Source: Streptomyces drozdowiczii
GTDB taxonomy: Bacteria; Actinomycetota; Actinomycetes; Streptomycetales; Streptomycetaceae
Assembly: GCF_026167665.1 (NCBI RefSeq)
Contig: NZ_CP098740.1
Coordinates: forward strand, 3,472,001-3,536,000
Length of the DNA: 64,000 bases
Reading direction: 5' to 3'
Shown here: positions 1 through 64,000 of the stretch, one piece after another
Layout: every line of letters starts with the position of its first letter
Numbering within the stretch: position 1 is the first letter of the stretch
The notes under the pieces: model-generated
The model's input: the letters and a program-made list of their open reading frames with translations, nothing else
What the model was told of the DNA's origin: nothing
Databases searched by the model: none
Position numbers and translations under genes: made by a program

Positions 1-1
1 G

Positions 2-784
2 CTGCTTCATCTCCTCCACGGAGGCCGCGCCGAGCACCCGGTCGTCGCCCTCGGCCAGGAAGGCCGCGAAGCGGAGCAGATCCGCGGTCGTGGACCAGAG
101 CTGTCCGGCGGGCGCCATGAGGCCCAGGTCCTCCGCCGGTTCGGGGAGCAGGGCGTCCGCCCAGGGATGCACCGCCCAGCCGCCGGCGTGCGGAGCCTGG
201 GGGAGCGAGCTGGTCCGGTGCAGGCCGAGGGGTTCCAGCACCTCGCGGCGCAGCACCTCTTCCCAGGAAGCACCGCGCACGGCCTCGACCAGCGAACCGA
301 GCAGCGTATAGCCCGGGTTGGAGTAGTGGTGCCGGTTGCCGGGCGGATGCATCGCGACCTGCTCATCGAGCACGTCCGCGAGCGTGGGCCGCAAGCTGCC
401 GGGGGTCCGCTCCCACCAGGGCGCGGTCGTCTCGGCGCCGAGCCCCGCGCTGTGGCCGAGCAGCTGATGAATGGTCACGTCCCCCGCGCCGGTGCCGGGC
501 AGGTGCTTCTCCAGGGGATCCGCCAGGTCGAGCAGCCCTTCGTCACGCAGCCGCATCACCAGGACGGCGGTGAAGGTCTTGGTGAGGGACCCGATCCTGA
601 ATTGCGTCTCGGAGTCCGGGGCATGGCCGTCGACACAGCTGCGCGCACCCTCCCAGACCACCTGCCCCTGCCGTTGTACGGCGGCGACCAGAGAGGGGGT
701 TCGCCCTTCGGCCTGAGCCGTGGCGACGCGGTGCAGCAGGGCCCGCCGGGTACCGGGAAGCAACTGTTCAGCTGGAGAAGTCAT
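2..784 (-). CDS. Serine hydrolase, beta-lactamase/D-Ala-D-Ala carboxypeptidase family (3' end beyond the window)
   Basis: The reading frame starts with ATG at 784 (protein begins MTSPAEQLLPGTR) and runs off the left edge without a stop, giving 261 codons. An SLTK tetrad around residue 60 matches the SxxK nucleophile motif of class C beta-lactamases and DD-peptidases, and a YSN triplet around residue 148 matches the YxN motif. The third motif (HxG or KTG) would lie beyond the window. No clear signal peptide is visible, so the enzyme may be cytoplasmic, like many Streptomyces beta-lactamase-related esterases. Substrate is unknown. It lies 59 bp downstream of dnaB on the same strand. Family assignment is firm; true beta-lactamase activity is not implied. 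Confidence 0.8.
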   Translation of the reverse strand, partial: MTSPAEQLLPGTRRALLHRVATAQAEGRTPSLVAAVQRQGQVVWEGARSCVDGHAPDSETQFRIGSLTKTFTAVLVMRLRDEGLLDLADPLEKHLPGTGAGDVTIHQLLGHSAGLGAETTAPWWERTPGSLRPTLADVLDEQVAMHPPGNRHHYSNPGYTLLGSLVEAVRGASWEEVLRREVLEPLGLHRTSSLPQAPHAGGWAVHPWADALLPEPAEDLGLMAPAGQLWSTTADLLRFAAFLAEGDDRVLGAASVEEMKQ

Positions 785-843
785 CGTCAACAACTACCGT
801 CCGCCCCGACGGATGGCGACTCCATTTCCCGGCCCGGTACCGG

Positions 844-2322
844 TCAGGTCTGCGCCATGTCCACGAAGCGGGAGTAGTGGCCCTGGAAGGCGACGGTGAT
901 CGTCGCCGTGGGGCCGTTTCGGTGCTTGGCCACGATCAGGTCCGCCTCGCCGGCGCGCGGCGACTCCTTCTCGTACGCGTCCTCACGGTGCAGCAGGATC
1001 ACCATGTCGGCGTCCTGCTCGATGGAGCCGGACTCACGGAGGTCGGAGACCATCGGCTTCTTGTCCGTGCGCTGCTCGGGGCCACGGTTCAGCTGGGAGA
1101 GCGCGATGACCGGGAGCTGCAGCTCCTTGGCCAGGAGCTTGAGGTTTCGCGACATGTCGGAGACCTCCTGCTGGCGGCTCTCGGCGCGCTTCGAACCGCC
1201 GGACTGCATCAGCTGGAGATAGTCGATGACCACCAGCTTGAGGTCGTTGCGCTGCTTGAGGCGACGGCACTTCGCCCGGATCTCCATCATGGAGAGGTTG
1301 GGGGAGTCGTCGATGTAGAGCGGGGCCGCGGAGACGTCGGGCATCCGCCGGGCCAGCCGCGTCCAGTCCTCGTCGGTCATCGTGCCGGAGCGCATGTGGT
1401 GCAGGGCCACCCGCGCCTCGGCGGACAGCAGACGCATCGCGATCTCGTTCCGCCCCATTTCCAGGGAGAAGATCACGCTGGGCATGTTGCTCTTGATCGA
1501 GCAGGCACGGGCGAAGTCCAGGGCGAGGGTCGACTTACCCATGGCGGGACGGGCCGCGATGACGACCATCTGGCCGGGGTGCAGACCGTTGGTCAGGGCG
1601 TCGAGATCGGTGAACCCGGTGGGCACGCCCGTCATCTCGCCGCTGCGGGACCCGATCGCCTCGATCTCGTCGAGGGCGCCTTCCATGATGTCGCCGAGCG
1701 GCAGGTAGTCCTCGCTGGTCCGCTGCTCGGTGACGGCGTAGATCTCCGCCTGGGCCGAGTTCACGATGTCGTCGACATCGCCGTCGGCCGCGTATCCCAT
1801 CTGCGTGATCTTCGTACCGGCTTCCACGAGCCGCCGCAGAACCGCGCGTTCGTGGACGATCTCCGCGTAGTACGAGGCGTTGGCCGCCGTCGGCACGGAC
1901 TGGACCAGGGTGTGCAGATACGGCGCCCCGCCCACCTTGGTGATCTCGCCGCGCTTGACCAGCTCGGCGGCCACGGTGATCGGGTCGGCCGGCTCACCCT
2001 TGGCGTAGAGGTCGAGGATCGCCTGATAGACGGTCTCGTGCGCGGGACGGTAGAAGTCGTGGCCCTTGATGATCTCCACGACGTCGGCGATGGCGTCCTT
2101 GGACAGGAGCATGCCGCCGAGCACGGACTGCTCCGCGTCCAGGTCCTGGGGCGGCACCCGCTCGAAGCCCGGTGAACCGCCTTCCCAGTCATGGGACTCC
2201 CGGCTGCGGTCATGGCGGTCGCCACGGTCCCGGTCCTCACCCCGGCGCTGGCGGGATACGGGCAGCCGGTCACTGGGGCCGGTGTCCGCCCAGGGGTCGT
2301 CCAGGGGTTCGGGAATGCTCAC
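844..2322 (-). CDS. dnaB: Replicative DNA helicase DnaB
   Basis: This is the hexameric helicase that unwinds the fork ahead of the replisome. The chosen GTG start at 2322 has GGAGG about 8 nt upstream and gives 492 aa; the open frame continues further upstream but reads like non-coding sequence. An N-terminal acidic/Arg-rich extension (about residues 1-55) precedes the DnaB N-domain starting near PPQDLDAEQSVLGG. The RecA-like domain carries Walker A ARPAMGKST (257-265), SLEM (286-289) and Walker B LVVIDYLQLM (363-372). The length shows there is no intein, unlike the mycobacterial DnaB. A cluster of DnaA-box-like sequences lies 180-270 bp upstream of the start. Confidence 0.97.
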   Translation of the reverse strand: MSIPEPLDDPWADTGPSDRLPVSRQRRGEDRDRGDRHDRSRESHDWEGGSPGFERVPPQDLDAEQSVLGGMLLSKDAIADVVEIIKGHDFYRPAHETVYQAILDLYAKGEPADPITVAAELVKRGEITKVGGAPYLHTLVQSVPTAANASYYAEIVHERAVLRRLVEAGTKITQMGYAADGDVDDIVNSAQAEIYAVTEQRTSEDYLPLGDIMEGALDEIEAIGSRSGEMTGVPTGFTDLDALTNGLHPGQMVVIAARPAMGKSTLALDFARACSIKSNMPSVIFSLEMGRNEIAMRLLSAEARVALHHMRSGTMTDEDWTRLARRMPDVSAAPLYIDDSPNLSMMEIRAKCRRLKQRNDLKLVVIDYLQLMQSGGSKRAESRQQEVSDMSRNLKLLAKELQLPVIALSQLNRGPEQRTDKKPMVSDLRESGSIEQDADMVILLHREDAYEKESPRAGEADLIVAKHRNGPTATITVAFQGHYSRFVDMAQT

Positions 2323-2781
2323 CCGGCCACCTCCTCCCGTCCGCTCCGCGGACCTAGCCGTGCTCCTCTTTCTTACGGCACGGCACCGACAAACAAGAGC
2401 CCCGACTCCGGTTCCGGTGTGTCGAGTTCTGCGGTCTCGCAGAGCCGAAACAGGGTGGGGGCGCCGGACTACGGTAGGCGGCTCGGCACCGTCAGCCAAT
2501 CTGGTTATCCACAGGCCCTGTGGACGAGCGACCAGATGCTGTGGAGAACCCCCCGGAACCTGTGCACGGACCGGGGGACAGCACTGTGGACAAACTCATA
2601 GGCCACCTGCAAATACCGCCGTGACCTGCACTTTTCCCATCCACCGGCTGTGGGGGAGAAAAAGTTGAACGGTCGGGGCGAGATCATCGCGTGTCCGGTG
2701 CAAGAGTTGCCCACAGGCAAGAAAATGTAAGGACCCAGAGCCGATTGCATCTCTTACCTGTGGAAGATTAGATTGACTGCC
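2323..2781. promoter_or_regulatory. Intergenic region between divergent dnaB and the MATE gene, with DnaA-box cluster
   Basis: This 459-bp gap separates divergently transcribed genes. It contains DnaA-box-like nonamers: TTATCCACA at 2505-2513 (+), TCGTCCACA on the minus strand at 2519-2527, TTCTCCACA on the minus strand at 2540-2548 and a perfect TTGTCCACA on the minus strand at 2585-2593. A weaker TTGCCCACA lies at 2707-2715. The Streptomyces consensus is TTGTCCACA. Four boxes in 89 bp is well above chance for this GC content, so DnaA control of dnaB is a reasonable inference, but no promoter elements could be fixed by eye. Confidence 0.6.
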
Positions 2782-4119
2782 ATGATCCAGCCACCGGGAA
2801 CCCCGTCTTCCCGCCGCCGACGGCACGACCGCGAGATCATCGCGCTCGCCGTCCCGGCCTTCGGCGCGCTCGTGGCCGAGCCGCTGTTCGTGATGGTCGA
2901 CAGCGCGATCGTCGGCCATCTCGGCACCCCCCAGCTGGCAGGACTGGCGGTCGCCGCCGCCCTTCTGACGACCGCGGTGAGCATCTTCGTCTTCCTCGCG
3001 TACGCCACCACGGCAGCGGTCGCCCGCCGGGTGGGCGCCGGCGATCTGGCCTCGGCGATCCGGCAGGGCATGGACGGCATCTGGCTGGCTCTCCTGCTCG
3101 GCCTCGCCGTCATCGCCCTGACGCTCCCCCTGGCTCCCTGGCTCGTCGACGTGTTCGGCGCCTCCTCCACCGCGGCGCCCCACGCCATCACCTATCTCCG
3201 GATCTCCAGCCTCGGCATCCCCGCGATGCTGGTGGTGCTGGCCGCGACCGGCGTGCTCCGGGGCCTCCAGGACACCCGCACCCCGCTCTACGTCGCCATC
3301 GGCGGTTTCGCCGCCAACGCGGCCCTCAACGCCGGCCTCGTATACGGCGCCGGTCTGGGCATCGCCGGATCGGCCTGGGGCACCGTCATCGCCCAGCTCG
3401 CGATGGCCGTCGCATATCTGGTCGTCGTCGTGCGGGGCGCCCGGCGCCACGGCGCGTCGCTGCGCCCGGACGCCGCGGGCATCAGGGCCTGCGCCCAGGC
3501 GGGTGCGCCCCTCCTGGTCCGGACGCTGTCGCTGCGGGCCGTCCTGCTCATCGCCACCGCGGTCGCCGCCCGGCTCGGCGACACCGATATCGCCGCCCAT
3601 CAGATCGTCCTCTCCCTGTGGAGCCTGATGGCCTTCGCCCTGGACGCCATCGCCATCGCCGGGCAGGCCATCATCGGGCGATACCTGGGTGCGGACGACG
3701 CGCAGGGCGCACGCGAGGCATGCCGCCGGATGGTGGAGTGGGGGATCGCGTCCGGTGTGGTCCTGGGCGTACTGATCGTCCTGGCCCGCCCGCTCTTCGT
3801 CCCGCTGTTCACCAGCGACACGGCGGTCCAGGATGCGCTGCTGCCCGCCCTCCTGGTGGTGGCGGCCACCCAGCCGATCGCCGGCGTCGTCTTCGTCCTG
3901 GACGGCGTGCTCATGGGCGCCGGCGACGGGCCGTACCTTGCGTGGGCCATGCTCGTGACGCTGGCCGTCTTCGCTCCTGCGGCGCTCCTGGTCCCCACCC
4001 TGGGCGGCGGGCTCGGCGCCCTGTGGGGCGCGATGGCGCTGATGATGATCGTCCGGATGGCGACGCTATGGCTCCGTACCCGCTCGGGAAAGTGGCTGGT
4101 CACCGGCGCGACCCGCTGA
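2782..4119 (+). CDS. MATE family efflux transporter (DinF-like)
   Basis: A 445-residue polytopic membrane protein with about 12 hydrophobic segments in two similar halves, typical of the MATE/DinF branch of the MOP superfamily, which exports drugs or cations using Na+ or H+ gradients. The first helix region reads EIIALAVPAFGALVAEPLFVM, and a VDSAIVGHLGTPQLAG motif follows, characteristic of MATE proteins. The ATG at 2782 is preferred; an in-frame TTG at 2773 sits closer to the weak GGAAGA ribosome-binding-like sequence, so the start is uncertain by three codons. It is transcribed away from dnaB and ends at a parS site and terminator. Substrate unknown. Confidence 0.9.
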   Translation: MIQPPGTPSSRRRRHDREIIALAVPAFGALVAEPLFVMVDSAIVGHLGTPQLAGLAVAAALLTTAVSIFVFLAYATTAAVARRVGAGDLASAIRQGMDGIWLALLLGLAVIALTLPLAPWLVDVFGASSTAAPHAITYLRISSLGIPAMLVVLAATGVLRGLQDTRTPLYVAIGGFAANAALNAGLVYGAGLGIAGSAWGTVIAQLAMAVAYLVVVVRGARRHGASLRPDAAGIRACAQAGAPLLVRTLSLRAVLLIATAVAARLGDTDIAAHQIVLSLWSLMAFALDAIAIAGQAIIGRYLGADDAQGAREACRRMVEWGIASGVVLGVLIVLARPLFVPLFTSDTAVQDALLPALLVVAATQPIAGVVFVLDGVLMGAGDGPYLAWAMLVTLAVFAPAALLVPTLGGGLGALWGAMALMMIVRMATLWLRTRSGKWLVTGATR

Positions 4120-4131
4120 CGACCCCGGCAT

Positions 4132-4145
4132 GTTTCACGTGAAAC
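4132..4145. other. parS: parS centromere-like site
   Basis: A perfect copy of the palindrome GTTTCACGTGAAAC, the ParB-binding site of Streptomyces and most other bacteria. It sits 12 bp past the MATE stop codon and 3 bp before the terminator hairpin that separates the convergent MATE and rplI genes. Confidence 0.92.
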
Positions 4146-4148
4146 GGC

Positions 4149-4180
4149 GAAGGGCCGCACCCCGGAGGGTGCGGCCCTTC
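4149..4180. terminator. Bidirectional terminator hairpin between the MATE gene and rplI
   Basis: A perfect 14-bp stem (GAAGGGCCGCACCC pairing with GGGTGCGGCCCTTC) with a CGGA tetraloop lies between convergent genes. There is no long T tract, as is usual in Streptomyces. Confidence 0.85.
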
Positions 4181-4206
4181 ACTGTTCTGCTGAGGTTGCG
4201 GCCCGA

Positions 4207-4653
4207 TCAGGCAGCAACGACCTCGACGCCGAGCTTCGCAGCGACCTCGGGGTGCAGACGGACGGACACCTGGTGCCCACCCAGCGTCTTGATCGGCGAA
4301 CCGAGCTCGACGCGACGCTTGTCGACGTCCGGGCCACCGGCGGCCTTGATCGCCGAGGCGATGTCGGCCGGCGTGACGGAGCCGAAGAGCCGACCGGCGT
4401 CGCCGGAGCGAACGGCCAGACGGACCTTGACGGCCTCGAGCTTGGCCTTGACCTCGTTGGCCTGCTCGATCGTCGCGATCTCGTGGATCTTGCGGGCGCG
4501 GCGGATCTGCGCCACGTCCTTCTCGCCGCCCTTGGTCCAGCGGATGGCGAAGCCACGCGGAACCAGGTAGTTGCGGGCGTACCCGTCCTTGACGTCGACG
4601 ACGTCGCCAGCGGCACCGAGGCCGGTGACTTCCTGGGTGAGGATGATCTTCAT
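4207..4653 (-). CDS. rplI: 50S ribosomal protein bL9
   Basis: The 148-aa product begins [29 protein letters not shown] in composition, the classic bL9 N-terminal domain with the conserved [15 protein letters not shown] stretch, followed by a long central helix and the C-terminal RNA-binding domain. Length equals the family norm. It is the last gene of the rpsF-ssb-rpsR-rplI operon, 18 bp after rpsR, and is followed by the terminator at 4149-4180. Confidence 0.98.
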
Positions 4654-4671
4654 GATTCGGTCACCCTTCCC

Positions 4672-4908
4672 TTATCGCGCGGTGGACGTGTAGGGCAGCA
4701 GCGCCATCTCACGGCTGTTCTTGACTGCCGTGGCGACGTCACGCTGGTGCTGCGTGCAGTTGCCGGTGACGCGGCGGGCACGGATCTTGCCGCGGTCGGA
4801 AATGAACTTCCGCAGCATGTTCGTGTCCTTGTAGTCCACGTACTGGGTCTTGTCCTTGCAGAACGCGCAGACCTTCTTCTTAGGCTTGCGCACAGGCGGC
4901 TTCGCCAT
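4672..4908 (-). CDS. rpsR: 30S ribosomal protein bS18 (zinc-binding type)
   Basis: A 78-aa basic protein starting [17 protein letters not shown]. The CAFC pair near residues 14-17 plus a later GNCTQHQRD give the cysteines of the C+ form of bS18, which binds zinc. In Streptomyces, cysteine-free paralogues of such ribosomal proteins are usually encoded elsewhere under Zur control. The gene lies 43 bp after ssb and 18 bp before rplI in the same operon. bS18 pairs with bS6, encoded at the head of the operon, on the 30S platform. Confidence 0.98.
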
Positions 4909-4951
4909 GGTGTTTCTCCTGTGTGATCAAGAAGTGGGGGTACGAGCTGCC

Positions 4952-5548
4952 CTAGAAGGGGGGCTCGTCCGAGTAGCCGCCGCCGGAACCGCCGGAGCTT
5001 CCGCCCCAGCCGCCTCCGCCTTGCTGGCCCCCGCCCTGGCCGCCGGCCGGAGCGCTCGTGGCCCACGGGTCGTCGGCGGGAGCACCGCCGCCGCCCTGCT
5101 GGCCACCACCGGGACCGCCGCCCCAGTTTCCGCCGCCCTGCTGGCCGCCGCCGTATCCACCCTGGCCGCCCTGGCCACCACGACCGGTGGTCTTGGTGAC
5201 CTTGGCCGTGGCGTTCTTGAGGCTGGGGCCGACTTCCTCGACATCCAGCTCGTAGACCGTGCGCTTGACGCCCTCGCGGTCCTCGTAGGACCGCTGCTTC
5301 AGCCGGCCCTGCACGACAACGCGCATGCCTCGCGTGAGCGACTCGGCGACGTTCTCCGCCGCCTGCCGCCAGACCGAGCAGGTGAGGAACAGGCCTTCGC
5401 CGTCCTTCCACTCATTGGTCTGCCGGTCGAAGATGCGGGGAGTGGACGCGACACGGAACTTCGCGACCGCCGCACCGGACGGGGTGAAGCGCAGCTCGGG
5501 GTCGTCGACGAGATTGCCGACGACCGTGATGACGGTCTCGCCTGCCAT
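4952..5548 (-). CDS. ssb: Single-stranded DNA-binding protein SSB
   Basis: The 198-aa product has an N-terminal OB fold (residues 1 to about 115) starting [21 protein letters not shown], then a long Gly/Gln-rich flexible linker (about 120-190), and ends in the acidic tip SDEPPF, the docking tail for partners such as PriA, RecO and Pol III chi-like proteins. The linker contains several [12 protein letters not shown] repeats. It is placed between rpsF and rpsR, as in most bacteria. This is the essential replication SSB; Streptomyces often carries a second, shorter paralogue elsewhere. Confidence 0.97.
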
Positions 5549-5622
5549 GGGTGAACCTCTCGGCGGGGATTGCTTCTGGCTGCTTGCTGCTACTCGAACC
5601 CGATGACCACTGAGCTAGAAGC

Positions 5623-5913
5623 TCAGTGGATCTCGGGACGGAGGACCTTGGTCCGGAGGACCGACTCGTTCAGGTTCATCTGGCGGTCGAGCTCCTTGAC
5701 GACCGCAGGCTCGGCCTGCAGGTCGATGACCGAGTAGATGCCCTCGGGCTTCTTCTTGATCTCGTAAGCGAGACGACGACGGCCCCAGGTGTCGACCTTC
5801 TCAACCTTTCCTTCGCCCTCACGGACGACGGAGAGGAAGTTCTCGATCAGCGGGGAGACTGCTCGCTCCTCGAGATCGGGGTCGAGGATGACCATCACCT
5901 CGTAGTGACGCAT
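5623..5913 (-). CDS. rpsF: 30S ribosomal protein bS6
   Basis: The 96-aa product starts [19 protein letters not shown] and ends [11 protein letters not shown], a full-length bS6 with its ferredoxin-like fold. The ATG at 5913 was chosen because GGAGGTGG lies 7 nt upstream; the longer open frame upstream is not conserved-looking. First gene of the rpsF-ssb-rpsR-rplI operon. Confidence 0.98.
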
Positions 5914-6191
5914 GTGGAACCCACCTCCTTTGGACTCAGCGGCCACGGTCGTTCCGTGGCAGGAGGGTCGTGATGCGTTGAGCAACGGTGCCCGAGTAAA
6001 ACAGCCCCCACTGACAACGCCCTCGATGAGGAGGGACGGTCCATGCGGGCCTGGGCAGACACCGGTGCAGACCGTCCAGACTACCCGTAGACCGCCTTCC
6101 GGTTGAAATCCGGTGGTCAGGGGACGCAATCTGTACACATCGGGTGTGAGCGGCGCCACAACCGCGCCGCATGTCGGCCAGGAGGTACTCC

Positions 6192-6506
6192 ATGGCACAC
6201 GTAACGCGGACCCGCCCCTCCGTCTCCCTCTTCGCCACGGACGGCAGGCCCCATCCGCTGCAGGACGCGCTCGTGGTGGTCACGCTCGTCCTCGGCGCCC
6301 TCGCCTTCATCTCGGCGATGTTCCACAACCTGCACCTGCTCAGCTCATGGGCGGGCCTCATCGGGATCCTCACGGGGGCGTACGGCCAGTACATCTCCGT
6401 CACCACGCGCGAGAGGTTCCCACTGATCATCGGCATGGGCGCGTCCGCCCTCGGGTTCTTCCTCGGCATGGCCCACGGCGGACTCTTCGGCGGCGTGATC
6501 GGCTGA
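6192..6506 (+). CDS. Small conserved Streptomyces membrane protein
   Basis: A 104-aa protein with three hydrophobic stretches: [19 protein letters not shown], a segment around [18 protein letters not shown], and a C-terminal segment [20 protein letters not shown]. The start ATG at 6192 follows a strong GGAGGT at 6181-6186. It is divergent from rpsF. Function unknown; a homologue occupies the same place in S. coelicolor. No catalytic motif is visible. Confidence 0.82.
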
Positions 6507-6668
6507 CCCCTCGGGTCCGGCCCGGGCGGCTCCGTCACCGGACGGGGCCGCCCCCGCACGCGTACAGGCACACGGGGCCAGACCGCTCGCTCCACGGCCA
6601 CAGTAGGCTTCGGCGCGAGAGCCGGAGCCCCTGACCGATGGGGACACACCTGCCGAGGAGCGCCCCGC

Positions 6669-7787
6669 ATGAGCCTGACCCTGAGGACCATCAGCCGAGA
6701 GCAGCATCTGGCGTACATCCAGAGTCTGCCCGCGGCCAGCCACATGCAGGTCCCGGCCTGGGCGGACGTGAAGGCCGAGTGGCGCTCCGAGAGCCTGGGC
6801 TGGTTCGACAAGACCGGCCAGCTCGTCGGCGCCGGCCTGGTGCTCTACCGGCAGCTCCCCAAGATCAAGCGCTATCTCGCGTACCTGCCCGAGGGCCCGG
6901 TCATCAACTGGTACGCCCCGAACCTGAGCGACTGGCTCGAGCCGATGCTCGCCCACCTCAAGCAGCAGGGCGCCTTCTCCGTGAAGATGGGCCCGCCGGT
7001 GATCATCCGCCGCTGGGACGCCGCGGCCATCAAGGCCGGCATCCAGGACCCGGACGTGAAGCGCCTGCGCGACGTCGAGGCCACGCACATCGAGCCGCGC
7101 GCCTTCGAGGTCGCCGACCGGCTGCGGAAGATGGGCTGGCAGCAGGGCGAGGACGGCGGCGCCGGCTTCGGTGACGTACAGCCCCGCTACGTCTTCCAGG
7201 TGCCGCTGGCGAACCGCTCGCTGGAGGACGTCCACAAGGGCTTCAACCAGCTCTGGCGGCGCAACATCAAGAAGGCCGAGAAGGCCGGCGTCGAGGTCGT
7301 CCAGGGCAGCTACGCGGAGCTCTCGGAGTGGCAGCGGCTCTACGAGATCACGGCGGAGCGCGACCGCTTCCGCCCGCGCCCGCTCGGCTACTTCCAGCGC
7401 ATGTGGACGGCCCTCAACAGCGAGGACCCCAACCGGATGCGGCTCTACTTCGCCCGTCACGAGGGCGAGAACGTCGCGGCGGCGACCATGCTGATCGTCG
7501 GCGGACACGTCTGGTACTCGTACGGCGCCTCGGCCAACCACAAGCGCGAGGTCCGCCCCTCGAACGCGATGCAGTGGCGGATGCTGCGCGACGCGTACGC
7601 CATGGGCGCCACGGTCTACGACCTGCGCGGCATCTCCGACTCGCTGGACGAGACCGACCACCTCTTCGGCCTGATCCAGTTCAAGGTCGGCACCGGCGGG
7701 CAGGCGGCGGAGTACCTCGGCGAGTGGGACTTCCCGCTCAACAAGCTGCTGCACAAGGCGCTCGACATCTACATGTCACGCCGCTGA
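6669..7787 (+). CDS. femX: FemX/FemAB-type peptidoglycan bridge aminoacyltransferase
   Basis: A 372-aa FemABX-family (tandem GNAT fold) protein. These enzymes use aminoacyl-tRNA to add the interpeptide amino acid to the lysine or LL-diaminopimelate of lipid II; in Streptomyces the bridge is one glycine. Family features include the N-terminal SHMQVPAWADVKAEW, the mid-protein NQLWRRNIKKAEKAGVEV helix and the C-terminal YDLRGISDSLDETDHLFGLIQFKVGTGG. The ATG at 6669 has GAGGAG upstream. A PLP racemase-like gene follows on the same strand. The symbol is by analogy with S. coelicolor femX. Confidence 0.88.
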   Translation: MSLTLRTISREQHLAYIQSLPAASHMQVPAWADVKAEWRSESLGWFDKTGQLVGAGLVLYRQLPKIKRYLAYLPEGPVINWYAPNLSDWLEPMLAHLKQQGAFSVKMGPPVIIRRWDAAAIKAGIQDPDVKRLRDVEATHIEPRAFEVADRLRKMGWQQGEDGGAGFGDVQPRYVFQVPLANRSLEDVHKGFNQLWRRNIKKAEKAGVEVVQGSYAELSEWQRLYEITAERDRFRPRPLGYFQRMWTALNSEDPNRMRLYFARHEGENVAAATMLIVGGHVWYSYGASANHKREVRPSNAMQWRMLRDAYAMGATVYDLRGISDSLDETDHLFGLIQFKVGTGGQAAEYLGEWDFPLNKLLHKALDIYMSRR

Positions 7788-7893
7788 TCCGGGCCCCACA
7801 GCTGACGAAACCGGCTCCATTGGTTTCAATGGGGCCTGAACACGCTTCTCCTCCCTGATCCACCGCAGCCACCAGAAGGGTTCCGGACCGGCC

Positions 7894-8925
7894 ATGGCGC
7901 TCTCCCTGTACGTCGACACCGCGCGCTGGCGGGCGCACCAGAAATCCGTTATCGACCAGTTCCCCGGCATCGTGCCGGTCTGCAAGGGCAACGGGTACGG
8001 CTTCGGTCACGAGCGGCTGGCCGACGAGGCGATCCGCTTCGGGTCCGACATCCTCGCGGTCGGCACCACCTACGAGGCCGCCCGCATCAAGGACTGGTTC
8101 AGCGGTGACCTGCTGGTCCTCACGCCGTTCCGGCGCGGTGAGGAACCGGTGCCGCTGCCCGACCGCGTCGTACGGTCCGTCTCCTCCGTGGACGGGGTGC
8201 ACGCCCTGGTGGGCGCCCGGGTCGTCATCGAGTGCATGAGCTCCATGAAGCGCCACGGCGTCAAGGAGGAGGAGCTCGGGCAGCTGCACGCGGCCATCGA
8301 GGACGTACGCCTCGAAGGCTTCGCCCTCCACCTGCCGCTGGACCGTACGGACGGGTCGGACGCGGTCGAGGAGGTCATCGCGTGGATGGACCGCCTCCGG
8401 GCGGCCCGGCTCCCGCTGCACACGATGTTCGTAAGCCACCTCCGCGCCGACGAGCTCGCCCGGCTGCAGCAGCAGTTCCCGCAGACCAGGTTCCGCGCCC
8501 GCATCGGCACCCGGCTCTGGCTCGGGGACCACGAGGCGACGGAGTACCGGGGGGCCGTGCTCGACGTCACCCGCGTCGTCAAGGGCGACCGGTTCGGCTA
8601 CCGGCAGCAGAAGGCGGCCTCCGACGGCTGGCTGGTCGTCGTCGCCGGCGGCACCTCGCACGGCGTGGGCCTGGAGGCCCCGAAGGCGCTGCACGGCGTG
8701 ATGCCGCGCGCCAAGGGTGTCGCCCGGGCGGGCCTGGCCACGGTGAACCGCAACCTGTCCCCGTTCGTCTGGGCCGGCAAGCAGCGCTGGTTCGCCGAAC
8801 CGCCGCACATGCAGGTGTCGATCCTGTTCGTGCCCTCGGACGCCGAGGAGCCCCGGGTGGGCGACGAACTGGTGGCCCACCTGCGCCACACGACCACGCA
8901 GTACGACCGCATCGTCGAACGCTGA
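7894..8925 (+). CDS. Alanine racemase-like PLP protein (fold type III)
   Basis: The 343-aa product resembles the N-terminal TIM-barrel of alanine racemase: the segment VPVCKGNGYGFG (residues 27-38) corresponds to the PLP-lysine motif, with K31 as the likely Schiff-base lysine. Canonical Alr has VVKADAYGHG, so this is a divergent family member. The C-terminal part (SHGVGLEAPKALHG and beyond) does not obviously carry the usual catalytic tyrosine. It follows femX by 106 bp, suggesting a cell-wall role, perhaps D/L-amino-acid supply or racemisation, but substrate cannot be read from the sequence. Confidence 0.78.
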   Translation: MALSLYVDTARWRAHQKSVIDQFPGIVPVCKGNGYGFGHERLADEAIRFGSDILAVGTTYEAARIKDWFSGDLLVLTPFRRGEEPVPLPDRVVRSVSSVDGVHALVGARVVIECMSSMKRHGVKEEELGQLHAAIEDVRLEGFALHLPLDRTDGSDAVEEVIAWMDRLRAARLPLHTMFVSHLRADELARLQQQFPQTRFRARIGTRLWLGDHEATEYRGAVLDVTRVVKGDRFGYRQQKAASDGWLVVVAGGTSHGVGLEAPKALHGVMPRAKGVARAGLATVNRNLSPFVWAGKQRWFAEPPHMQVSILFVPSDAEEPRVGDELVAHLRHTTTQYDRIVER

Positions 8926-8944
8926 GCCCGCGCGCCCGCCCCGC

Positions 8945-10450
8945 TCAGTCGGCGGCGGGCGTGCCGGCCGTACCCCACTCCACCCGCGGCCCGGGCGCCG
9001 AAGGCAGCGCATCGCGGCGTGCGGCACCGGTCTCGATGAGGTGGGACAGGACGAACACGTCCTCGGCCCCGTCGAGCACCCCGCCCGACGGATCGTCCGA
9101 GCCGTCGCGCCGCACCCCGTCGCGTTCCGGCATCACGATGTCCCGTACGACGACGGCGCACAGGTACAGCGTGCCCAGCAGATGCAGCACGATCGCCAGC
9201 TGATAGCCCTCCGTCGGCAGCCCCTGGTGCTTGTCGCCGCTCGTCGTGTACGCGAGGTACAGCCAGATCCCGAGGAAGTACAGGACCTCGCACGTCTGCC
9301 AGATCAGGAAGTCCCGCCAGCGGGGCCTGGCCAGCGCGGCGAGCGGGATGAGCCACAGGACGTACTGCGGTGAGTAGACCTTGTTGACGAGGATGAACAC
9401 CGCGACCACAAGGAACGCGAGCTGCGCGAAGCGCGGCCGGCGCGGTGCCGTCAGGGTCAGGACGCCGATCGCGGCGCACAGGGCGATGGTGGCCACCGTC
9501 GAGACGGTGTTGACCGTGCCGACGTCGATGGACTCACCGGTGCGCTGCGTGATGACCAGCCAGAACGACCCGAAGTCGATGCCGCGTTCCTCGCTGAAGG
9601 TGTAGAACTTCTTCCACCCCTCGGGCGCGAAGACCATGACCGGCAGATTGACCACCAGCCAGGAGCCGGCGGTGCCCAGCGCCGCCGCCCCGAACTCCCG
9701 CCACTTGCCCGCCCGCCAGCACAGGACGAACGCGGGTCCCAGCAGCAGGACGGGGTAGAGCTTCGCGGCCGTCGCCAGGCCGATGAGGATGCCGAACGCC
9801 AGCGGGCGGCTCCGGGACCACATGAGCATCGCCCCGGCGGTGAGCGCCACGGCCAGCAGGTCCCAGTTGATCGTGGCGGTGAGCGCGAAGGCGGGCGCGA
9901 GCGCCATCAGCAGTCCGTCCCAGGGCCGCCGCCGGTGCGTCCGGGCGACACAGACGGCGATCACGGCGGTGCAGATCATCAGCATCCCGGCGTTGACCAG
10001 CCAGTACGTCTGCTCCTGCCCCTGGATGGAACCCCCGCCCGGGGTCAGCCACGCCGCGACCTGCATGAACACCCCGGTGAGAACGGGGTACTCCAGGAAC
10101 TGCATGTCCCCGGGCAGCCGGTCGAAGTACGGCACCAGTCCGTCCGCGAAGCCACGACCCGAGTACAGGTGCGGGATGTCCGAGTAGCACGCGTGCGTGT
10201 ATTGGGAGCCGGCTCCCCTGAACCACGCCCAGTTGTAACAGGGCAGCTTCTGCACCATGCCGAGCGCGAACATCCCGATGGCCACCAGGGCGATCGCTCC
10301 CACCGGGGTGAGTGCGGCGCTGCTGAGCCGCGACCAGCGGCCCGACCGCCCGCCGATCAGCTCGCTTCCGGCCGCCGCGACCTCGTCCCGGTGCGTGGGC
10401 CGTACGACGGGCCGTTCCTGGTGCACGCTCGTGTCCTCTGCGCTTGGCAT
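8945..10450 (-). CDS. GT87-like polyprenol-dependent mannosyltransferase, polytopic membrane protein
   Basis: A 501-aa membrane protein with about 10-12 hydrophobic helices, an extracytoplasmic loop after TM1 with two cysteines (LPCYNW and THACYSD), and GLVPYFDR/FLEYPVLTG motifs typical of the DUF2029/GT87 family, the alpha-mannosyltransferases of actinobacteria that use polyprenyl-phosphomannose. The ATG at 10450 has AGGA 8 nt upstream and is preferred over 10459. It converges on the racemase-like gene with only 18 bp between stops and lies downstream of the PBP gene on the same strand. Confidence 0.82.
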   Translation of the reverse strand: MPSAEDTSVHQERPVVRPTHRDEVAAAGSELIGGRSGRWSRLSSAALTPVGAIALVAIGMFALGMVQKLPCYNWAWFRGAGSQYTHACYSDIPHLYSGRGFADGLVPYFDRLPGDMQFLEYPVLTGVFMQVAAWLTPGGGSIQGQEQTYWLVNAGMLMICTAVIAVCVARTHRRRPWDGLLMALAPAFALTATINWDLLAVALTAGAMLMWSRSRPLAFGILIGLATAAKLYPVLLLGPAFVLCWRAGKWREFGAAALGTAGSWLVVNLPVMVFAPEGWKKFYTFSEERGIDFGSFWLVITQRTGESIDVGTVNTVSTVATIALCAAIGVLTLTAPRRPRFAQLAFLVVAVFILVNKVYSPQYVLWLIPLAALARPRWRDFLIWQTCEVLYFLGIWLYLAYTTSGDKHQGLPTEGYQLAIVLHLLGTLYLCAVVVRDIVMPERDGVRRDGSDDPSGGVLDGAEDVFVLSHLIETGAARRDALPSAPGPRVEWGTAGTPAAD

Positions 10451-10486
10451 GCCGCACATCCTGCCGTACGGCGCTGTGGAAAGGAC

Positions 10487-10518
10487 GAGGGCCGCCGCAC
10501 CGGGGTGCCGCGGCCCTC
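10487..10518. terminator. Terminator hairpin after the class A PBP gene
   Basis: A 15-bp stem with one mismatch (GAGGGCCGCCGCACC with GGTGCCGCGGCCCTC) and a very short loop lies between the PBP stop and the GT87 start, both on the minus strand. Confidence 0.65.
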
Positions 10519-10538
10519 ATCGCCTGCCGTCCCGGGCT

Positions 10539-13301
10539 CTACCCGGTCGTACCGCCCCACCAGTTGCTGTTCCCGGTGCTGTTGTTACCGGTGCCGTTGG
10601 TGTTGCCGCCGGTGGCGCCGTTGTCGTTTCCGGTGGTGGTGCCCCCGTCCGAACCGTCGTCTCCGCCCGTCGTGCCGGTGGAGGTGCCGGTGTCCGTGCC
10701 GCCGTCGTTGCCCTGGCTCGTGCCCGTGTCCGTGCCGCCGTCGTTGCCCTGAACGGTGCCCGCGTTGGCGCCGCCGTTGTTGTTCTGGCAGTTCCAGTCC
10801 CACGTACCGCAGGTGTCGCTCGGGTCGGGAGTCGGGACGTCGGGCGTGGGGGTGGGCGTCGGGGTCGGCTTCGTCGTCTCGCTCTCGGTCGGCGTCGGCG
10901 TGGGCGTGGGCGAGGGCTTCTTGGACGCGCCGCCTCCGTAGACCTTGTCCCCGATCGGCTCGGCCTTGGGGAAGGGCTCCGCCTTCTCCTTCTTCATCGC
11001 CTCGACCATGTAGTCGTGCCAGACCTGCGCGGGGAACGAGGCACCGTGGATCTTGTCCTTGCCACCGGTGCCGTACATCTTCTCGAACCCGCGGTTCTTG
11101 TGCTTCTCGTTGTCGTCCAGCCGGTACATGCTGATCGCCGTCGACAGCTGCGGCGTGTAGCCGACGAACCACGCCGACAGGTTGTCGTCGGTCGTACCCG
11201 TCTTGCCCGCGACCTCACGGCCGGGAAGCTGGGCGGACGTACCGGTCCCCTTCTCGACGACGTTCTTGAGGACGTCCGTGACGTTGTCGGCGATGGCGCT
11301 GTCGAAGGCGCTCTTGGTGACCGCCTTGTGCTGGTACTCCGGCTTGCCGCGCTTCTTCACCTCGGTGACGGAGAACGGATCGCGCTGCTGGCCCCGGGCC
11401 GCGAAGGTGGCGTAGGCGCCGGCCATGCTCGTCGCGCTGGGCGAGGACGTACCGATCGAGAAGGACGGCACGCTGGCGTCCGCCATGTACTGGTCGTCCT
11501 TCAGGCCCGCCGCTATGGCCGCCTTCTTCACCTTGTCCGTGCCGACGTCCATACCCAGCTGGACGTAGGGGGAGTTGGCGGACCACTGCATGGCCTCACG
11601 CAGGGTGATGTTGCCGTACGACTCATGGTCGTCGTTGGTCTGCAGCCACTCGTTGCCCGCCTTGTCGGTCCAGATGTCGCCGTTGTACTTCTTGATCTTC
11701 AGCTTGTTGGCGCCGTTGTAGATGCTGAGCGGCGAGACCTTCGTACGCTGCGACTCGTCCTGATCCTCACCGCCGGACGGGTCCCGCTTGCCGTACTCCA
11801 TGGCGGCTGCCAGCACGAAGGGCTTGAAGGTCGAACCGACCGCGGCGCCGGTGGGGCCGGCGTTGCTCTGGTAGTGCCGGGTCGCGTCCACCCCACCGTA
11901 GATCGCCTGGATCGCACCGGTCTTGGGGTCGACCGACGAGCCACCGAACTGCACATGGGTGTCTTCCGGGCGCTTCTTGGGGTCGATGTTCTCGTCGTAG
12001 ACGCGCTTCACGGCCGTGCTGAGCTGATTGACCTTCTTCTGGTCGAAGGTCGTGTGGATCTCGTAGCCGCCCTGGTCGAGCATGTCCTTGGTGATCTTGG
12101 TGTGCTCGAAGATCTCGGCATTGGCGGTGTTGACGAGGTAGCCGATCTGGCCGCCCAGCTGCGCGGCCCGCTTCGGCTTGTCGGGCATCGGGAACGTCTT
12201 GTACTTGGCCCGCTCCTCCTGGGACATCCGGCCGTCCTTCACCTCCTCGTCGAGGATCCACTTCCAGCGCTTCTCCGCCCGCACTCGGTTTTTGGCAGCG
12301 GTCGCCTGCACCGAGTCGACCTCCGGCGCACCGGCCGGGTCGTAATAGCTGGCGCCCTTGAGGAGGCTGGCCAGGAAGGCGCACTGGCTCGCGTTCAGGT
12401 CCTTGGCGTCCACGCCGTAGTACGTACGGGCCGCGGCCTGGATGCCGGAGGCGCCGCGCCCGTAGTACGAGACGTTCAGGTACCCGGCCATGATGTCGTT
12501 CTTCTTCATCTCGCTGCCGACCTTGAGCGTGATGAAGAGTTCCTCGAACTTGCGGCTGAGGGTCTGCTCCTGTGACAGCCGCGAGTTCTTGACGTACTGC
12601 TGGGTGATCGTCGAACCGCCCTGGGTCTCGCCACCCTTGGCCATGTTGAACACGGCGCGGGCGATACCCATGGGGTCGATGCCGTGGTCGGTGTCGAAGG
12701 ACTTGTTCTCGGCCGAGATGACGGCGTTGCGCATCGCCTCGGGGATCTGCGCGTAGTCGATGACCTGGCGGTTGACCTCACCGCCGGTGGCCACCATCTG
12801 GCTGCCGTCCGCCCAGAAATAGACGTTGTTCTCCGCCTTCGCGGCGGCCTGGACCTCCGGCTTGGCGACCATCGCGTACGCGAGACCGGCGAGGCCCATC
12901 AGCAGGCCGAGGAAGCCGATGCACAGGCTGGACACCAGCTTCCAGGACGGAACCCAGCGGCGCAGACCCTGGCGGCCGGCGCGCGGGTAGTCGATGAAGC
13001 GCTTCTTGGCCGGGCGCCGGCCACCGCGCCCGCCGCCCTCGTGCCCGCCGTCCCCACCGCCGCGACGGCGTCCGCCACCGCCGTCGGAACCTCCACGGCC
13101 TCCGCCGCCGCGCTGGGCCGCCCGTCTGGCGGCCGCACGGCCTTCGTACGGGGCCTCCTCGCCGTGCGAGCCGGAAGGTGAGGCTGAAGTTACTCCGCGT
13201 GACGGTGCTGCGCGGCGTCCTGAGGACTGCTGGGCGGCTCGTCGGGCCGCGGCACGTCCGCCACCTTGCGGTTGCGACGTTTTGCGACGGTGCTCGCTCA
13301 T
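10539..13301 (-). CDS. Class A penicillin-binding protein (bifunctional transglycosylase/transpeptidase)
   Basis: A 920-aa type II membrane enzyme that polymerises and cross-links peptidoglycan. The ATG at 13301 has GAGGAG upstream. Residues 1-120 are a basic Ala/Arg/Gly-rich cytoplasmic tail, then a membrane anchor at about 121-146. The GT51 domain has ISAENKSFDTDHG with catalytic E198 and QGGSTITQQYVKN (227-239). The transpeptidase domain has STFK (490-493), SAN (574-576) and KTGTT (700-704). The C-terminus is an unusual low-complexity tail: Pro/Thr repeats, a CGTWDWNC cysteine pair, then Gly/Thr/Asn/Asp repeats. Confidence 0.95.
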   Translation of the reverse strand: MSEHRRKTSQPQGGGRAAARRAAQQSSGRRAAPSRGVTSASPSGSHGEEAPYEGRAAARRAAQRGGGGRGGSDGGGGRRRGGGDGGHEGGGRGGRRPAKKRFIDYPRAGRQGLRRWVPSWKLVSSLCIGFLGLLMGLAGLAYAMVAKPEVQAAAKAENNVYFWADGSQMVATGGEVNRQVIDYAQIPEAMRNAVISAENKSFDTDHGIDPMGIARAVFNMAKGGETQGGSTITQQYVKNSRLSQEQTLSRKFEELFITLKVGSEMKKNDIMAGYLNVSYYGRGASGIQAAARTYYGVDAKDLNASQCAFLASLLKGASYYDPAGAPEVDSVQATAAKNRVRAEKRWKWILDEEVKDGRMSQEERAKYKTFPMPDKPKRAAQLGGQIGYLVNTANAEIFEHTKITKDMLDQGGYEIHTTFDQKKVNQLSTAVKRVYDENIDPKKRPEDTHVQFGGSSVDPKTGAIQAIYGGVDATRHYQSNAGPTGAAVGSTFKPFVLAAAMEYGKRDPSGGEDQDESQRTKVSPLSIYNGANKLKIKKYNGDIWTDKAGNEWLQTNDDHESYGNITLREAMQWSANSPYVQLGMDVGTDKVKKAAIAAGLKDDQYMADASVPSFSIGTSSPSATSMAGAYATFAARGQQRDPFSVTEVKKRGKPEYQHKAVTKSAFDSAIADNVTDVLKNVVEKGTGTSAQLPGREVAGKTGTTDDNLSAWFVGYTPQLSTAISMYRLDDNEKHKNRGFEKMYGTGGKDKIHGASFPAQVWHDYMVEAMKKEKAEPFPKAEPIGDKVYGGGASKKPSPTPTPTPTESETTKPTPTPTPTPDVPTPDPSDTCGTWDWNCQNNNGGANAGTVQGNDGGTDTGTSQGNDGGTDTGTSTGTTGGDDGSDGGTTTGNDNGATGGNTNGTGNNSTGNSNWWGGTTG
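10690..10755. repeat. 36-bp imperfect tandem repeat in the PBP tail
   Basis: The segment encoding two consecutive GNDGGTDTGTSQ-like units repeats with a period of 36 bp (12 codons) inside the class A PBP gene. Such repeats can change copy number by slippage or recombination. Confidence 0.7.
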
Positions 13302-13688
13302 CGAACGACTACTCCTCGGGCAGGCGAGAGCGCCTGGAAGCGGCAGGTGAGATCCGGTCCCCCGAATGACGGGCCGGCCCGGCGACGGGCTCGCCCGCAA
13401 TGCGTCCGGATGGCCCGCGAGCACTGACGCACGCGCGCGTCTCGCGGTTCCCGGTGGTCTGCATGCCGCACAGACTACGCACGGTCAAAACCCCCCTGGG
13501 ACCGAACTTCACCCCAAATGACGCAAGTCGGTTCCTACGAATTGTCGATGTGACGCCGCTCACTGAGGCTCCCCTTGTCGGCATCGCCGGTCCGATCTAT
13601 CGTGCTGATGTATCGAGTCGATACATCAGCTCGGTACATCGACCCGGTACAAGGGACCGTGAGAGCACTCGGAGAAGGAGGGGCGAGG
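13302..13688. promoter_or_regulatory. Intergenic region between divergent PBP and PadR genes
   Basis: A 387-bp gap holding the promoters of both genes and, in its right part, the palindromic operator candidate at 13604-13630. I see no small gene in it. Confidence 0.5.
13604..13630. promoter_or_regulatory. PadR operator candidate: 27-bp perfect palindrome
   Basis: Two perfect 13-bp arms, GCTGATGTATCGA and TCGATACATCAGC, flank a single G, 59 bp upstream of the padR-like start. A further partial copy, GGTACATCGACCCGGTAC, follows at about 13633. PadR proteins are dimeric winged-helix repressors that usually bind ATGT-to-ACAT palindromes in their own promoters, which this matches. Confidence 0.8.
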
Positions 13689-14393
13689 TTGAGCAGACGT
13701 TCCGGCATCCTCGAGTTCGCCGTCCTCGGACTGCTCCGCGAATCCCCGATGCACGGCTATGAGCTGCGCAAACGCCTCAACACCTCGTTGGGCATCTTCC
13801 GTGCCTTCAGTTACGGGACGCTCTACCCCTGCCTCAAGACGCTGGTCGCCAACGGCTGGTTGATCGAGGAACCGGGGACTGCTCCGGCGGAGGCGACACC
13901 CGGCTCCGGCCGACCCGTCGCTCCCGCCTCGTCCTTGGCAGGGCGGCGCGCCAAGATCGTCTACCGATTGACGGCTGAAGGTAAGGAGCACTTCGAGGAG
14001 CTGCTCTCGCACACCGGCCCCGACTCCTGGGAGGACGAGCACTTCGCGGCTCGCTTCGCCTTCTTCGGGCAGACGGAGCACGACGTGCGTATGCGGGTGC
14101 TGGAAGGCCGCCGCAGCCGGCTGGAGGAGCGCCTGGAGAAGATGAGCGCCTCTCTGGCCCGCACCCGTGAGCGCCTCGACGACTACACACTTGAGCTGCA
14201 GCGACACGGCATGGAGTCCGTGGAGCGCGAAGTGCGCTGGCTGAACGAGCTCATCGAGAGCGAGCGGTCGGGACGGGATCAGCGACGATCCTCGCCCGAG
14301 GGCTCAGCTCAGCAGAAGACCGCAGGAGAGCCTGACGGCCTGCCCCGGCGGGGAGACAACCCGCCGGATCCGTCCGGCGACACCGCCAAGTGA
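13689..14393 (+). CDS. PadR family transcriptional regulator
   Basis: The TTG at 13689 follows GGAGG-rich sequence (13676-13684) and gives 234 aa beginning with the sequence after [31 protein letters not shown] and [17 protein letters not shown], the PadR winged-helix signature. A coiled-coil helix ([22 protein letters not shown]) in the C-terminal half serves dimerisation; the last 35 residues are polar and disordered-looking. It carries a palindromic operator upstream, so autoregulation is likely. The inositol-phosphate synthase gene follows after 62 bp and may be co-transcribed, which makes it a candidate target. Confidence 0.92.
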
Positions 14394-14455
14394 GTTCGCC
14401 GCAGATCCGCGGCGGGCTCATCAGAAACATCCATTACACACAGGGAGCAACCGGA

Positions 14456-15538
14456 ATGGGTTCGGTTCGCGTAGCCATCGTCGGCGTGGGCAACTGCGCC
14501 GCCTCGCTGGTCCAGGGCGTCGAGTACTACAAGGACGCCGATCCGGCCGGCAAGGTGCCCGGCCTGATGCACGTCCAGTTCGGCGACTACCACGTGCGGG
14601 ACGTCGAGTTCGTCGCCGCCTTCGACGTCGACGCGAAGAAGGTCGGCCTCGACCTCTCGGACGCCATCGGTGCGAGCGAGAACAACACCATCAAGCTCTG
14701 CGACGTGCCGCACGCCGGTGTCACCGTCCAGCGCGGCCACACCCACGACGGGCTCGGCAAGTACTACCGCCAGACCATCGAGGAGTCGGCCGAGGCCCCG
14801 GTCGACGTCGTCCAGGTCCTCAAGGACCGCAAGGTCGACGTCCTCGTCTGCTACCTCCCGGTGGGTTCCGAGGTGGCCGCGAAGTTCTACGCCCAGTGCG
14901 CCATCGACGCCAAGGTCGCGTTCGTCAACGCTCTCCCGGTCTTCATCGCCGGCACCAAGGAGTGGGCGGACAAGTTCACCGAGGCCGGTGTCCCGATCGT
15001 CGGCGACGACATCAAGTCGCAGGTCGGCGCCACCATCACGCACCGCGTGATGGCGAAGCTCTTCGAGGACCGGGGCGTCATCCTGGACCGCACGATGCAG
15101 CTGAACGTCGGCGGCAACATGGACTTCAAGAACATGCTCGAGCGTGAGCGCCTGGAGTCCAAGAAGATCTCCAAGACGCAGGCCGTCACCTCGCAGATCC
15201 GTGACCGCGAGCTCGGCGCGGACAACGTCCACATCGGCCCGTCGGACTACGTGGCCTGGCTGGACGACCGCAAGTGGGCGTACGTGCGCCTCGAGGGCCG
15301 CGCCTTCGGCGACGTCCCGCTGAACCTGGAGTACAAGCTCGAGGTCTGGGACTCCCCGAACTCCGCCGGTGTCATCATCGACGCCGTCCGTGCCGCGAAG
15401 ATCGCCAAGGACCGCGGCATCGGCGGCCCGATCCTCTCGGCCTCCTCGTACTTCATGAAGTCCCCGCCGGTCCAGTACTTCGACGACGAGGCCCGCGAGA
15501 ACGTCGAGAAGTTCATCCGCGGTGAGGTCTCCAACTGA
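14456..15538 (+). CDS. ino1: Myo-inositol-1-phosphate synthase
   Basis: The 360-aa enzyme converts glucose 6-phosphate to 1L-myo-inositol 1-phosphate, the first step to phosphatidylinositol and mycothiol in actinobacteria. ATG at 14456 with GGAG 12 nt upstream. It has an N-terminal NAD Rossmann motif [20 protein letters not shown], and conserved [27 protein letters not shown] and [12 protein letters not shown] segments of the short actinobacterial/archaeal Ino1 form. It lies directly downstream of padR and is closed by a strong terminator at 15600-15628. Confidence 0.95.
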
Positions 15539-15599
15539 CTCCCGTGAGTCAGCCGCGCAGGTGAGGAGCGGCAACGCTTCTCGGCTGCCGCGCCGTTGA

Positions 15600-15628
15600 G
15601 GGCCCCCGGGCAATCCGCCCGGGGGCCC
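15600..15628. terminator. Terminator after inositol-phosphate synthase
   Basis: A perfect 12-bp G/C stem (GGGCCCCCGGGC with GCCCGGGGGCCC) and AATCC loop. It ends only 24 bp before the ATG of the next gene. Confidence 0.85.
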
Positions 15629-15652
15629 TCGTCGTGTGTGACCCTTGCTCCC

Positions 15653-16918
15653 ATGCCCGTCGCGCGCGACCTGCGCATGCTTCTCCGCCTCCCGGACTTC
15701 CGCCGCCTGCTGGCCGTGCGGGTCCTGTCCCAGTCGGCCGACGGCGTCTATCAGGTGGCGCTGGCCACGCATGTGGTCTTCGCGCCGGAGAACCAGGCGT
15801 CCGCCGGGGCGATCGCCTCCGCCATGGCCGTGCTTCTCCTCCCCTATTCACTTGTCGGGCCCTTCGCCGGTGTGCTGCTGGACCGCTGGCCCCGGCGTCA
15901 GGTATTCGTCTACGGCAACCTGCTGCGCTCCGGGCTCGCCTGCTGCACCGCCCTCCTGATCCTCGGCGCGGCTCCGTCATGGCTCTTCTACGCTTCCGCG
16001 CTGTGCGTCACCGCCGTCAACCGCTTCGTCCTCGCCGGTCTCTCCGCCGTTCTGCCGCGCGTGGTCGAGCGGAAGCACCTGGTACTCGCCAACTCGCTCT
16101 CCCCGACCGCAGGCACGCTCGCCGCCACCGCGGGCGGCGGACTCGCCTTCCTCGTACGGCTGCTGGCGGCTTCGGACTCCGCCGTGGTGCTGCTCGGGGC
16201 GGCGCTCTACCTCGCCTCGGCGCTGGCGGCGCTGAGCCTGGCGGCGGGACTCCTCGGGCCGGACCGCGACGACGGCCGCATGTCGCTGCGGGCAGCGCTG
16301 GCTACGGCGGTCGGCGGACTCCTCGACGGACTGCGGCACTTGCTGCAACATCGGGTCGCGTCCCGGGCGCTGGCCGCGATGACGGTGATCCGGTTCTGTT
16401 ACGGGGCGCTGACCGTCATGGTCCTGATGCTCTGCCGGTACGCCTGGACGGACAGCGAGGACGACGGTCTGGCCCTCCTCGGCCTCGCGGTGGTCATCTC
16501 CGGTGCCGGGTTCTTCGCGGCGGCCGTACTGACCCCCTGGGCCGCTGGGCGGCTCGGGCGCCTCCGTTGGATGGTGGTGTGTGCGGGCACCGCCGCGATC
16601 CTCGAGCCGGCCCTGGGGCTGTGGTTCGCTCCGGCACCGATGCTCGTCGCCGCCTTCGTCCTCGGACTCGTCACCCAGGGGGCCAAGATCGCCACGGACA
16701 CCGTGGTGCAGACCGCCGTGGACGACGTCTACCGGGGCAGGGCGTTCTCGTTCTACGACGTGCTGTTCAACGTGGCTTTCGTCGCCGCGGCGGCGGTCGC
16801 CGCGCTGATGCTTCCACCTGACGGGCGGTCCGCGGTCCTGGTGATCGGCGTGGCGGTTCTCTACGCAAGTTCTGCCCTGTGCCTCGCGCATTGGAGTCGA
16901 GGCGGCGATGTCCTATAG
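15653..16918 (+). CDS. Major facilitator superfamily transporter
   Basis: A 421-aa protein with about 12 hydrophobic helices. The N-terminus reads RDLRMLLRLPDFRRLLAVRVLSQSADGVYQVAL, as in MFS exporters of the DHA3-like group, and the cytoplasmic loop between TM2 and TM3 has LLDRWPRRQVFVYGN, a version of the MFS motif A. The ATG at 15653 lacks a clear ribosome-binding site and is only 24 bp from the preceding terminator, so a leaderless or short-leader mRNA is possible. Substrate unknown. Confidence 0.85.
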   Translation: MPVARDLRMLLRLPDFRRLLAVRVLSQSADGVYQVALATHVVFAPENQASAGAIASAMAVLLLPYSLVGPFAGVLLDRWPRRQVFVYGNLLRSGLACCTALLILGAAPSWLFYASALCVTAVNRFVLAGLSAVLPRVVERKHLVLANSLSPTAGTLAATAGGGLAFLVRLLAASDSAVVLLGAALYLASALAALSLAAGLLGPDRDDGRMSLRAALATAVGGLLDGLRHLLQHRVASRALAAMTVIRFCYGALTVMVLMLCRYAWTDSEDDGLALLGLAVVISGAGFFAAAVLTPWAAGRLGRLRWMVVCAGTAAILEPALGLWFAPAPMLVAAFVLGLVTQGAKIATDTVVQTAVDDVYRGRAFSFYDVLFNVAFVAAAAVAALMLPPDGRSAVLVIGVAVLYASSALCLAHWSRGGDVL

Positions 16919-16962
16919 CGTGCCCGCGTCAAACAAGACGCACGAATCACGGGGGCAATCAG

Positions 16963-17532
16963 ATGACTTACCCGCCGCAGCAGGGCAGCGGTCCCTACGG
17001 TCAGCAGCCGGCCCAGCCCTACCCGCCGCAGCAGGGCGGATACGGCTACCCGCCGCAACAGCCCCAGCAGGGGTGGGGCGGCCCGCAGCAGCCGCAGCAG
17101 CCGCAGGGCTGGGGAGCTCCTCAGCAGCCGCAGCAGCCCCAGGGGTGGGGCACCCCTCCGCAGGGGCCTCCGCAGCCCTCGGGCGGCAAGAAGGCGTTCC
17201 TCGCCACCCGCAACATCATCATCATCGTCGTGGGCCTCGTCGTGCTCGCCGGGCTGAAGTTCGGGCTGGGCGACATGTTCGAGTCCGACGCCAAGGCCGC
17301 TGCGGTCGGAGACTGCTTCGAGAACAAGGGCACCAACTACGACCCGGACATGAACTCCGTCGACTGCAGCTCGTCCGCCGCCGAGTACAAGGTCGCCGAG
17401 GTGCACGACAACACCACCGACACGGACCTCTGCGACCCGGAGAAGTACTCCGCCTACACCGAGAGCTCGGGTCGCCGTAAGAGCAGGAACAGCGTGGTGC
17501 TCTGCCTGACGCCGCTCAAGCCGGTCGGCTGA
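16963..17532 (+). CDS. Membrane-anchored protein with PQG-rich N-terminus and four-cysteine extracytoplasmic domain
   Basis: A 189-aa protein. Residues 1-75 are low-complexity Pro/Gln/Gly/Tyr/Trp repeats (PPQQ, PQQPQGWG units); one transmembrane helix follows at about 83-103 (NIIIIVVGLVVLAGLKFGLG); the remaining 80 residues contain cysteines in DCF, DCS, LCD and LCL contexts, probably two disulphides, as in the LppU/SCO3897-like family of actinobacteria. The ATG at 16963 lies 44 bp after the MFS stop. Function unknown. It ends in front of two parS palindromes that separate it from cca. Confidence 0.8.
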   Translation: MTYPPQQGSGPYGQQPAQPYPPQQGGYGYPPQQPQQGWGGPQQPQQPQGWGAPQQPQQPQGWGTPPQGPPQPSGGKKAFLATRNIIIIVVGLVVLAGLKFGLGDMFESDAKAAAVGDCFENKGTNYDPDMNSVDCSSSAAEYKVAEVHDNTTDTDLCDPEKYSAYTESSGRRKSRNSVVLCLTPLKPVG

Positions 17533-17554
17533 ACCTCGTAGCACCCAGATCGAT

Positions 17555-17588
17555 CGAGGGCGTTGTTTCACGTGAAACAACGCCCTCG
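17555..17588. terminator. 34-bp perfect palindrome containing parS, probable terminator
   Basis: Two 17-nt arms (left arm CGAGGGCGTTGTTTCAC) meet without a spacer. The centre is the 14-bp parS core at 17565-17578. In RNA it would fold as a long hairpin at the end of the 189-aa protein gene. Confidence 0.8.
17565..17578. other. parS: parS site (core of the 34-bp palindrome)
   Basis: Perfect GTTTCACGTGAAAC between the convergent 189-aa protein gene and cca. Confidence 0.93.
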
Positions 17589-17596
17589 GCGTATGC

Positions 17597-17634
17597 GTCG
17601 GCGCTCATGTTTCACGTGAAACATGAGCGCCGAC
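17597..17634. terminator. 38-bp perfect palindrome containing parS, probable terminator
   Basis: Two 19-nt arms (left arm GTCGGCGCTCATGTTTCAC) meet without spacer; the centre is the parS core at 17609-17622. It lies 23 bp from the cca stop on the minus strand. Confidence 0.8.
17609..17622. other. parS: parS site (core of the 38-bp palindrome)
   Basis: Perfect GTTTCACGTGAAAC, 44 bp centre to centre from the preceding parS site. Confidence 0.93.
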
Positions 17635-17656
17635 CCATTGAACGGATGCGAGAGCG

Positions 17657-19120
17657 TCAGCTCTGCGCCTCCCACCACTTCTTCAGTTCCGCCACCGCCG
17701 CGTCATGCTCCAGCGGGCCGTTCTCCAGGCGCAGTTCCAGCAGGAACGCGTACGCCTTGCCGATGACCGGGCCCGGGCCCACGCCCAGGATCTGCATGAT
17801 CTCGTTGCCGTCCAGGTCCGGCCGGATCGCGTCCAGCTCCTCCTGGCTCTTCAGCTGGGCGATGCGCTCCTCAAGCCCGTCGTAAGTACGCGAGAGAGCC
17901 GCGGCCTTGCGCTTGTTGCGCGTGGTGCAGTCCGACCGGGTCAGCTTGTGCAGCCGTTCCAGGAGCGGGCCGGCATCCCGTACGTAGCGGCGCACGGCGG
18001 AGTCGGTCCACTCGCCGTCGCCGTAGCCGTGGAAGCGCAGATGCAGCTCCACCAGCTTCGAGACGTCCTTGACCATCTCGTTGGAGTACTTGAGCGCCGT
18101 CATGCGCTTCTTGGTCATCTTGGCGCCCACCACCTCGTGGTGATGGAAGGAGACCCGCCCGTCCTTCTCGAAGCGCCGCGTCCTCGGCTTGCCGATGTCA
18201 TGGAGCAGAGCGGCAAGACGCAGAACGAGGTCCGGCCCCTCCTCCTCCAGGGCGATCGCCTGATCCAGGACGGTCAGAGAGTGCTCGTAGACGTCCTTGT
18301 GCCGGTGGTGTTCGTCGCTCTCCAGCCGGAGCGCCGGCAACTCGGGCAGGACCTGCTCGGCCAGCCCGGTCTCCACGAGGAGGGACAGGCCCTTCCGGGG
18401 ATGCGCGGAGAGCAGGAGCTTGTTCAGCTCCTCGCGCACCCGCTCGGCCGAGACGATCTCGATCCGGCCCGCCATCTCCGTCATGGCGCTGACGACCTCG
18501 GGTGCCACCTCGAAGTCGAGCTGCGCGGCGAACCGTGCCGCCCGCAGCATGCGCAGCGGGTCGTCGGAGAACGACGCCTCAGGAGTCCCGGGCGTACGCA
18601 GGACCCGCTCGGCCAGGTCCTTCCGGCCGTCGTGAGGGTCGATGAAGACCTTCTCCGGCAACGCGACGGCCATGGCGTTGACCGTGAAGTCGCGCCGCAC
18701 GAGGTCGTCCTCGATGGAGTCGCCGTAGGACACCTCCGGCTTGCGCGAGGTCCTGTCGTACGCCTCCGACCGGTACGTCGTGACCTCGATCTGATAGCCG
18801 TGCTTCTGCGCCCCCACCGTACCGAAGGCGATCCCGACCTCCCACACGGAGTCGGCCCACGGCCTGACGATCTTCAGCACGTCCTCGGGGCGGGCGTCGG
18901 TCGTGAAGTCCAGGTCGTTCCCGAGCCTGCCGAGAAGTGCGTCACGGACCGAGCCGCCGACCAGTGCGAGACTGAATCCGGCATCCTGGAATCGGCGGGC
19001 GAGATCGTCGGCGACCGGGGCGACCCGCAGCAGTTCGCTGACTGCGCGGTGCTGCACCTGGGTCAGGGCGCTGGGGTTGTCTTCGTTGGCATTCGGCACA
19101 ACAGAAAAGGGTACGTGCAC
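17657..19120 (-). CDS. cca: CCA tRNA nucleotidyltransferase
   Basis: A 487-aa class II nucleotidyltransferase that adds or repairs the tRNA 3' CCA end. It has the polymerase motif LVGGSVRDALLGRLGNDLDF (about 54-73), with DLD as metal-binding aspartates, then RRDFTVNAMA, RMLRAARFAAQLDF and a C-terminal HD domain (LLHDIGKPRTRRF, HHHEVVGA). The GTG at 19120 is taken as start; a second GTG at 19099 (giving MPNANEDNP) is an equally good candidate by comparison with other Streptomyces proteins. It is divergent from the DUF6049 gene. tRNA-Ala in this window lacks an encoded CCA and would need this enzyme. Confidence 0.95.
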   Translation of the reverse strand: MHVPFSVVPNANEDNPSALTQVQHRAVSELLRVAPVADDLARRFQDAGFSLALVGGSVRDALLGRLGNDLDFTTDARPEDVLKIVRPWADSVWEVGIAFGTVGAQKHGYQIEVTTYRSEAYDRTSRKPEVSYGDSIEDDLVRRDFTVNAMAVALPEKVFIDPHDGRKDLAERVLRTPGTPEASFSDDPLRMLRAARFAAQLDFEVAPEVVSAMTEMAGRIEIVSAERVREELNKLLLSAHPRKGLSLLVETGLAEQVLPELPALRLESDEHHRHKDVYEHSLTVLDQAIALEEEGPDLVLRLAALLHDIGKPRTRRFEKDGRVSFHHHEVVGAKMTKKRMTALKYSNEMVKDVSKLVELHLRFHGYGDGEWTDSAVRRYVRDAGPLLERLHKLTRSDCTTRNKRKAAALSRTYDGLEERIAQLKSQEELDAIRPDLDGNEIMQILGVGPGPVIGKAYAFLLELRLENGPLEHDAAVAELKKWWEAQS

Positions 19121-19280
19121 GGACCGGTCCGGGCGTCACCCATTTCTCCGGCCCTGCGAGACTCTCCCGATCATGCAGCACACTCCCCGGCACTTAGCCC
19201 CGACGCACCTCGTTACCATGCGGGGACGCAGCAGCGGACGACGATCGACAGCAGTTGACGATGACGAGGGACGGGTACGC

Positions 19281-21578
19281 GTGGCCGAGGCGGCAGACAT
19301 CCAGGGGATGAATCCCTCTCCTGCCCGCCGGTGGCTGCGGCGCACAGCCGCCGTGCTCGCCGGGGCGCCGCTCGTCGCCGCCCTGCTGGCAGGCGCCTCC
19401 GCCCCGCAGGCCCGGGCCGACGCTCCGGCCAAGGCGCCCACGGGTTCCAGCACGGTGTCGGTGTCCCTGGACGAGATCACCCCCAGCGCCCCGGAGAAGG
19501 GGGACACGCTGCGGATCTCCGGAACGCTGACCAACAAGGGCAAGGACACGATCACCGACGCCCAGGTAGACCTGCGGGTCGGCCCCCGCCTCTTCAGCAG
19601 GACCGCCATCGACACGGCCGCTCGGCGCACGGGATACCTGCCCGGCACCGACCCCTATCCGATCGGGGGCAAGTACACGGTCGAGATCGACAAGCTGCGC
19701 TCGGGAATCAGCCAGGACTTCACGCTGTCCGTACCCGTCAGCAAGCTGGACCTCGGGGACGACGGGGTCTACCAGCTGGGCGTCTCGCTGTCGGGCCGTA
19801 CCTCGCACACCGTGTACGACCAGGTGCTCGGCATCAAGCGGACCTTCCTGCCCTGGCAGGACGGCGACCGCGACTCCAAGATCGGCATCAGCTACCTCTG
19901 GCCGCTGATCGCATCCGCGCACCTCACTGCGGAGACCGGCTCGGACGAGCAGCAGACCCCGGTGTTCGCCGATGACGACCTCGCGGCGGAGATCGCCCCG
20001 GGCGGCCGACTCGAACAGATGGTCTCCCTGGGCAGCCGGCTGCCGGTGACCTGGGTCATCGATCCGGACCTCCTGGCCAGCGTCGACGCCATGACCAAGC
20101 CCTACCGGGTCAAGTCCGGCGACACCACGGTCGCCGGTACGAACCAGGATGTGGCCAAGAAGTGGCTGACCTCACTGGAAGCGGCCGTGTCCGAGGGCAA
20201 GGTCGTGGCCCTGCCGTTCGGCGACCCCGACCTGGCCTCGATCGCCCACCGCGGCAAGAACGTCTCGGGCACCCTCAGCCACCTGCAGACCGCCAGTGAG
20301 GTCGCCGGGATGACGGTGGAGACGATCCTCCACCTGAAGCCGTCCACCGACTTCGCGTGGCCGGTCGACGGTGCGGTGGACCCCTCGATCGTGGACGTCG
20401 CCACCTCGGCCGGCGCCCACCACGTCATCGCCCGCAGCGACAGCCTCGACGAGACCGGAAACCTGGTCTACACGCCTTCTGCCGCCCGCCCGATCGGCGG
20501 CGGCACCACGGCGGTCGTCTCCGACGCGAGGCTCTCCACGGCCTTCCAGGGCGACATGGGCAACGCCGGGAGCTCCACGCTCGCCGTGCAGAAGTTCCTC
20601 GCCCTCACCCTCGGCCTCGCCGAGCAGGACACGGACAAGGACCGTTCCGTCGTCGTGGCACCCCAGCGCACCCCGACGGTCGCCCAGGCGCAGTCGATGG
20701 CACGCGCCCTCCACGCACTGGACGACGACCGCTGGACGAAGTCCGAGGGGCTGGCTCAGGCGGCGGCGACCAAGCCGGACTCCGCGGCGACCACCCAGGT
20801 GCCTCCGGCATCCCGGTACCCGAAGAAGCTGCGCCGCCAGGAGCTGCCCACGCAGGCGTTCCAGGACATCAAGTCCATCCAGTCCTCGCTCAACAATTTC
20901 CAGGTCATCCTCACCCATCCCGAGCGAGTGGTGACCCCCTTCGGCAACGCCGTCAACCGCTCCATGTCGACCTCATGGCGGGGAAAGCCGCTGAAGGCCC
21001 AGCAGTATCGGGACTCGGTCCGCACCTATCTGCAAGGGCTCGTCGGCGAGGTCCAGCTCGTCCCGAAGTCGGACATCACCCTGTCCGGCCGGAGCGCCAC
21101 GATCCCCGTGACCGTGCAGAACAGGCTGTTGCAGGACGTCGACCACCTGGTGCTGCGGCTGAAGTCGGACAACGCGACCCGGCTCAAGCTGAACGACGGC
21201 GGCAGCATCGCGGAGCAGCCCATCCAGATCGGCGCCGGGCACAGCCAGTCCGTGAAGTTCGACGCGGCGGCCAACATCAACGGCCAGGTCCAGATGACCG
21301 CGCAGCTCTACACGGAGGACGGCACTCCGTACGGCGAGGAGATGGCCTTCACCGTGAAGGTCTCCGAGATCACCCCGACGGTGCTGCTGGTCATCGCCGG
21401 CGGGCTCCTGCTGCTGGTGCTGGCCGGCATCAGGATGTATGCACATCGCAAGCGCGCCAATGCGGGCGGCGCGGCGGGTGACGACGGCAGTGAACCCGAG
21501 CAGCCGAGTGACCCGACGCCGGACACCGGTCCCGAAAGCGCGGAGCCGTCGGGCACGGGTGAGAAAGTGGACCGTTGA
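19281..21578 (+). CDS. Secreted/membrane-anchored DUF6049 family protein
   Basis: A 765-aa protein starting at GTG 19281 behind GAGGG. An N-terminal signal peptide (RRWLRRTAAVLAGAPLVAALL, ending ASAPQARA) is followed by a large exported region with beta-sandwich-like segments near both ends, and a C-terminal transmembrane helix (TVLLVIAGGLLLLVLAGI) with a short basic/acidic cytoplasmic tail. An alternative ATG at 19311 would shorten it by ten residues. It stands 49 bp before murJ on the same strand, an arrangement conserved in Streptomyces, so a role in envelope assembly is plausible but unproven. No catalytic motif recognised. Confidence 0.85.
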   Translation: MAEAADIQGMNPSPARRWLRRTAAVLAGAPLVAALLAGASAPQARADAPAKAPTGSSTVSVSLDEITPSAPEKGDTLRISGTLTNKGKDTITDAQVDLRVGPRLFSRTAIDTAARRTGYLPGTDPYPIGGKYTVEIDKLRSGISQDFTLSVPVSKLDLGDDGVYQLGVSLSGRTSHTVYDQVLGIKRTFLPWQDGDRDSKIGISYLWPLIASAHLTAETGSDEQQTPVFADDDLAAEIAPGGRLEQMVSLGSRLPVTWVIDPDLLASVDAMTKPYRVKSGDTTVAGTNQDVAKKWLTSLEAAVSEGKVVALPFGDPDLASIAHRGKNVSGTLSHLQTASEVAGMTVETILHLKPSTDFAWPVDGAVDPSIVDVATSAGAHHVIARSDSLDETGNLVYTPSAARPIGGGTTAVVSDARLSTAFQGDMGNAGSSTLAVQKFLALTLGLAEQDTDKDRSVVVAPQRTPTVAQAQSMARALHALDDDRWTKSEGLAQAAATKPDSAATTQVPPASRYPKKLRRQELPTQAFQDIKSIQSSLNNFQVILTHPERVVTPFGNAVNRSMSTSWRGKPLKAQQYRDSVRTYLQGLVGEVQLVPKSDITLSGRSATIPVTVQNRLLQDVDHLVLRLKSDNATRLKLNDGGSIAEQPIQIGAGHSQSVKFDAAANINGQVQMTAQLYTEDGTPYGEEMAFTVKVSEITPTVLLVIAGGLLLLVLAGIRMYAHRKRANAGGAAGDDGSEPEQPSDPTPDTGPESAEPSGTGEKVDR

Positions 21579-21627
21579 GCGATGTCTGTCGTGGCCGGTC
21601 GGCCGGGGACGATGAGGTGGGGTTTCG

Positions 21628-23781
21628 ATGAACGCGCCGTACGACGGTGACCGCGGTCAGGGTACGGGCGGGGCCGGGTACTCCGGCGGCCCTCCGGTGC
21701 CCCCTGACGAGCAGCAGCCGGCGCCGGACCCGTATCTGCAGTCCGCGTACGACTACGACCCGTACCGGGCGCAGGACCTCTCCGCCCAGGACCCGGTGGA
21801 CGAGGCGCTGTACGACCGCGCCGCGCATCCGCCGCCCCCTCCCGGCACCTACCAGCAGCCGCAGCCGCTCTATCAGCAGCCGCCGTCGCCCCAGTACGCC
21901 CCCGACCCCCGCATCTGGGCCCAGACGCCGCCCCCCGAGCCCGCTGGTCCCTCGCGCCACCTCCCGTACGGCGACAACGCCGCGACGACCCAGTTCGTGG
22001 GCGTGGACGACCTCGTCACCCAGGCTTCCGCGAACCGCGACGAGCCCGACGCCTTCGCCCACCTCTTCCGCGACCAGGAGGGTCCCGCGAACCCGGGCGC
22101 CTCTCCGGCCCCGGCCCAGCCCGAGCCCGCTCCCGCGCCGGCCAAGTCCGGCGGCCGTGCCTCCAGCCTGCTGAAGTCCAGCGCGGTCATGGCGGCCGGC
22201 ACCCTCGTCTCGCGCCTCACCGGCTTCGTCCGCAGCCTCGTGATCACCGCGGCACTCGGTGCGGCCCTGCTCGGCGACAGCTTCACCATCGCCTACACGC
22301 TGCCCACGATGATCTACATCCTCACCGTGGGCGGCGGCCTCAACTCGGTCTTCGTCCCCCAGCTCGTCCGCTCGATGAAGGACGACGAGGACGGCGGCGA
22401 GGCATACGCCAACCGCCTCCTGACTCTGGTGATGGTCGCCCTCGGCCTCATCGTCGCCGTGGTGGTCTTCGCGGCCCCCTGGCTGATCCGGCTGATGTCC
22501 TCGACGATCGCGGACGACCCGGCAGCCAACAACGTCGCCGTCACCTTCGCCCGCTACTGCCTGCCCACCATCTTCTTCATGGGCGTGCATGTGGTGATGG
22601 GGCAGATCCTCAACGCCCGCGGAAAGTTCGGCGCGATGATGTGGACCCCGGTCCTGAACAACATCGTCATGATCTTCACCTTCGGGATGTTCATCTGGGT
22701 CTACGGCACGTCCCACGAGTCCCACATGGGCGTGGACACGATCCCGCCGGAGGGCGTGCGGCTCCTCGGCATCGGCACCCTGCTCGGTCTGGTCGTGCAG
22801 GCGCTGGCGATGATCCCGTATCTGCGCGAGGCCGGCTTCCGCTTCCGTCCGCGGTTCGACTGGAGGGGCCACGGGCTGGGCAAGACCATAAAGCTCGCGA
22901 AGTGGACGGTGCTGTTCGTCTTCGCCAACCAGGCCGGTGTGCTGGTCGTCACCCAGCTCGCGACCTCGGCCGGCAAGGCGTCCGGGAAGAACGGCGCGGG
23001 TTTCCTCGCCTACTCCAATGCCCAGCTGATCTGGGGCATGCCGCAGGCGATCATCACCGTCTCGGTCATGGCAGCCCTGCTGCCGCGGATCTCCCGGGCC
23101 GCCCACGACAACGACCCGGGGGCCGTCCGCGACGACATCTCGCAGGGGCTCCGGAACTCCGCCGTGGCCATCGTCCCGGTCGCCTTCGCGTTCCTCGCCC
23201 TGGGTGTGCCGATGTGCACCCTGCTCTACTCGTCCAGCGGCCCCGACGCCGCGCGCTCCATGGGCTTCATCCTGATGGCCTTCGGCCTAGGCCTGATCCC
23301 CTACTCCGTGCAGTACGTGGTGCTGCGCGGGTTCTACGCGTACGAGGACACCCGCACGCCCTTCTACAACACCGTCATCGTCGCCCTGGTCAACGCGGCG
23401 GCCTCCGCCCTCTGCTACGTCGTGCTGCCCGCCCAGTGGGCCGTGGTCGGCATGGCCGCCTCGTACGGCCTGGCCTACGCCGTCGGCGTCGGGATCGCCT
23501 GGCGCCGACTGCGCAACCGACTCGGCGGGGATCTGGACGGCGCGCACGTGGTCCGCACGTACGCCAGGCTGTGCCTCGCCGCACTGCCCGCCACCGTCAT
23601 CGGCGGAGCAGCGGGCTTCGGCCTTCTCCAAGTGCTCGGGGAAGGCGCCTTCGGCTCGCTCGTCGCCCTGGTCTTCGGCGGTGCCCTGCTCCTGGGAGTG
23701 TTCTTCGTCGCGGCGAGGAGAATGCGGATCGAGGAGATCAACGGCATGGTCGGCATGGTCAGGGGGCGGCTCGGCCGCTGA
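21628..23781 (+). CDS. murJ: Lipid II flippase MurJ (MviN)
   Basis: A 717-aa protein. Residues 1 to about 170 are a Pro/Gln/Tyr/Asp-rich cytoplasmic extension typical of actinobacterial MurJ; the rest is a 14-helix MOP-superfamily transporter beginning SSAVMAAGTLVSRLTGFVRS, with TLPTMIYILTVGGGLNSVFVPQLVR and GFYAYEDTRTPFYNT conserved motifs. It flips the peptidoglycan precursor lipid II across the membrane. Neighbours are the DUF6049 gene upstream and the pseudokinase gene 133 bp downstream, equivalent to the C-terminal half of the fused mycobacterial MviN. Confidence 0.95.
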   Translation: MNAPYDGDRGQGTGGAGYSGGPPVPPDEQQPAPDPYLQSAYDYDPYRAQDLSAQDPVDEALYDRAAHPPPPPGTYQQPQPLYQQPPSPQYAPDPRIWAQTPPPEPAGPSRHLPYGDNAATTQFVGVDDLVTQASANRDEPDAFAHLFRDQEGPANPGASPAPAQPEPAPAPAKSGGRASSLLKSSAVMAAGTLVSRLTGFVRSLVITAALGAALLGDSFTIAYTLPTMIYILTVGGGLNSVFVPQLVRSMKDDEDGGEAYANRLLTLVMVALGLIVAVVVFAAPWLIRLMSSTIADDPAANNVAVTFARYCLPTIFFMGVHVVMGQILNARGKFGAMMWTPVLNNIVMIFTFGMFIWVYGTSHESHMGVDTIPPEGVRLLGIGTLLGLVVQALAMIPYLREAGFRFRPRFDWRGHGLGKTIKLAKWTVLFVFANQAGVLVVTQLATSAGKASGKNGAGFLAYSNAQLIWGMPQAIITVSVMAALLPRISRAAHDNDPGAVRDDISQGLRNSAVAIVPVAFAFLALGVPMCTLLYSSSGPDAARSMGFILMAFGLGLIPYSVQYVVLRGFYAYEDTRTPFYNTVIVALVNAAASALCYVVLPAQWAVVGMAASYGLAYAVGVGIAWRRLRNRLGGDLDGAHVVRTYARLCLAALPATVIGGAAGFGLLQVLGEGAFGSLVALVFGGALLLGVFFVAARRMRIEEINGMVGMVRGRLGR

Positions 23782-23914
23782 GGCCGGCCGGCCCGCACAA
23801 CCATCGCCGGTCTCCGCGTGTCGTGCATAGCGCCGGAGTGTGGGCACAATTGGCGTGACTGTGCAGAGCAGAGCTGGCTGGCATCGCGCAACGGATGGGG
23901 AGGCAGGAACGACG

Positions 23915-25615
23915 GTGGCGGAACGTAGCACGGCTGCCGTCGACGTGGCCGACAACAGCGGGGACAAGCCGCTGACCGCCAAGGCGGACGAGGCCACGAC
24001 CGACGGTACGGCAGAAGCGCAGGACGCGGCGGAGACGGGCTCCCAGGAGGAGAACGACGAGAAGACCGCATCGAAGACCTTCCCGGCCACCCCGGATCTG
24101 CACAGCGGTCACAAGCTGGCCGGCCGGTACCGGCTGGAGGAATGCGTCACCCGTCTGGACGGTTTCAGCAGCTGGCGTGCCGTCGACGAGAAGCTGCGTC
24201 GCGCGGTGGGGGTCCACCTCCTGCCGGCCGACCACCCGCGGGCGCGCTCGGTTCTGGCCGCCGCCCGGTCCTCCGCGCTGCTGGGCGACCCGCGCTTCGT
24301 GCAGGTCCTCGACGCCGTCGAGGAGGACGAGCTCGTCTACGTCGTCCACGAATGGCTTCCCGACGCCACCGAGCTCACGGCCCTGCTGAGCGCGGGTCCG
24401 ATGGACGCCCACGACGCGTACCAGCTCGTCAGCCAGGTCTCCCAGGCCATGGCGGCCGCGCACCGGGAGGGCCTGGCGCACCTGAGGCTCACGCCGGGGG
24501 CCGTGCTGCGCAGCTCGTCCGGCCAGTACCGCATCCGCGGCCTCGCGGTGAACGCCGCCCTGCGGGGCATCACGGCCGACGGCCCTCAGCGCGCCGACAC
24601 GGAGGCCATCGGCGCCCTGCTGTACGCCGCGCTGACCCAGCGCTGGCCGTACGAGAGCGATGCCTACGGGCTTACCGGTCTGCCCAAGGGGATGGGGCTT
24701 CTCCCGCCCGACCAGGTGCGGGCCGGAGTCCACCGGGGCCTCTCCGAGATCGCCATGCGGGCTCTCGCCAACGACGGTGCCACGGCGTCCCGCCAGGAGC
24801 AGCCGTGCACCACCCCCGACGAGCTCGCCAAGGCCGTGGCGGCCATGCCCCGCATCCCCCCGCCCGAGCCCGTCTTCACCGCGCCGCCCGAGTACCAGCG
24901 GACCACCTACCAGCAGGGCACGTACGGAAGGCCGGCGGCGGCCGGTCCCGTCGTCACCCAGCCCGTCGTGCCGGTGCCCCCCGCGCCCTTGCAGAGCCGT
25001 ACCGGCAAGGCCCTGAAGTGGGCAGTGTCCGCGCTGCTGATCGCCGCACTGGGCCTGGGCAGCTGGCAGCTCGCCGAGACGCTCATCGACCGGGACAACA
25101 ACTCGGGTGGTGACCCCGGTACCACTCAGTCCAATCCGGAGAACAACGACGCCCCGCCGGTCGAGAAGAGCAAGCCCGTCCCGATCGTCACCGCCCAGGA
25201 CTACGATCCCCTGAGCGCCGACGGCAGTGAGAAGCCGCAGAGCATAGGCAACGTCTACGACGACGATCCGAGTTCGTACTGGTACACGGACTGGTACGCG
25301 TCGGCGGCCTTCGGCAATTTGAAGGAGGGTGTCGGCGTCGTCCTCGACCTCGGCAAGACACAGCGCGTCGGCAAGGTGGACGTGTCCTTCCTCGGTGGCG
25401 CCACCTCGGTCGAGCTGCGGACTGCCGACGGCTCCACGGTGCCGACCAGTCCCACCGGCTTCGACAAGGTCGCCCAGGGATCGGGAACCCAGGTATCGCT
25501 GAAGCCCTCCAAGCCTGTGCAGGCCCGATACCTGCTCGTCTGGCTCACCAAGCTCCCGCCCAGTGGCGAGGGGAACTTCCGGGGGAAGGTCTCGGACATC
25601 AAGGTCACCAGCTGA
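23915..25615 (+). CDS. MurJ-associated pseudokinase with extracytoplasmic discoidin-like domain
   Basis: 566 aa from GTG 23915 (GGGAGG 12 nt upstream). An acidic N-tail (1-65) leads to a kinase-like fold beginning HKLAGRYRLEECVTR. Key catalytic residues are absent: the VAIK lysine region reads AVGVHLLP, HRD is replaced by AHLRLTPGAVL, and no DFG is present. One transmembrane helix (about 367-388, KWAVSALLIAALGLGSWQLAETL) connects to a C-terminal F5/8-type, galactose-binding-like domain (about 425-566, with YDDDPSSYWYTDWY). This matches the mycobacterial MviN C-terminus, a pseudokinase phosphorylated by PknB that recruits FhaA. Here it is a separate gene. Confidence 0.87.
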   Translation: MAERSTAAVDVADNSGDKPLTAKADEATTDGTAEAQDAAETGSQEENDEKTASKTFPATPDLHSGHKLAGRYRLEECVTRLDGFSSWRAVDEKLRRAVGVHLLPADHPRARSVLAAARSSALLGDPRFVQVLDAVEEDELVYVVHEWLPDATELTALLSAGPMDAHDAYQLVSQVSQAMAAAHREGLAHLRLTPGAVLRSSSGQYRIRGLAVNAALRGITADGPQRADTEAIGALLYAALTQRWPYESDAYGLTGLPKGMGLLPPDQVRAGVHRGLSEIAMRALANDGATASRQEQPCTTPDELAKAVAAMPRIPPPEPVFTAPPEYQRTTYQQGTYGRPAAAGPVVTQPVVPVPPAPLQSRTGKALKWAVSALLIAALGLGSWQLAETLIDRDNNSGGDPGTTQSNPENNDAPPVEKSKPVPIVTAQDYDPLSADGSEKPQSIGNVYDDDPSSYWYTDWYASAAFGNLKEGVGVVLDLGKTQRVGKVDVSFLGGATSVELRTADGSTVPTSPTGFDKVAQGSGTQVSLKPSKPVQARYLLVWLTKLPPSGEGNFRGKVSDIKVTS

Positions 25616-25933
25616 CAGTTTCGAACACGAGAAATGGGGCTGGGCAGGATCCGAGGATCCCGCCCAGCCCCATTTCTGGTACTTGTCGATCAGCAGGCAT
25701 ATGTACCGAGCCACGAACCAGAGGAAATGCTCGCGCAGTCATAAATGTGGCCCCCTGACGCTGCACCGCAGCTCAGAAGCCATCGGGGCACCCGGGGGAA
25801 ATGAGTTCCTTCCGGTTCATCGAATAGGTGGTCGCCTTCCCCCGAAGTACGAGCGAATCGCTCCTTTTACCATTCACACAATCCAGCCGACCTCACCATT
25901 TACTTCACGGCGTGGATCGGTTTGAATGCACGG
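25616..25933. promoter_or_regulatory. Intergenic region before sigM
   Basis: A 318-bp gap with lower GC than its neighbours. Its left end holds the hairpin at 25631-25676; the rest must contain the sigM promoter, which I could not place with confidence. No small gene seen. Confidence 0.5.
25631..25676. terminator. Terminator hairpin after the pseudokinase gene
   Basis: A perfect 15-bp stem (GAAATGGGGCTGGGC with GCCCAGCCCCATTTC) encloses an inner GGATCC/GGATCC pair. Confidence 0.88.
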
Positions 25934-26671
25934 ATGGCGACAGCTGAGGGGGGAGACCGCGAGCGCTACGGCGCCGATGCCGCCGATCCACCGAGCGACG
26001 CGGACCTCCTCGCGCAGCATGTGGAGGGCGACCCCGACGCTTTCGGCGAGCTGGCTCGACGCCATCGCGACCGACTGTGGGCCGTGGCCCTGCGAACCCT
26101 GGGCGACCGGGAGGAAGCGGCCGACGCCGTACAGGACGCCCTGATCTCCGCCTTCCGCGCCGCCCACACCTTCCGGGGCCAGTCCGCCGTAACCACATGG
26201 CTGCACCGCATCACGGTGAACGCCTGCCTCGACCGCGTCCGCAAGGCCGCGTCCCGGAAGACCTCACCCGTCGACGACCCGGAACGGCTCGACCAACTGC
26301 TGGAACCGCATGAGTCCGCAGAGGCCCCGGCAGAACGCCACGATCTCCACCGGGAACTCCTCGCGGCGCTGGCCACCCTCCCCGCCGAGCAGCGCGCAGC
26401 GCTCGTCCTCGTGGACATGCAGGGGTACCCGGTGGCGGAGACCGCTCGCATCCTCGATGTGCCCGTGGGCACCGTGAAGAGCCGCTGCGCACGGGGCCGC
26501 GCCCGCCTCGCCCCCTTGCTGGGGCATCTCCGCAGCAGCGGTCCCGCCGACGAAGCGCCCGGCACGGAAGGGAACCGGACGCCCAGGGCATCCGTCCCAC
26601 CGGCAGCCGGTCCACGAGACGCGGACATGAGCGACCCCACTGTGATGAAGGGCGGAGGTGGACACCGATGA
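25934..26671 (+). CDS. sigM: ECF RNA polymerase sigma factor SigM
   Basis: A 245-aa group 4 sigma factor. Region 2 lies at DPDAFGELARRHRDRLWAVALRTLG...EEAADAVQDALISAFRAA and region 4 at TLPAEQRAALVLVDMQGYPVAETARILDVPVGTVKSRCARGRARL. The tail of about 45 residues is polar. The next gene encodes its anti-sigma factor, overlapping by 4 bp (ATGA), and thioredoxin reductase/thioredoxin follow, the same order as mycobacterial sigM-rsmA-trxB-trxA. The start is uncertain: an in-frame TTG lies at 25922. Confidence 0.92.
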   Translation: MATAEGGDRERYGADAADPPSDADLLAQHVEGDPDAFGELARRHRDRLWAVALRTLGDREEAADAVQDALISAFRAAHTFRGQSAVTTWLHRITVNACLDRVRKAASRKTSPVDDPERLDQLLEPHESAEAPAERHDLHRELLAALATLPAEQRAALVLVDMQGYPVAETARILDVPVGTVKSRCARGRARLAPLLGHLRSSGPADEAPGTEGNRTPRASVPPAAGPRDADMSDPTVMKGGGGHR

Positions 26672-27651
26672 CGTCAACACCCGGCACGACCCAGCACCCG
26701 GAAGTCTCGGAGATCTCCGACCTCACCGAGGATCTGCTTCCCGAAGCCCGAGCAGCCGAGATCCGCAGTCACATGGACTCCTGTGAGCCCTGTAGCGATG
26801 TCCTCGCTTCCTTGGAAGAGATCCGCGGGCTGCTCGGCAACCTGCCGACTCCCGAGCCCATGCCCGCAGACATCGCCGACCGCATCGATGCCGCTCTCGC
26901 CGCCGAGGCGCATGCTCATCGCGCGGAGCCGGATGCGGCAACCGATGTTTCACGTGAAACAGAGTCCGCGCACATAGCAGGGACCCCTCCCTCCCGGTCG
27001 CATGCGTCAGACCGACCGGCCGGATACGCGCGGGCGAACACGGGTCCGGGACGACACCCCGGGCGGAGGCGTCGCCGCACCACCCTGCTCGCCTCCGCAC
27101 TGGGAGCCGCTGCCCTGGTCGGCATGAGCGTCTTCCTGCTGCAGAACATCCCGGGAGCGGAGCGAAGCGACACCTCCGCCGCCGGCGTCAGCCAGGACGC
27201 GGGGGCCACAGCCCCGAAGAGCCGCTCGCAAGAGTTCTCCGCAGCCACCCTCAAGGACCGGGTACACACGCTGCTGGGCCCGAGCGCCGGCACAAAGAGT
27301 TCGCAGGCTCCCAAGGAAGAGGGGGAGGCGCCCTCCATCGGCTCGCAGTCCTCGCCCCAGTCCCGGCCCTCGCTCCAAGCGAGCCCCTCGGACTCCATGT
27401 CCCCCGACTCCCCCCTCCGGGCCCCCGCTGTCACCGTCCCCGCTTGCGTGGAAGCCGGCATCGGCCGGAACAGCCCGGCCCTCGCCATCGAGAGGGGCAG
27501 CTACGAGGGCACCGACGCGTTCCTCGTCGTCCTGCCCCATCCCACGGACCCGGACAGCGTTCAGGCGTATGTCGTCGACGCGGCCTGCGTAGGAGCCGAG
27601 CCTCCCGCCAAGGGGAAGTTGCTGCTGACACACGTCTACGCGCGCCCCTGA
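26668..27651 (+). CDS. rsmA: Anti-sigma-M factor (ZAS-type, membrane-bound)
   Basis: The 327-aa product has an N-terminal anti-sigma domain with HMDSCEPC (H35, C39, C42), the HxxxCxxC zinc/redox motif of ZAS anti-sigma factors. A basic stretch precedes a single transmembrane helix (about 134-153, LLASALGAAALVGMSVFLL), followed by a Ser/Pro-rich extracytoplasmic linker and a C-terminal domain of about 75 residues. It overlaps sigM by 4 bp, implying translational coupling. A perfect parS site lies inside the gene at 26947-26960. The symbol follows the mycobacterial RsmA. Confidence 0.87.
   Translation: MTSTPGTTQHPEVSEISDLTEDLLPEARAAEIRSHMDSCEPCSDVLASLEEIRGLLGNLPTPEPMPADIADRIDAALAAEAHAHRAEPDAATDVSRETESAHIAGTPPSRSHASDRPAGYARANTGPGRHPGRRRRRTTLLASALGAAALVGMSVFLLQNIPGAERSDTSAAGVSQDAGATAPKSRSQEFSAATLKDRVHTLLGPSAGTKSSQAPKEEGEAPSIGSQSSPQSRPSLQASPSDSMSPDSPLRAPAVTVPACVEAGIGRNSPALAIERGSYEGTDAFLVVLPHPTDPDSVQAYVVDAACVGAEPPAKGKLLLTHVYARP
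26947..26960. other. parS: parS site inside the anti-sigma gene
   Basis: Perfect GTTTCACGTGAAAC within codons for V-S-R-E-T of the anti-sigma factor, between the zinc-binding domain and the membrane helix. Confidence 0.92.
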
Positions 27652-27784
27652 GAATCGGGCCTGAAGCCACCCCGGCACGTCGGGAATGCATCCCCCGTAG
27701 GATCCGTTGGGTGGGGTGAGAGTCGTTGAACCGGCCCCAGTAGGCGTGGACAGTAGGCAGTCTGCAGAGACGAGGAAGAAACCC

Positions 27785-28750
27785 GTGAGCGACGTGCGTA
27801 ATGTGATCATCATCGGCTCCGGCCCGGCCGGCTACACAGCCGCCCTTTACACCGCGCGCGCCTCGCTGAAGCCGCTGGTCTTCGAGGGAGCCGTCACCGC
27901 CGGTGGCGCGCTCATGAACACCACCGACGTGGAGAACTTCCCGGGCTTCCAGGACGGCATCATGGGCCCCGAGCTCATGGACAACATGCGCGCCCAGGCC
28001 GAGCGCTTCGGCGCCGAACTGGTCCCGGACGACGTCGTCTCCGTCGACCTCACCGGTGACATCAAGACCGTCACCGACACGGCAGGCACTGTCCACCGCG
28101 CCAAGGCGGTCATCGTCACCACGGGCTCCCAGCACCGCAAGCTCGGGCTCCCCAACGAGGACGCCCTCTCCGGACGCGGCGTCTCCTGGTGCGCGACCTG
28201 CGACGGCTTCTTCTTCAAGGACCAGGACATCGCCGTGGTCGGCGGCGGCGACACCGCGATGGAGGAGGCCACCTTCCTCTCGCGCTTCGCCAAGTCGGTC
28301 ACGATCATCCACCGCCGCGACACCCTGCGCGCCTCCAAGACCATGCAGGACCGCGCCTTCGCGGACCCGAAGATCAAGTTCGCCTGGGACAGCGAGGTCG
28401 CCGGAGTCAACGGCGAGCAGAAGCTCTCGGGCGTGACCCTGCGCAACACCAAGACCGGCGAGACCTCCGAGCTGCCCGTGACCGGCCTGTTCATCGCCGT
28501 CGGCCATGACCCGCGCACCGAGCTCTTCAAGGGCCAGCTCGACCTCGACGACGAGGGCTACCTGAAGGTCTCCGCGCCCTCGACGCGCACCAACCTGTCC
28601 GGTGTCTTCGGCGCCGGCGACGTTGTCGACCACACCTACCGCCAGGCGATCACCGCGGCCGGCACCGGTTGCTCCGCCGCTCTCGACGCGGAGCGCTTCC
28701 TCGCCGCGCTCGCCGATGACGAGAAGGCCGCCCCCGCAGCCGCCGTCTGA
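27785..28750 (+). CDS. trxB: Thioredoxin reductase
   Basis: 321-aa NADPH-dependent flavoprotein that reduces thioredoxin. GTG 27785 is followed by [21 protein letters not shown] (FAD-binding GSGPAG at 11-16), the redox pair CATC (136-139) in [11 protein letters not shown], the NADPH-binding [12 protein letters not shown] and the C-terminal [23 protein letters not shown]. Length matches the low-molecular-weight family. trxA follows after 50 bp, and sigM with its anti-sigma gene lies upstream. Confidence 0.97.
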
Positions 28751-28800
28751 CCCACGCCTCACTCACATCCCCACACACCCCGCGAAATTAGGAGGCCGCC

Positions 28801-29139
28801 GTGGCCGGCGCCCTGAAGAACGTGACCGACGACTCCTTCGAAGAGGTCGTCCTCAAGAGCGACAAGCCCGTGCTGGTGGACTTCTGGGCCGCCTGGTGCG
28901 GCCCGTGCCGCCAGATCGCCCCGTCGCTGGAGGCCATTGCGGCCGACCACGACGAGATCGAGATCGTGAAGCTCAACATCGACGAGAACCCGGCCACCGC
29001 CGCCAAGTACGGCGTCATGTCCATCCCGACGCTGAACGTCTACCAGGGCGGCGAGGTCGCCAAGACCATCGTCGGCGCCAAGCCGAAGGCCGCGATCCTC
29101 CGCGACCTCGAGGGCTTCATCGTTGAAAAGCCCCAGTAG
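28801..29139 (+). CDS. trxA: Thioredoxin
   Basis: A 112-aa thioredoxin with the WCGPC active site (W32-C36) in LVDFWAAWCGPCRQIAPSLEAIA and the cis-proline context SIPTLNVYQGGE. Start GTG 28801 has AGGAGG upstream. It is the last gene of the sigM-rsmA-trxB-trxA cluster and ends 20 bp before a parS site that overlaps the terminator. Confidence 0.97.
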   Translation: MAGALKNVTDDSFEEVVLKSDKPVLVDFWAAWCGPCRQIAPSLEAIAADHDEIEIVKLNIDENPATAAKYGVMSIPTLNVYQGGEVAKTIVGAKPKAAILRDLEGFIVEKPQ

Positions 29140-29159
29140 GGCAGAAGCTACTTGCGCTT

Positions 29160-29173
29160 GTTTCACGTGAAAC
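29160..29173. other. parS: parS site overlapping the trxA terminator
   Basis: Perfect GTTTCACGTGAAAC; its last 4 bp are the first bases of the terminator stem. Confidence 0.93.
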
Positions 29174-29203
29174 GGGCTCGTCCTCCTCAGGACGGGCCCG
29201 TTT
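29170..29203. terminator. Terminator between convergent trxA and GNAT genes
   Basis: A 15-bp stem with one G-U type position (AAACGGGCTCGTCCT with AGGACGGGCCCGTTT), CCTC loop, followed by a short T run. Confidence 0.87.
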
Positions 29204-29227
29204 TGCATGCGCCATTGAGCGCGCGCC

Positions 29228-29845
29228 TCACAACGGCCGCAGCGCAGGCTCCTTCTGTACCGCTCCCAGAAGCCGGTCCAGGGCCAACTCGACGTCTTCC
29301 TTCCAGGAGAGCGTCGTACGCAGTTCCAGCCTCAGCCGGGGGTGCACCGGATGCGGGCGCACCGTCTTGAACCCCACCGCCAGAAGGTGGTCGGCGGGCA
29401 GCACGCAGGCCGACTCCTTCCACCGGGCATCACCGAAGGCTTCGATCGCCTTGAAGCCCCGGCGGATCAGGTCCTTGGCAACGGTCTGCACCATGACCCG
29501 GCCCAACCCCTGCCCTCGGTAGCCCGGCATGATCAGCGCGGTCATCAGCTGAACGGCATCGGGGGAGACGGGGCTCGTCGGGAAGGCGGTGGCGCGCGGA
29601 ACGTATGCGGGGGGTGCGTAGAGCACAAAGCCGGCCGGCACGTCATCGACATAGACCACTCGCCCGCAGGAGCCCCACTCCAGAAGGACTCCGGAGATCC
29701 ACGCCTCCTTCTCCCGGTCGGATGTCCCGCTCTTGACGGCGGCCTCTCCGCTGACCGGGTCGAGCTCCCAGAAGACACAGGAGCGGCAGCGCCGGGGAAG
29801 GTCGGAAAGGTTGTCCAGCGTGAGCGGTACGAGCCGACGCCCCAT
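29228..29845 (-). CDS. GNAT family N-acetyltransferase
   Basis: The 205-aa product starts MGRRLVPLTLDNLSDLPRRCRSCVFWELDP and contains the acetyl-CoA-binding motif A MPGYRGQGLGRVMVQTVAKDL (around residues 108-127). The N-terminal CRSCVFWE segment with two close cysteines is conserved in this actinobacterial family. Substrate is unknown. It sits between trxA and parB on the minus strand; the parB terminator candidate lies upstream of its start. Confidence 0.87.
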   Translation of the reverse strand: MGRRLVPLTLDNLSDLPRRCRSCVFWELDPVSGEAAVKSGTSDREKEAWISGVLLEWGSCGRVVYVDDVPAGFVLYAPPAYVPRATAFPTSPVSPDAVQLMTALIMPGYRGQGLGRVMVQTVAKDLIRRGFKAIEAFGDARWKESACVLPADHLLAVGFKTVRPHPVHPRLRLELRTTLSWKEDVELALDRLLGAVQKEPALRPL

Positions 29846-29950
29846 GAAGGCTGTTCCTCACTTCTCTCGCCCACTGCGTCATGGACGGAAATGCCCTGCC
29901 AGAACGCATCGTAACCACCGCCGGATCAAGCCGACACCGTGACAGAGCAA

Positions 29951-29990
29951 AGGGCGGGCTGTATTCCGTAACCGGAAGCAGCCCACCCTC
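29951..29990. terminator. Terminator candidate after parB
   Basis: An 11-bp imperfect stem (AGGGCGGGCTG with CAGCCCACCCT) lies just past the parB stop codon. It has one mismatch and a 17-nt loop. Confidence 0.55.
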
Positions 29991-30007
29991 GCGTCGTTCG
30001 GCGCGTG

Positions 30008-31093
30008 TCAGCTCTCGTCGTCCTCGGCCGACTCCTCGGAGGCAGCGCGGTCCAGCACCCGGCCCTCGCCCGGGGCGAGACTGCCCAGGATGCGGTCCAG
30101 GTCCTCCATCGAGGCGAACTCGACGACGATCTTGCCCTTCTTCTGCCCGAGGTCGACCTTCACCCTCGTCTCGAACCGATCGGAGAGCCGCGTCGCCAGA
30201 TCGGAGAGCGCCGGGGAAAGCCGCGCCCCGGCCCGGGGGCCCCTGGCCTTCTTGGCGCCCGTGGAGCGGGAGCCCATCAGCGTAACGATCTCCTCGACCG
30301 CACGCACCGAGAGCCCTTCGGCCACGATGCGATGGGCCAGCTTGTCCTGCTCCTCGGAGTCGTCCACCGACAGCAGTGCGCGCGCGTGGCCCGCCGAAAG
30401 CACCCCGGCGGCGACCCTGCGCTGCACCGGAGGGGACAGCCTCAGCAGACGCAGGGTGTTGGACACCTGCGGCCGGGAACGGCCGATCCGGTCCGCCAGC
30501 TGGTCATGCGTGCACTTGAAGTCCTTGAGCAGCTGGTCGTAGGCGGCCGCCTCCTCCAGCGGGTTCAGCTGAGCCCGGTGCAGGTTCTCCAGGAGCGCGT
30601 CCAGGAGAAGCTTCTCGTCGTCCGTGGCCCGGACAATGGCCGGGATGCGCTCCAGGCCCGCCTCACGGCAGGCCCTCCAACGCCGCTCGCCCATGATGAG
30701 TTCGAACCGGTCGGTCCCGAGCTTGCGCACCACGACCGGCTGGAGAAGACCGACCTCCTTGATGGAGGTGACCAGCTCCGCCAGCGCGTCCTCGTCAAAG
30801 ACCTCACGCGGCTGACGCGGGTTCGGCGTGATGGAGTCGAGCGGCACCTCGGCGAAGTAGGCGCCGGCCACATCGCCCGTGAGCGTCGGCTCGGCCCCCG
30901 AGACCGGCGAGCTCGGCTCCGGCACGACGGGGTTGGCCCCGAGCGTGGCCACCTTGGCGGCCGCCACACCCCGCTCGGTGGTCAGAACGGGCGAGGAAGC
31001 CCCGGAACCGGCGGACGACAGCTGCTTCTCCTGCGGAGCGGCTGGGATCAGGGCACCGAGCCCTCGCCCCAACCCTCGACGACGCTCACTCAC
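30008..31093 (-). CDS. parB: Chromosome-partitioning protein ParB
   Basis: 361 aa from GTG 31093, with GGAGGGG upstream. ParB/Spo0J loads on parS, uses CTP to clamp and slide on DNA, and organises the origin region during sporulation septation. The N-terminus RRRGLGRGLGALIP is the ParA-activating basic stretch. The CTPase domain has ITPNPRQPREVFDEDALAELV and the GERRWRACREAG box; the helix-turn-helix region is THDQLADRIGRSRPQVSNTLRLL. The GTG overlaps the parA stop (GTGA), so translation is coupled. Seven parS sites are present in this window. Confidence 0.97.
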   Translation of the reverse strand: MSERRRGLGRGLGALIPAAPQEKQLSSAGSGASSPVLTTERGVAAAKVATLGANPVVPEPSSPVSGAEPTLTGDVAGAYFAEVPLDSITPNPRQPREVFDEDALAELVTSIKEVGLLQPVVVRKLGTDRFELIMGERRWRACREAGLERIPAIVRATDDEKLLLDALLENLHRAQLNPLEEAAAYDQLLKDFKCTHDQLADRIGRSRPQVSNTLRLLRLSPPVQRRVAAGVLSAGHARALLSVDDSEEQDKLAHRIVAEGLSVRAVEEIVTLMGSRSTGAKKARGPRAGARLSPALSDLATRLSDRFETRVKVDLGQKKGKIVVEFASMEDLDRILGSLAPGEGRVLDRAASEESAEDDES

Positions 31094-32217
31094 TGGATCC
31101 CCTCCGAATTGCTCTGCTGACTGATCGAACCGCCCGTGTGGGCGTGCTGTCCCTCGTAGTGCACCCCAACCCCTCGCAGCGCGATCTCGCGAGCTGCTTC
31201 GAGGTAGGACAGCGACCCACTGGACCCGGGGTCGTACGTGAGCACGGTCTGCCCGTAACTCGGTGCCTCGGAGATGCGGACCGACCGGGGGATGCTGGTC
31301 CTCAGCACCTCCTTGCCGAAGTGGCTGCGAACCTCCTCCGCCACCTGGGACGCCAGCCGGGTCCGGCCGTCGTACATGGTGAGCAGGATGGTCGAGACAT
31401 GAAGATCGGGGTTCAGGTGGCCCCGCACCAGCTCGACGTTCCGCAGGAGCTGCCCCAGACCCTCCAGCGCGTAGTACTCGCACTGAATGGGGATCAGCAC
31501 CTCCGCACCGGCCACCAGTGCGTTGACCGTCAGCAGGCCCAGTGAGGGCGGGCAGTCGATCAGGATGTAATCCAACGGCTGCTCATACGCCTGGATGGCG
31601 CGCTGGAGTCGACTCTCCCGCGCCACCAGCGACACCAGCTCGATCTCCGCACCGGCGAGATCGATGGTGGCCGGGGCGCAGAAGAGACCTTCGACGTCCG
31701 GGACGGGCTGAACCACGTCGGAGAGCGGCCTGCTCTCCACCAGGACGTCATAGATCGAGGGAACTTCGGCGTGGTGATCGATGCCCAGAGCCGTCGAGGC
31801 GTTGCCCTGCGGGTCGAGGTCCACGACCAGGACCCGTGCCCCGTGCAGTGCCAGCGACGCGGCGAGGTTGACCGTCGAGGTGGTCTTACCCACCCCGCCC
31901 TTCTGGTTGGCCACGACCATGACGCGGGTCTGCTCGGGCCGTGGCAGCCCCTCGCCGGCTCGGCCGAGGGCCTCCACCGCCAGCTGGGCCGCTCGACCGA
32001 TGGGTGTGTCGTCCATCGGCGGCGGTGTTTCACGTGAAACACCGTTCCCCACCGACTCGGTTCGGGGGCCGGGGACCGGATCGGTCATCGGCCCCGCGAT
32101 GTTGGCGTCGGACCGCAAGGATTCACTCTCCTCGACTTCAGGCTCGCAATGAGCAGAGCCTGTCATGGTTTCGGGGTCGTGAACCAGCGAGGCCCGCTCT
32201 TCTGTGGATGAAACCAC
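31090..32217 (-). CDS. parA: Chromosome-partitioning ATPase ParA
   Basis: About 375 aa. A variable N-terminal extension of roughly 95 residues precedes the deviant Walker A motif KGGVGKTT (about 106-113). Other conserved parts are VLVVDLDPQGNASTALGI, IDCPPSLGLLTVNAL and the C-terminal LGKE/EAPSYGQTVL segment. ParA moves ParB-parS complexes; in Streptomyces it forms filaments along the aerial hypha. The start is uncertain: GTG 32217 has GGAG about 12 nt upstream, TTG 32229 and ATGs at 32166 and 32091 are alternatives. The gene contains a parS site (32027-32040) and has a perfect DnaA box at its 5' edge. Confidence 0.95.
   Translation of the reverse strand: MVSSTEERASLVHDPETMTGSAHCEPEVEESESLRSDANIAGPMTDPVPGPRTESVGNGVSRETPPPMDDTPIGRAAQLAVEALGRAGEGLPRPEQTRVMVVANQKGGVGKTTSTVNLAASLALHGARVLVVDLDPQGNASTALGIDHHAEVPSIYDVLVESRPLSDVVQPVPDVEGLFCAPATIDLAGAEIELVSLVARESRLQRAIQAYEQPLDYILIDCPPSLGLLTVNALVAGAEVLIPIQCEYYALEGLGQLLRNVELVRGHLNPDLHVSTILLTMYDGRTRLASQVAEEVRSHFGKEVLRTSIPRSVRISEAPSYGQTVLTYDPGSSGSLSYLEAAREIALRGVGVHYEGQHAHTGGSISQQSNSEGIQ
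32027..32040. other. parS: parS site inside parA
   Basis: Perfect GTTTCACGTGAAAC in the variable N-terminal region of parA, where it encodes V-S-R-E-T. Confidence 0.93.
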
Positions 32218-32220
32218 TTC

Positions 32221-32229
32221 TGTGGACAA
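32221..32229 (-). promoter_or_regulatory. DnaA box at the parA start
   Basis: Perfect TTGTCCACA on the minus strand, exactly at the candidate TTG start of parA; a weaker TCATCCACA lies at 32202-32210. Confidence 0.6.
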
Positions 32230-32311
32230 CTCCGTAGCCCTAACGGGCCTGCGATGGGGAGGGCGGCCGCCTCATGACCGCGGCCGATGATTCCATGCAG
32301 CAGAGAACGAC

Positions 32312-32325
32312 GTTTCACGTGAAAC
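32312..32325. other. parS: parS site upstream of parA
   Basis: Perfect GTTTCACGTGAAAC in the 157-bp gap between rsmG and parA, about 95 bp upstream of the parA start, where bound ParB could affect the parAB promoter. Confidence 0.93.
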
Positions 32326-32374
32326 ACGATGCCTTCGCAGCGTAGCTACGGAGACACGACACTCCGCGCAGGGC

Positions 32375-33091
32375 TCAGCGGCGACGACGCGTCCGGCTGG
32401 TCCGCGCCGCCTTGGCTCGCTTTGCGGCGAACCTCACACCGCCCGGGCTCTCGCCGACCACCACGCGGACCACGGTGGACGTCGGGTCGACCACGCCCTC
32501 GCCGACATGCAGCACCTCGGTGTCCACCACACCCAGCTTGCTGAGCGCGGCCCGGGCACCGTTGATCTCTTCCTCGGCGGTGTCGCCCTTGAGCGCCAGC
32601 ATCTCGCCGTACGGACGCAGCAAGGGCACACCCCAGCCGGCCAGCCGGTCCAGCGGGGCCACCGCCCGGGCGGTCACCACATGCACGGGCTGCAGGGAGC
32701 CGAGGACCTCCTCGGCCCGGCCGCGGACAACCGTCACATGGTCGAGCCCCAGCAGCTCCACGACCTCCTGGAGGAAGTTCGTCCGACGCAGCAGCGGTTC
32801 CAGGAGGGTGATCTTCAGGTCCGGGCGCACCAGCGCCAGGGGGATGCCCGGCAGTCCGGCCCCCGACCCCACGTCGCAGACCGTGACCCCCTCGGGAACG
32901 ACCTCGGAGAGCACCGCGCAGTTCAACAGGTGCCGCTCCCACAGACGCGGAACCTCGCGCGGCCCGATCAGTCCGCGTGTGACCCCCGCGTCCGCCAGCA
33001 GTTCCGCGTACCGGACAGCCTCGGGAAAGCACTCACCGAACACTTCCCGGGCCTCGTCGGGCGCCTGGGGAAGCGCTACTTCCTCCGTCAC
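32375..33091 (-). CDS. rsmG: 16S rRNA (guanine527-N7)-methyltransferase RsmG (GidB)
   Basis: A 238-aa SAM-dependent methyltransferase modifying G527 of 16S rRNA; loss gives low-level streptomycin resistance and, in S. coelicolor, antibiotic overproduction. Motif I is [20 protein letters not shown], preceded by [20 protein letters not shown]. The GTG at 33091 was chosen because GAAGGA precedes it by 9 nt; ATG 33109 has no ribosome-binding site. The C-terminus is very basic (RTSRTRRRR). It lies between jag and parA. Confidence 0.95.
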
Positions 33092-33155
33092 GGGGGACCG
33101 TCCTTCCATACCGCACTACGCACCATGGGTGGCTGTCTATCAGGCTGACAAAGAT

Positions 33156-33183
33156 CGGCCCCGTCTGCGAACAGACGGGGCCG
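33156..33183. terminator. Terminator between jag and rsmG
   Basis: A perfect 12-bp stem (CGGCCCCGTCTG with CAGACGGGGCCG) and CGAA tetraloop separate two minus-strand genes, so the rpmH-to-jag transcript probably ends here. Confidence 0.87.
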
Positions 33184-33199
33184 ACAGGTAAGGAGCCGG

Positions 33200-33709
33200 T
33201 CAGGCCGGCAGGACGACGACGAAGCGCTGCGGCTCCTCGCCCTCCGATTCGCTGCGCAGGCCCGCCGCGGCGACCGCGTCATGCACGACCTTGCGCTCGA
33301 ACGGCGTCATCGGGTCCAGCTTCACCGGCTCACCGGTGCTCTTGACCTCGTCCGCCGCCTTGGCACCCAGCTCAGCGAGTTCCGTGCGCTTCTTGGCCCG
33401 GAATCCGGCGATGTCCAGCATCAGACGGCTGCGGTCACCGGTCTCCCGGTGCACGGCGAGCCGCGTCAGCTCCTGGAGCGCCTCCAGGACCTCGCCGTCG
33501 CGCCCCACGAGCTTCTGCAGCTCACGCGCGGAGTCGCTGATGATCGAGACCGCGGCCCGGTCCGCCTCGACGTCCATGTCGATGTCGCCGTCGAGATCGG
33601 CGATGTCGAGCAGACCCTCGAGGTAGTCCGCTGCGATCTCCCCTTCCTGCTCGAGGCGGGTCAGGGTGTCGCTGCCCTCAACGGCCGTGGAGGTGGTGCC
33701 TTCCGTCAC
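33200..33709 (-). CDS. jag: Jag/KhpB-type RNA-binding protein (KH and R3H domains)
   Basis: 169 aa from GTG 33709. An acidic N-terminus is followed by a KH-like domain (about 60-110, ELQKLVGRDGEVLEALQELTRLAV) and an R3H-type C-terminus ending QRFVVVLPA, with LDPMTPFERKVVHDAVAA. Jag/KhpB binds RNA with KhpA and influences cell elongation in Firmicutes; in actinobacteria it is linked to yidC. It starts 14 bp after yidC ends. The full-length open frame extends upstream but overlaps yidC in another frame and is not real. Confidence 0.93.
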   Translation of the reverse strand: MTEGTTSTAVEGSDTLTRLEQEGEIAADYLEGLLDIADLDGDIDMDVEADRAAVSIISDSARELQKLVGRDGEVLEALQELTRLAVHRETGDRSRLMLDIAGFRAKKRTELAELGAKAADEVKSTGEPVKLDPMTPFERKVVHDAVAAAGLRSESEGEEPQRFVVVLPA

Positions 33710-33723
33710 GGATGGACTCCTTC

Positions 33724-34986
33724 TTACTTCTTGGACGGGTGCTTGGGCCGCTGCGGGCCCTTGCGCTGTCCGGACTTGGCTTGGCGTGAGGAGCCGGACG
33801 CGGCCTTGCCCGCCGGCTTCGACTTGTCGTCCTGCGCGGTGCTCTTCTTCAGGGAGGGCTTGGACGCCGACTCGCCGGAGTCGTCGTCCTTGGCTCCGCC
33901 CTGGTGGGCCGCACCGGTCTGGCGCTGTGCCTTCGTCTGCCGCTTGGGCTGCTGGCGGCGCTGCGGGGCCCCGCCCTCGGCCTCGGCGACGGCGGTGTCG
34001 CTCTTGACCACCGTGCCGTCCTCCTGGGGAGCGAGCCCCAGCTTGGCCAGTCCGACGACGAACTTCCGCTCGATGTCGTTGCGGTCCGGGCCCTTGGCCA
34101 CGATCCGCTTGACGGTGTTGCGACGGGTCCGGCCACGGACCTCGCCGTGCGCGGTGACGCTCTTCAGCACGCGTCCGAGGTACTGCTCCTGGGCCTTGCT
34201 GCCCGGCGTCGGGTTCTGGTTGATCACGTACATCTGCTGACCCATGGTCCAGACGTTCGTGGTGAGCCAGTAGACGAGGACACCGACGGGGAAGTTGATG
34301 CCCATGACCGCGAAGATCAGCGGGAAGATGTACATCAGCATCTTCTGCTGCTGCATGTACGGCGTCTTGACCGTCAGGTCGACGTTCTTCGTCATCAGCT
34401 GGCGCTGCGTGAAGAACTGCGAGGCGGACATCATGACGATCATGACCGCGGTGACGACCCGGACGTCGGTCAGCGAAGCGCCGAGGGCATCGACCTTCTC
34501 CGCGCTGTCCATGAACTTGGCGGCCAGCGGGGCACCGAAGATGTGGGCCTGACGGGCGCTGTCCAGCAGCGACTGGTCGATGACGCCGATCTTCTTGTTC
34601 GACGCGATCGCGGAGAGTACGTGGTACAGCGCGAAGAAGAACGGCGACTGGGCGATGATCGGCAGGCACGAGGAGAGCGGGTTGGTACCCGTCTCCTTGT
34701 ACAGCTTCATCATCTCTTCGGACTGACGCTGCTTGTCGCTCTTGTAGCGCTCCTGGATCGCCTTCATCTTCGGCTGGAGCAGCTGCATGTTCCGCGTCGA
34801 CTTGATCTGCTTGACGAACAGCGGGATCAGGCAGATGCGGATGAGCACCACGAGGGACACGATGGACAGACCCCAGGCCCATCCCGTGTCAGGGCCGAAG
34901 ATCGCCCCGTACAACTTGTGGAACTGGACGATGACCCAGGAGACGGGCCAGGTGATGAAGCTGAACAGACTGGCAATCGTGTCCAC
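33724..34986 (-). CDS. yidC: Membrane protein insertase YidC/OxaA
   Basis: A 420-aa actinobacterial YidC without the large periplasmic domain of E. coli. It starts with GTG 34986 and has about five transmembrane segments, including [21 protein letters not shown], with the conserved positively charged R in the hydrophilic groove, and [18 protein letters not shown]. The C-terminal 150 residues form a basic, Lys/Gln/Ser-rich ribosome-contacting tail. It overlaps no neighbour: yidD lies 3 bp upstream, jag 14 bp downstream. Confidence 0.96.
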
Positions 34987-34989
34987 TAA

Positions 34990-35349
34990 TCAGGCTCCTT
35001 GAGCATTGGGCGAAGTCTCTGCGGCCGAACTCGGAGGCTCGGTGGCCGAACCCCCGGGAGGCACGTCAGCGGCGGAGTCCCCGCCCTTGCTGCCGCGTAT
35101 GGCGCTGCGCAGCAGTTCGTGCCAACGCGGACGTTTGCGTGGTGGTACGTAGTCCACGCCGCCGGGTGACCACGGATTGCATCGCAGGATGCGCCAGGCC
35201 GTCAGCGCCGTTCCCTTGATCGCTCCGTGCCGGTCGATCGCCGTATATCCATAGTGGGAACACGACGGGTAGTAACGGCAGACAGGCCCGAGAAGTGGGC
35301 TGATCGTCCACTGGTACAGCTTGATGAGAGCCAGCAGCGGGTACTTCAT
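34990..35349 (-). CDS. yidD: Membrane protein insertion efficiency factor YidD
   Basis: 119 aa: [20 protein letters not shown], then [18 protein letters not shown] and [15 protein letters not shown], the full conserved YidD core with its three cysteines. A disordered Ser/Pro tail of about 45 residues follows. The ATG overlaps the rnpA stop by 4 bp, so the two are translationally coupled. Confidence 0.95.
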
Positions 35350-35717
35350 CGCGCGCCCCCTCCCAGCAGCCGCTGCAAGGCGGCGTCCAGGTCTCGGGCC
35401 AGCTGTTCATGGCCGGCGTCGCCCGCTCCGGGCAACGCTCGTACGACAACCAGGCTACCGGGGGGAAGCAGGGCGAGCCGTTCTCGGACCAGGTGGCGAA
35501 GCCTGCGCTTCACCGCTGTGCGGACGACCGCACCACCCACGGCTTTGCTGACAACGAAACCCGCACGCGGCGGGGGAACGTTCTCCCCTGGCACGTGCGG
35601 GTCGGTTGCACCGCTTCGTAGATGGACGACGAGGAGCGGACGACCGGCCCGGCGTCCTCGTCGTACCGCGGTCGCGAAGTCCTCGCGCCGCCTCAGCCGA
35701 TTCTCGGAAGGCAGCAC
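35346..35717 (-). CDS. rnpA: Ribonuclease P protein component
   Basis: 123 aa starting [27 protein letters not shown], with the RNR-type signature [21 protein letters not shown] that contacts RNase P RNA. With the RNA subunit it matures tRNA 5' ends. It is placed 21 bp after rpmH and overlaps yidD by 4 bp. Confidence 0.96.
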
Positions 35718-35738
35718 GTCATGACGACCTGTACGCGA

Positions 35739-35876
35739 TCAGGCGGACAGGCTGGCGCGACCCTTGCTACGGCGGGACGCGAGAATCGCGCGGCCGGCAC
35801 GGGTGCGCATACGCAGCCGGAAGCCGTGGGTCTTCGCGCGACGACGGTTGTTCGGCTGGAAGGTGCGCTTGCTCAC
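35739..35876 (-). CDS. rpmH: 50S ribosomal protein bL34
   Basis: A 45-aa basic protein ([18 protein letters not shown] at the start, ending KGRASLSA) that matches bL34 along its whole length. GTG start at 35876. It is the first gene of the rpmH-rnpA-yidD-yidC-jag operon and is divergent from dnaA. Confidence 0.97.
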
Positions 35877-36258
35877 TCGGGGGCTCCAGAAATGACTCGT
35901 GTGTTGGCGGGACATCGCCTGGCTGTCACCGTGCGCCCACGAGAGACTCGCGTAAACGCCCTAGTGCACCGCATTCACAATCACAGATCGTGATCTTTGC
36001 CCATCGGAGGCAGGCGGCAGCAGCCATCGACAACTCGACCTGGTCACGGTACGCGCGGCTACGCCATCCGGTCAAACCGACCCTGTCGGACCCCCCATTG
36101 TGCACAGGCTGTGGACAACGACTTGAACGTCGCGGGTCGGGCTGACTACCGTGGCTGAACTCCGGTTCTTTTTCTTCCCGCCTGCCGGTCCTCACCCACC
36201 CCGACCCATACCGTCCCGAGAACCACACATTCGTGGGACCAGCGAGAGAGCGTGCCCT
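35877..36258. promoter_or_regulatory. rpmH-dnaA divergent promoter region with DnaA boxes
   Basis: A 382-bp gap. It holds two facing DnaA boxes, TTGTGCACA at 36098-36106 (+) and TTGTCCACA on the minus strand at 36110-36118, which together form a near-perfect inverted repeat. In Streptomyces dnaA is autoregulated through such boxes in its promoter. No additional gene is visible. Confidence 0.8.
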
Positions 36259-38061
36259 GTGGCTGACGTACCTGCCGATCTTGCCGCAGTGTGGCCGCGA
36301 GTGCTGGAGCAGCTCCTCGGGGAGGGGCAGCAGGGCATCGAGCCGAAGGACAAGCAGTGGATCGAGCGGTGCCAGCCGCTCGCCCTGGTCGCCGACACCG
36401 CGCTCCTCGCCGTCCCCAATGAGTGGGGCAAGCGGGTCCTCGAAGGCCGGCTCGCCCCCCTCATCAGCGAGACGCTGAGCCGCGAGTGCGGGCGCCCCAT
36501 CCGGATCGCGATCACGGTCGACGACTCCGCGGGCGAGCCGTCGGGCCCGCCGGCGCCCCCGATGCACCAGTCCCCCCAGCCGCCCCACCGCTACCAGGGC
36601 CCGCAGCACGACGAGGGCCGGCACGGCGACGCGTACGACGGCTACGGGAGCCGGCCCGCGGACGACGGCATGCCCACCGCGCGGCCCGCCTACCCGGACT
36701 ACCAGCAGCAGCGCCCGGAGCCCGGCGCCTGGCCGCGCACCCAGGAGGACCTGTCCTGGCAGCAGCCCCGGCTCGGCGGATTCCAGGACCGCGAGCCGGC
36801 GCCCGACCAGTGGCGCGAGCCGTACGGCGGCCGCTCCCCGCAGCACGACTACCGACAGCAGCCGCCCGAGCGCCAGGGGTACGAACCCCAGCACACCGAG
36901 CGCCCCCGCTCCGAGCGTCCCGAGCTCCCGGAGCCGCAGCACCGCCCCGGCGCCGGCACCGGTCGGCCCGGGGGAGTCCCGGGCCCGATGGGCGCACAGC
37001 CCGCACCGGCCCCCGGCCCCGGCGAGCCGCACGCCCGGCTGAACCCGAAGTACCTCTTCGACACCTTCGTCATCGGGGCCTCGAACCGCTTCGCGCACGC
37101 CGCGGCCGTGGCGGTGGCCGAGGCGCCCGCGAAGGCGTACAACCCGCTGTTCGTCTACGGGGAGTCGGGACTCGGGAAGACCCATCTGCTGCACGCCATC
37201 GGGCACTACGCGCGAAGCCTCTACCCGGGCACCCGAGTGCGGTACGTGAGCTCCGAGGAGTTCACCAACGAGTTCATCAACTCGATCCGCGACGGCAAGG
37301 GCGACACCTTCCGCAAGCGGTACCGCGATGTCGACATCCTGCTCGTGGACGACATCCAGTTCCTGGCGAGCAAGGAGTCGACGCAGGAGGAGTTCTTCCA
37401 CACCTTCAATACGCTCCACAACGCCAACAAGCAGATCGTGCTGTCCTCCGACCGGCCGCCCAAGCAACTGGTCACTCTCGAGGACCGGTTGCGGAATCGT
37501 TTCGAGTGGGGACTGACCACCGACGTACAGCCTCCCGAGCTGGAGACCCGGATCGCGATCCTGCGCAAGAAGGCGGTGCAGGAGCAGCTCAACGCCCCGC
37601 CGGAGGTGCTGGAGTTCATCGCCTCCCGCATCTCGCGCAACATCCGTGAGCTGGAGGGCGCGCTCATCCGGGTGACGGCCTTCGCGAGCCTCAACCGGCA
37701 GCCCGTGGACCTGGGGCTCACGGAGATCGTGCTGAAGGACCTGATCCCGGGCGGCGAGGACACGGCGCCCGAGATCACGGCGTCCGCCATCATGGCGGCG
37801 ACCGCGGACTACTTCGGCCTGACGGTGGAAGACCTCTGCGGATCGTCCCGCAGCCGGGTGCTGGTGACGGCCCGGCAGATCGCCATGTACCTGTGCCGTG
37901 AGCTGACCGATCTCTCGCTGCCGAAGATCGGCGCGCAGTTCGGCGGCCGGGACCATACGACGGTGATGCACGCGGACCGCAAGATCCGGGCGCTGATGGC
38001 GGAGCGGCGCTCCATCTACAACCAGGTCACCGAGCTGACCAACCGCATCAAGAACGGCTGA
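36259..38061 (+). CDS. dnaA: Chromosomal replication initiator DnaA
   Basis: 600 aa from GTG 36259. Domain I (1-90) contains [13 protein letters not shown]. Domain II (about 90-260) is a very long Pro/Gln/Arg/Tyr-rich linker, characteristic of Streptomyces DnaA. Domain III AAA+ has Walker A GESGLGKT (301-308) and Walker [10 protein letters not shown] (around 361-369); sensor II/arginine region follows. Domain IV ends with [13 protein letters not shown], the DnaA-box recognition signature. It is autoregulated by boxes upstream and acts on oriC directly downstream. Confidence 0.98.
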
Positions 38062-38094
38062 CGGCGCCCCGCGCCGATCCCCGCACGTACCCGG

Positions 38095-38135
38095 AGGGCG
38101 CTGTGCGGACTCGTCAGGAGTCCGCACAGCGCCCT
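38095..38135. terminator. dnaA terminator
   Basis: A perfect 18-bp stem (AGGGCGCTGTGCGGACTC with GAGTCCGCACAGCGCCCT) and 5-nt loop, 34 bp after the dnaA stop. It shields oriC from transcription. Confidence 0.9.
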
Positions 38136-38393
38136 TCCGTCTTCCCCGAAAAGCGGCTCGCAACCCCCTTCGCGCGGCTCCGGATGCCTGCCGGCCGTCC
38201 GCCGGGTCCGCTCCCGGAGCCCCCGGCCTGTTCGATTAATCGCGAGGTCACGGGTGTTCTCCACAGATCCGGGCACTTTTTTCCCTCCACAGCCTGGGGA
38301 TCCAAAAGTTGTCCATACTGCATCCACAGGCAGAACCCTCGGGAGGACATCGGGCCAGCTCAGCGGGTTGGGGATTTGTGGTCAACGATGATC

Positions 38394-38430
38394 CACAGCC
38401 TGTGGACAAGATCTTCGTCCACAGGCTGTG
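38394..38430. repeat. Inverted repeat of DnaA boxes within oriC
   Basis: Perfect 14-bp arms CACAGCCTGTGGAC and GTCCACAGGCTGTG flank a 9-nt AAGATCTTC spacer. Each arm includes a DnaA box, so two boxes point at each other. Confidence 0.8.
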
Positions 38431-39013
38431 CGCAAGGTTGTCCACCGGCTGCCCACAGGTCCGGAGCCGTTTTCCCCAGCAGGAGGCCGCTTCTCCACAC
38501 CGCTGTCCACTGTTCGGCAACACGACAGGCCCCGTCACCGGCCCGAGTGAAAGGCGTCACACCAAGAGGCGGGGTTGGCCTGTGGGGAACGGGGGTAAAG
38601 CTGGGGACAGACCTGGGGAGAAACTGCCCTCCCCTGTGTACGGGTTGTGCACAACTTCCGGGTGTCCACAGAAAGCCCGGGTTGTCCACCGGTTCCACCC
38701 ACAGGGTCGGTGGATAAAAAACAGGCTCTGAGCTGCGAAAACGGGGTTATCCACGGTTTCCACAGGGCCTACTACTACCACCACCCATAGTTAGCCCGGA
38801 ATCCGTTTCGAAGTGGGCCCTGTGCACAACTCGCCCTCGGAGCGCTCCGGGCCGCTCGCCGCGATTTGACCCCGAGCAGCAACGAGTGTCGGTGCGGTGC
38901 GTCAGACTGGTCCCCGGCGTCCTCCCCCTGTCATCGGCGGAGCGACCCGACCAGACGACGAAGGCCGACGACGACGAAGGCCGACAGGGCGAAAACAGCA
39001 GGAGGCGGTTCCG

Positions 39014-40144
39014 GTGAAGATCCGGGTGGAGCGCGATGTACTCGCGGAGGCGGTGGCCTGGGTGGCCCGCAGCCTCCCGGCCCGTCCGCCGGCGCCCGTT
39101 CTCGCGGGCCTTCTGCTGAAGGCCGAGGACGGAGCGCTCAGCTTCTCCAGCTTCGACTACGAGGTCTCGGCACGGGTCTCGGTGGAGGCCGAGGTCGAGG
39201 AGGACGGCACCGTCCTCGTATCCGGCCGGCTGCTCGCCGACATCTGCCGCGCCCTGCCCAACCGGCCGGTGGAGATTTCCACAGACGGTGTACGGGCGAC
39301 CGTCTCCTGCGGCTCCTCGCGATTCACACTCCACACCCTTCCTGTGGAGGAGTACCCGGCGCTCCCGCAGATGCCGACCGCGACCGGCACCGTGCCCGGT
39401 GAGGTCTTCGCCTCCGCCGCCGCCCAGGTCGCCATCGCCGCCGGCCGCGACGACACGCTGCCCGTCCTGACCGGCGTCCGCATCGAGATCGAGGGCGACA
39501 CCGTCACCCTCGCCTCCACCGACCGCTACCGCTTCGCGGTCCGCGAGTTCCTGTGGAAGCCGGAGGACCCGGAGGCCTCCGCGGTCGCCCTGGTGCCCGC
39601 CAAGACGCTGCTCGACACCGCCAAGGCCCTCACCAGCGGTGACACGGTCACCCTGGCGCTGTCCGGCTCCGGCGCGGGCGAAGGACTCATCGGGTTCGAG
39701 GGCGCCGGACGGCGTACGACCACCCGACTGCTCGAAGGCGACCTGCCGAAGTACCGGACGCTCTTCCCCACCGAGTTCAACTCGGTCGCGGTGATCGAGA
39801 CCGCCCCGTTCGTCGAGGCCGTCAAGCGCGTCGCCCTGGTGGCCGAACGCAACACCCCGGTCCGGCTGACCTTCGAGCAGGGCGTCCTGATCCTGGAGGC
39901 CGGCTCCAGCGACGACGCACAGGCTGTGGAAAGGGTCGACGCCGTGCTGGAGGGCGACGACATCTCGATCGCCTTCAACCCGACCTTCCTGCTCGACGGC
40001 CTCAGCGCCATCGACTCCCCGGTCGCCCAGCTCTCGTTCACGACCTCCACGAAGCCGGCGCTGCTCAGCGGCCGCCCGGCCGTGGACGCCGAGGCGGACG
40101 ACGCGTACAAGTACCTGATCATGCCGGTCCGCCTCTCCGGCTGA
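39014..40144 (+). CDS. dnaN: DNA polymerase III beta subunit (sliding clamp)
   Basis: 376 aa from GTG 39014 with CAGGAGG 9 nt upstream. Three clamp domains are recognisable: VKIRVERDVLAEAVAWVARSLP at the start, RDDTLPVLTGVRIEIEGDTVTLASTDRYRFAVRE in the second, and the C-terminal YKYLIMPVRLSG. It forms the ring that tethers the replicative polymerase. Located just past oriC and oriented away from it. Confidence 0.97.
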   Translation: MKIRVERDVLAEAVAWVARSLPARPPAPVLAGLLLKAEDGALSFSSFDYEVSARVSVEAEVEEDGTVLVSGRLLADICRALPNRPVEISTDGVRATVSCGSSRFTLHTLPVEEYPALPQMPTATGTVPGEVFASAAAQVAIAAGRDDTLPVLTGVRIEIEGDTVTLASTDRYRFAVREFLWKPEDPEASAVALVPAKTLLDTAKALTSGDTVTLALSGSGAGEGLIGFEGAGRRTTTRLLEGDLPKYRTLFPTEFNSVAVIETAPFVEAVKRVALVAERNTPVRLTFEQGVLILEAGSSDDAQAVERVDAVLEGDDISIAFNPTFLLDGLSAIDSPVAQLSFTTSTKPALLSGRPAVDAEADDAYKYLIMPVRLSG

Positions 40145-40272
40145 CCTCCCCCGGCCCCGCCCCGGCGGGGCCCGGCGGGCGTGTTCAGCGCCGAGCACGC
40201 CCGGCGTCCTGTCCCCTTCCGGGCGTAGGCTCGGATGCGGGTACGAATCGGCACAACGCTAAGGAATCTCTG

Positions 40273-41151
40273 ATGGAGCTCGGTCTCGTCGGCCTCGGCA
40301 AGATGGGCGGCAACATGCGCGAGCGCATCCGCCGCGCAGGCCACACCGTCATCGGGTACGACCGCAACGCGGATCTCGCCGATGTCCACAGCCTGGAAGA
40401 GCTTGTGGGCAGCCTCAAGGGCCCCCGGGTCGTGTGGGTGATGGTCCCGGCCGGAGCCGCGACCCAGTCCACCGTGGATGAGCTGGCCGAGCTGCTCTCG
40501 CCCGGCGACGTCGTCGTGGACGGCGGCAACAGCCGCTGGACCGACGACGAGAAGCACGCGGAGGAGCTGCGCGCCAAGGGCATCGGCTTCGTGGACTGCG
40601 GCGTCTCCGGCGGCGTCTGGGGCCTGGAGAACGGCTACGCGCTCATGTACGGCGGCGACGCCGAGGACGTGGCGAAGGTCCAGCCGATCTTCGACGCCTT
40701 GAAGCCCGAGGGCGACTTCGGCGCGGTCCACGCGGGCAAGGTCGGCGCCGGCCACTTCGCCAAGATGGTCCACAACGGCATCGAGTACGCCATGATGCAG
40801 GCGTACGCCGAGGGCTGGGAGCTCCTGGAGAAGGTCGACTCCGTCACCGACGTGCGCGAGGTCTTCCGCTCCTGGCAGCAGGGCACGGTCATCCGTTCCT
40901 GGCTGCTCGACCTGGCGGTCAACGCCCTGGACGACGACGAGCACCTCGACAAGCTCCGCGGCTACGCGGCCGACTCGGGCGAGGGCCGCTGGACGGTCGA
41001 GGCCGCGATCGACAACGCGGTGCCGCTGCCCGCGATCACGGCGTCGCTCTTCGCGCGCTTCGCCTCGCGCCAGGACGACTCCCCGCAGATGAAGATGATC
41101 GCCGCGCTGCGCAACCAGTTCGGCGGCCACGCGGTCGAGAACAAGAAGTAA
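40273..41151 (+). CDS. gnd: 6-phosphogluconate dehydrogenase (decarboxylating), short NAD-type
   Basis: 292 aa: N-terminal Rossmann motif GLVGLGKMGGNMRERIRRAGH, substrate-binding DCGVSGGVWGLENGYALMYGG and the catalytic helix GAGHFAKMVHNGIEYAMMQAYAEGWELL with K/N residues of the family. About 290-300 residues is the length of the YqeC/GntZ-type enzymes, shorter than the usual 470-aa Gnd. A homologue lies between dnaN and recF throughout Streptomyces. It feeds ribulose-5-phosphate synthesis. The link to replication genes is positional only. Confidence 0.93.
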   Translation: MELGLVGLGKMGGNMRERIRRAGHTVIGYDRNADLADVHSLEELVGSLKGPRVVWVMVPAGAATQSTVDELAELLSPGDVVVDGGNSRWTDDEKHAEELRAKGIGFVDCGVSGGVWGLENGYALMYGGDAEDVAKVQPIFDALKPEGDFGAVHAGKVGAGHFAKMVHNGIEYAMMQAYAEGWELLEKVDSVTDVREVFRSWQQGTVIRSWLLDLAVNALDDDEHLDKLRGYAADSGEGRWTVEAAIDNAVPLPAITASLFARFASRQDDSPQMKMIAALRNQFGGHAVENKK

Positions 41152-41235
41152 CCCCGCGACGCCGGGTGGGAGGGGCCCAGCCCGCTCCCACCCGGTGGAG
41201 CACGGAGCAGGAAGCCGGGAAGGTCGGCGCACACC

Positions 41236-42366
41236 ATGCACGTCACGCATCTGTCGCTGGCCGACTTCCGCTCGTACGCCCGGGCCGAGGTGTCCCTCGA
41301 CCCGGGCGTCACCGTGTTCGTGGGGGCCAACGGCCAGGGCAAGACGAATCTGGTGGAGGCCGTCGGCTATCTCGCCACGCTCGGCAGCCACCGCGTCTCC
41401 TCCGACGCCCCGCTCGTCCGCATGGGTGCTGAGCGTGCGGTGATCAGGGCGGCCGTCACCCAGGGCGAACGCTCACAGCTGGTCGAGCTCGAACTCAACC
41501 CGGGCAAGGCGAACCGTGCCCGGATCAATAGATCGTCCCAGGTCAGACCCCGTGACGTGCTCGGCATCGTACGGACGGTGCTGTTCGCGCCGGAGGATCT
41601 GGCCCTGGTCAAGGGCGACCCCGGCGAGCGCCGGCGGTTCCTGGACGAGCTGGTCACCGCGCGGTCGCCGCGGATGGCCGGGGTGCGCTCCGACTACGAG
41701 CGCGTGCTCAAGCAGCGGAACACGCTGCTGAAGTCCGCCGCCATGGCCCGCAGGCACGGCGGTCGCTCCCTGGACCTGTCGACGCTCGACGTGTGGGACC
41801 AGCATCTGGCCGGGGTGGGCGCGGAGTTGCTGGCGCAGCGCCTGGACCTGATCGCCACGCTCCAGCCGCTGGCCGACAAGGCGTACGGGGACGTGGCGCC
41901 CGGCGGCGGCCCGGTGGCCCTCGACTACCGCAGCTCCGTCGGCGACGAGACCGGTCCCGAGCGCACGCGCGAGGAGCTGTACGGGCAGCTCATCGAGGCC
42001 CTGGCCGGCGTCCGCAAGCAGGAGATCGAGCGCGGGGTCACGCTGGTCGGGCCGCACCGCGACGACCTGGTGCTCGGCCTGCGCGGAATGCCCGCCAAGG
42101 GATACGCGAGCCACGGGGAGTCCTGGTCCTACGCGCTGGCGCTGCGCCTCGCCTCGTACGAGCTGCTGCGCGGCGAGGGCAACGAACCGGTCCTGGTGCT
42201 GGACGACGTGTTCGCCGAGCTGGACGCCCGCCGCAGGGAGCGGCTGGCCGAGCTGGTGGCGTCGGCCGAGCAGGTGCTGGTGACCGCGGCGGTGGACGAC
42301 GACGTGCCGGGGGCGCTCGCGGGGACGCGGTACGCGGTGTCCGCCGGCGAGGTGGAGCGGGTGTGA
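41236..42366 (+). CDS. recF: DNA replication and repair protein RecF
   Basis: A 376-aa SMC-like ATPase: N-terminal [19 protein letters not shown], Walker A GANGQGKT (30-37), and C-terminal signature [22 protein letters not shown] followed by Walker [20 protein letters not shown]. It helps load RecA at gaps with RecO and RecR. The last 4 bp overlap the next gene (GTGA). Confidence 0.96.
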
Positions 42367-42926
42367 GCGGCGACGGCGAGGGGAAGGCCCCGGGCGGCGA
42401 GGACCGGGCGAAGCCGGCGGAGCCGTCCGGTGTGGACCTGGCCCGGGTCGCCCTGCGCGCGGCGAAGGAGCAGGCGCGGGCGCGCGGTGAGGCGGCGCAG
42501 CAGAAGAAGCAGGCCAGGCGCGGCGGCGGGCTGCGCTCCGGGGCGCGGCGGGACGGCCGCGATCCGCTGCCGCTGGGCGCCGCGATCAACCGGCTGATCA
42601 CCGAGCGCGGTTGGGAGACCCCGGCGGCGGTGGGCGGGGTGATGGGCCGCTGGCCGCAGATCGTCGGTGACGACCTCGCCCTGCACTGCGTGCCCGTGCG
42701 GTACGACGAGGAACCGGACCAGCGGGTGCTGACGGTGCAGTGCGATTCGACGGCCTGGGCGACACAGCTGCGGCTGCTGGCTCCCCAACTGGTGGCCCGG
42801 CTCAACGCGGACCTGGGCAACGGCACGGTGCGGATGATCAAGGTGCTGGGTCCCGGCGGTCCACAGCACCGGTTCGGCCCGCTGCGCGCCCCGGGGAGCA
42901 CGGGCCCCGGCGACACCTACGGCTGA
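42363..42926 (+). CDS. dciA: DciA family (DUF721) helicase-loading protein
   Basis: 187 aa from GTG 42363, overlapping the recF stop by 4 bp. The first 75 residues are Ala/Arg/Lys-rich; the DUF721 core follows, with [41 protein letters not shown] and [21 protein letters not shown]. DciA is the ancestral loader or operator of DnaB in bacteria lacking DnaC/DnaI, and Mycobacterium DciA is essential for replication. Its place between recF and gyrB is conserved across actinobacteria. Confidence 0.9.
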
Positions 42927-45368
<2,442 letters not shown>

Positions 45369-45414
45369 GTCGGCCGTACAAGCAAGCCGCAGCGCGAAAG
45401 GACTTTGACCAGCA

Positions 45415-48069
<2,655 letters not shown>

Positions 48070-48072
48070 AGC

Positions 48073-48762
48073 GTGAGTGGAGCCACGGGCGCCGGTTCGG
48101 CCGCTTCCGGAGCCGGAGGTAACGGTGCCCGTGGCCCCGCCACGGACTCCCAAGGGGGCACTGTGACGGATACACGGGGCCCTCAGCCCCAGTACGAGGG
48201 TTACGCGACCGGGCCGCTGCCCGGCGAGCGGGAACCCGCACCCGGGCAGGCGGGCCCGTACCACCCGCCGCAGGCCTACCCCTCGCCTCCGGGCGGGACG
48301 CAGGGCGGTGGGCGGCCCTACGGCGCTCAGCAGGGCGTGGGACCGGCCCAGACGGCCCGCAAGCCGCGGACGGGGGCGCGGACCACTCCGCGTACCCGCA
48401 AGGCGCGCCTGCGGGTGTCCAAGGCCGATCCGTGGTCGGTGATGAAGGTCAGCTTCCTGCTGTCCATCGCGCTCGGCATCTGCACGGTGGTGGCGTCGGC
48501 GGTCCTGTGGATGGTGATGGACGCGATGGGCGTCTTCTCCACCGTGGGCGGCACCATCAGCGAGGCGACCGGTTCCAACGAGGGCAACGGCTTCGACCTC
48601 CAGGCGTTCCTGTCGCTGCCCCGGGTCCTGGTCTTCACCTCGGTCATCGCGGTGATCGACGTGGTCCTGGCCACCGCGCTGGCGACGCTGGGCGCCTTCA
48701 TCTACAACCTGTCGGCGGGCTTCGTGGGCGGCGTCGAGCTCACGCTGGCCGAGGACGAGTAG
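48073..48762 (+). CDS. DUF3566 transmembrane protein
   Basis: 229 aa from GTG 48073, 3 bp after gyrA, surely co-transcribed. Residues 1-110 are Gly/Pro/Ala/Gln-rich and disordered; the DUF3566 domain starts RLRVSKADPWSVMKVSFLLSIALGI, with two transmembrane helices (the second near RVLVFTSVIAVIDVVLATALATLGAFIYN) and ends GGVELTLAEDE. The family is found next to gyrA across actinobacteria; in Mycobacterium the homologue is linked to cell-wall growth. Molecular role unknown. Confidence 0.9.
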   Translation: MSGATGAGSAASGAGGNGARGPATDSQGGTVTDTRGPQPQYEGYATGPLPGEREPAPGQAGPYHPPQAYPSPPGGTQGGGRPYGAQQGVGPAQTARKPRTGARTTPRTRKARLRVSKADPWSVMKVSFLLSIALGICTVVASAVLWMVMDAMGVFSTVGGTISEATGSNEGNGFDLQAFLSLPRVLVFTSVIAVIDVVLATALATLGAFIYNLSAGFVGGVELTLAEDE

Positions 48763-48838
48763 CCCTGCGGGTATCGATTTTGGGACTGGCCCCGACGTGC
48801 GCTAATCTTCAGAAGTCAGCGCGACGGAAAAGCGCGGC

Positions 48839-48915
48839 GGGGCTATAGCTCAGTTGGTTAGAGCGCATCCCTGATAAGGATGAGGCCACAGGTTCAAATC
48901 CTGTTAGCCCCACCA
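48839..48915 (+). tRNA. tRNA-Ile (GAT anticodon)
   Basis: GGGGCTA at 48839-48845 pairs with TAGCCCC at 48905-48911; D-arm AGCTCAGTTGGTTAGAGC, anticodon loop CTGATAA with GAT, and T-arm GGTTCAAATCC are all canonical. The 3' CCA is encoded (48913-48915). Confidence 0.97.
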
Positions 48916-48918
48916 GCG

Positions 48919-48952
48919 CGAAGGCCCCCACCGGGAACGGTGGGGGCCTTCG
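48919..48952. terminator. Terminator after tRNA-Ile
   Basis: A 14-bp perfect stem (CGAAGGCCCCCACC with GGTGGGGGCCTTCG), 6-nt loop. Confidence 0.88.
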
Positions 48953-48983
48953 GCGTTTCCGGGATGTCATCCCGGATGCGGCG

Positions 48984-49307
48984 TCATCTCGTGGCCGTAC
49001 GCCGCAGGCGGCCGCGCAGCGTCTGCGCGAGGGCGCCGAGGACGAATGCCTGGACCAGGGCGCTGACGACGACTCCGCCGGCCAGGAACCAGTACGAGAC
49101 GGCGCCCTGGCCCCCGATCTCCATGCCCACCATGGAGAACAGCAGGGACGCCGGGGCGGTGAGGAGGAACGGCCAGACCCCTACGAAGCCGGGGTCACCG
49201 AAGGTAGCGGCGGCCGCCTCGAACACGATGGAGGCCCCGACGATCCCCAGGTAGACGGCGGAGACGGGGTTGGCGAAGGTCAGACGGAACAGGGCGCGAG
49301 CGTGCAT
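48984..49307 (-). CDS. Small integral membrane protein
   Basis: 107 aa from ATG 49307, with GGGGGA upstream. Three to four hydrophobic segments: VSAVYLGIVGASIVFEAAAATF, FLLTAPASLLFSMVGMEIGG and SYWFLAGGVVVSALVQAFVLGAL, then a short basic tail. The family is conserved in Streptomyces without a known role. It converges on the tRNA-Ile terminator. Confidence 0.78.
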   Translation of the reverse strand: MHARALFRLTFANPVSAVYLGIVGASIVFEAAAATFGDPGFVGVWPFLLTAPASLLFSMVGMEIGGQGAVSYWFLAGGVVVSALVQAFVLGALAQTLRGRLRRTATR

Positions 49308-49478
49308 GGGATCCCCCGGGAGCAGCGGTAGTTGGTGCCCTCCATGTTTGTGGCGCGTCGGGCTCCGGGCGTGAGTACACCTACTCATCCGGCATGTGTG
49401 AACGCCCGGGTGCACGGGAAAGCCCCCGTCCGGTGTGAACCGGCCCGGGGGCTCAGGGGATCAGGTGCGGCGGCGCTG

Positions 49479-49862
49479 TCACGGTGGCAGGAGCGAGGCG
49501 TCCTGCGCCGTGGTGCCGTGCGAGGTGCGGGCGGAGCCCGTGGTGTTCACGGTGTTCCTGGTGTCCGAGGACAGATGCCGGGTGGCGGGTGAGGAGCCGT
49601 GGGCCTCGGCGCGGATGCGCTGCTTCATCGTGGGCGGCAGCGCCCGGTCACGCGGAAGGGTCCATCGCACCGAAGGACCGGTCGCTGTTGCGCGGGCGGC
49701 GGGCGTGTGCTCGTGGGCCGTGGCCGCCGGCTCCGTGTTCGTGTTCGTGGTCGTGACCTGCGCGGCGGTGGCGGTGGCGCTCGCGAAGCCCAGGGCCGCG
49801 AGGAGTGCGAAGAACGCGGTGACGAGGGCGGTCCAGATGTTCTTGGCCGAGACGGTGCTCAT
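49479..49862 (-). CDS. Small secreted protein (DUF6344-like)
   Basis: 127 aa: an N-terminal hydrophobic segment (IWTALVTAFFALLAALGFASATATA) acts as signal peptide or anchor; the rest is Thr/Ala/Ser/Arg-rich and probably disordered, with a central RDRALPPTMKQRIRAEAHGSSPATRHL conserved-looking core. This resembles DUF6344 proteins of Streptomyces, though I cannot confirm by search. Function unknown. Confidence 0.65.
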   Translation of the reverse strand: MSTVSAKNIWTALVTAFFALLAALGFASATATAAQVTTTNTNTEPAATAHEHTPAARATATGPSVRWTLPRDRALPPTMKQRIRAEAHGSSPATRHLSSDTRNTVNTTGSARTSHGTTAQDASLLPP

Positions 49863-50157
49863 GGCCCCTCACTTTCGGGTGGTCCGGTTTGCTTACCTTT
49901 CCGATGATGTGGATCCGGCCCGCGATTTCGTGGACCGACGCCGCGCATGCGCCGATCTTCAGATGAACACCACTCGTATGGTTCAACCGGCCCGCTCCGG
50001 CTTCCGGTAAGGGCGTCCGAGGGGCACGCACAGAGGGGCCCCGGCCGCACGTCGGCAGGCGCCAATTGGGTTGCGGGGAGGTCACCGGTCGATATCGGCC
50101 GGTGTGTATAGTCGGGCGGCAGAAGTCCCCTACGCCAACGAAGGACGAGGTCGCGCG

Positions 50158-50292
50158 GTGAAGAAGCTTCTCCTGGTCGCACTGGCCGCCATCGGCGGGC
50201 TCCTCGTGTACCGCCAGATCCAGGCGGATCGCGCCGAGCAGGATCTGTGGACGGAGGCGACCGACTCCGTGCCCGCGGGTTCGGGTGCCTGA
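50158..50292 (+). CDS. DLW-39 family small protein
   Basis: A 44-aa protein from GTG 50158: a hydrophobic N-terminal half (KKLLLVALAAIGGLLVYRQ) followed by the diagnostic ADRAEQDLWTEATDSV. The family is a tiny actinobacterial membrane-anchored protein typically found near gyrA/tRNA-Ile. Role unknown. AAGGACGAGG upstream serves as ribosome-binding site. Confidence 0.82.
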   Translation: MKKLLLVALAAIGGLLVYRQIQADRAEQDLWTEATDSVPAGSGA

Positions 50293-50550
50293 GACGGAAC
50301 AGCCTGGTACGAGCCCCGGTCGCTGACGCGGCCGGGGCTTCGTGCTGTTGCGGAACCGTGACAGCCGTGCTTTTGGTTCGCGCGAGTAAATCAATTCGGC
50401 CGCCGCCGCAGACAGCGGCGGTGCTTGAGGGGCAGGATGGGCGGTCGTTGCGGCCGCGGGGGCTGCCGCCATGGCCGCGATTCCGGCCGTGTTCGTCTGT
50501 GTACCCGGCCGCCGAGGGGCAGCCGTACGGATAACGAGGGGAAGCGCGTG

Positions 50551-51903
50551 ATGAGGCGGCGCAGCAGGATGCGGGGGGCGCTCGCGACGATGGCGGCGGT
50601 GTTCGCGGTGGCGGCGCTGCCGGGACAGGCGTACGCGGCCGGTGCCCCCGGCTCGTACACCTTCGATCCGGACGCCGAGTCGGCCGTCGGCGCCGACATC
50701 AGCGCCGAGGCGTCGAAGCTGGAGCCGGGCGGGGTCTACAGGAGCGCGATCCGGAGCGGGCAGAAGCTGTACTACCGGCTGGACCTGGACGCGAAGACCA
50801 ACGCCTATGTCTCCGCCGTCGTCGTGCCGAAGAGCGGCGGCAAGGTGTCGTACGGGGACGGGATCACGGTCAGCATCCGGGACAGCTCGGACGACGAATG
50901 CAGCTCCCAGGACGCCGTGTTCGGGTCCGCGCAGTACCCCCGCCCCATCGCCGCGTACGCCTCCCGGCGGATCGACAAGGACGGCAGCTGCCAGGACGCC
51001 GGCACGTACTACGTGCTGATCGAGCGGGAGACCAAGGAGACCTCCGACCAGGGGGAGTGGGACCTGGAGCTGCGTTACGCCTCCGAGCCGCAGCTCGCGA
51101 AGCCCTCCCCCGAGGCGACCACCGCCCCGACGGCCTGGCCGTCCGCGTCCCCGCCGCCGCCCGCCGCCGCCACGGACAACACCCGGCGCGGGGGCGCCGG
51201 TTACTACGACGCCACGAGCCTGGAGACGGGTGAGTGGAAGGACCGGATCGAGCCCGGGCAGACCCTCTTCTACCGGGTGCCGGTGGACTGGGGCCAGCAG
51301 CTCTTCGCGACGGCCGGGCTGAGCAACAGCACCTCCGAGAAGAGCGCCTACGTCAGCAGCGCGCTGGCGGTGTCGCTGGAGAACCCCGCGCTGGGGCACG
51401 TCGCCGAGGTGTCGCCCACGTCCTATTCGGGAAAGCCGATCTCCGTCCCCTTCGACCCGCTGCCCCCGGTGGCGTACGAGAACCGCTACGACTCCAGTGA
51501 CGATGTCGGCGGGATGCGGTTCGCGGGCTGGTACTACCTCTCCGTCTCGCTGAGCCCGGAGGTCGCGAAGCCGTACGGGCAGAAGCCGATCGCGCTGACC
51601 CTCAAGATCAGCGTGAAGGGCGAGGCGGAGGAGTCGCCGTACAAGGGCGATGCCGGGATCTTCGCCGTGACCCCGGGCGACAAGGACGCGGCGCGGCAGG
51701 GGCAGAGCGGCGCGCAGGCCGCTGAGGCCGCGGGCGAGCGCGACACGATGAAGCTGGTCGCGGCGGCCGGGATCGGCGCCGGCACCGTGCTGGTGCTCTG
51801 GCTGGGGGCGTGGACCCTGATCGCGCGACGCCGCGCGGCCGCCGCACCGGCCGCGCCCACGGGCGGGCCGTACCCGTACGGAGGGCCGCCCCAGGCTTGG
51901 TAG
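50551..51903 (+). CDS. Secreted protein with C-terminal membrane anchor
   Basis: About 450 aa from ATG 50551 (an in-frame GTG at 50548 is as good; GAGGGG at 50536-50541). Signal peptide MRGALATMAAVFAVAALPGQAYA; then two similar beta-rich segments (about 35-185 and 215-385), each starting with a DA...LEPG-YRSAIRSGQKLYYRL / ET...IEPGQTLFYRVPV theme, separated by a Pro/Ala linker; then one transmembrane helix (LVAAAGIGAGTVLVLWLGAWTLI) and a Pro/Gly cytoplasmic tail. The internal duplication suggests two pre-peptidase-C-like or related sandwich domains. Function unknown. Confidence 0.8.
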   Translation: MRRRSRMRGALATMAAVFAVAALPGQAYAAGAPGSYTFDPDAESAVGADISAEASKLEPGGVYRSAIRSGQKLYYRLDLDAKTNAYVSAVVVPKSGGKVSYGDGITVSIRDSSDDECSSQDAVFGSAQYPRPIAAYASRRIDKDGSCQDAGTYYVLIERETKETSDQGEWDLELRYASEPQLAKPSPEATTAPTAWPSASPPPPAAATDNTRRGGAGYYDATSLETGEWKDRIEPGQTLFYRVPVDWGQQLFATAGLSNSTSEKSAYVSSALAVSLENPALGHVAEVSPTSYSGKPISVPFDPLPPVAYENRYDSSDDVGGMRFAGWYYLSVSLSPEVAKPYGQKPIALTLKISVKGEAEESPYKGDAGIFAVTPGDKDAARQGQSGAQAAEAAGERDTMKLVAAAGIGAGTVLVLWLGAWTLIARRRAAAAPAAPTGGPYPYGGPPQAW

Positions 51904-51925
51904 GCGGGGGCGGCCGTCCTCGTAC

Positions 51926-53247
51926 TCAGGACTGGGTCAGCGCCCAGATGCCCACGGCGAAGCAGACCAGGGCCACCAGCAGGACCGGGACCGCCACCTT
52001 CGGGGGTGGTCCCGGACGCGTTCCGGGGGAGGACGCCGGTGCCTGGAAGGGGGCTGCCCCTTGCTGGGGGCCGTGTAGGGGTGGGTGAAGGGCTGATCGT
52101 GCGGGCCGGGGGCCGGTGCGGGCACGGGGCTCGCTGCCGGGGCGGTGTAGCCGACCGGGTTCGGATAGCCGTACGGAGCGGCGGGTGCCGCGGTTTGCGG
52201 GGCGTGGGGCGCGGGAACGGCCGGCCCGGGGGGCGGGAGGTGGAAGCTGCCCGTCTCGGACATGGAAGCCGGGGCGGAGGGGGAGGGCTGCGGCGCGAAC
52301 TGCCCGTCCGTGCGGGGGTCGGTTGTCCGAGGACCCGGGGAGTGCGCTGCCGTCGTCCCGCCGGACCGCAGGGGGCCGTCGGGGCCGAAGCCCTCGGGCA
52401 GCGGGCCGATCTGGTCGAAGACCTCCACCGGCTCCTCGGCCTCCGAGGGCTCGGGAAGCATCTCGACGGCGGCGTTCAGCGCCTTGCGCGCACCCGTGGC
52501 CGTACGGAAACGGTCCTGCGGGTCAGGTTGCAGGAGCCCCGCGATGACCTGCCACAACGGCTCCGGGACGCCGTCCGGGGCGCTGGGAGTGCCGTGTTCG
52601 GCGAAGTGCTCGATGAGATCCTGCGAGTCGGGCTTGGTGCCCTGGAGCAGATAGAGGGCGACCAGGCCGACCGCGAAGAGGTCCGCCGGGAAGTCCGGTT
52701 CGGCGCCCATCATCTGCTCGGGAGCGAAGTAACCGAGCGTCCCCACCACGTAGTTGGTCTCGGTGAGGCGGGGCTCGCCCTTGCGCATGGAGATGCCGAA
52801 GTCGGACAGCCGCAGATGCGGGCGGCCCCGACCGGTGGCCTCCATAAGGATGTTGGCCGGTTTGATGTCCCGGTGCACGACGCCTTCGGCGTGCACCGTC
52901 GAGAGGCCGGACAGCAGCTGGTCGAGCAGGGTGCAGACGAATCGAGGGGGCAACGGGCCGTAGTCGCCGATGACATGGGCCAGCGAGCCGCCGCTGACGA
53001 GGTCCATGGTGAAGAGGACCTGGTCGTCGTCGGCGGCCCAACTGGCCGGAGCGAGCACATGGGGGTGCTCGATGCGCAGCGCCTGTTCACGGACGAAGCG
53101 GAGCAAGGTGTGCGCGTCGCTCTGCTGGAGCACCTTGGCCGCCACATAGCGGCGGCGCCGGTGGTCCCAGGCGCGCCACACGGCACCGACCCCACCGCGT
53201 CCGATCGGATCGACCAGTTCGTACCGTCCGGCGAAGACCTCACCCAT
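51926..53247 (-). CDS. Membrane-linked serine/threonine protein kinase (frameshift near the 3' end)
   Basis: The ATG at 53247 starts a Hanks-type kinase: P-loop IGRGGVGAVW, AAKVL lysine, catalytic VVHRDIKPANIL, SDFG and APE (YFAPEQMMG), so all catalytic residues are present. A Pro/Ala-rich linker follows. As read, the frame ends at 51937 with an Arg/Trp-rich tail. One extra C in the run at 52066-52070 would instead give a transmembrane helix (VAVPVLLVALVCFAVGIWAL) and a stop at 51926, as expected for this family. It is downstream of, and probably co-transcribed with, the XRE-type regulator. Confidence 0.88.
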
Positions 53248-53303
53248 GGCGCTGCGCCCGCTCCCCGTTCGTGTTCCGGCCCTTGCCCCCGTACCGCGCG
53301 GGC

Positions 53304-53852
53304 CTAGCTCTGGTGGCTCTCGTAGTGCGTCACCGCTTCCGCGGTGCGCCCCGCTCCGTACACCCGGAGGAACTCTGCCAGTTCCGGGTGCGTCGGGGCG
53401 AGGGAGTCCGCCGCGTCGATGATGTCACCGGCGGCCGCGACCGAGCGCAGCAGCGACTGGATCTCCCGGACCACCCGGCGCACCGTGGGGGCCCCGCCGC
53501 TGGACGTGGTCTGGCCGGTGCCGGAGAGGACCGAGCCGCCCTGGGACTTCTTGATCTCCTCCATGCGGGTCGTGGCCTCGGCGGCGCTGACGCTGCCGTC
53601 GGCGACCTGGCCGGCCAGCTCCTGAAGGGCCTGGACGCGCTGGACGACCGCCGGGTTGCCGATCTTCGCCCGCTGACCGCTCATGAGCTGGGAGAGCATG
53701 GGAGCGGACAGTCCGAGTGCCGCGGCGAGGCGGGCCTGGTTGAGGCCGAGGTCGTCGATCAGCCGGCGGAAGAGCGCCCCCAACGGCTCCCCGTACCAAC
53801 TGCGCTGGAGGTCTCTGGCTCTGGCCGTCGCCTCTTGCTGCGCTGCATCCAT
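53304..53852 (-). CDS. XRE-like helix-turn-helix DNA-binding protein
   Basis: 182 aa from ATG 53852 (AAGGGGAG upstream). The N-terminal half holds a HTH: LFRRLIDDLGLNQARLAAALGLSAPMLSQLMSGQRAKIGNP. The C-terminal half is Ala/Ser-rich with a helical RRVVREIQSLLRSVAAAGDIID segment. A transcription regulator with unknown targets, 56 bp upstream of the kinase gene on the same strand; the pair may form a signalling unit. Confidence 0.85.
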   Translation of the reverse strand: MDAAQQEATARARDLQRSWYGEPLGALFRRLIDDLGLNQARLAAALGLSAPMLSQLMSGQRAKIGNPAVVQRVQALQELAGQVADGSVSAAEATTRMEEIKKSQGGSVLSGTGQTTSSGGAPTVRRVVREIQSLLRSVAAAGDIIDAADSLAPTHPELAEFLRVYGAGRTAEAVTHYESHQS

Positions 53853-54020
53853 TGCGTCTCCCCTTCGCATCGGCTTCGCTGCTGCGAACCTCGACCAGCA
53901 TCTTACGGAGCGTGGTCGCGCACGGGGAGTCCCTGATTTTTTGCAGGATCACCGGGGTGAGCCGGTACTCTGTTCTGCGGCGGTGGCCAGAACATCGAAG
54001 TGTTCGGGCTGCGCGCTGTC

Positions 54021-54093
54021 GGGGCCTTAGCTCAGTTGGTAGAGCGCTGCCTTTGCAAGGCAGATGTCAGGAGTTCGAATCTCCTAGGCTCCA
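54021..54093 (+). tRNA. tRNA-Ala (TGC anticodon)
   Basis: GGGGCCT at 54021-54027 pairs with AGGCTCC at 54086-54092 (one G-U), D-arm AGCTCAGTTGGTAGAGC, anticodon loop TTTGCAA with TGC, T-arm GAGTTCGAATCTC. CCA is not encoded. Confidence 0.97.
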
Positions 54094-54100
54094 CATCCCG

Positions 54101-54140
54101 AGACCCCCCTGAACTGCGGAAACGCGGATCAGGGGGGTCT
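54101..54140. terminator. Terminator after tRNA-Ala
   Basis: Perfect 12-bp stem AGACCCCCCTGA with TCAGGGGGGTCT, 16-nt loop, followed by TTG. Confidence 0.85.
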
Positions 54141-54223
54141 TTGCGCGCGCCGACGGGCGCCGGGAGACCTCGCGGTCCTCCGGCGCCCGTCCTGGTGCGC
54201 GTGCTGTCGTGCGGGTGCGCGGG

Positions 54224-54954
54224 TCAGGCGCGGTCGTCCGGGCCCGTGGCCTCCGGGCCGTCCTCGCCGACCGCCTCGGCGTCGGCCTGCTTGGCCTCGA
54301 CCTCGGGGTCCAGGACCGTCGAGGCGTGCGGGCTGCCGTCGACGGAGGACAGCGGGGCGCGGTCGTCCACCTCGGTGGGGGCGGGCGGCTCCACCAGCCA
54401 CTCGGGGTTCGCCTGCTTGTCCCACCAGCGCCACACCGCGTAGCCGGCGCCTGCCAGGACGCCGGTGATGGCCAGGCCCTTGAACGCCTTGCCCGCCCTG
54501 GCCCGTCGCTCGTGCTTCCGGGCCAGCTTGCGGATCTGCTTCGCCGTGACCTGGCCGCGCAGGGCGGCCACCGCGGCGGCGCTGCGGGCCGCGGCTTCCT
54601 CGGCCACCGGCTGGGCGGCGGCCCGGGCGCTCTCGATGCGCGGGACGGTGTAGTCCGCGGCGCTGCGGGCGGCCTGACGGGTGCGGAGCGCGGCGCGCTG
54701 GGCGACCTCGTCAACCTTGGGGGTACGTGCGTGCGGGCGAGCTCGATACGCGGGGCGACGTGCGCGCCGTACTGCACACGGGCCTGCTTGGCTGCCTTCG
54801 ACACCTTCGGTGCGAGCAGCGTGCGGGCCTCGTGCGCATAGTGAACGGCCTGGTCCTTGGCCGAGTCGGCGTAGGGCGCCACCACTTCCGCGGCGTGCTG
54901 CACGCTGTCCCTCGCCGAGTCGGTTGCGGCACGCACGCTGTCGATGCGGGTCAC
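54224..54954 (-). pseudogene. DUF5324 family protein, interrupted by a one-base frameshift
   Basis: GTG 54954 (AAGGAGGAGG upstream) begins MTRIDSVRAATDSARDSVQHAAE, an Ala-rich amphipathic helical protein. The frame is lost at the five-C run of the coding strand (54719-54723). With a sixth C the reading continues as PPKVDEVAQRAALRTRQAARS and ends at 54224 after a transmembrane segment (GLAITGVLAGAGYAVWRWW), giving one protein of about 243 aa. Without it, no full-length product is made. Such proteins are conserved in Streptomyces with unknown function; they look apolipoprotein- or envelope-stress-like. Confidence 0.85.
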
Positions 54955-55258
54955 GGGATCCTCCTCCTTGGTGGCGGGTAGGTACTCCGCCTTTCCGCCC
55001 AATTCGAGATCATGCCTGCGCGGGCCCTTTGCGGCATGTGGGGCGGGCATCCGGGTCATTCGGTACCTTCCGATGACCATGCCATGGTTCGTCCGGTATC
55101 GCGCCGGTTCGTCACGCACTTGGCCGCATCGGTCGTGCCGCGGCCGTGGAGCGGCGGCGCGTGCAAGGATCGGAGCGTCGGACCGGTCCGGTCAGCGGGG
55201 CGGGCCGGAGCGCGGCGCAGTCGCGCGAGCACATGTGCAGACTCACGGAAGGCAGATC
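54955..55258. promoter_or_regulatory. Divergent promoter region between DUF5324 gene and cyclophilin
   Basis: A 304-bp gap with both ribosome-binding sites at its edges. I see no further structure. Confidence 0.4.
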
Positions 55259-55786
55259 GTGGCCGAGCAGCTTTACGCCACCTTGAAGACCAACAAGGGC
55301 GACATCGAGATCCGGCTCCTGCCGAACCACGCCCCCAAGACGGTCAAGAACTTCGTCGAGCTCGCCAACGGAGAGCGTGAGTGGACCCATCCCGCCACGG
55401 GGGAGACGTCGAAGGACCGGTTGTACGACGGCACCGTCTTCCACCGCGTGATCAGCGGTTTCATGATTCAGGGCGGTGACCCGCTGGGGAACGGCACCGG
55501 CGGTCCGGGTTACGAGTTCACGGACGAGTTCCACCCCGACCTCGCCTTCAACAAGCCCTATCTGCTGGCCATGGCCAACGCCGGACCGGGCACCAACGGC
55601 TCGCAGTTCTTCATCACCGTCTCGCCGACGGCCTGGCTGACCGGCAAGCACACGATCTTCGGTGAGGTGGAGGACGCGAAGAGCCGGGAGGTGGTGGACG
55701 CCATCGCGACCACCGCGACCAATGCGCGTACCGACCGGCCGGTGCAGGACGTCGTCATCGAGTCGGTCGCCATCGAGAAGCGCTGA
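55259..55786 (+). CDS. Peptidyl-prolyl cis-trans isomerase (cyclophilin A type)
   Basis: 175 aa from GTG 55259 (GGAAGG upstream). Active-site segments FHRVISGFMIQGGDPLGNGTGGPGY (catalytic R), ANAGPGTNGSQFFIT and WLTGKHTIFGEV match cytoplasmic cyclophilins, which catalyse proline isomerisation during folding. No signal peptide. A rhomboid protease gene follows after 145 bp on the same strand, as in S. coelicolor. Confidence 0.96.
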   Translation: MAEQLYATLKTNKGDIEIRLLPNHAPKTVKNFVELANGEREWTHPATGETSKDRLYDGTVFHRVISGFMIQGGDPLGNGTGGPGYEFTDEFHPDLAFNKPYLLAMANAGPGTNGSQFFITVSPTAWLTGKHTIFGEVEDAKSREVVDAIATTATNARTDRPVQDVVIESVAIEKR

Positions 55787-55931
55787 TCGCCCTCCGCGTC
55801 CGCTCGCTCACTCTCCGATTTCCCGTTCGGGAACCAACCGCCCCGCCCGTCCGTATCTCATGGCAGAACGGATGCGCGGGCGGTGTCGTGCGCACCCGTG
55901 CGAAGACGAGGACCGAGGGGACCGGGAAGCC

Positions 55932-56840
55932 ATGGGACCGATGGACCAGCAGCCGCCGGGCGCGTCCGGGCCGCCCCCGCCCGTCGAGGGGCCGGCCCAC
56001 TGCTACCGCCACCCGGACCGGGAGACGGCGGTCCGGTGCGTCCGCTGCGACCGGCCCATCTGCCCGGACTGCATGGTCGACGCGTCGGTCGGCTTCCAGT
56101 GCCCGGACTGCGTCCGCCAGGGGTCCGGTACGGGGCACGGCGCGTCCGCCGCCCGGCCGCGCACGCTGGCCGGGGGCGTCGTCGCGGCGGACCCCCGGCT
56201 GATCACCAAGATCCTGCTGGGGATCAATCTCGCGGTGTTCGTCGCGGTGCTGGCCGACGACGCGCTGCTCGACCGCCTGGTGCTGCTCGGCCGTGCCAAC
56301 TTCTACTACGGCGGACCGCCCGAGGGCATCGCGGAAGGCCAGTGGTACCGGCTGGTGACGTCGATGTTCCTGCACCAGGAGGTGTGGCACATCGCCTTCA
56401 ACATGCTGAGCCTGTGGTGGCTGGGCGGACCGCTGGAAGCGGTGCTGGGCCGGGCCCGCTACCTCGCGCTCTATCTGCTCTCGGGGCTGGCGGGCGGCGC
56501 CCTGACGTACTGGCTGGCGGAGCCGAACCAGCCCTCGCTGGGTGCGTCGGGAGCCATCTTCGGGCTCCTGGGCGCCACCGTCGTACTGATGCGTCGGCTG
56601 AACTACGACATGCGCCCGGTCTTCGCGCTCCTCGCGATCAACCTGCTTCTCACCTTCAACCCCTGGGGCGGGATCGCCTGGCAGGCGCACATCGGCGGGC
56701 TGATCGCCGGGGTGCTGATCGGGATCGGCATGGTGCACGCCCCGCGGGAGCGGCGTGATCTGGTGCAGTTCGGGACCTGTGCACTGGTGCTCGCGGCCGT
56801 CGTCCTGATCGTGGTGACGAGAACGGCCGCCCTCACGTAG
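55932..56840 (+). CDS. Rhomboid family intramembrane serine protease with N-terminal B-box-like zinc finger
   Basis: 302 aa. The N-terminus holds a cysteine/histidine-rich domain (CYRHPDRETAVRCVRCDRPICPDC...FQCPDC), a B-box-type zinc finger common in actinobacterial rhomboids. Six transmembrane helices follow, with the oxyanion HIAFNM, nucleophile GASGAIFG and the catalytic histidine in HIGGLIAG. Start ATG 55932 is provisional; 55941 (MDQQPPG) is the alternative. Substrates unknown. Confidence 0.93.
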   Translation: MGPMDQQPPGASGPPPPVEGPAHCYRHPDRETAVRCVRCDRPICPDCMVDASVGFQCPDCVRQGSGTGHGASAARPRTLAGGVVAADPRLITKILLGINLAVFVAVLADDALLDRLVLLGRANFYYGGPPEGIAEGQWYRLVTSMFLHQEVWHIAFNMLSLWWLGGPLEAVLGRARYLALYLLSGLAGGALTYWLAEPNQPSLGASGAIFGLLGATVVLMRRLNYDMRPVFALLAINLLLTFNPWGGIAWQAHIGGLIAGVLIGIGMVHAPRERRDLVQFGTCALVLAAVVLIVVTRTAALT

Positions 56841-57148
56841 AAGCGGCTGTCGGGGCGAGTGTGGACCATTTGTGACCGAAGTTGTCCACAGGGTTCCACA
56901 GCCTGATCCGGATCTTGTGCATAGCGCGGGTACAACTGTGCCCCTTGTCCCTGAGCTGGGTTTTTCCAGTCGGGACAAGGGGCGTCCCGCCCCCGGGCGG
57001 GGGCGGCTGCAGTCACACCGGCGTCAACGGCCTGAGAGTTATCCACAGATCGTCTGACCTTTTCCCCCACCTGTGGATAACGCTGTGGGTAACTCAGGGC
57101 AGGGGTTGCGGAGCGGGTGCGGCGTGTGGTTCTACGCGGTCGCGCGGG
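56841..57148. promoter_or_regulatory. Intergenic region between convergent rhomboid and crgA genes, with DnaA boxes
   Basis: 308 bp. It contains TTGTCCACA at 56882-56890 (perfect), TTATCCACA at 57039-57047 and the same on the minus strand at 57072-57080, plus the hairpin at 56940-56983. No gene seen. Confidence 0.65.
56940..56983. terminator. Hairpin between rhomboid and crgA genes
   Basis: A 12-bp perfect stem (GCCCCTTGTCCC with GGGACAAGGGGC) with an inner CTGG/CCAG pair around GTTTTT. Probable bidirectional terminator. Confidence 0.75.
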
Positions 57149-57403
57149 CTACTTCCACTGGGTGGAGACGCCGAAGCCGCCGGCGATGAAGCCGAAGCCG
57201 ACGACGATGTTCCAGTTCCCCAGCGACTTGATCGGCAGGTCGCCGTCGGTCACGTAGAAAACGACGATCCAGGCCAGCCCGATCAGGAAGAGCGCCAGCA
57301 TCACGGGCGCCACCCAGCTGCGGCTGGTGAGCTTTATGTTGGTCGCCTGCTTCGCCGGGGGCGGCGTGAAGTCGGCCTTCTTGCGGATCCGTGACTTCGG
57401 CAC
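57149..57403 (-). CDS. crgA: Cell division protein CrgA
   Basis: 84 aa: [18 protein letters not shown], the invariant CrgA start, and two transmembrane helices ([21 protein letters not shown] and [19 protein letters not shown]). CrgA interacts with FtsZ, FtsI and CwsA and restrains septation in Streptomyces aerial hyphae. It is divergent from the DUF881 gene. Confidence 0.97.
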
Positions 57404-57606
57404 GAGGAACTCTCCTGTCGATGCGCTGCGTGACCGCGCAGGGAACTGTGGCTGGCGCCGGGGCGGGGCGCGAGGGGGAATGTGGCCTCCCCCGGGCGTC
57501 CGTTAGCGTAGTCCTTCCGTGGCACCGAAGGAGATAAGGGTACGTTGAGCAATTCTGCCGACTCTCCCCCGGGCCGGTCCGCCGTACCTTCCGGCACCCG
57601 GCCAGA

Positions 57607-58311
57607 GTGCTCACGGCTGCCGTTTTCGCCCTTGCCGGGCTCATCTTCGTGACCAGCGCGAATACGGCGAAGGGCACCAATATCCGCACCGACGCCTCGC
57701 TGCTGAAGCTTTCGGACCTCATCCAGCAGCGCAGCGAGAAGAACGCCGCCCTGGAGGAGTCCGCCGCGTCCGTGCGCGGGGACATCGACAGCCTCGCCCA
57801 GCGCGACAACGGCAGCACCAAGGCGGAGGCCGCCAAGCTCAGGGCGCTGGAGCGGACCGCGGGCACTACCGCGCTGTCCGGCCCCGCCGTCTCCGTGACG
57901 CTCAACGACGCCCCGCCCAACGCCACCGCCAGCCCCGGCTACCCCGACCCGCAGCCCAACGACCTGGTCATCCACCAGCAGGACCTCCAGGCGGTCGTCA
58001 ACGCCCTCTGGCAGGGCGGCGCCAAGGGCGTCAAGGTCATGGACCAGCGGCTGATCTCCACCAGCGCCGTGCGCTGCGTCGGCAACACCCTGATCCTCCA
58101 GGGCCGGGTCTACTCGCCCCCGTACAAGATCACCGCGGTCGGTGACCCCGATGCGCTGCGACGCGCGCTGGATGCCTCGCCCGCCATCCAGAACTACCTG
58201 CTGTACGTGCAGGCGTACGGGCTCGGCTGGAAGGTGGACGAGCAGGGGGCGGCGACCCTTCCCGGCTACTCGGGCGCGGTGGACCTGCACTACGCGGAGC
58301 CGGTGAAGTAG
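57607..58311 (+). CDS. DUF881 family membrane-anchored protein (5' end frameshifted)
   Basis: The intact frame from GTG 57607 gives 234 aa: a transmembrane anchor (TAAVFALAGLIFVTSANT), a coiled-coil (LKLSDLIQQRSEKNAALEES) and the DUF881 domain with DLVIHQQDLQAVVNALWQGGAKGVKVMDQRLISTSAVRCVGNTLILQGRVY. The natural start is probably TTG 57545 (LSNSADSPP), but it is in another frame; one more C in the run at 57566-57570 would join the two and give about 255 aa. DUF881 proteins resemble the division gene region proteins of Firmicutes (YlxX/YlxW-like). It precedes pabA and sortases. Confidence 0.83.
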   Translation: MLTAAVFALAGLIFVTSANTAKGTNIRTDASLLKLSDLIQQRSEKNAALEESAASVRGDIDSLAQRDNGSTKAEAAKLRALERTAGTTALSGPAVSVTLNDAPPNATASPGYPDPQPNDLVIHQQDLQAVVNALWQGGAKGVKVMDQRLISTSAVRCVGNTLILQGRVYSPPYKITAVGDPDALRRALDASPAIQNYLLYVQAYGLGWKVDEQGAATLPGYSGAVDLHYAEPVK

Positions 58312-58405
58312 CAGACGGCGACAGGCGCCGCACAGCTTTCCACAGGCATCCCACGCCGGGCCCCGAGCCCCTTAGTCTGGACCCGGTACCGAATGGAGGG
58401 TCTGG

Positions 58406-58591
58406 ATGTACAGCTGGATCTGGCGGCATCTGCCGGGCAACGTGTGGGTGCGTGGGTTCATTTCGCTCGTGCTCGCCCTGGCGGTCGTCTATGTGCTGTT
58501 CCAGTACGTCTTCCCGTGGGCGGAGCCGCTGCTTCCGTTCGGCGACGTGACGGTCGACGGAGCGAGCGCGCCGGCGGGGGCCGCCCGATGA
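58406..58591 (+). CDS. Small membrane protein upstream of pabA
   Basis: 61 aa from ATG 58406: MYSWIWRHLPGNVWVRG, one transmembrane helix (FISLVLALAVVYVLFQYVFPWAEP) and a short extracytoplasmic end. The stop overlaps the pabA ATG by 4 bp (ATGA), so the genes are translationally coupled. Conserved in Streptomyces at this place; function unknown. Confidence 0.85.
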   Translation: MYSWIWRHLPGNVWVRGFISLVLALAVVYVLFQYVFPWAEPLLPFGDVTVDGASAPAGAAR

Positions 58592-59226
58592 GCGCCCGCA
58601 TCCTCGTCGTGGACAACTACGACAGCTTCGTCTTCAACCTCGTCCAGTACCTCTACCAGCTCGGTGCCGAGTGCGAGGTGCTGCGCAACGACGAGGTGAC
58701 CACGGCCCACGCGCAGGACGGCTTCGACGGCGTCCTGCTCTCCCCCGGCCCCGGCACCCCGGAGCACGCGGGCGTCTGCGTCGACATGGTGCGGCACTGC
58801 GCGGCGACCGGCGTCCCGGTCTTCGGGGTCTGCCTGGGCATGCAGTCCATGGCCGTGGCGTACGGCGGCGTCGTCGGCCGCGCCCCCGAGCTGCTGCACG
58901 GCAAGACCTCGCCGGTGCTCCACGAGGGCGCGGGCGTGTTCGCCGGGCTGCCCTCGCCCTTCACCGCGACCCGCTACCACTCGCTCGCCGCCGAGCCGGA
59001 CACCGTGCCCGACGAGCTGGAGGTCACCGCGCGGACCGCCGACGGCATCATCATGGGCCTCCGCCACCGCGAGCTGGCCGTCGAGGGCGTGCAGTTCCAC
59101 CCGGAGTCGGTGCTCACCGAGCACGGCCACCTGATGCTGGCCAACTGGCTGGTGCGCTGCGGGGACACCGGAGCCGTCGAGAGGTCGGCGGGGCTCGCTC
59201 CGGTGGTGGGCAAGGCCGTCGCGTGA
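58588..59226 (+). CDS. pabA: Glutamine amidotransferase component of aminodeoxychorismate/anthranilate synthase
   Basis: 212-aa class I glutamine amidotransferase: ILVVDNYDSFVFNLVQYL start, LLSPGPGTPEHAG, nucleophile in VFGVCLGMQSMA and the H/E of VEGVQFHPESVLTEHG. It supplies ammonia to PabB or TrpE to make 4-amino-4-deoxychorismate or anthranilate; the partner is not in the window. Its GTGA end overlaps the sortase start. Position next to sortases is typical in Streptomyces. Confidence 0.93.
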   Translation: MSARILVVDNYDSFVFNLVQYLYQLGAECEVLRNDEVTTAHAQDGFDGVLLSPGPGTPEHAGVCVDMVRHCAATGVPVFGVCLGMQSMAVAYGGVVGRAPELLHGKTSPVLHEGAGVFAGLPSPFTATRYHSLAAEPDTVPDELEVTARTADGIIMGLRHRELAVEGVQFHPESVLTEHGHLMLANWLVRCGDTGAVERSAGLAPVVGKAVA

Positions 59227-60544
59227 CCCCACCCCGCCACGGAGCCGGGGCAGGGCAGGACGAGCCGCACGATCCGCGGGCGTACGAGGACCCGAGCGCG
59301 TTCGAGGCGGCGGTCCACCGGCTGGCGGACCCGTTGAACGACCCGCTGCCGGGGCCGGAGCCCGCAGCCCCGCAGCCCGTCCCGGAGCCCGTGGTCCCGC
59401 AGCAGCAGGCGCCCTACGAGCCACAGGCCCCCAGCAGGCCCCGCAGGAGTGGTACGACCCCGACGGGTACCAGCGCGACTGGTACGGCCACCAGGCGCCC
59501 GTACAGCCGCCCTTGACGGCATCGCAGCCCGTGCCCGACCCGTACGTCCTGCCCGACCCGAGCCCCGAGGCCGTACCGCAGCCCACGGCCGAGGAGGCCG
59601 TGGAGCCGGCCACCGAGATCCTCGGCCGAATAGACGCGGGCGACCCGGTCGTGCCGGAGCCGCGGGAGGCCACCGAGGCCGACGAGCCCGGTGGCGTACC
59701 CGACGCGGCCACGCCGCCGCCCACCGGGGGCCGCGCCGAGCGCAGGCGCGCCGCCAAGGGGCATGGCCGCAGGCGGCCCGCGCCGCGGCCCGCTCCTGGG
59801 AGCACGGCCCCGGCGAAGCCCATGACGCGCATGGAGGCGCGCCGCGCGGCCAAGGCCGCCAAGGACAGCCCCGCGATCGTCATCAGCCGGGGCATCGGCG
59901 AAATCTTCATCACCCTGGGCGTCCTGATGCTGCTGTTCGTCACCTACCAGCTCTGGTGGACGAATGTGCGGGCCGACCAGATCGCCGGCCGGGAGACCCA
60001 CAAGATCCAGGACGACTGGGCCAAGAACGAGAACACGCCTGAGAAGCAGGAGGCGTTCGAGCCGGGGCAGGGCTTCGCCATCATCCACATCCCCAAGCTG
60101 GATGTCGTCACGCCGATCGCCGAGGGCACCAGCAAGGAGAAGGTCCTCGACCGGGGCATGGTCGGCCACTACAGCGAGAAGCCGCTGAAAACGGCGATGC
60201 CCTCCGCCGAGGAGGGCAACTTCGCGCTGGCCGGCCACCGCAACACCCATGGCGAACCGTTCCGGTACATCAACCGCCTGAAGCCGGGTGACCCGATCGT
60301 GGTCGAGACCCGCGAGGCGTACTACACGTACGAGATGACGAGCGTGCTGGCGCAGACCTCGCCCTCGAACGTCTCCGTGATCGCGCCGGTGCCGAAGCAG
60401 TCCGGCTTCACCAAGCCCGGCCGGTACATCACCTTGACGACGTGTACGCCGGAATTCACGAGTACGTACCGTTTGATCGTCTGGGGCAAGATGGTCGACG
60501 AACGGCCGCGCAGCGAGGGGAAGCCCGACGTGCTCGCGGACTGA
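59223..60544 (+). CDS. Class E sortase (N-terminal region frameshifted)
   Basis: GTG 59223 overlaps the pabA stop. The disordered, acidic Pro-rich N-terminus is broken at the C run 59428-59432; a sixth C would lead into the frame that continues PQQAPQEWYDP and then from 59513 to 60544 without interruption. The downstream part has a basic segment, a transmembrane helix (EIFITLGVLMLLFVTYQLWW), and the sortase domain: catalytic H in LAGHRNTHG, TLTTC cysteine motif and the conserved R in TSTYRLIVWG. Sortases cleave LAxTG-like signals and attach proteins to the wall, such as chaplins. Confidence 0.87.
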
Positions 60545-60577
60545 ACGGGCCCCACGCCATGACGACAGGGCGGTGCT

Positions 60578-61306
60578 ATGACAGCGACGACCGAGGACCA
60601 GGAGCGGACCGACGAGTCCGCCCCACCCGCGCGGAAGGGCGGCCGCCATCCCCTCGCGACGGCGGTCAGTGTCTTCGGTGAACTGCTCATCACCGCAGGT
60701 CTGGTGCTCGGCCTCTTCGTCGTCTACTCGCTGTGGTGGACGAACGTGCTCGCCGACCGCGAGGCCGCCGAGCAGGGCCACACCGTCCGCGACAAGTGGG
60801 CCGACGGCCCCGGCGCGCTGGACACCAAGGACGGCATCGGCTTCCTCCACGTCCCGTCGATGAAGAACGGCGAGGTGCTCGTCAAGAAGGGCACCGACAC
60901 CGAAACCCTCAACGACGGCGTCGCCGGCTACTACACCGATCCGGTGAAATCCGCGCTCCCCTCCGCCAAGGAGGGCAACTTCGCGCTGGCCGCCCACCGG
61001 GACGGGCACGGGGCGAAGTTCCACAACATCGACAAGGTGAGGACCGGGGACGCGATCGTCTTCGAGACGAAGGACACCTGGTACGTCTACAAGGTCTTCA
61101 GCGAGCTGCCGGAGACGTCCAAGTACAACGTCGACGTGCTGGGCGCCGTCCCGAAGGACTCGGGTGTGAAGAAGGCCGGCCGCTACATCACGCTCACGAC
61201 CTGCACCCCGGTCTACACGTCCAAGTACCGCTACATCGTGTGGGGTGAGCTGGTCCGCACGGAGAAGGTCGACCGCGACCGCACGAAGCCGGTGGAGCTG
61301 CGCTGA
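60578..61306 (+). CDS. Class E sortase (second copy)
   Basis: 242 aa from ATG 60578. Transmembrane helix at about 28-50 (VFGELLITAGLVLGLFVVYSLWW), catalytic histidine in LAAHRDGHG, TLTTC cysteine motif and TSKYRYIVWGELVR. It shares the SAKEGNFALAAH/ITLTTCTP pattern with the upstream sortase and lies 33 bp after it, so the pair is a tandem duplication, as known for srtE1 and srtE2 in S. coelicolor that anchor long chaplins. Assignment as SrtE1 or SrtE2 is not possible from sequence alone. Confidence 0.93.
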   Translation: MTATTEDQERTDESAPPARKGGRHPLATAVSVFGELLITAGLVLGLFVVYSLWWTNVLADREAAEQGHTVRDKWADGPGALDTKDGIGFLHVPSMKNGEVLVKKGTDTETLNDGVAGYYTDPVKSALPSAKEGNFALAAHRDGHGAKFHNIDKVRTGDAIVFETKDTWYVYKVFSELPETSKYNVDVLGAVPKDSGVKKAGRYITLTTCTPVYTSKYRYIVWGELVRTEKVDRDRTKPVELR

Positions 61307-61323
61307 CGCCGGTGGCGTTACGG

Positions 61324-61364
61324 CAGAGGGCCCCGGTCACCTTCGCGGTGACCGGGGCCCTCTG
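61324..61364. terminator. Bidirectional terminator between sortase and pknB
   Basis: An 18-bp perfect stem (CAGAGGGCCCCGGTCACC with GGTGACCGGGGCCCTCTG) with TTCGC loop separates convergent genes. Confidence 0.92.
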
Positions 61365-61384
61365 TCCGTACAGGGTGGGGCGGG

Positions 61385-63373
61385 TCAGTGACCCTCTCCG
61401 CCGTTCGGCCCGCCGAAGATGTTGCCGCCCTCGACCGTGGTCAGGGTGACCGTGCCGCCCTTGTCCACTTCCTGGTTGGGCATCGGGGAGCTGAGGATCA
61501 CCTTGGCGTCCGGCTTGTCGACCGAACCGGGCTGGAGCGCGACCACCAGGCCCATGCCCTCCAGCTGCGCCTTCGCGTCCTGGTAGCTCTTGTTGAGCAG
61601 GTCACCGGGGACGGTCACCTTCTCCGGCTCGGCCGGGCCCTTGGAGACCTTCAGGATGATCGAGGTGTCCTTGCCGACCTTCTCGTTGGCCACGGGGGTC
61701 TGCTCGACCACCGTGCCCGCGGGCTTGTCGGAGTCGACATCGCTGCGGCCGATGTTCTTGAAGCCGACCCCCTTCAGCTGGGCGACCGCGTCGTCGTACG
61801 AGCGGTCCGTCACCGGAGGCATCGTGAGGAGCTTCTCCGTGGCGACCTTGAGCGTGACCTCGGAGTTCTCCTCGGCCTTGTCGCCGCCCTTCGGGGACTG
61901 CTCCAGGACGGTGCCCGGGTCGGCCTGGTCGGACTCGACCGAGGTGACGTTGACGGTGAAGCCCTGCTTCTCCAGGATCTCGCGGGCGTTGTCCTCGGAC
62001 TTCTCGGTGACGTCCGGCACATCGACCTTCGGCGGGCCGCTGGAGACGAAGACCGTGAGGGTCTCCTGCTCCTTCATCGTCCCGTCCTCCGGCGTCTGGC
62101 GGCAGATCTTGCCCTTGGGCTGGTCCTTGCACTCTTCCTTGGGACCGACCTTGAGAATGATGTTGGTGTTGTCGGCCAGCTTCTGGGCGTCCTTCACCGT
62201 GGTGCCGACCACGGTGGGCACGTCGAACGCGCCGTCGTCGCCGCCGTCGCCCCCGAAGACCGCCTTGCCGATGAGGATCGCGCCGATCAGCACCAGGATG
62301 CCCGCGACGACCAGGAGGATCGTCGAGGTGTTGTTCTTCTTCTGCCGACGGCGGTCGGGGCGGTCGTCGTAGCCGTAGCCGCCGTCGTCCGGGTTGACCG
62401 GCGGCAGCATCGACGTGCGCTCGCCACTCTGGTCGGCGGCGCGCAGCGCGGTGGTGGGCTGGTCGTTGTCGTACCCGCCGGGGTAGCCGCCGCCGTAGCC
62501 CGCCGCCCCCATCGCGGCCGTCGCGGCGACCGGCTGGCCGTCGAGGCACGCCTCGATGTCGGCGCGCATCTCGTCGGCGGACTGGTAGCGGTAGTCGGGG
62601 TCCTTGGTAAGCGCCTTCAGCACGATCGCGTCCATCGCGGGCGTGATCTCGGGGTCGAAGTTGCTCGGCGGCTGCGGCTCTTCCCGTACGTGCTGGTACG
62701 CGACCGCCACCGGGGAGTCCCCGACGAACGGCGGCCGGACGGTCAGCAGCTCGTAGAGCAGGCAGCCGGTCGAGTAGAGGTCGGACCGCGCGTCGACCTG
62801 CTCGCCCTTGGCCTGCTCCGGGGAGAGGTACTGGGCGGTGCCGATGACGGCCGCGGTCTGGGTCATCGTCATACCGGAGTCGCCCATGGCGCGGGCGATG
62901 CCGAAGTCCATGACCTTGACCTGTCCGGTCCGGGTCAGCATGACGTTGGCCGGCTTGATGTCCCGGTGGACGATGCCCGCGCGGTGCGAGTACTCCAGCG
63001 CCTGGAGGATGCCCACCGTCATTTCGAGCGTCCGCTCGGGCAGCAGTCTGCGCCCGGAGTGCAGCAGCTCGCGGAGCGTCGAGCCGTCGACGTACTCCAT
63101 GACGATGTACGGGATGGAGACCCCGTCGACGTAGTCCTCGCCGGTGTCGTACACCGCGACGATCGCCGGATGGTTGAGCGAGGCGGCGGACTGGGCCTCA
63201 CGGCGGAACCGGGCCTGGAAGGACGGGTCGCGGGCGAGGTCCGCCCGGAGCGTCTTCACGGCGACGGTGCGGCCGAGCCGGGTGTCGTGGGCGAGGTAGA
63301 CCTCGGCCATGCCACCACGGCCGAGCACCGAGCCCAGCTCGTACCGGCCGCCGAGGCGACGCGGCTCTTCCAT
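61385..63373 (-). CDS. pknB: PASTA-domain serine/threonine protein kinase PknB
   Basis: 662 aa from ATG 63373 (begins MEEPRRLGGRYELG). Kinase domain: VLGRGGMAEVYLAHD P-loop, AVKTLR lysine, IVHRDIKPANVML, DFG in MDFGIARAM and GTAQYLSPEQ. A Lys/Arg juxtamembrane stretch precedes one transmembrane helix (TSTILLVVAGILVLIGAILIG). Four PASTA repeats follow (beginning near FDVPTVVG, VDVPDVTE, LTMPPVTD and VTVPGDLL), which sense muropeptides. PknB regulates growth and cell-wall synthesis and, in mycobacteria, phosphorylates MviN. It is 167 bp downstream of pbpA on the same strand. Confidence 0.97.
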   Translation of the reverse strand: MEEPRRLGGRYELGSVLGRGGMAEVYLAHDTRLGRTVAVKTLRADLARDPSFQARFRREAQSAASLNHPAIVAVYDTGEDYVDGVSIPYIVMEYVDGSTLRELLHSGRRLLPERTLEMTVGILQALEYSHRAGIVHRDIKPANVMLTRTGQVKVMDFGIARAMGDSGMTMTQTAAVIGTAQYLSPEQAKGEQVDARSDLYSTGCLLYELLTVRPPFVGDSPVAVAYQHVREEPQPPSNFDPEITPAMDAIVLKALTKDPDYRYQSADEMRADIEACLDGQPVAATAAMGAAGYGGGYPGGYDNDQPTTALRAADQSGERTSMLPPVNPDDGGYGYDDRPDRRRQKKNNTSTILLVVAGILVLIGAILIGKAVFGGDGGDDGAFDVPTVVGTTVKDAQKLADNTNIILKVGPKEECKDQPKGKICRQTPEDGTMKEQETLTVFVSSGPPKVDVPDVTEKSEDNAREILEKQGFTVNVTSVESDQADPGTVLEQSPKGGDKAEENSEVTLKVATEKLLTMPPVTDRSYDDAVAQLKGVGFKNIGRSDVDSDKPAGTVVEQTPVANEKVGKDTSIILKVSKGPAEPEKVTVPGDLLNKSYQDAKAQLEGMGLVVALQPGSVDKPDAKVILSSPMPNQEVDKGGTVTLTTVEGGNIFGGPNGGEGH

Positions 63374-63540
63374 AACTGTTCCAGCCCTCTCCGTCAGTCC
63401 TGACCGCACCGGTGCGCGGTCCGGCGGTGTGCTGTTCGCGCATACGCTACCGGCCGCGCATCAGCTGATCGGCCCGGAGGCGGTACCTGATATCCGACCG
63501 GTATCCGCAAAGGCGCTTGCGCGGCCGGGTGTGAGCGGTG

Positions 63541-64000
63541 TCACTTCTCGCTGTCGATGACCGCCTTCATGACCGCCTTCGCGATCGGGGCGGCCAGGCC
63601 GCCACCGGAGATGTCGTCGCGGGTGGCGTCGCTGTCCTCGACGACGACGGCCACGGCCACCGGAGAACCGCTGTCGGTCTTCGCGTACGAGATGAACCAC
63701 GCGTACGGGTTCTCGCTGTTCTTCACGCCGTGCTGGGCGGTGCCGGTCTTGCCGCCGACCGTGACGCCCTGGATCTGGGCGTTCGTGCCGGTGCCCTCCT
63801 TGACGACGGTCTCCATCATCTGCTGGAGCTTCTGGGCGTTCTCCGCCGAGAGGGGCTGGCTGAACTCCTCCTTCTCGTGCGTGTAGATCACGTCCAGGTT
63901 GGGCGCCTTGCGCTCGGCGACCATGTACGGCTGCATCAGCTTGCCGTCGTTGGCGACGGCGGAGGCGACCATCGCCATCTGGAGCGGGGTGGCGCGGTTG
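63541..64000 (-). CDS. pbpA: Penicillin-binding protein PbpA, class B transpeptidase (5' part beyond the window)
   Basis: The C-terminal 153 residues are present. VTVGGKTGTAQHGVK contains the KTGT motif of the transpeptidase, followed by NPYAWFISYAKTDSG and an SGGGLAAPIAKAVMKAVID end. The start and the SxxK motif lie beyond 64000. It is upstream of pknB on the same strand, as in the pstP-ftsW-pbpA-pknB cluster of actinobacteria. PbpA cross-links wall during growth or division. Confidence 0.93.
   Translation of the reverse strand, partial: NRATPLQMAMVASAVANDGKLMQPYMVAERKAPNLDVIYTHEKEEFSQPLSAENAQKLQQMMETVVKEGTGTNAQIQGVTVGGKTGTAQHGVKNSENPYAWFISYAKTDSGSPVAVAVVVEDSDATRDDISGGGLAAPIAKAVMKAVIDSEK

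What the first reader, a model, noticed from the sequence alone, without database searches (positions are those of the whole stretch)
51926..59513. Four one-base frameshifts in five-C runs within 8 kb
In four genes (Ser/Thr kinase, DUF5324, DUF881, first class E sortase) the coding frame breaks at a run of exactly five C (coding strand) and one added C restores a coherent protein with expected membrane helices or motifs. Runs: 52066-52070, 54719-54723, 57566-57570 and 59428-59432. In other parts of the window six-C runs in coding sequence are intact (for example in murJ near 21929). Such a cluster is more likely a sequencing or assembly homopolymer error than four real mutations, but a local slippage hotspot cannot be excluded.
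Basis: partly seen in the sequence, partly recalled or inferred. Interest (0 to 1): 0.75.

Follow-up and report, generated by a model that had tools for sequence, protein, structure and literature searches.

The report
Missing-base errors in a Streptomyces assembly
Four Streptomyces genes look broken because one letter is missing in each, but the same excess of missing single letters occurs in both parts of this genome that were sampled and not in its close relative, so they are very probably sequencing errors rather than mutations.

Summary
In detail: at 52066-52070, 54719-54723, 57566-57570 and 59428-59432 the window has runs of exactly five C (coding strand), and the frames of a Ser/Thr kinase, a DUF5324 protein, a DUF881 protein and a class E sortase break there. 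Of 82 relatives, those that could be judged have the two sides of the break in one open frame: 27 of 28 (kinase), 77 of 78 (DUF5324), 77 of 78 (DUF881), 40 of 40 (sortase). The cause is not local. In 576 kb aligned three ways with Streptomyces sp. CB01249 and sp. 2131.1, this assembly has 42 private one-base deletions in coding DNA against 8 in CB01249 (P about 1e-6), with equal private substitutions (11,257 and 10,901) and no excess of in-frame indels (11 and 18). The excess is about as dense in coding as in noncoding DNA (the noncoding part is small), whereas natural one-base deletions are 12-15 times rarer in coding DNA. The rate climbs with run length. This fits residual consensus errors, about 550 genome-wide by extrapolation. 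The cluster is the densest sampled, only marginally above chance. Raw reads were not available.

The parts
51926..53247 (-). Ser/Thr protein kinase gene with its frame broken near its 3' end; the intact near-strain protein (440 aa) ends in a hydrophobic segment (by eye) that the window's 436-aa ORF lacks
   Evidence: Pfam PF00069; P0121 matches in frame -3 and, past the break, frame -2; 27 of 28 judgeable relatives in one open frame, 54 of 82 not judgeable
52066..52070 (-). five-C run (coding strand), one base shorter than in CB01249; frame break of the kinase
54224..54954 (-). DUF5324 gene split in two frames (start inferred by eye from the ORF)
   Evidence: Downstream piece 54224-54607 matches only profile positions 117-220 of PF17258, the relative's intact protein matches 1-220; 77 of 78 judgeable relatives in one open frame
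54719..54723 (-). five-C run (coding strand), frame break of the DUF5324 gene
57545..58311 (+). DUF881 gene, frame broken about 8 codons after a TTG start; a 234-aa ORF from GTG 57607 remains
   Evidence: PF05949; P0001 in two frames; 77 of 78 judgeable relatives in one open frame
57566..57570 (+). five-C run, frame break of the DUF881 gene
   Evidence: two relatives agree on a longer run
59223..60544 (+). first class E sortase gene, frame broken in its N-terminal part; the sortase domain lies downstream and is complete (gene start inferred by eye)
   Evidence: PF04203; P0241, 435 aa, Streptomyces sp. CB02460; 40 of 40 judgeable relatives in one open frame, 42 of 82 not judgeable
59428..59432 (+). 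five-C run at or next to the frame break of the sortase gene
48924..48957 (.). hairpin downstream of tRNA-Ile whose two arms are each one base shorter than in both relatives; same kind of shortening, noncoding

Best explanation
The four frame breaks are consensus errors in the deposited assembly, not changes in the organism. One-base deletions left over from a long-read (or other homopolymer-weak) assembly fall in both sampled regions of the chromosome, most often in C/G runs. Four of them happen to fall in neighbouring genes here, possibly in a stretch of weaker read support. In the living strain the kinase, DUF5324, DUF881 and sortase genes are most likely intact. Shown: the breaks, intact forms in relatives, the excess in both sampled regions, its restriction to one-base deletions, and its lack of coding depletion. 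Inferred: the technology, the genome-wide number, weak local read support, and the intactness of the real genes.
For: Relative-rate test with two relatives in two 400-kb regions about 1.05 Mb apart: private one-base deletions in 484,618 aligned coding columns are 42 here, 8 in CB01249 and 18 in 2131.1, whose branch is 2.7 times longer (scaled: 6.7); by region 21 and 21 here against 3 and 5 in CB01249. Controls on the same alignments: private substitutions 11,257 and 10,901, coding in-frame 3-base indels 11 and 18, coding one-base insertions 10 and 6. The excess over CB01249 is 0.070 per kb in coding and 0.098 per kb in noncoding DNA, whereas one-base deletions are 14.6-fold (CB01249) and 12.4-fold (2131.1) rarer in coding DNA. 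Shortening by one grows with run length: 4 of 1786 runs of four, 7 of 383 of five, 8 of 38 of six; CB01249 7 of 1793, 2 of 380, 1 of 31; 2131.1 9 of 1826, 5 of 388, 3 of 34. 27 of the 42 coding losses lie in a run of four or more in a relative, against 3 of 8 and 5 of 18 for the relatives' own losses. C/G runs of six in 800 kb are fewer: 197 here, 237 and 247. Full-length near-strain proteins exist. Literature: PacBio-only Streptomyces assemblies differed from Illumina-corrected ones at 70, 295 and 335 places, the vast majority single-base insertions in homopolymers (PMC6923854, passages); S. albus SM254 had 205 remaining indels, nearly all in G or C homopolymers (PMC4832174, passages).
Against: No reads were seen and the sequencing method of this assembly is unknown. 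The extrapolated ~550 errors exceed the 70-335 reported for the Streptomyces assemblies. For runs of three or four the assembly is hardly worse than CB01249 (12 of 8425 against 8 of 8423; 4 of 1786 against 7 of 1793). The run effect at five and six rests on 15 of 421 against 3 of 411 (P = 0.007). The noncoding excess alone (31 against 22) is not significant (P = 0.27). Most losses lie in runs and only 8 of 42 in no run in either relative, so real slippage is not excluded by their position. The cluster is slightly denser than uniform errors would give. No gene that must be intact for life was shown to be broken.
Confidence: 0.92

Rival explanations
1. Real recent mutations: the lineage has a raised rate of one-base deletions (for example an indel-prone polymerase) so recent that selection has not yet purged them.
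For: Lack of coding depletion and run-length dependence would look the same; 34 of 42 coding losses lie in runs of two or more in a relative. In Streptomyces, loss of the NucS mismatch-repair enzyme did not considerably affect the indel rate (PMC11109965, passages), so NucS seems to guard little against indels.
Against: Substitutions, in-frame indels and one-base insertions are not raised. In wild-type Streptomyces mutation-accumulation lines indels were 9 against 147 substitutions, so hundreds of unpurged frameshifts would be expected to come with many more new substitutions unless the process is indel-specific. Hundreds of broken genes would have to be tolerated.
Confidence: 0.05
2. A local slippage hotspot or phase-variable tracts that switch these four envelope and signalling genes on and off.
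For: Densest cluster of shortenings in the sample; the four genes lie close together.
Against: Relatives keep the frame in 27 of 28, 77 of 78, 77 of 78 and 40 of 40 judgeable cases; many of the relatives shown have other letters in place of the C run; intergenic hairpin arms, some non-run bases and a distant region are affected alike.
Confidence: 0.02
3. Programmed ribosomal frameshifting that joins the two frames of each gene.
For: Runs of one base can act as slippery sites (general knowledge, no call).
Against: Nearly all judgeable relatives use one continuous frame; four unrelated genes would have acquired it in one strain.
Confidence: 0.01

Closest known systems
Residual homopolymer indels in long-read Streptomyces assemblies (PMC6923854 and PMC4832174, passages seen)
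   Same: Single-base differences, mostly in (G/C) homopolymers, 70-335 per chromosome of about 7-9 Mb
   Different: Here inferred without reads; extrapolated number higher (about 550); 8 of 42 coding losses lie in no run in either relative
Gene-fragmenting errors in long-read assemblies as described for Kastor (PMC12007338, passages seen)
   Same: Indel errors mostly false deletions, mostly tied to homopolymers, with a small share of losses of non-repeated bases
   Different: There A/T runs dominated in a 59% GC genome; here mostly G/C in a 71% GC genome
Contingency (phase-variable) homopolymer tracts (general knowledge)
   Same: One-base change in a run alters the frame
   Different: Tract often absent in relatives, their frames not variable, effect found far outside the locus

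Membership tests
Assembly homopolymer or long-read consensus error | Excess of one-base indels private to one assembly, without an excess of substitutions | tested here: met
   42 against 8 coding one-base deletions; substitutions 11,257 against 10,901
Assembly homopolymer or long-read consensus error | Indifferent to coding status | tested here: met
   Excess 0.070 per kb coding, 0.098 per kb noncoding; the noncoding figure is imprecise (31 against 22, P = 0.27)
Assembly homopolymer or long-read consensus error | Rate rises with run length | tested here: met
   0.2%, 1.8%, 21% for runs of 4, 5, 6; CB01249 0.4%, 0.5%, 3% (1 of 31)
Assembly homopolymer or long-read consensus error | Accurate reads disagree with the assembly | not testable with these tools
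   No reads available
Phase-variable contingency tract | Tract conserved and variable in length among close relatives | tested here: not met
Programmed ribosomal frameshift | Two-frame arrangement conserved among homologues | tested here: not met
Genuine pseudogene cluster | Decay restricted to a region or function | tested here: not met
   Same excess in a second region more than 1.2 Mb away
Indel mutator lineage | One-base insertions raised as well as deletions | tested here: not met
   Coding insertions 10 against 6, P = 0.45; noncoding 16 against 21. A deletion-only mutator is not excluded by this

The most novel reading that the evidence does not exclude
The strain really carries hundreds of fresh one-base deletions: a recent indel-specific mutator with a deletion bias, in a bacterium whose non-MutS repair guards little against indels, caught before selection could purge them.
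Probability: 0.05. Interest if true: 0.5.

Novelty: not a real feature. Interest (0 to 1): 0.07.

Why it matters
It matters only as a quality warning: genes of this assembly called pseudogenes or shortened proteins should not be read as biology without reads. The three-genome test (private one-base deletions against private substitutions and in-frame indels, split by coding status) helps to tell assembly error from gene decay when reads are missing.

Tried and rejected
Essential-gene test: relatives' versions of 20 of the 40 genes hit were scanned with NCBIfam in search of a broken gene that must be intact. Hits included Era, ClpB and a ParA-like ATPase. The breaks fall at 6%, 16% and 5% of the gene models; in Era and ClpB that is before the matched domain, and the true start may lie beyond the break. 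Nothing is concluded.

First frame-switch count by protein search: with CB01249 gene models 22 of 275 shared genes switch frame on this genome, with 2131.1 models 23 of 229; between the two relatives 9 of 232 and 10 of 234. But this genome's own models also switch on CB01249 in 22 of 275 and on 2131.1 in 18 of 230, and much of it is start-site noise. Replaced by three-way DNA alignments.

'All six-base runs in the cluster read as five': suggested by 3 of 3, rejected because four intact six-runs lie in the same stretch.

'A third of the coding losses lie outside runs' (14 of 42 judged by CB01249 alone): withdrawn. Judged by both relatives 8 of 42 lie in no run and 2 of these have no run beside them. 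The odds of the mutator rival were raised from 0.04 to 0.05 for this.

Low-coverage patch of about 10 kb: attractive (11 shortenings in 10.6 kb against CB01249 and none of the opposite kind in the aligned part) but only P = 0.055 (0.106 for 7.6 kb) and 45 of 4000 three-way, and the kinase site lies outside the alignments used. The substitution rate there is 5.1% against 4.5% for the region (3.1% and 4.2% in the neighbouring 20 kb), with only 6,984 of 10,801 bases covered.

Naming the strain: a literature search for its length found one unrelated paper.

Rows dropped: tiles that did not align three ways (121 of 400 and 97 of 400); indels without clean flanks; the relatives that could not be judged (54, 4, 42 and 4 of 82 for kinase, DUF5324, sortase, DUF881). 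One exception each was left unexplored: L076 (kinase), L072 (DUF5324), L054 (DUF881). One search left 42 of 392 genomes unscored.
Full report
WHAT IS THERE. The window is bases 3,472,001-3,536,000 of a single-contig Streptomyces chromosome of 7,386,614 bases, reported 99.64% complete. Runs of exactly five C on the coding strand stand at the four stated places. The genes are a Ser/Thr kinase (PF00069), a DUF5324 protein (PF17258), a DUF881 protein (PF05949) and a class E sortase (PF04203) (the class E name comes from listed homologues). Against Streptomyces sp. CB01249 one match of 11,479 bases at 93.3% covers all four sites, and the window is one base shorter at or beside each run.

ARE THE FRAMES REALLY BROKEN? 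Yes. A near strain has full-length forms: DUF881 of 255 aa (99% identical), kinase of 440 aa (99% over 92% of the query) and sortase of 435 aa (97%). The sortase is named Streptomyces sp. CB02460; the other two are unnamed but list a contig of the same length, 703,946. DUF881 and the kinase change frame on the window at the breaks (the sortase part of that output was cut, so its frame change rests). In 82 relatives, the segments on the two sides of the break lie in one open frame in 27 of 28 judgeable (kinase), 77 of 78 (DUF5324), 77 of 78 (DUF881) and 40 of 40 (sortase); the window differs in all four. The kinase loses its C-terminal hydrophobic segment (by eye), DUF5324 is cut inside its domain, and DUF881 and the sortase lose only the link to their N-terminal ends. 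The 234-aa DUF881 form also occurs among annotated relatives (21 of 120 listed); for Streptomyces sp. col6 it is a start-site choice, since its DNA keeps the frame.

IS IT LOCAL? No. Two 400-kb stretches of this genome, about 1.05 Mb apart, were compared with the matching stretches of CB01249 and the more distant Streptomyces sp. 2131.1. In 1-kb tiles, 279 of 400 and 303 of 400 aligned three ways, giving 576,087 columns, 484,618 of them coding by a codon-based gene model of 2131.1. One-base deletions private to one genome, coding: 42 here (21 and 21), 8 in CB01249 (3 and 5), 18 in 2131.1 (6.7 when scaled to the shorter branch). One-base insertions, coding: 10, 6 and 26. The gene-by-gene version on the first region gave 20-21 here, 1-5 in CB01249 and 10-11 in 2131.1.

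CONTROLS. Private substitutions are 11,257 here and 10,901 in CB01249, so the branches are about equally long. Coding in-frame 3-base indels are 11 and 18. Only coding one-base deletions are in clear excess, P = 1.2e-6. In the relatives one-base deletions are 14.6 and 12.4 times rarer per kb in coding than in noncoding DNA, the mark of selection; here only 3.9 times. The excess over CB01249 is 0.070 per kb coding and 0.098 per kb noncoding. The noncoding figure rests on 31 against 22 and is not significant by itself. An excess without coding depletion is what errors produce.

RUN-LENGTH DEPENDENCE. Where both relatives agree on the length of a C/G run, this assembly is one shorter in 4 of 1786 runs of four, 7 of 383 of five and 8 of 38 of six. 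Under the same rule CB01249 has 7 of 1793, 2 of 380 and 1 of 31, and 2131.1, on its longer branch, 9 of 1826, 5 of 388 and 3 of 34. Runs of five and six together: 15 of 421 here against 3 of 411 in CB01249, P = 0.007. Runs of six number 197 here, 237 and 247 in the relatives. Of the 42 coding losses, 27 lie in a run of four or more in a relative, 7 in a run of two or three, and 8 in no run; 2 of those 8 have no run beside them.

THE CLUSTER. Window 48,924-59,432 holds 9 three-way deletions, or 11 against CB01249 alone, with none of the opposite kind in the aligned part; the kinase site, outside those alignments, adds one. It is the densest 10.6 kb sampled. Under uniform placement the chance of so dense a spot somewhere in the sample is 45 of 4000 (three-way, 8 per 10.5 kb) or 0.055 (pairwise; 0.106 for 7.6 kb). 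Weak read support there is possible but not shown. Both arms of a hairpin after tRNA-Ile are each one base short, as expected if run length is misread on either strand; a paired real change cannot be excluded.

WHAT IT IS. Residual one-base deletion errors in the consensus. PacBio-only Streptomyces assemblies differed from corrected ones at 70, 295 and 335 places, the vast majority single-base insertions in homopolymers (PMC6923854, passages); S. albus SM254 had 205 remaining indels, nearly all in G or C homopolymers (PMC4832174, passages). The excess here extrapolates to about 550 for the chromosome, from 7.8% of it aligned. The technology is inferred.

WHAT IT IS NOT. Not programmed frameshifting or phase variation: judgeable relatives use one frame with three exceptions, and many of those shown lack the C run. 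A recent deletion-only mutator is not strictly excluded, but insertions and substitutions are not raised. In Streptomyces mutation-accumulation lines, wild type had 9 indels against 147 substitutions, and loss of NucS did not considerably affect the indel rate (PMC11109965, passages).

VERDICT. Very probably not a biological feature.

Noticed in passing
32255-32265 (- strand gene, 412 aa in relatives): A further likely one-base frame break near the N-terminus of a ParA-family ATPase gene: proteins of both relatives match in two frames there.
   Followed up: partly
48839-48965: tRNA-Ile followed by a strong hairpin (z = -6.2) whose C and G arms are each one base shorter than in both relatives.
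   Followed up: partly
54021-54145: tRNA-Ala (tgc) followed by a strong hairpin (z = -7.7) with six-base C and G runs in its arms, inside the cluster of shortenings.
   Followed up: no
59223-61306: Two sortase genes in tandem; the second (60578-61306) has an open frame and a complete sortase domain.
   Followed up: no
G000:C1:3553173-3553216 (outside the window; L162): Short repeat in which this genome has extra bases every 6 positions compared with CB01249.
   Followed up: no
L072, L076, L054: Single genomes in which DUF5324, kinase or DUF881 also appear out of frame at the same junction; could be their own errors, real changes or test noise.
   Followed up: no
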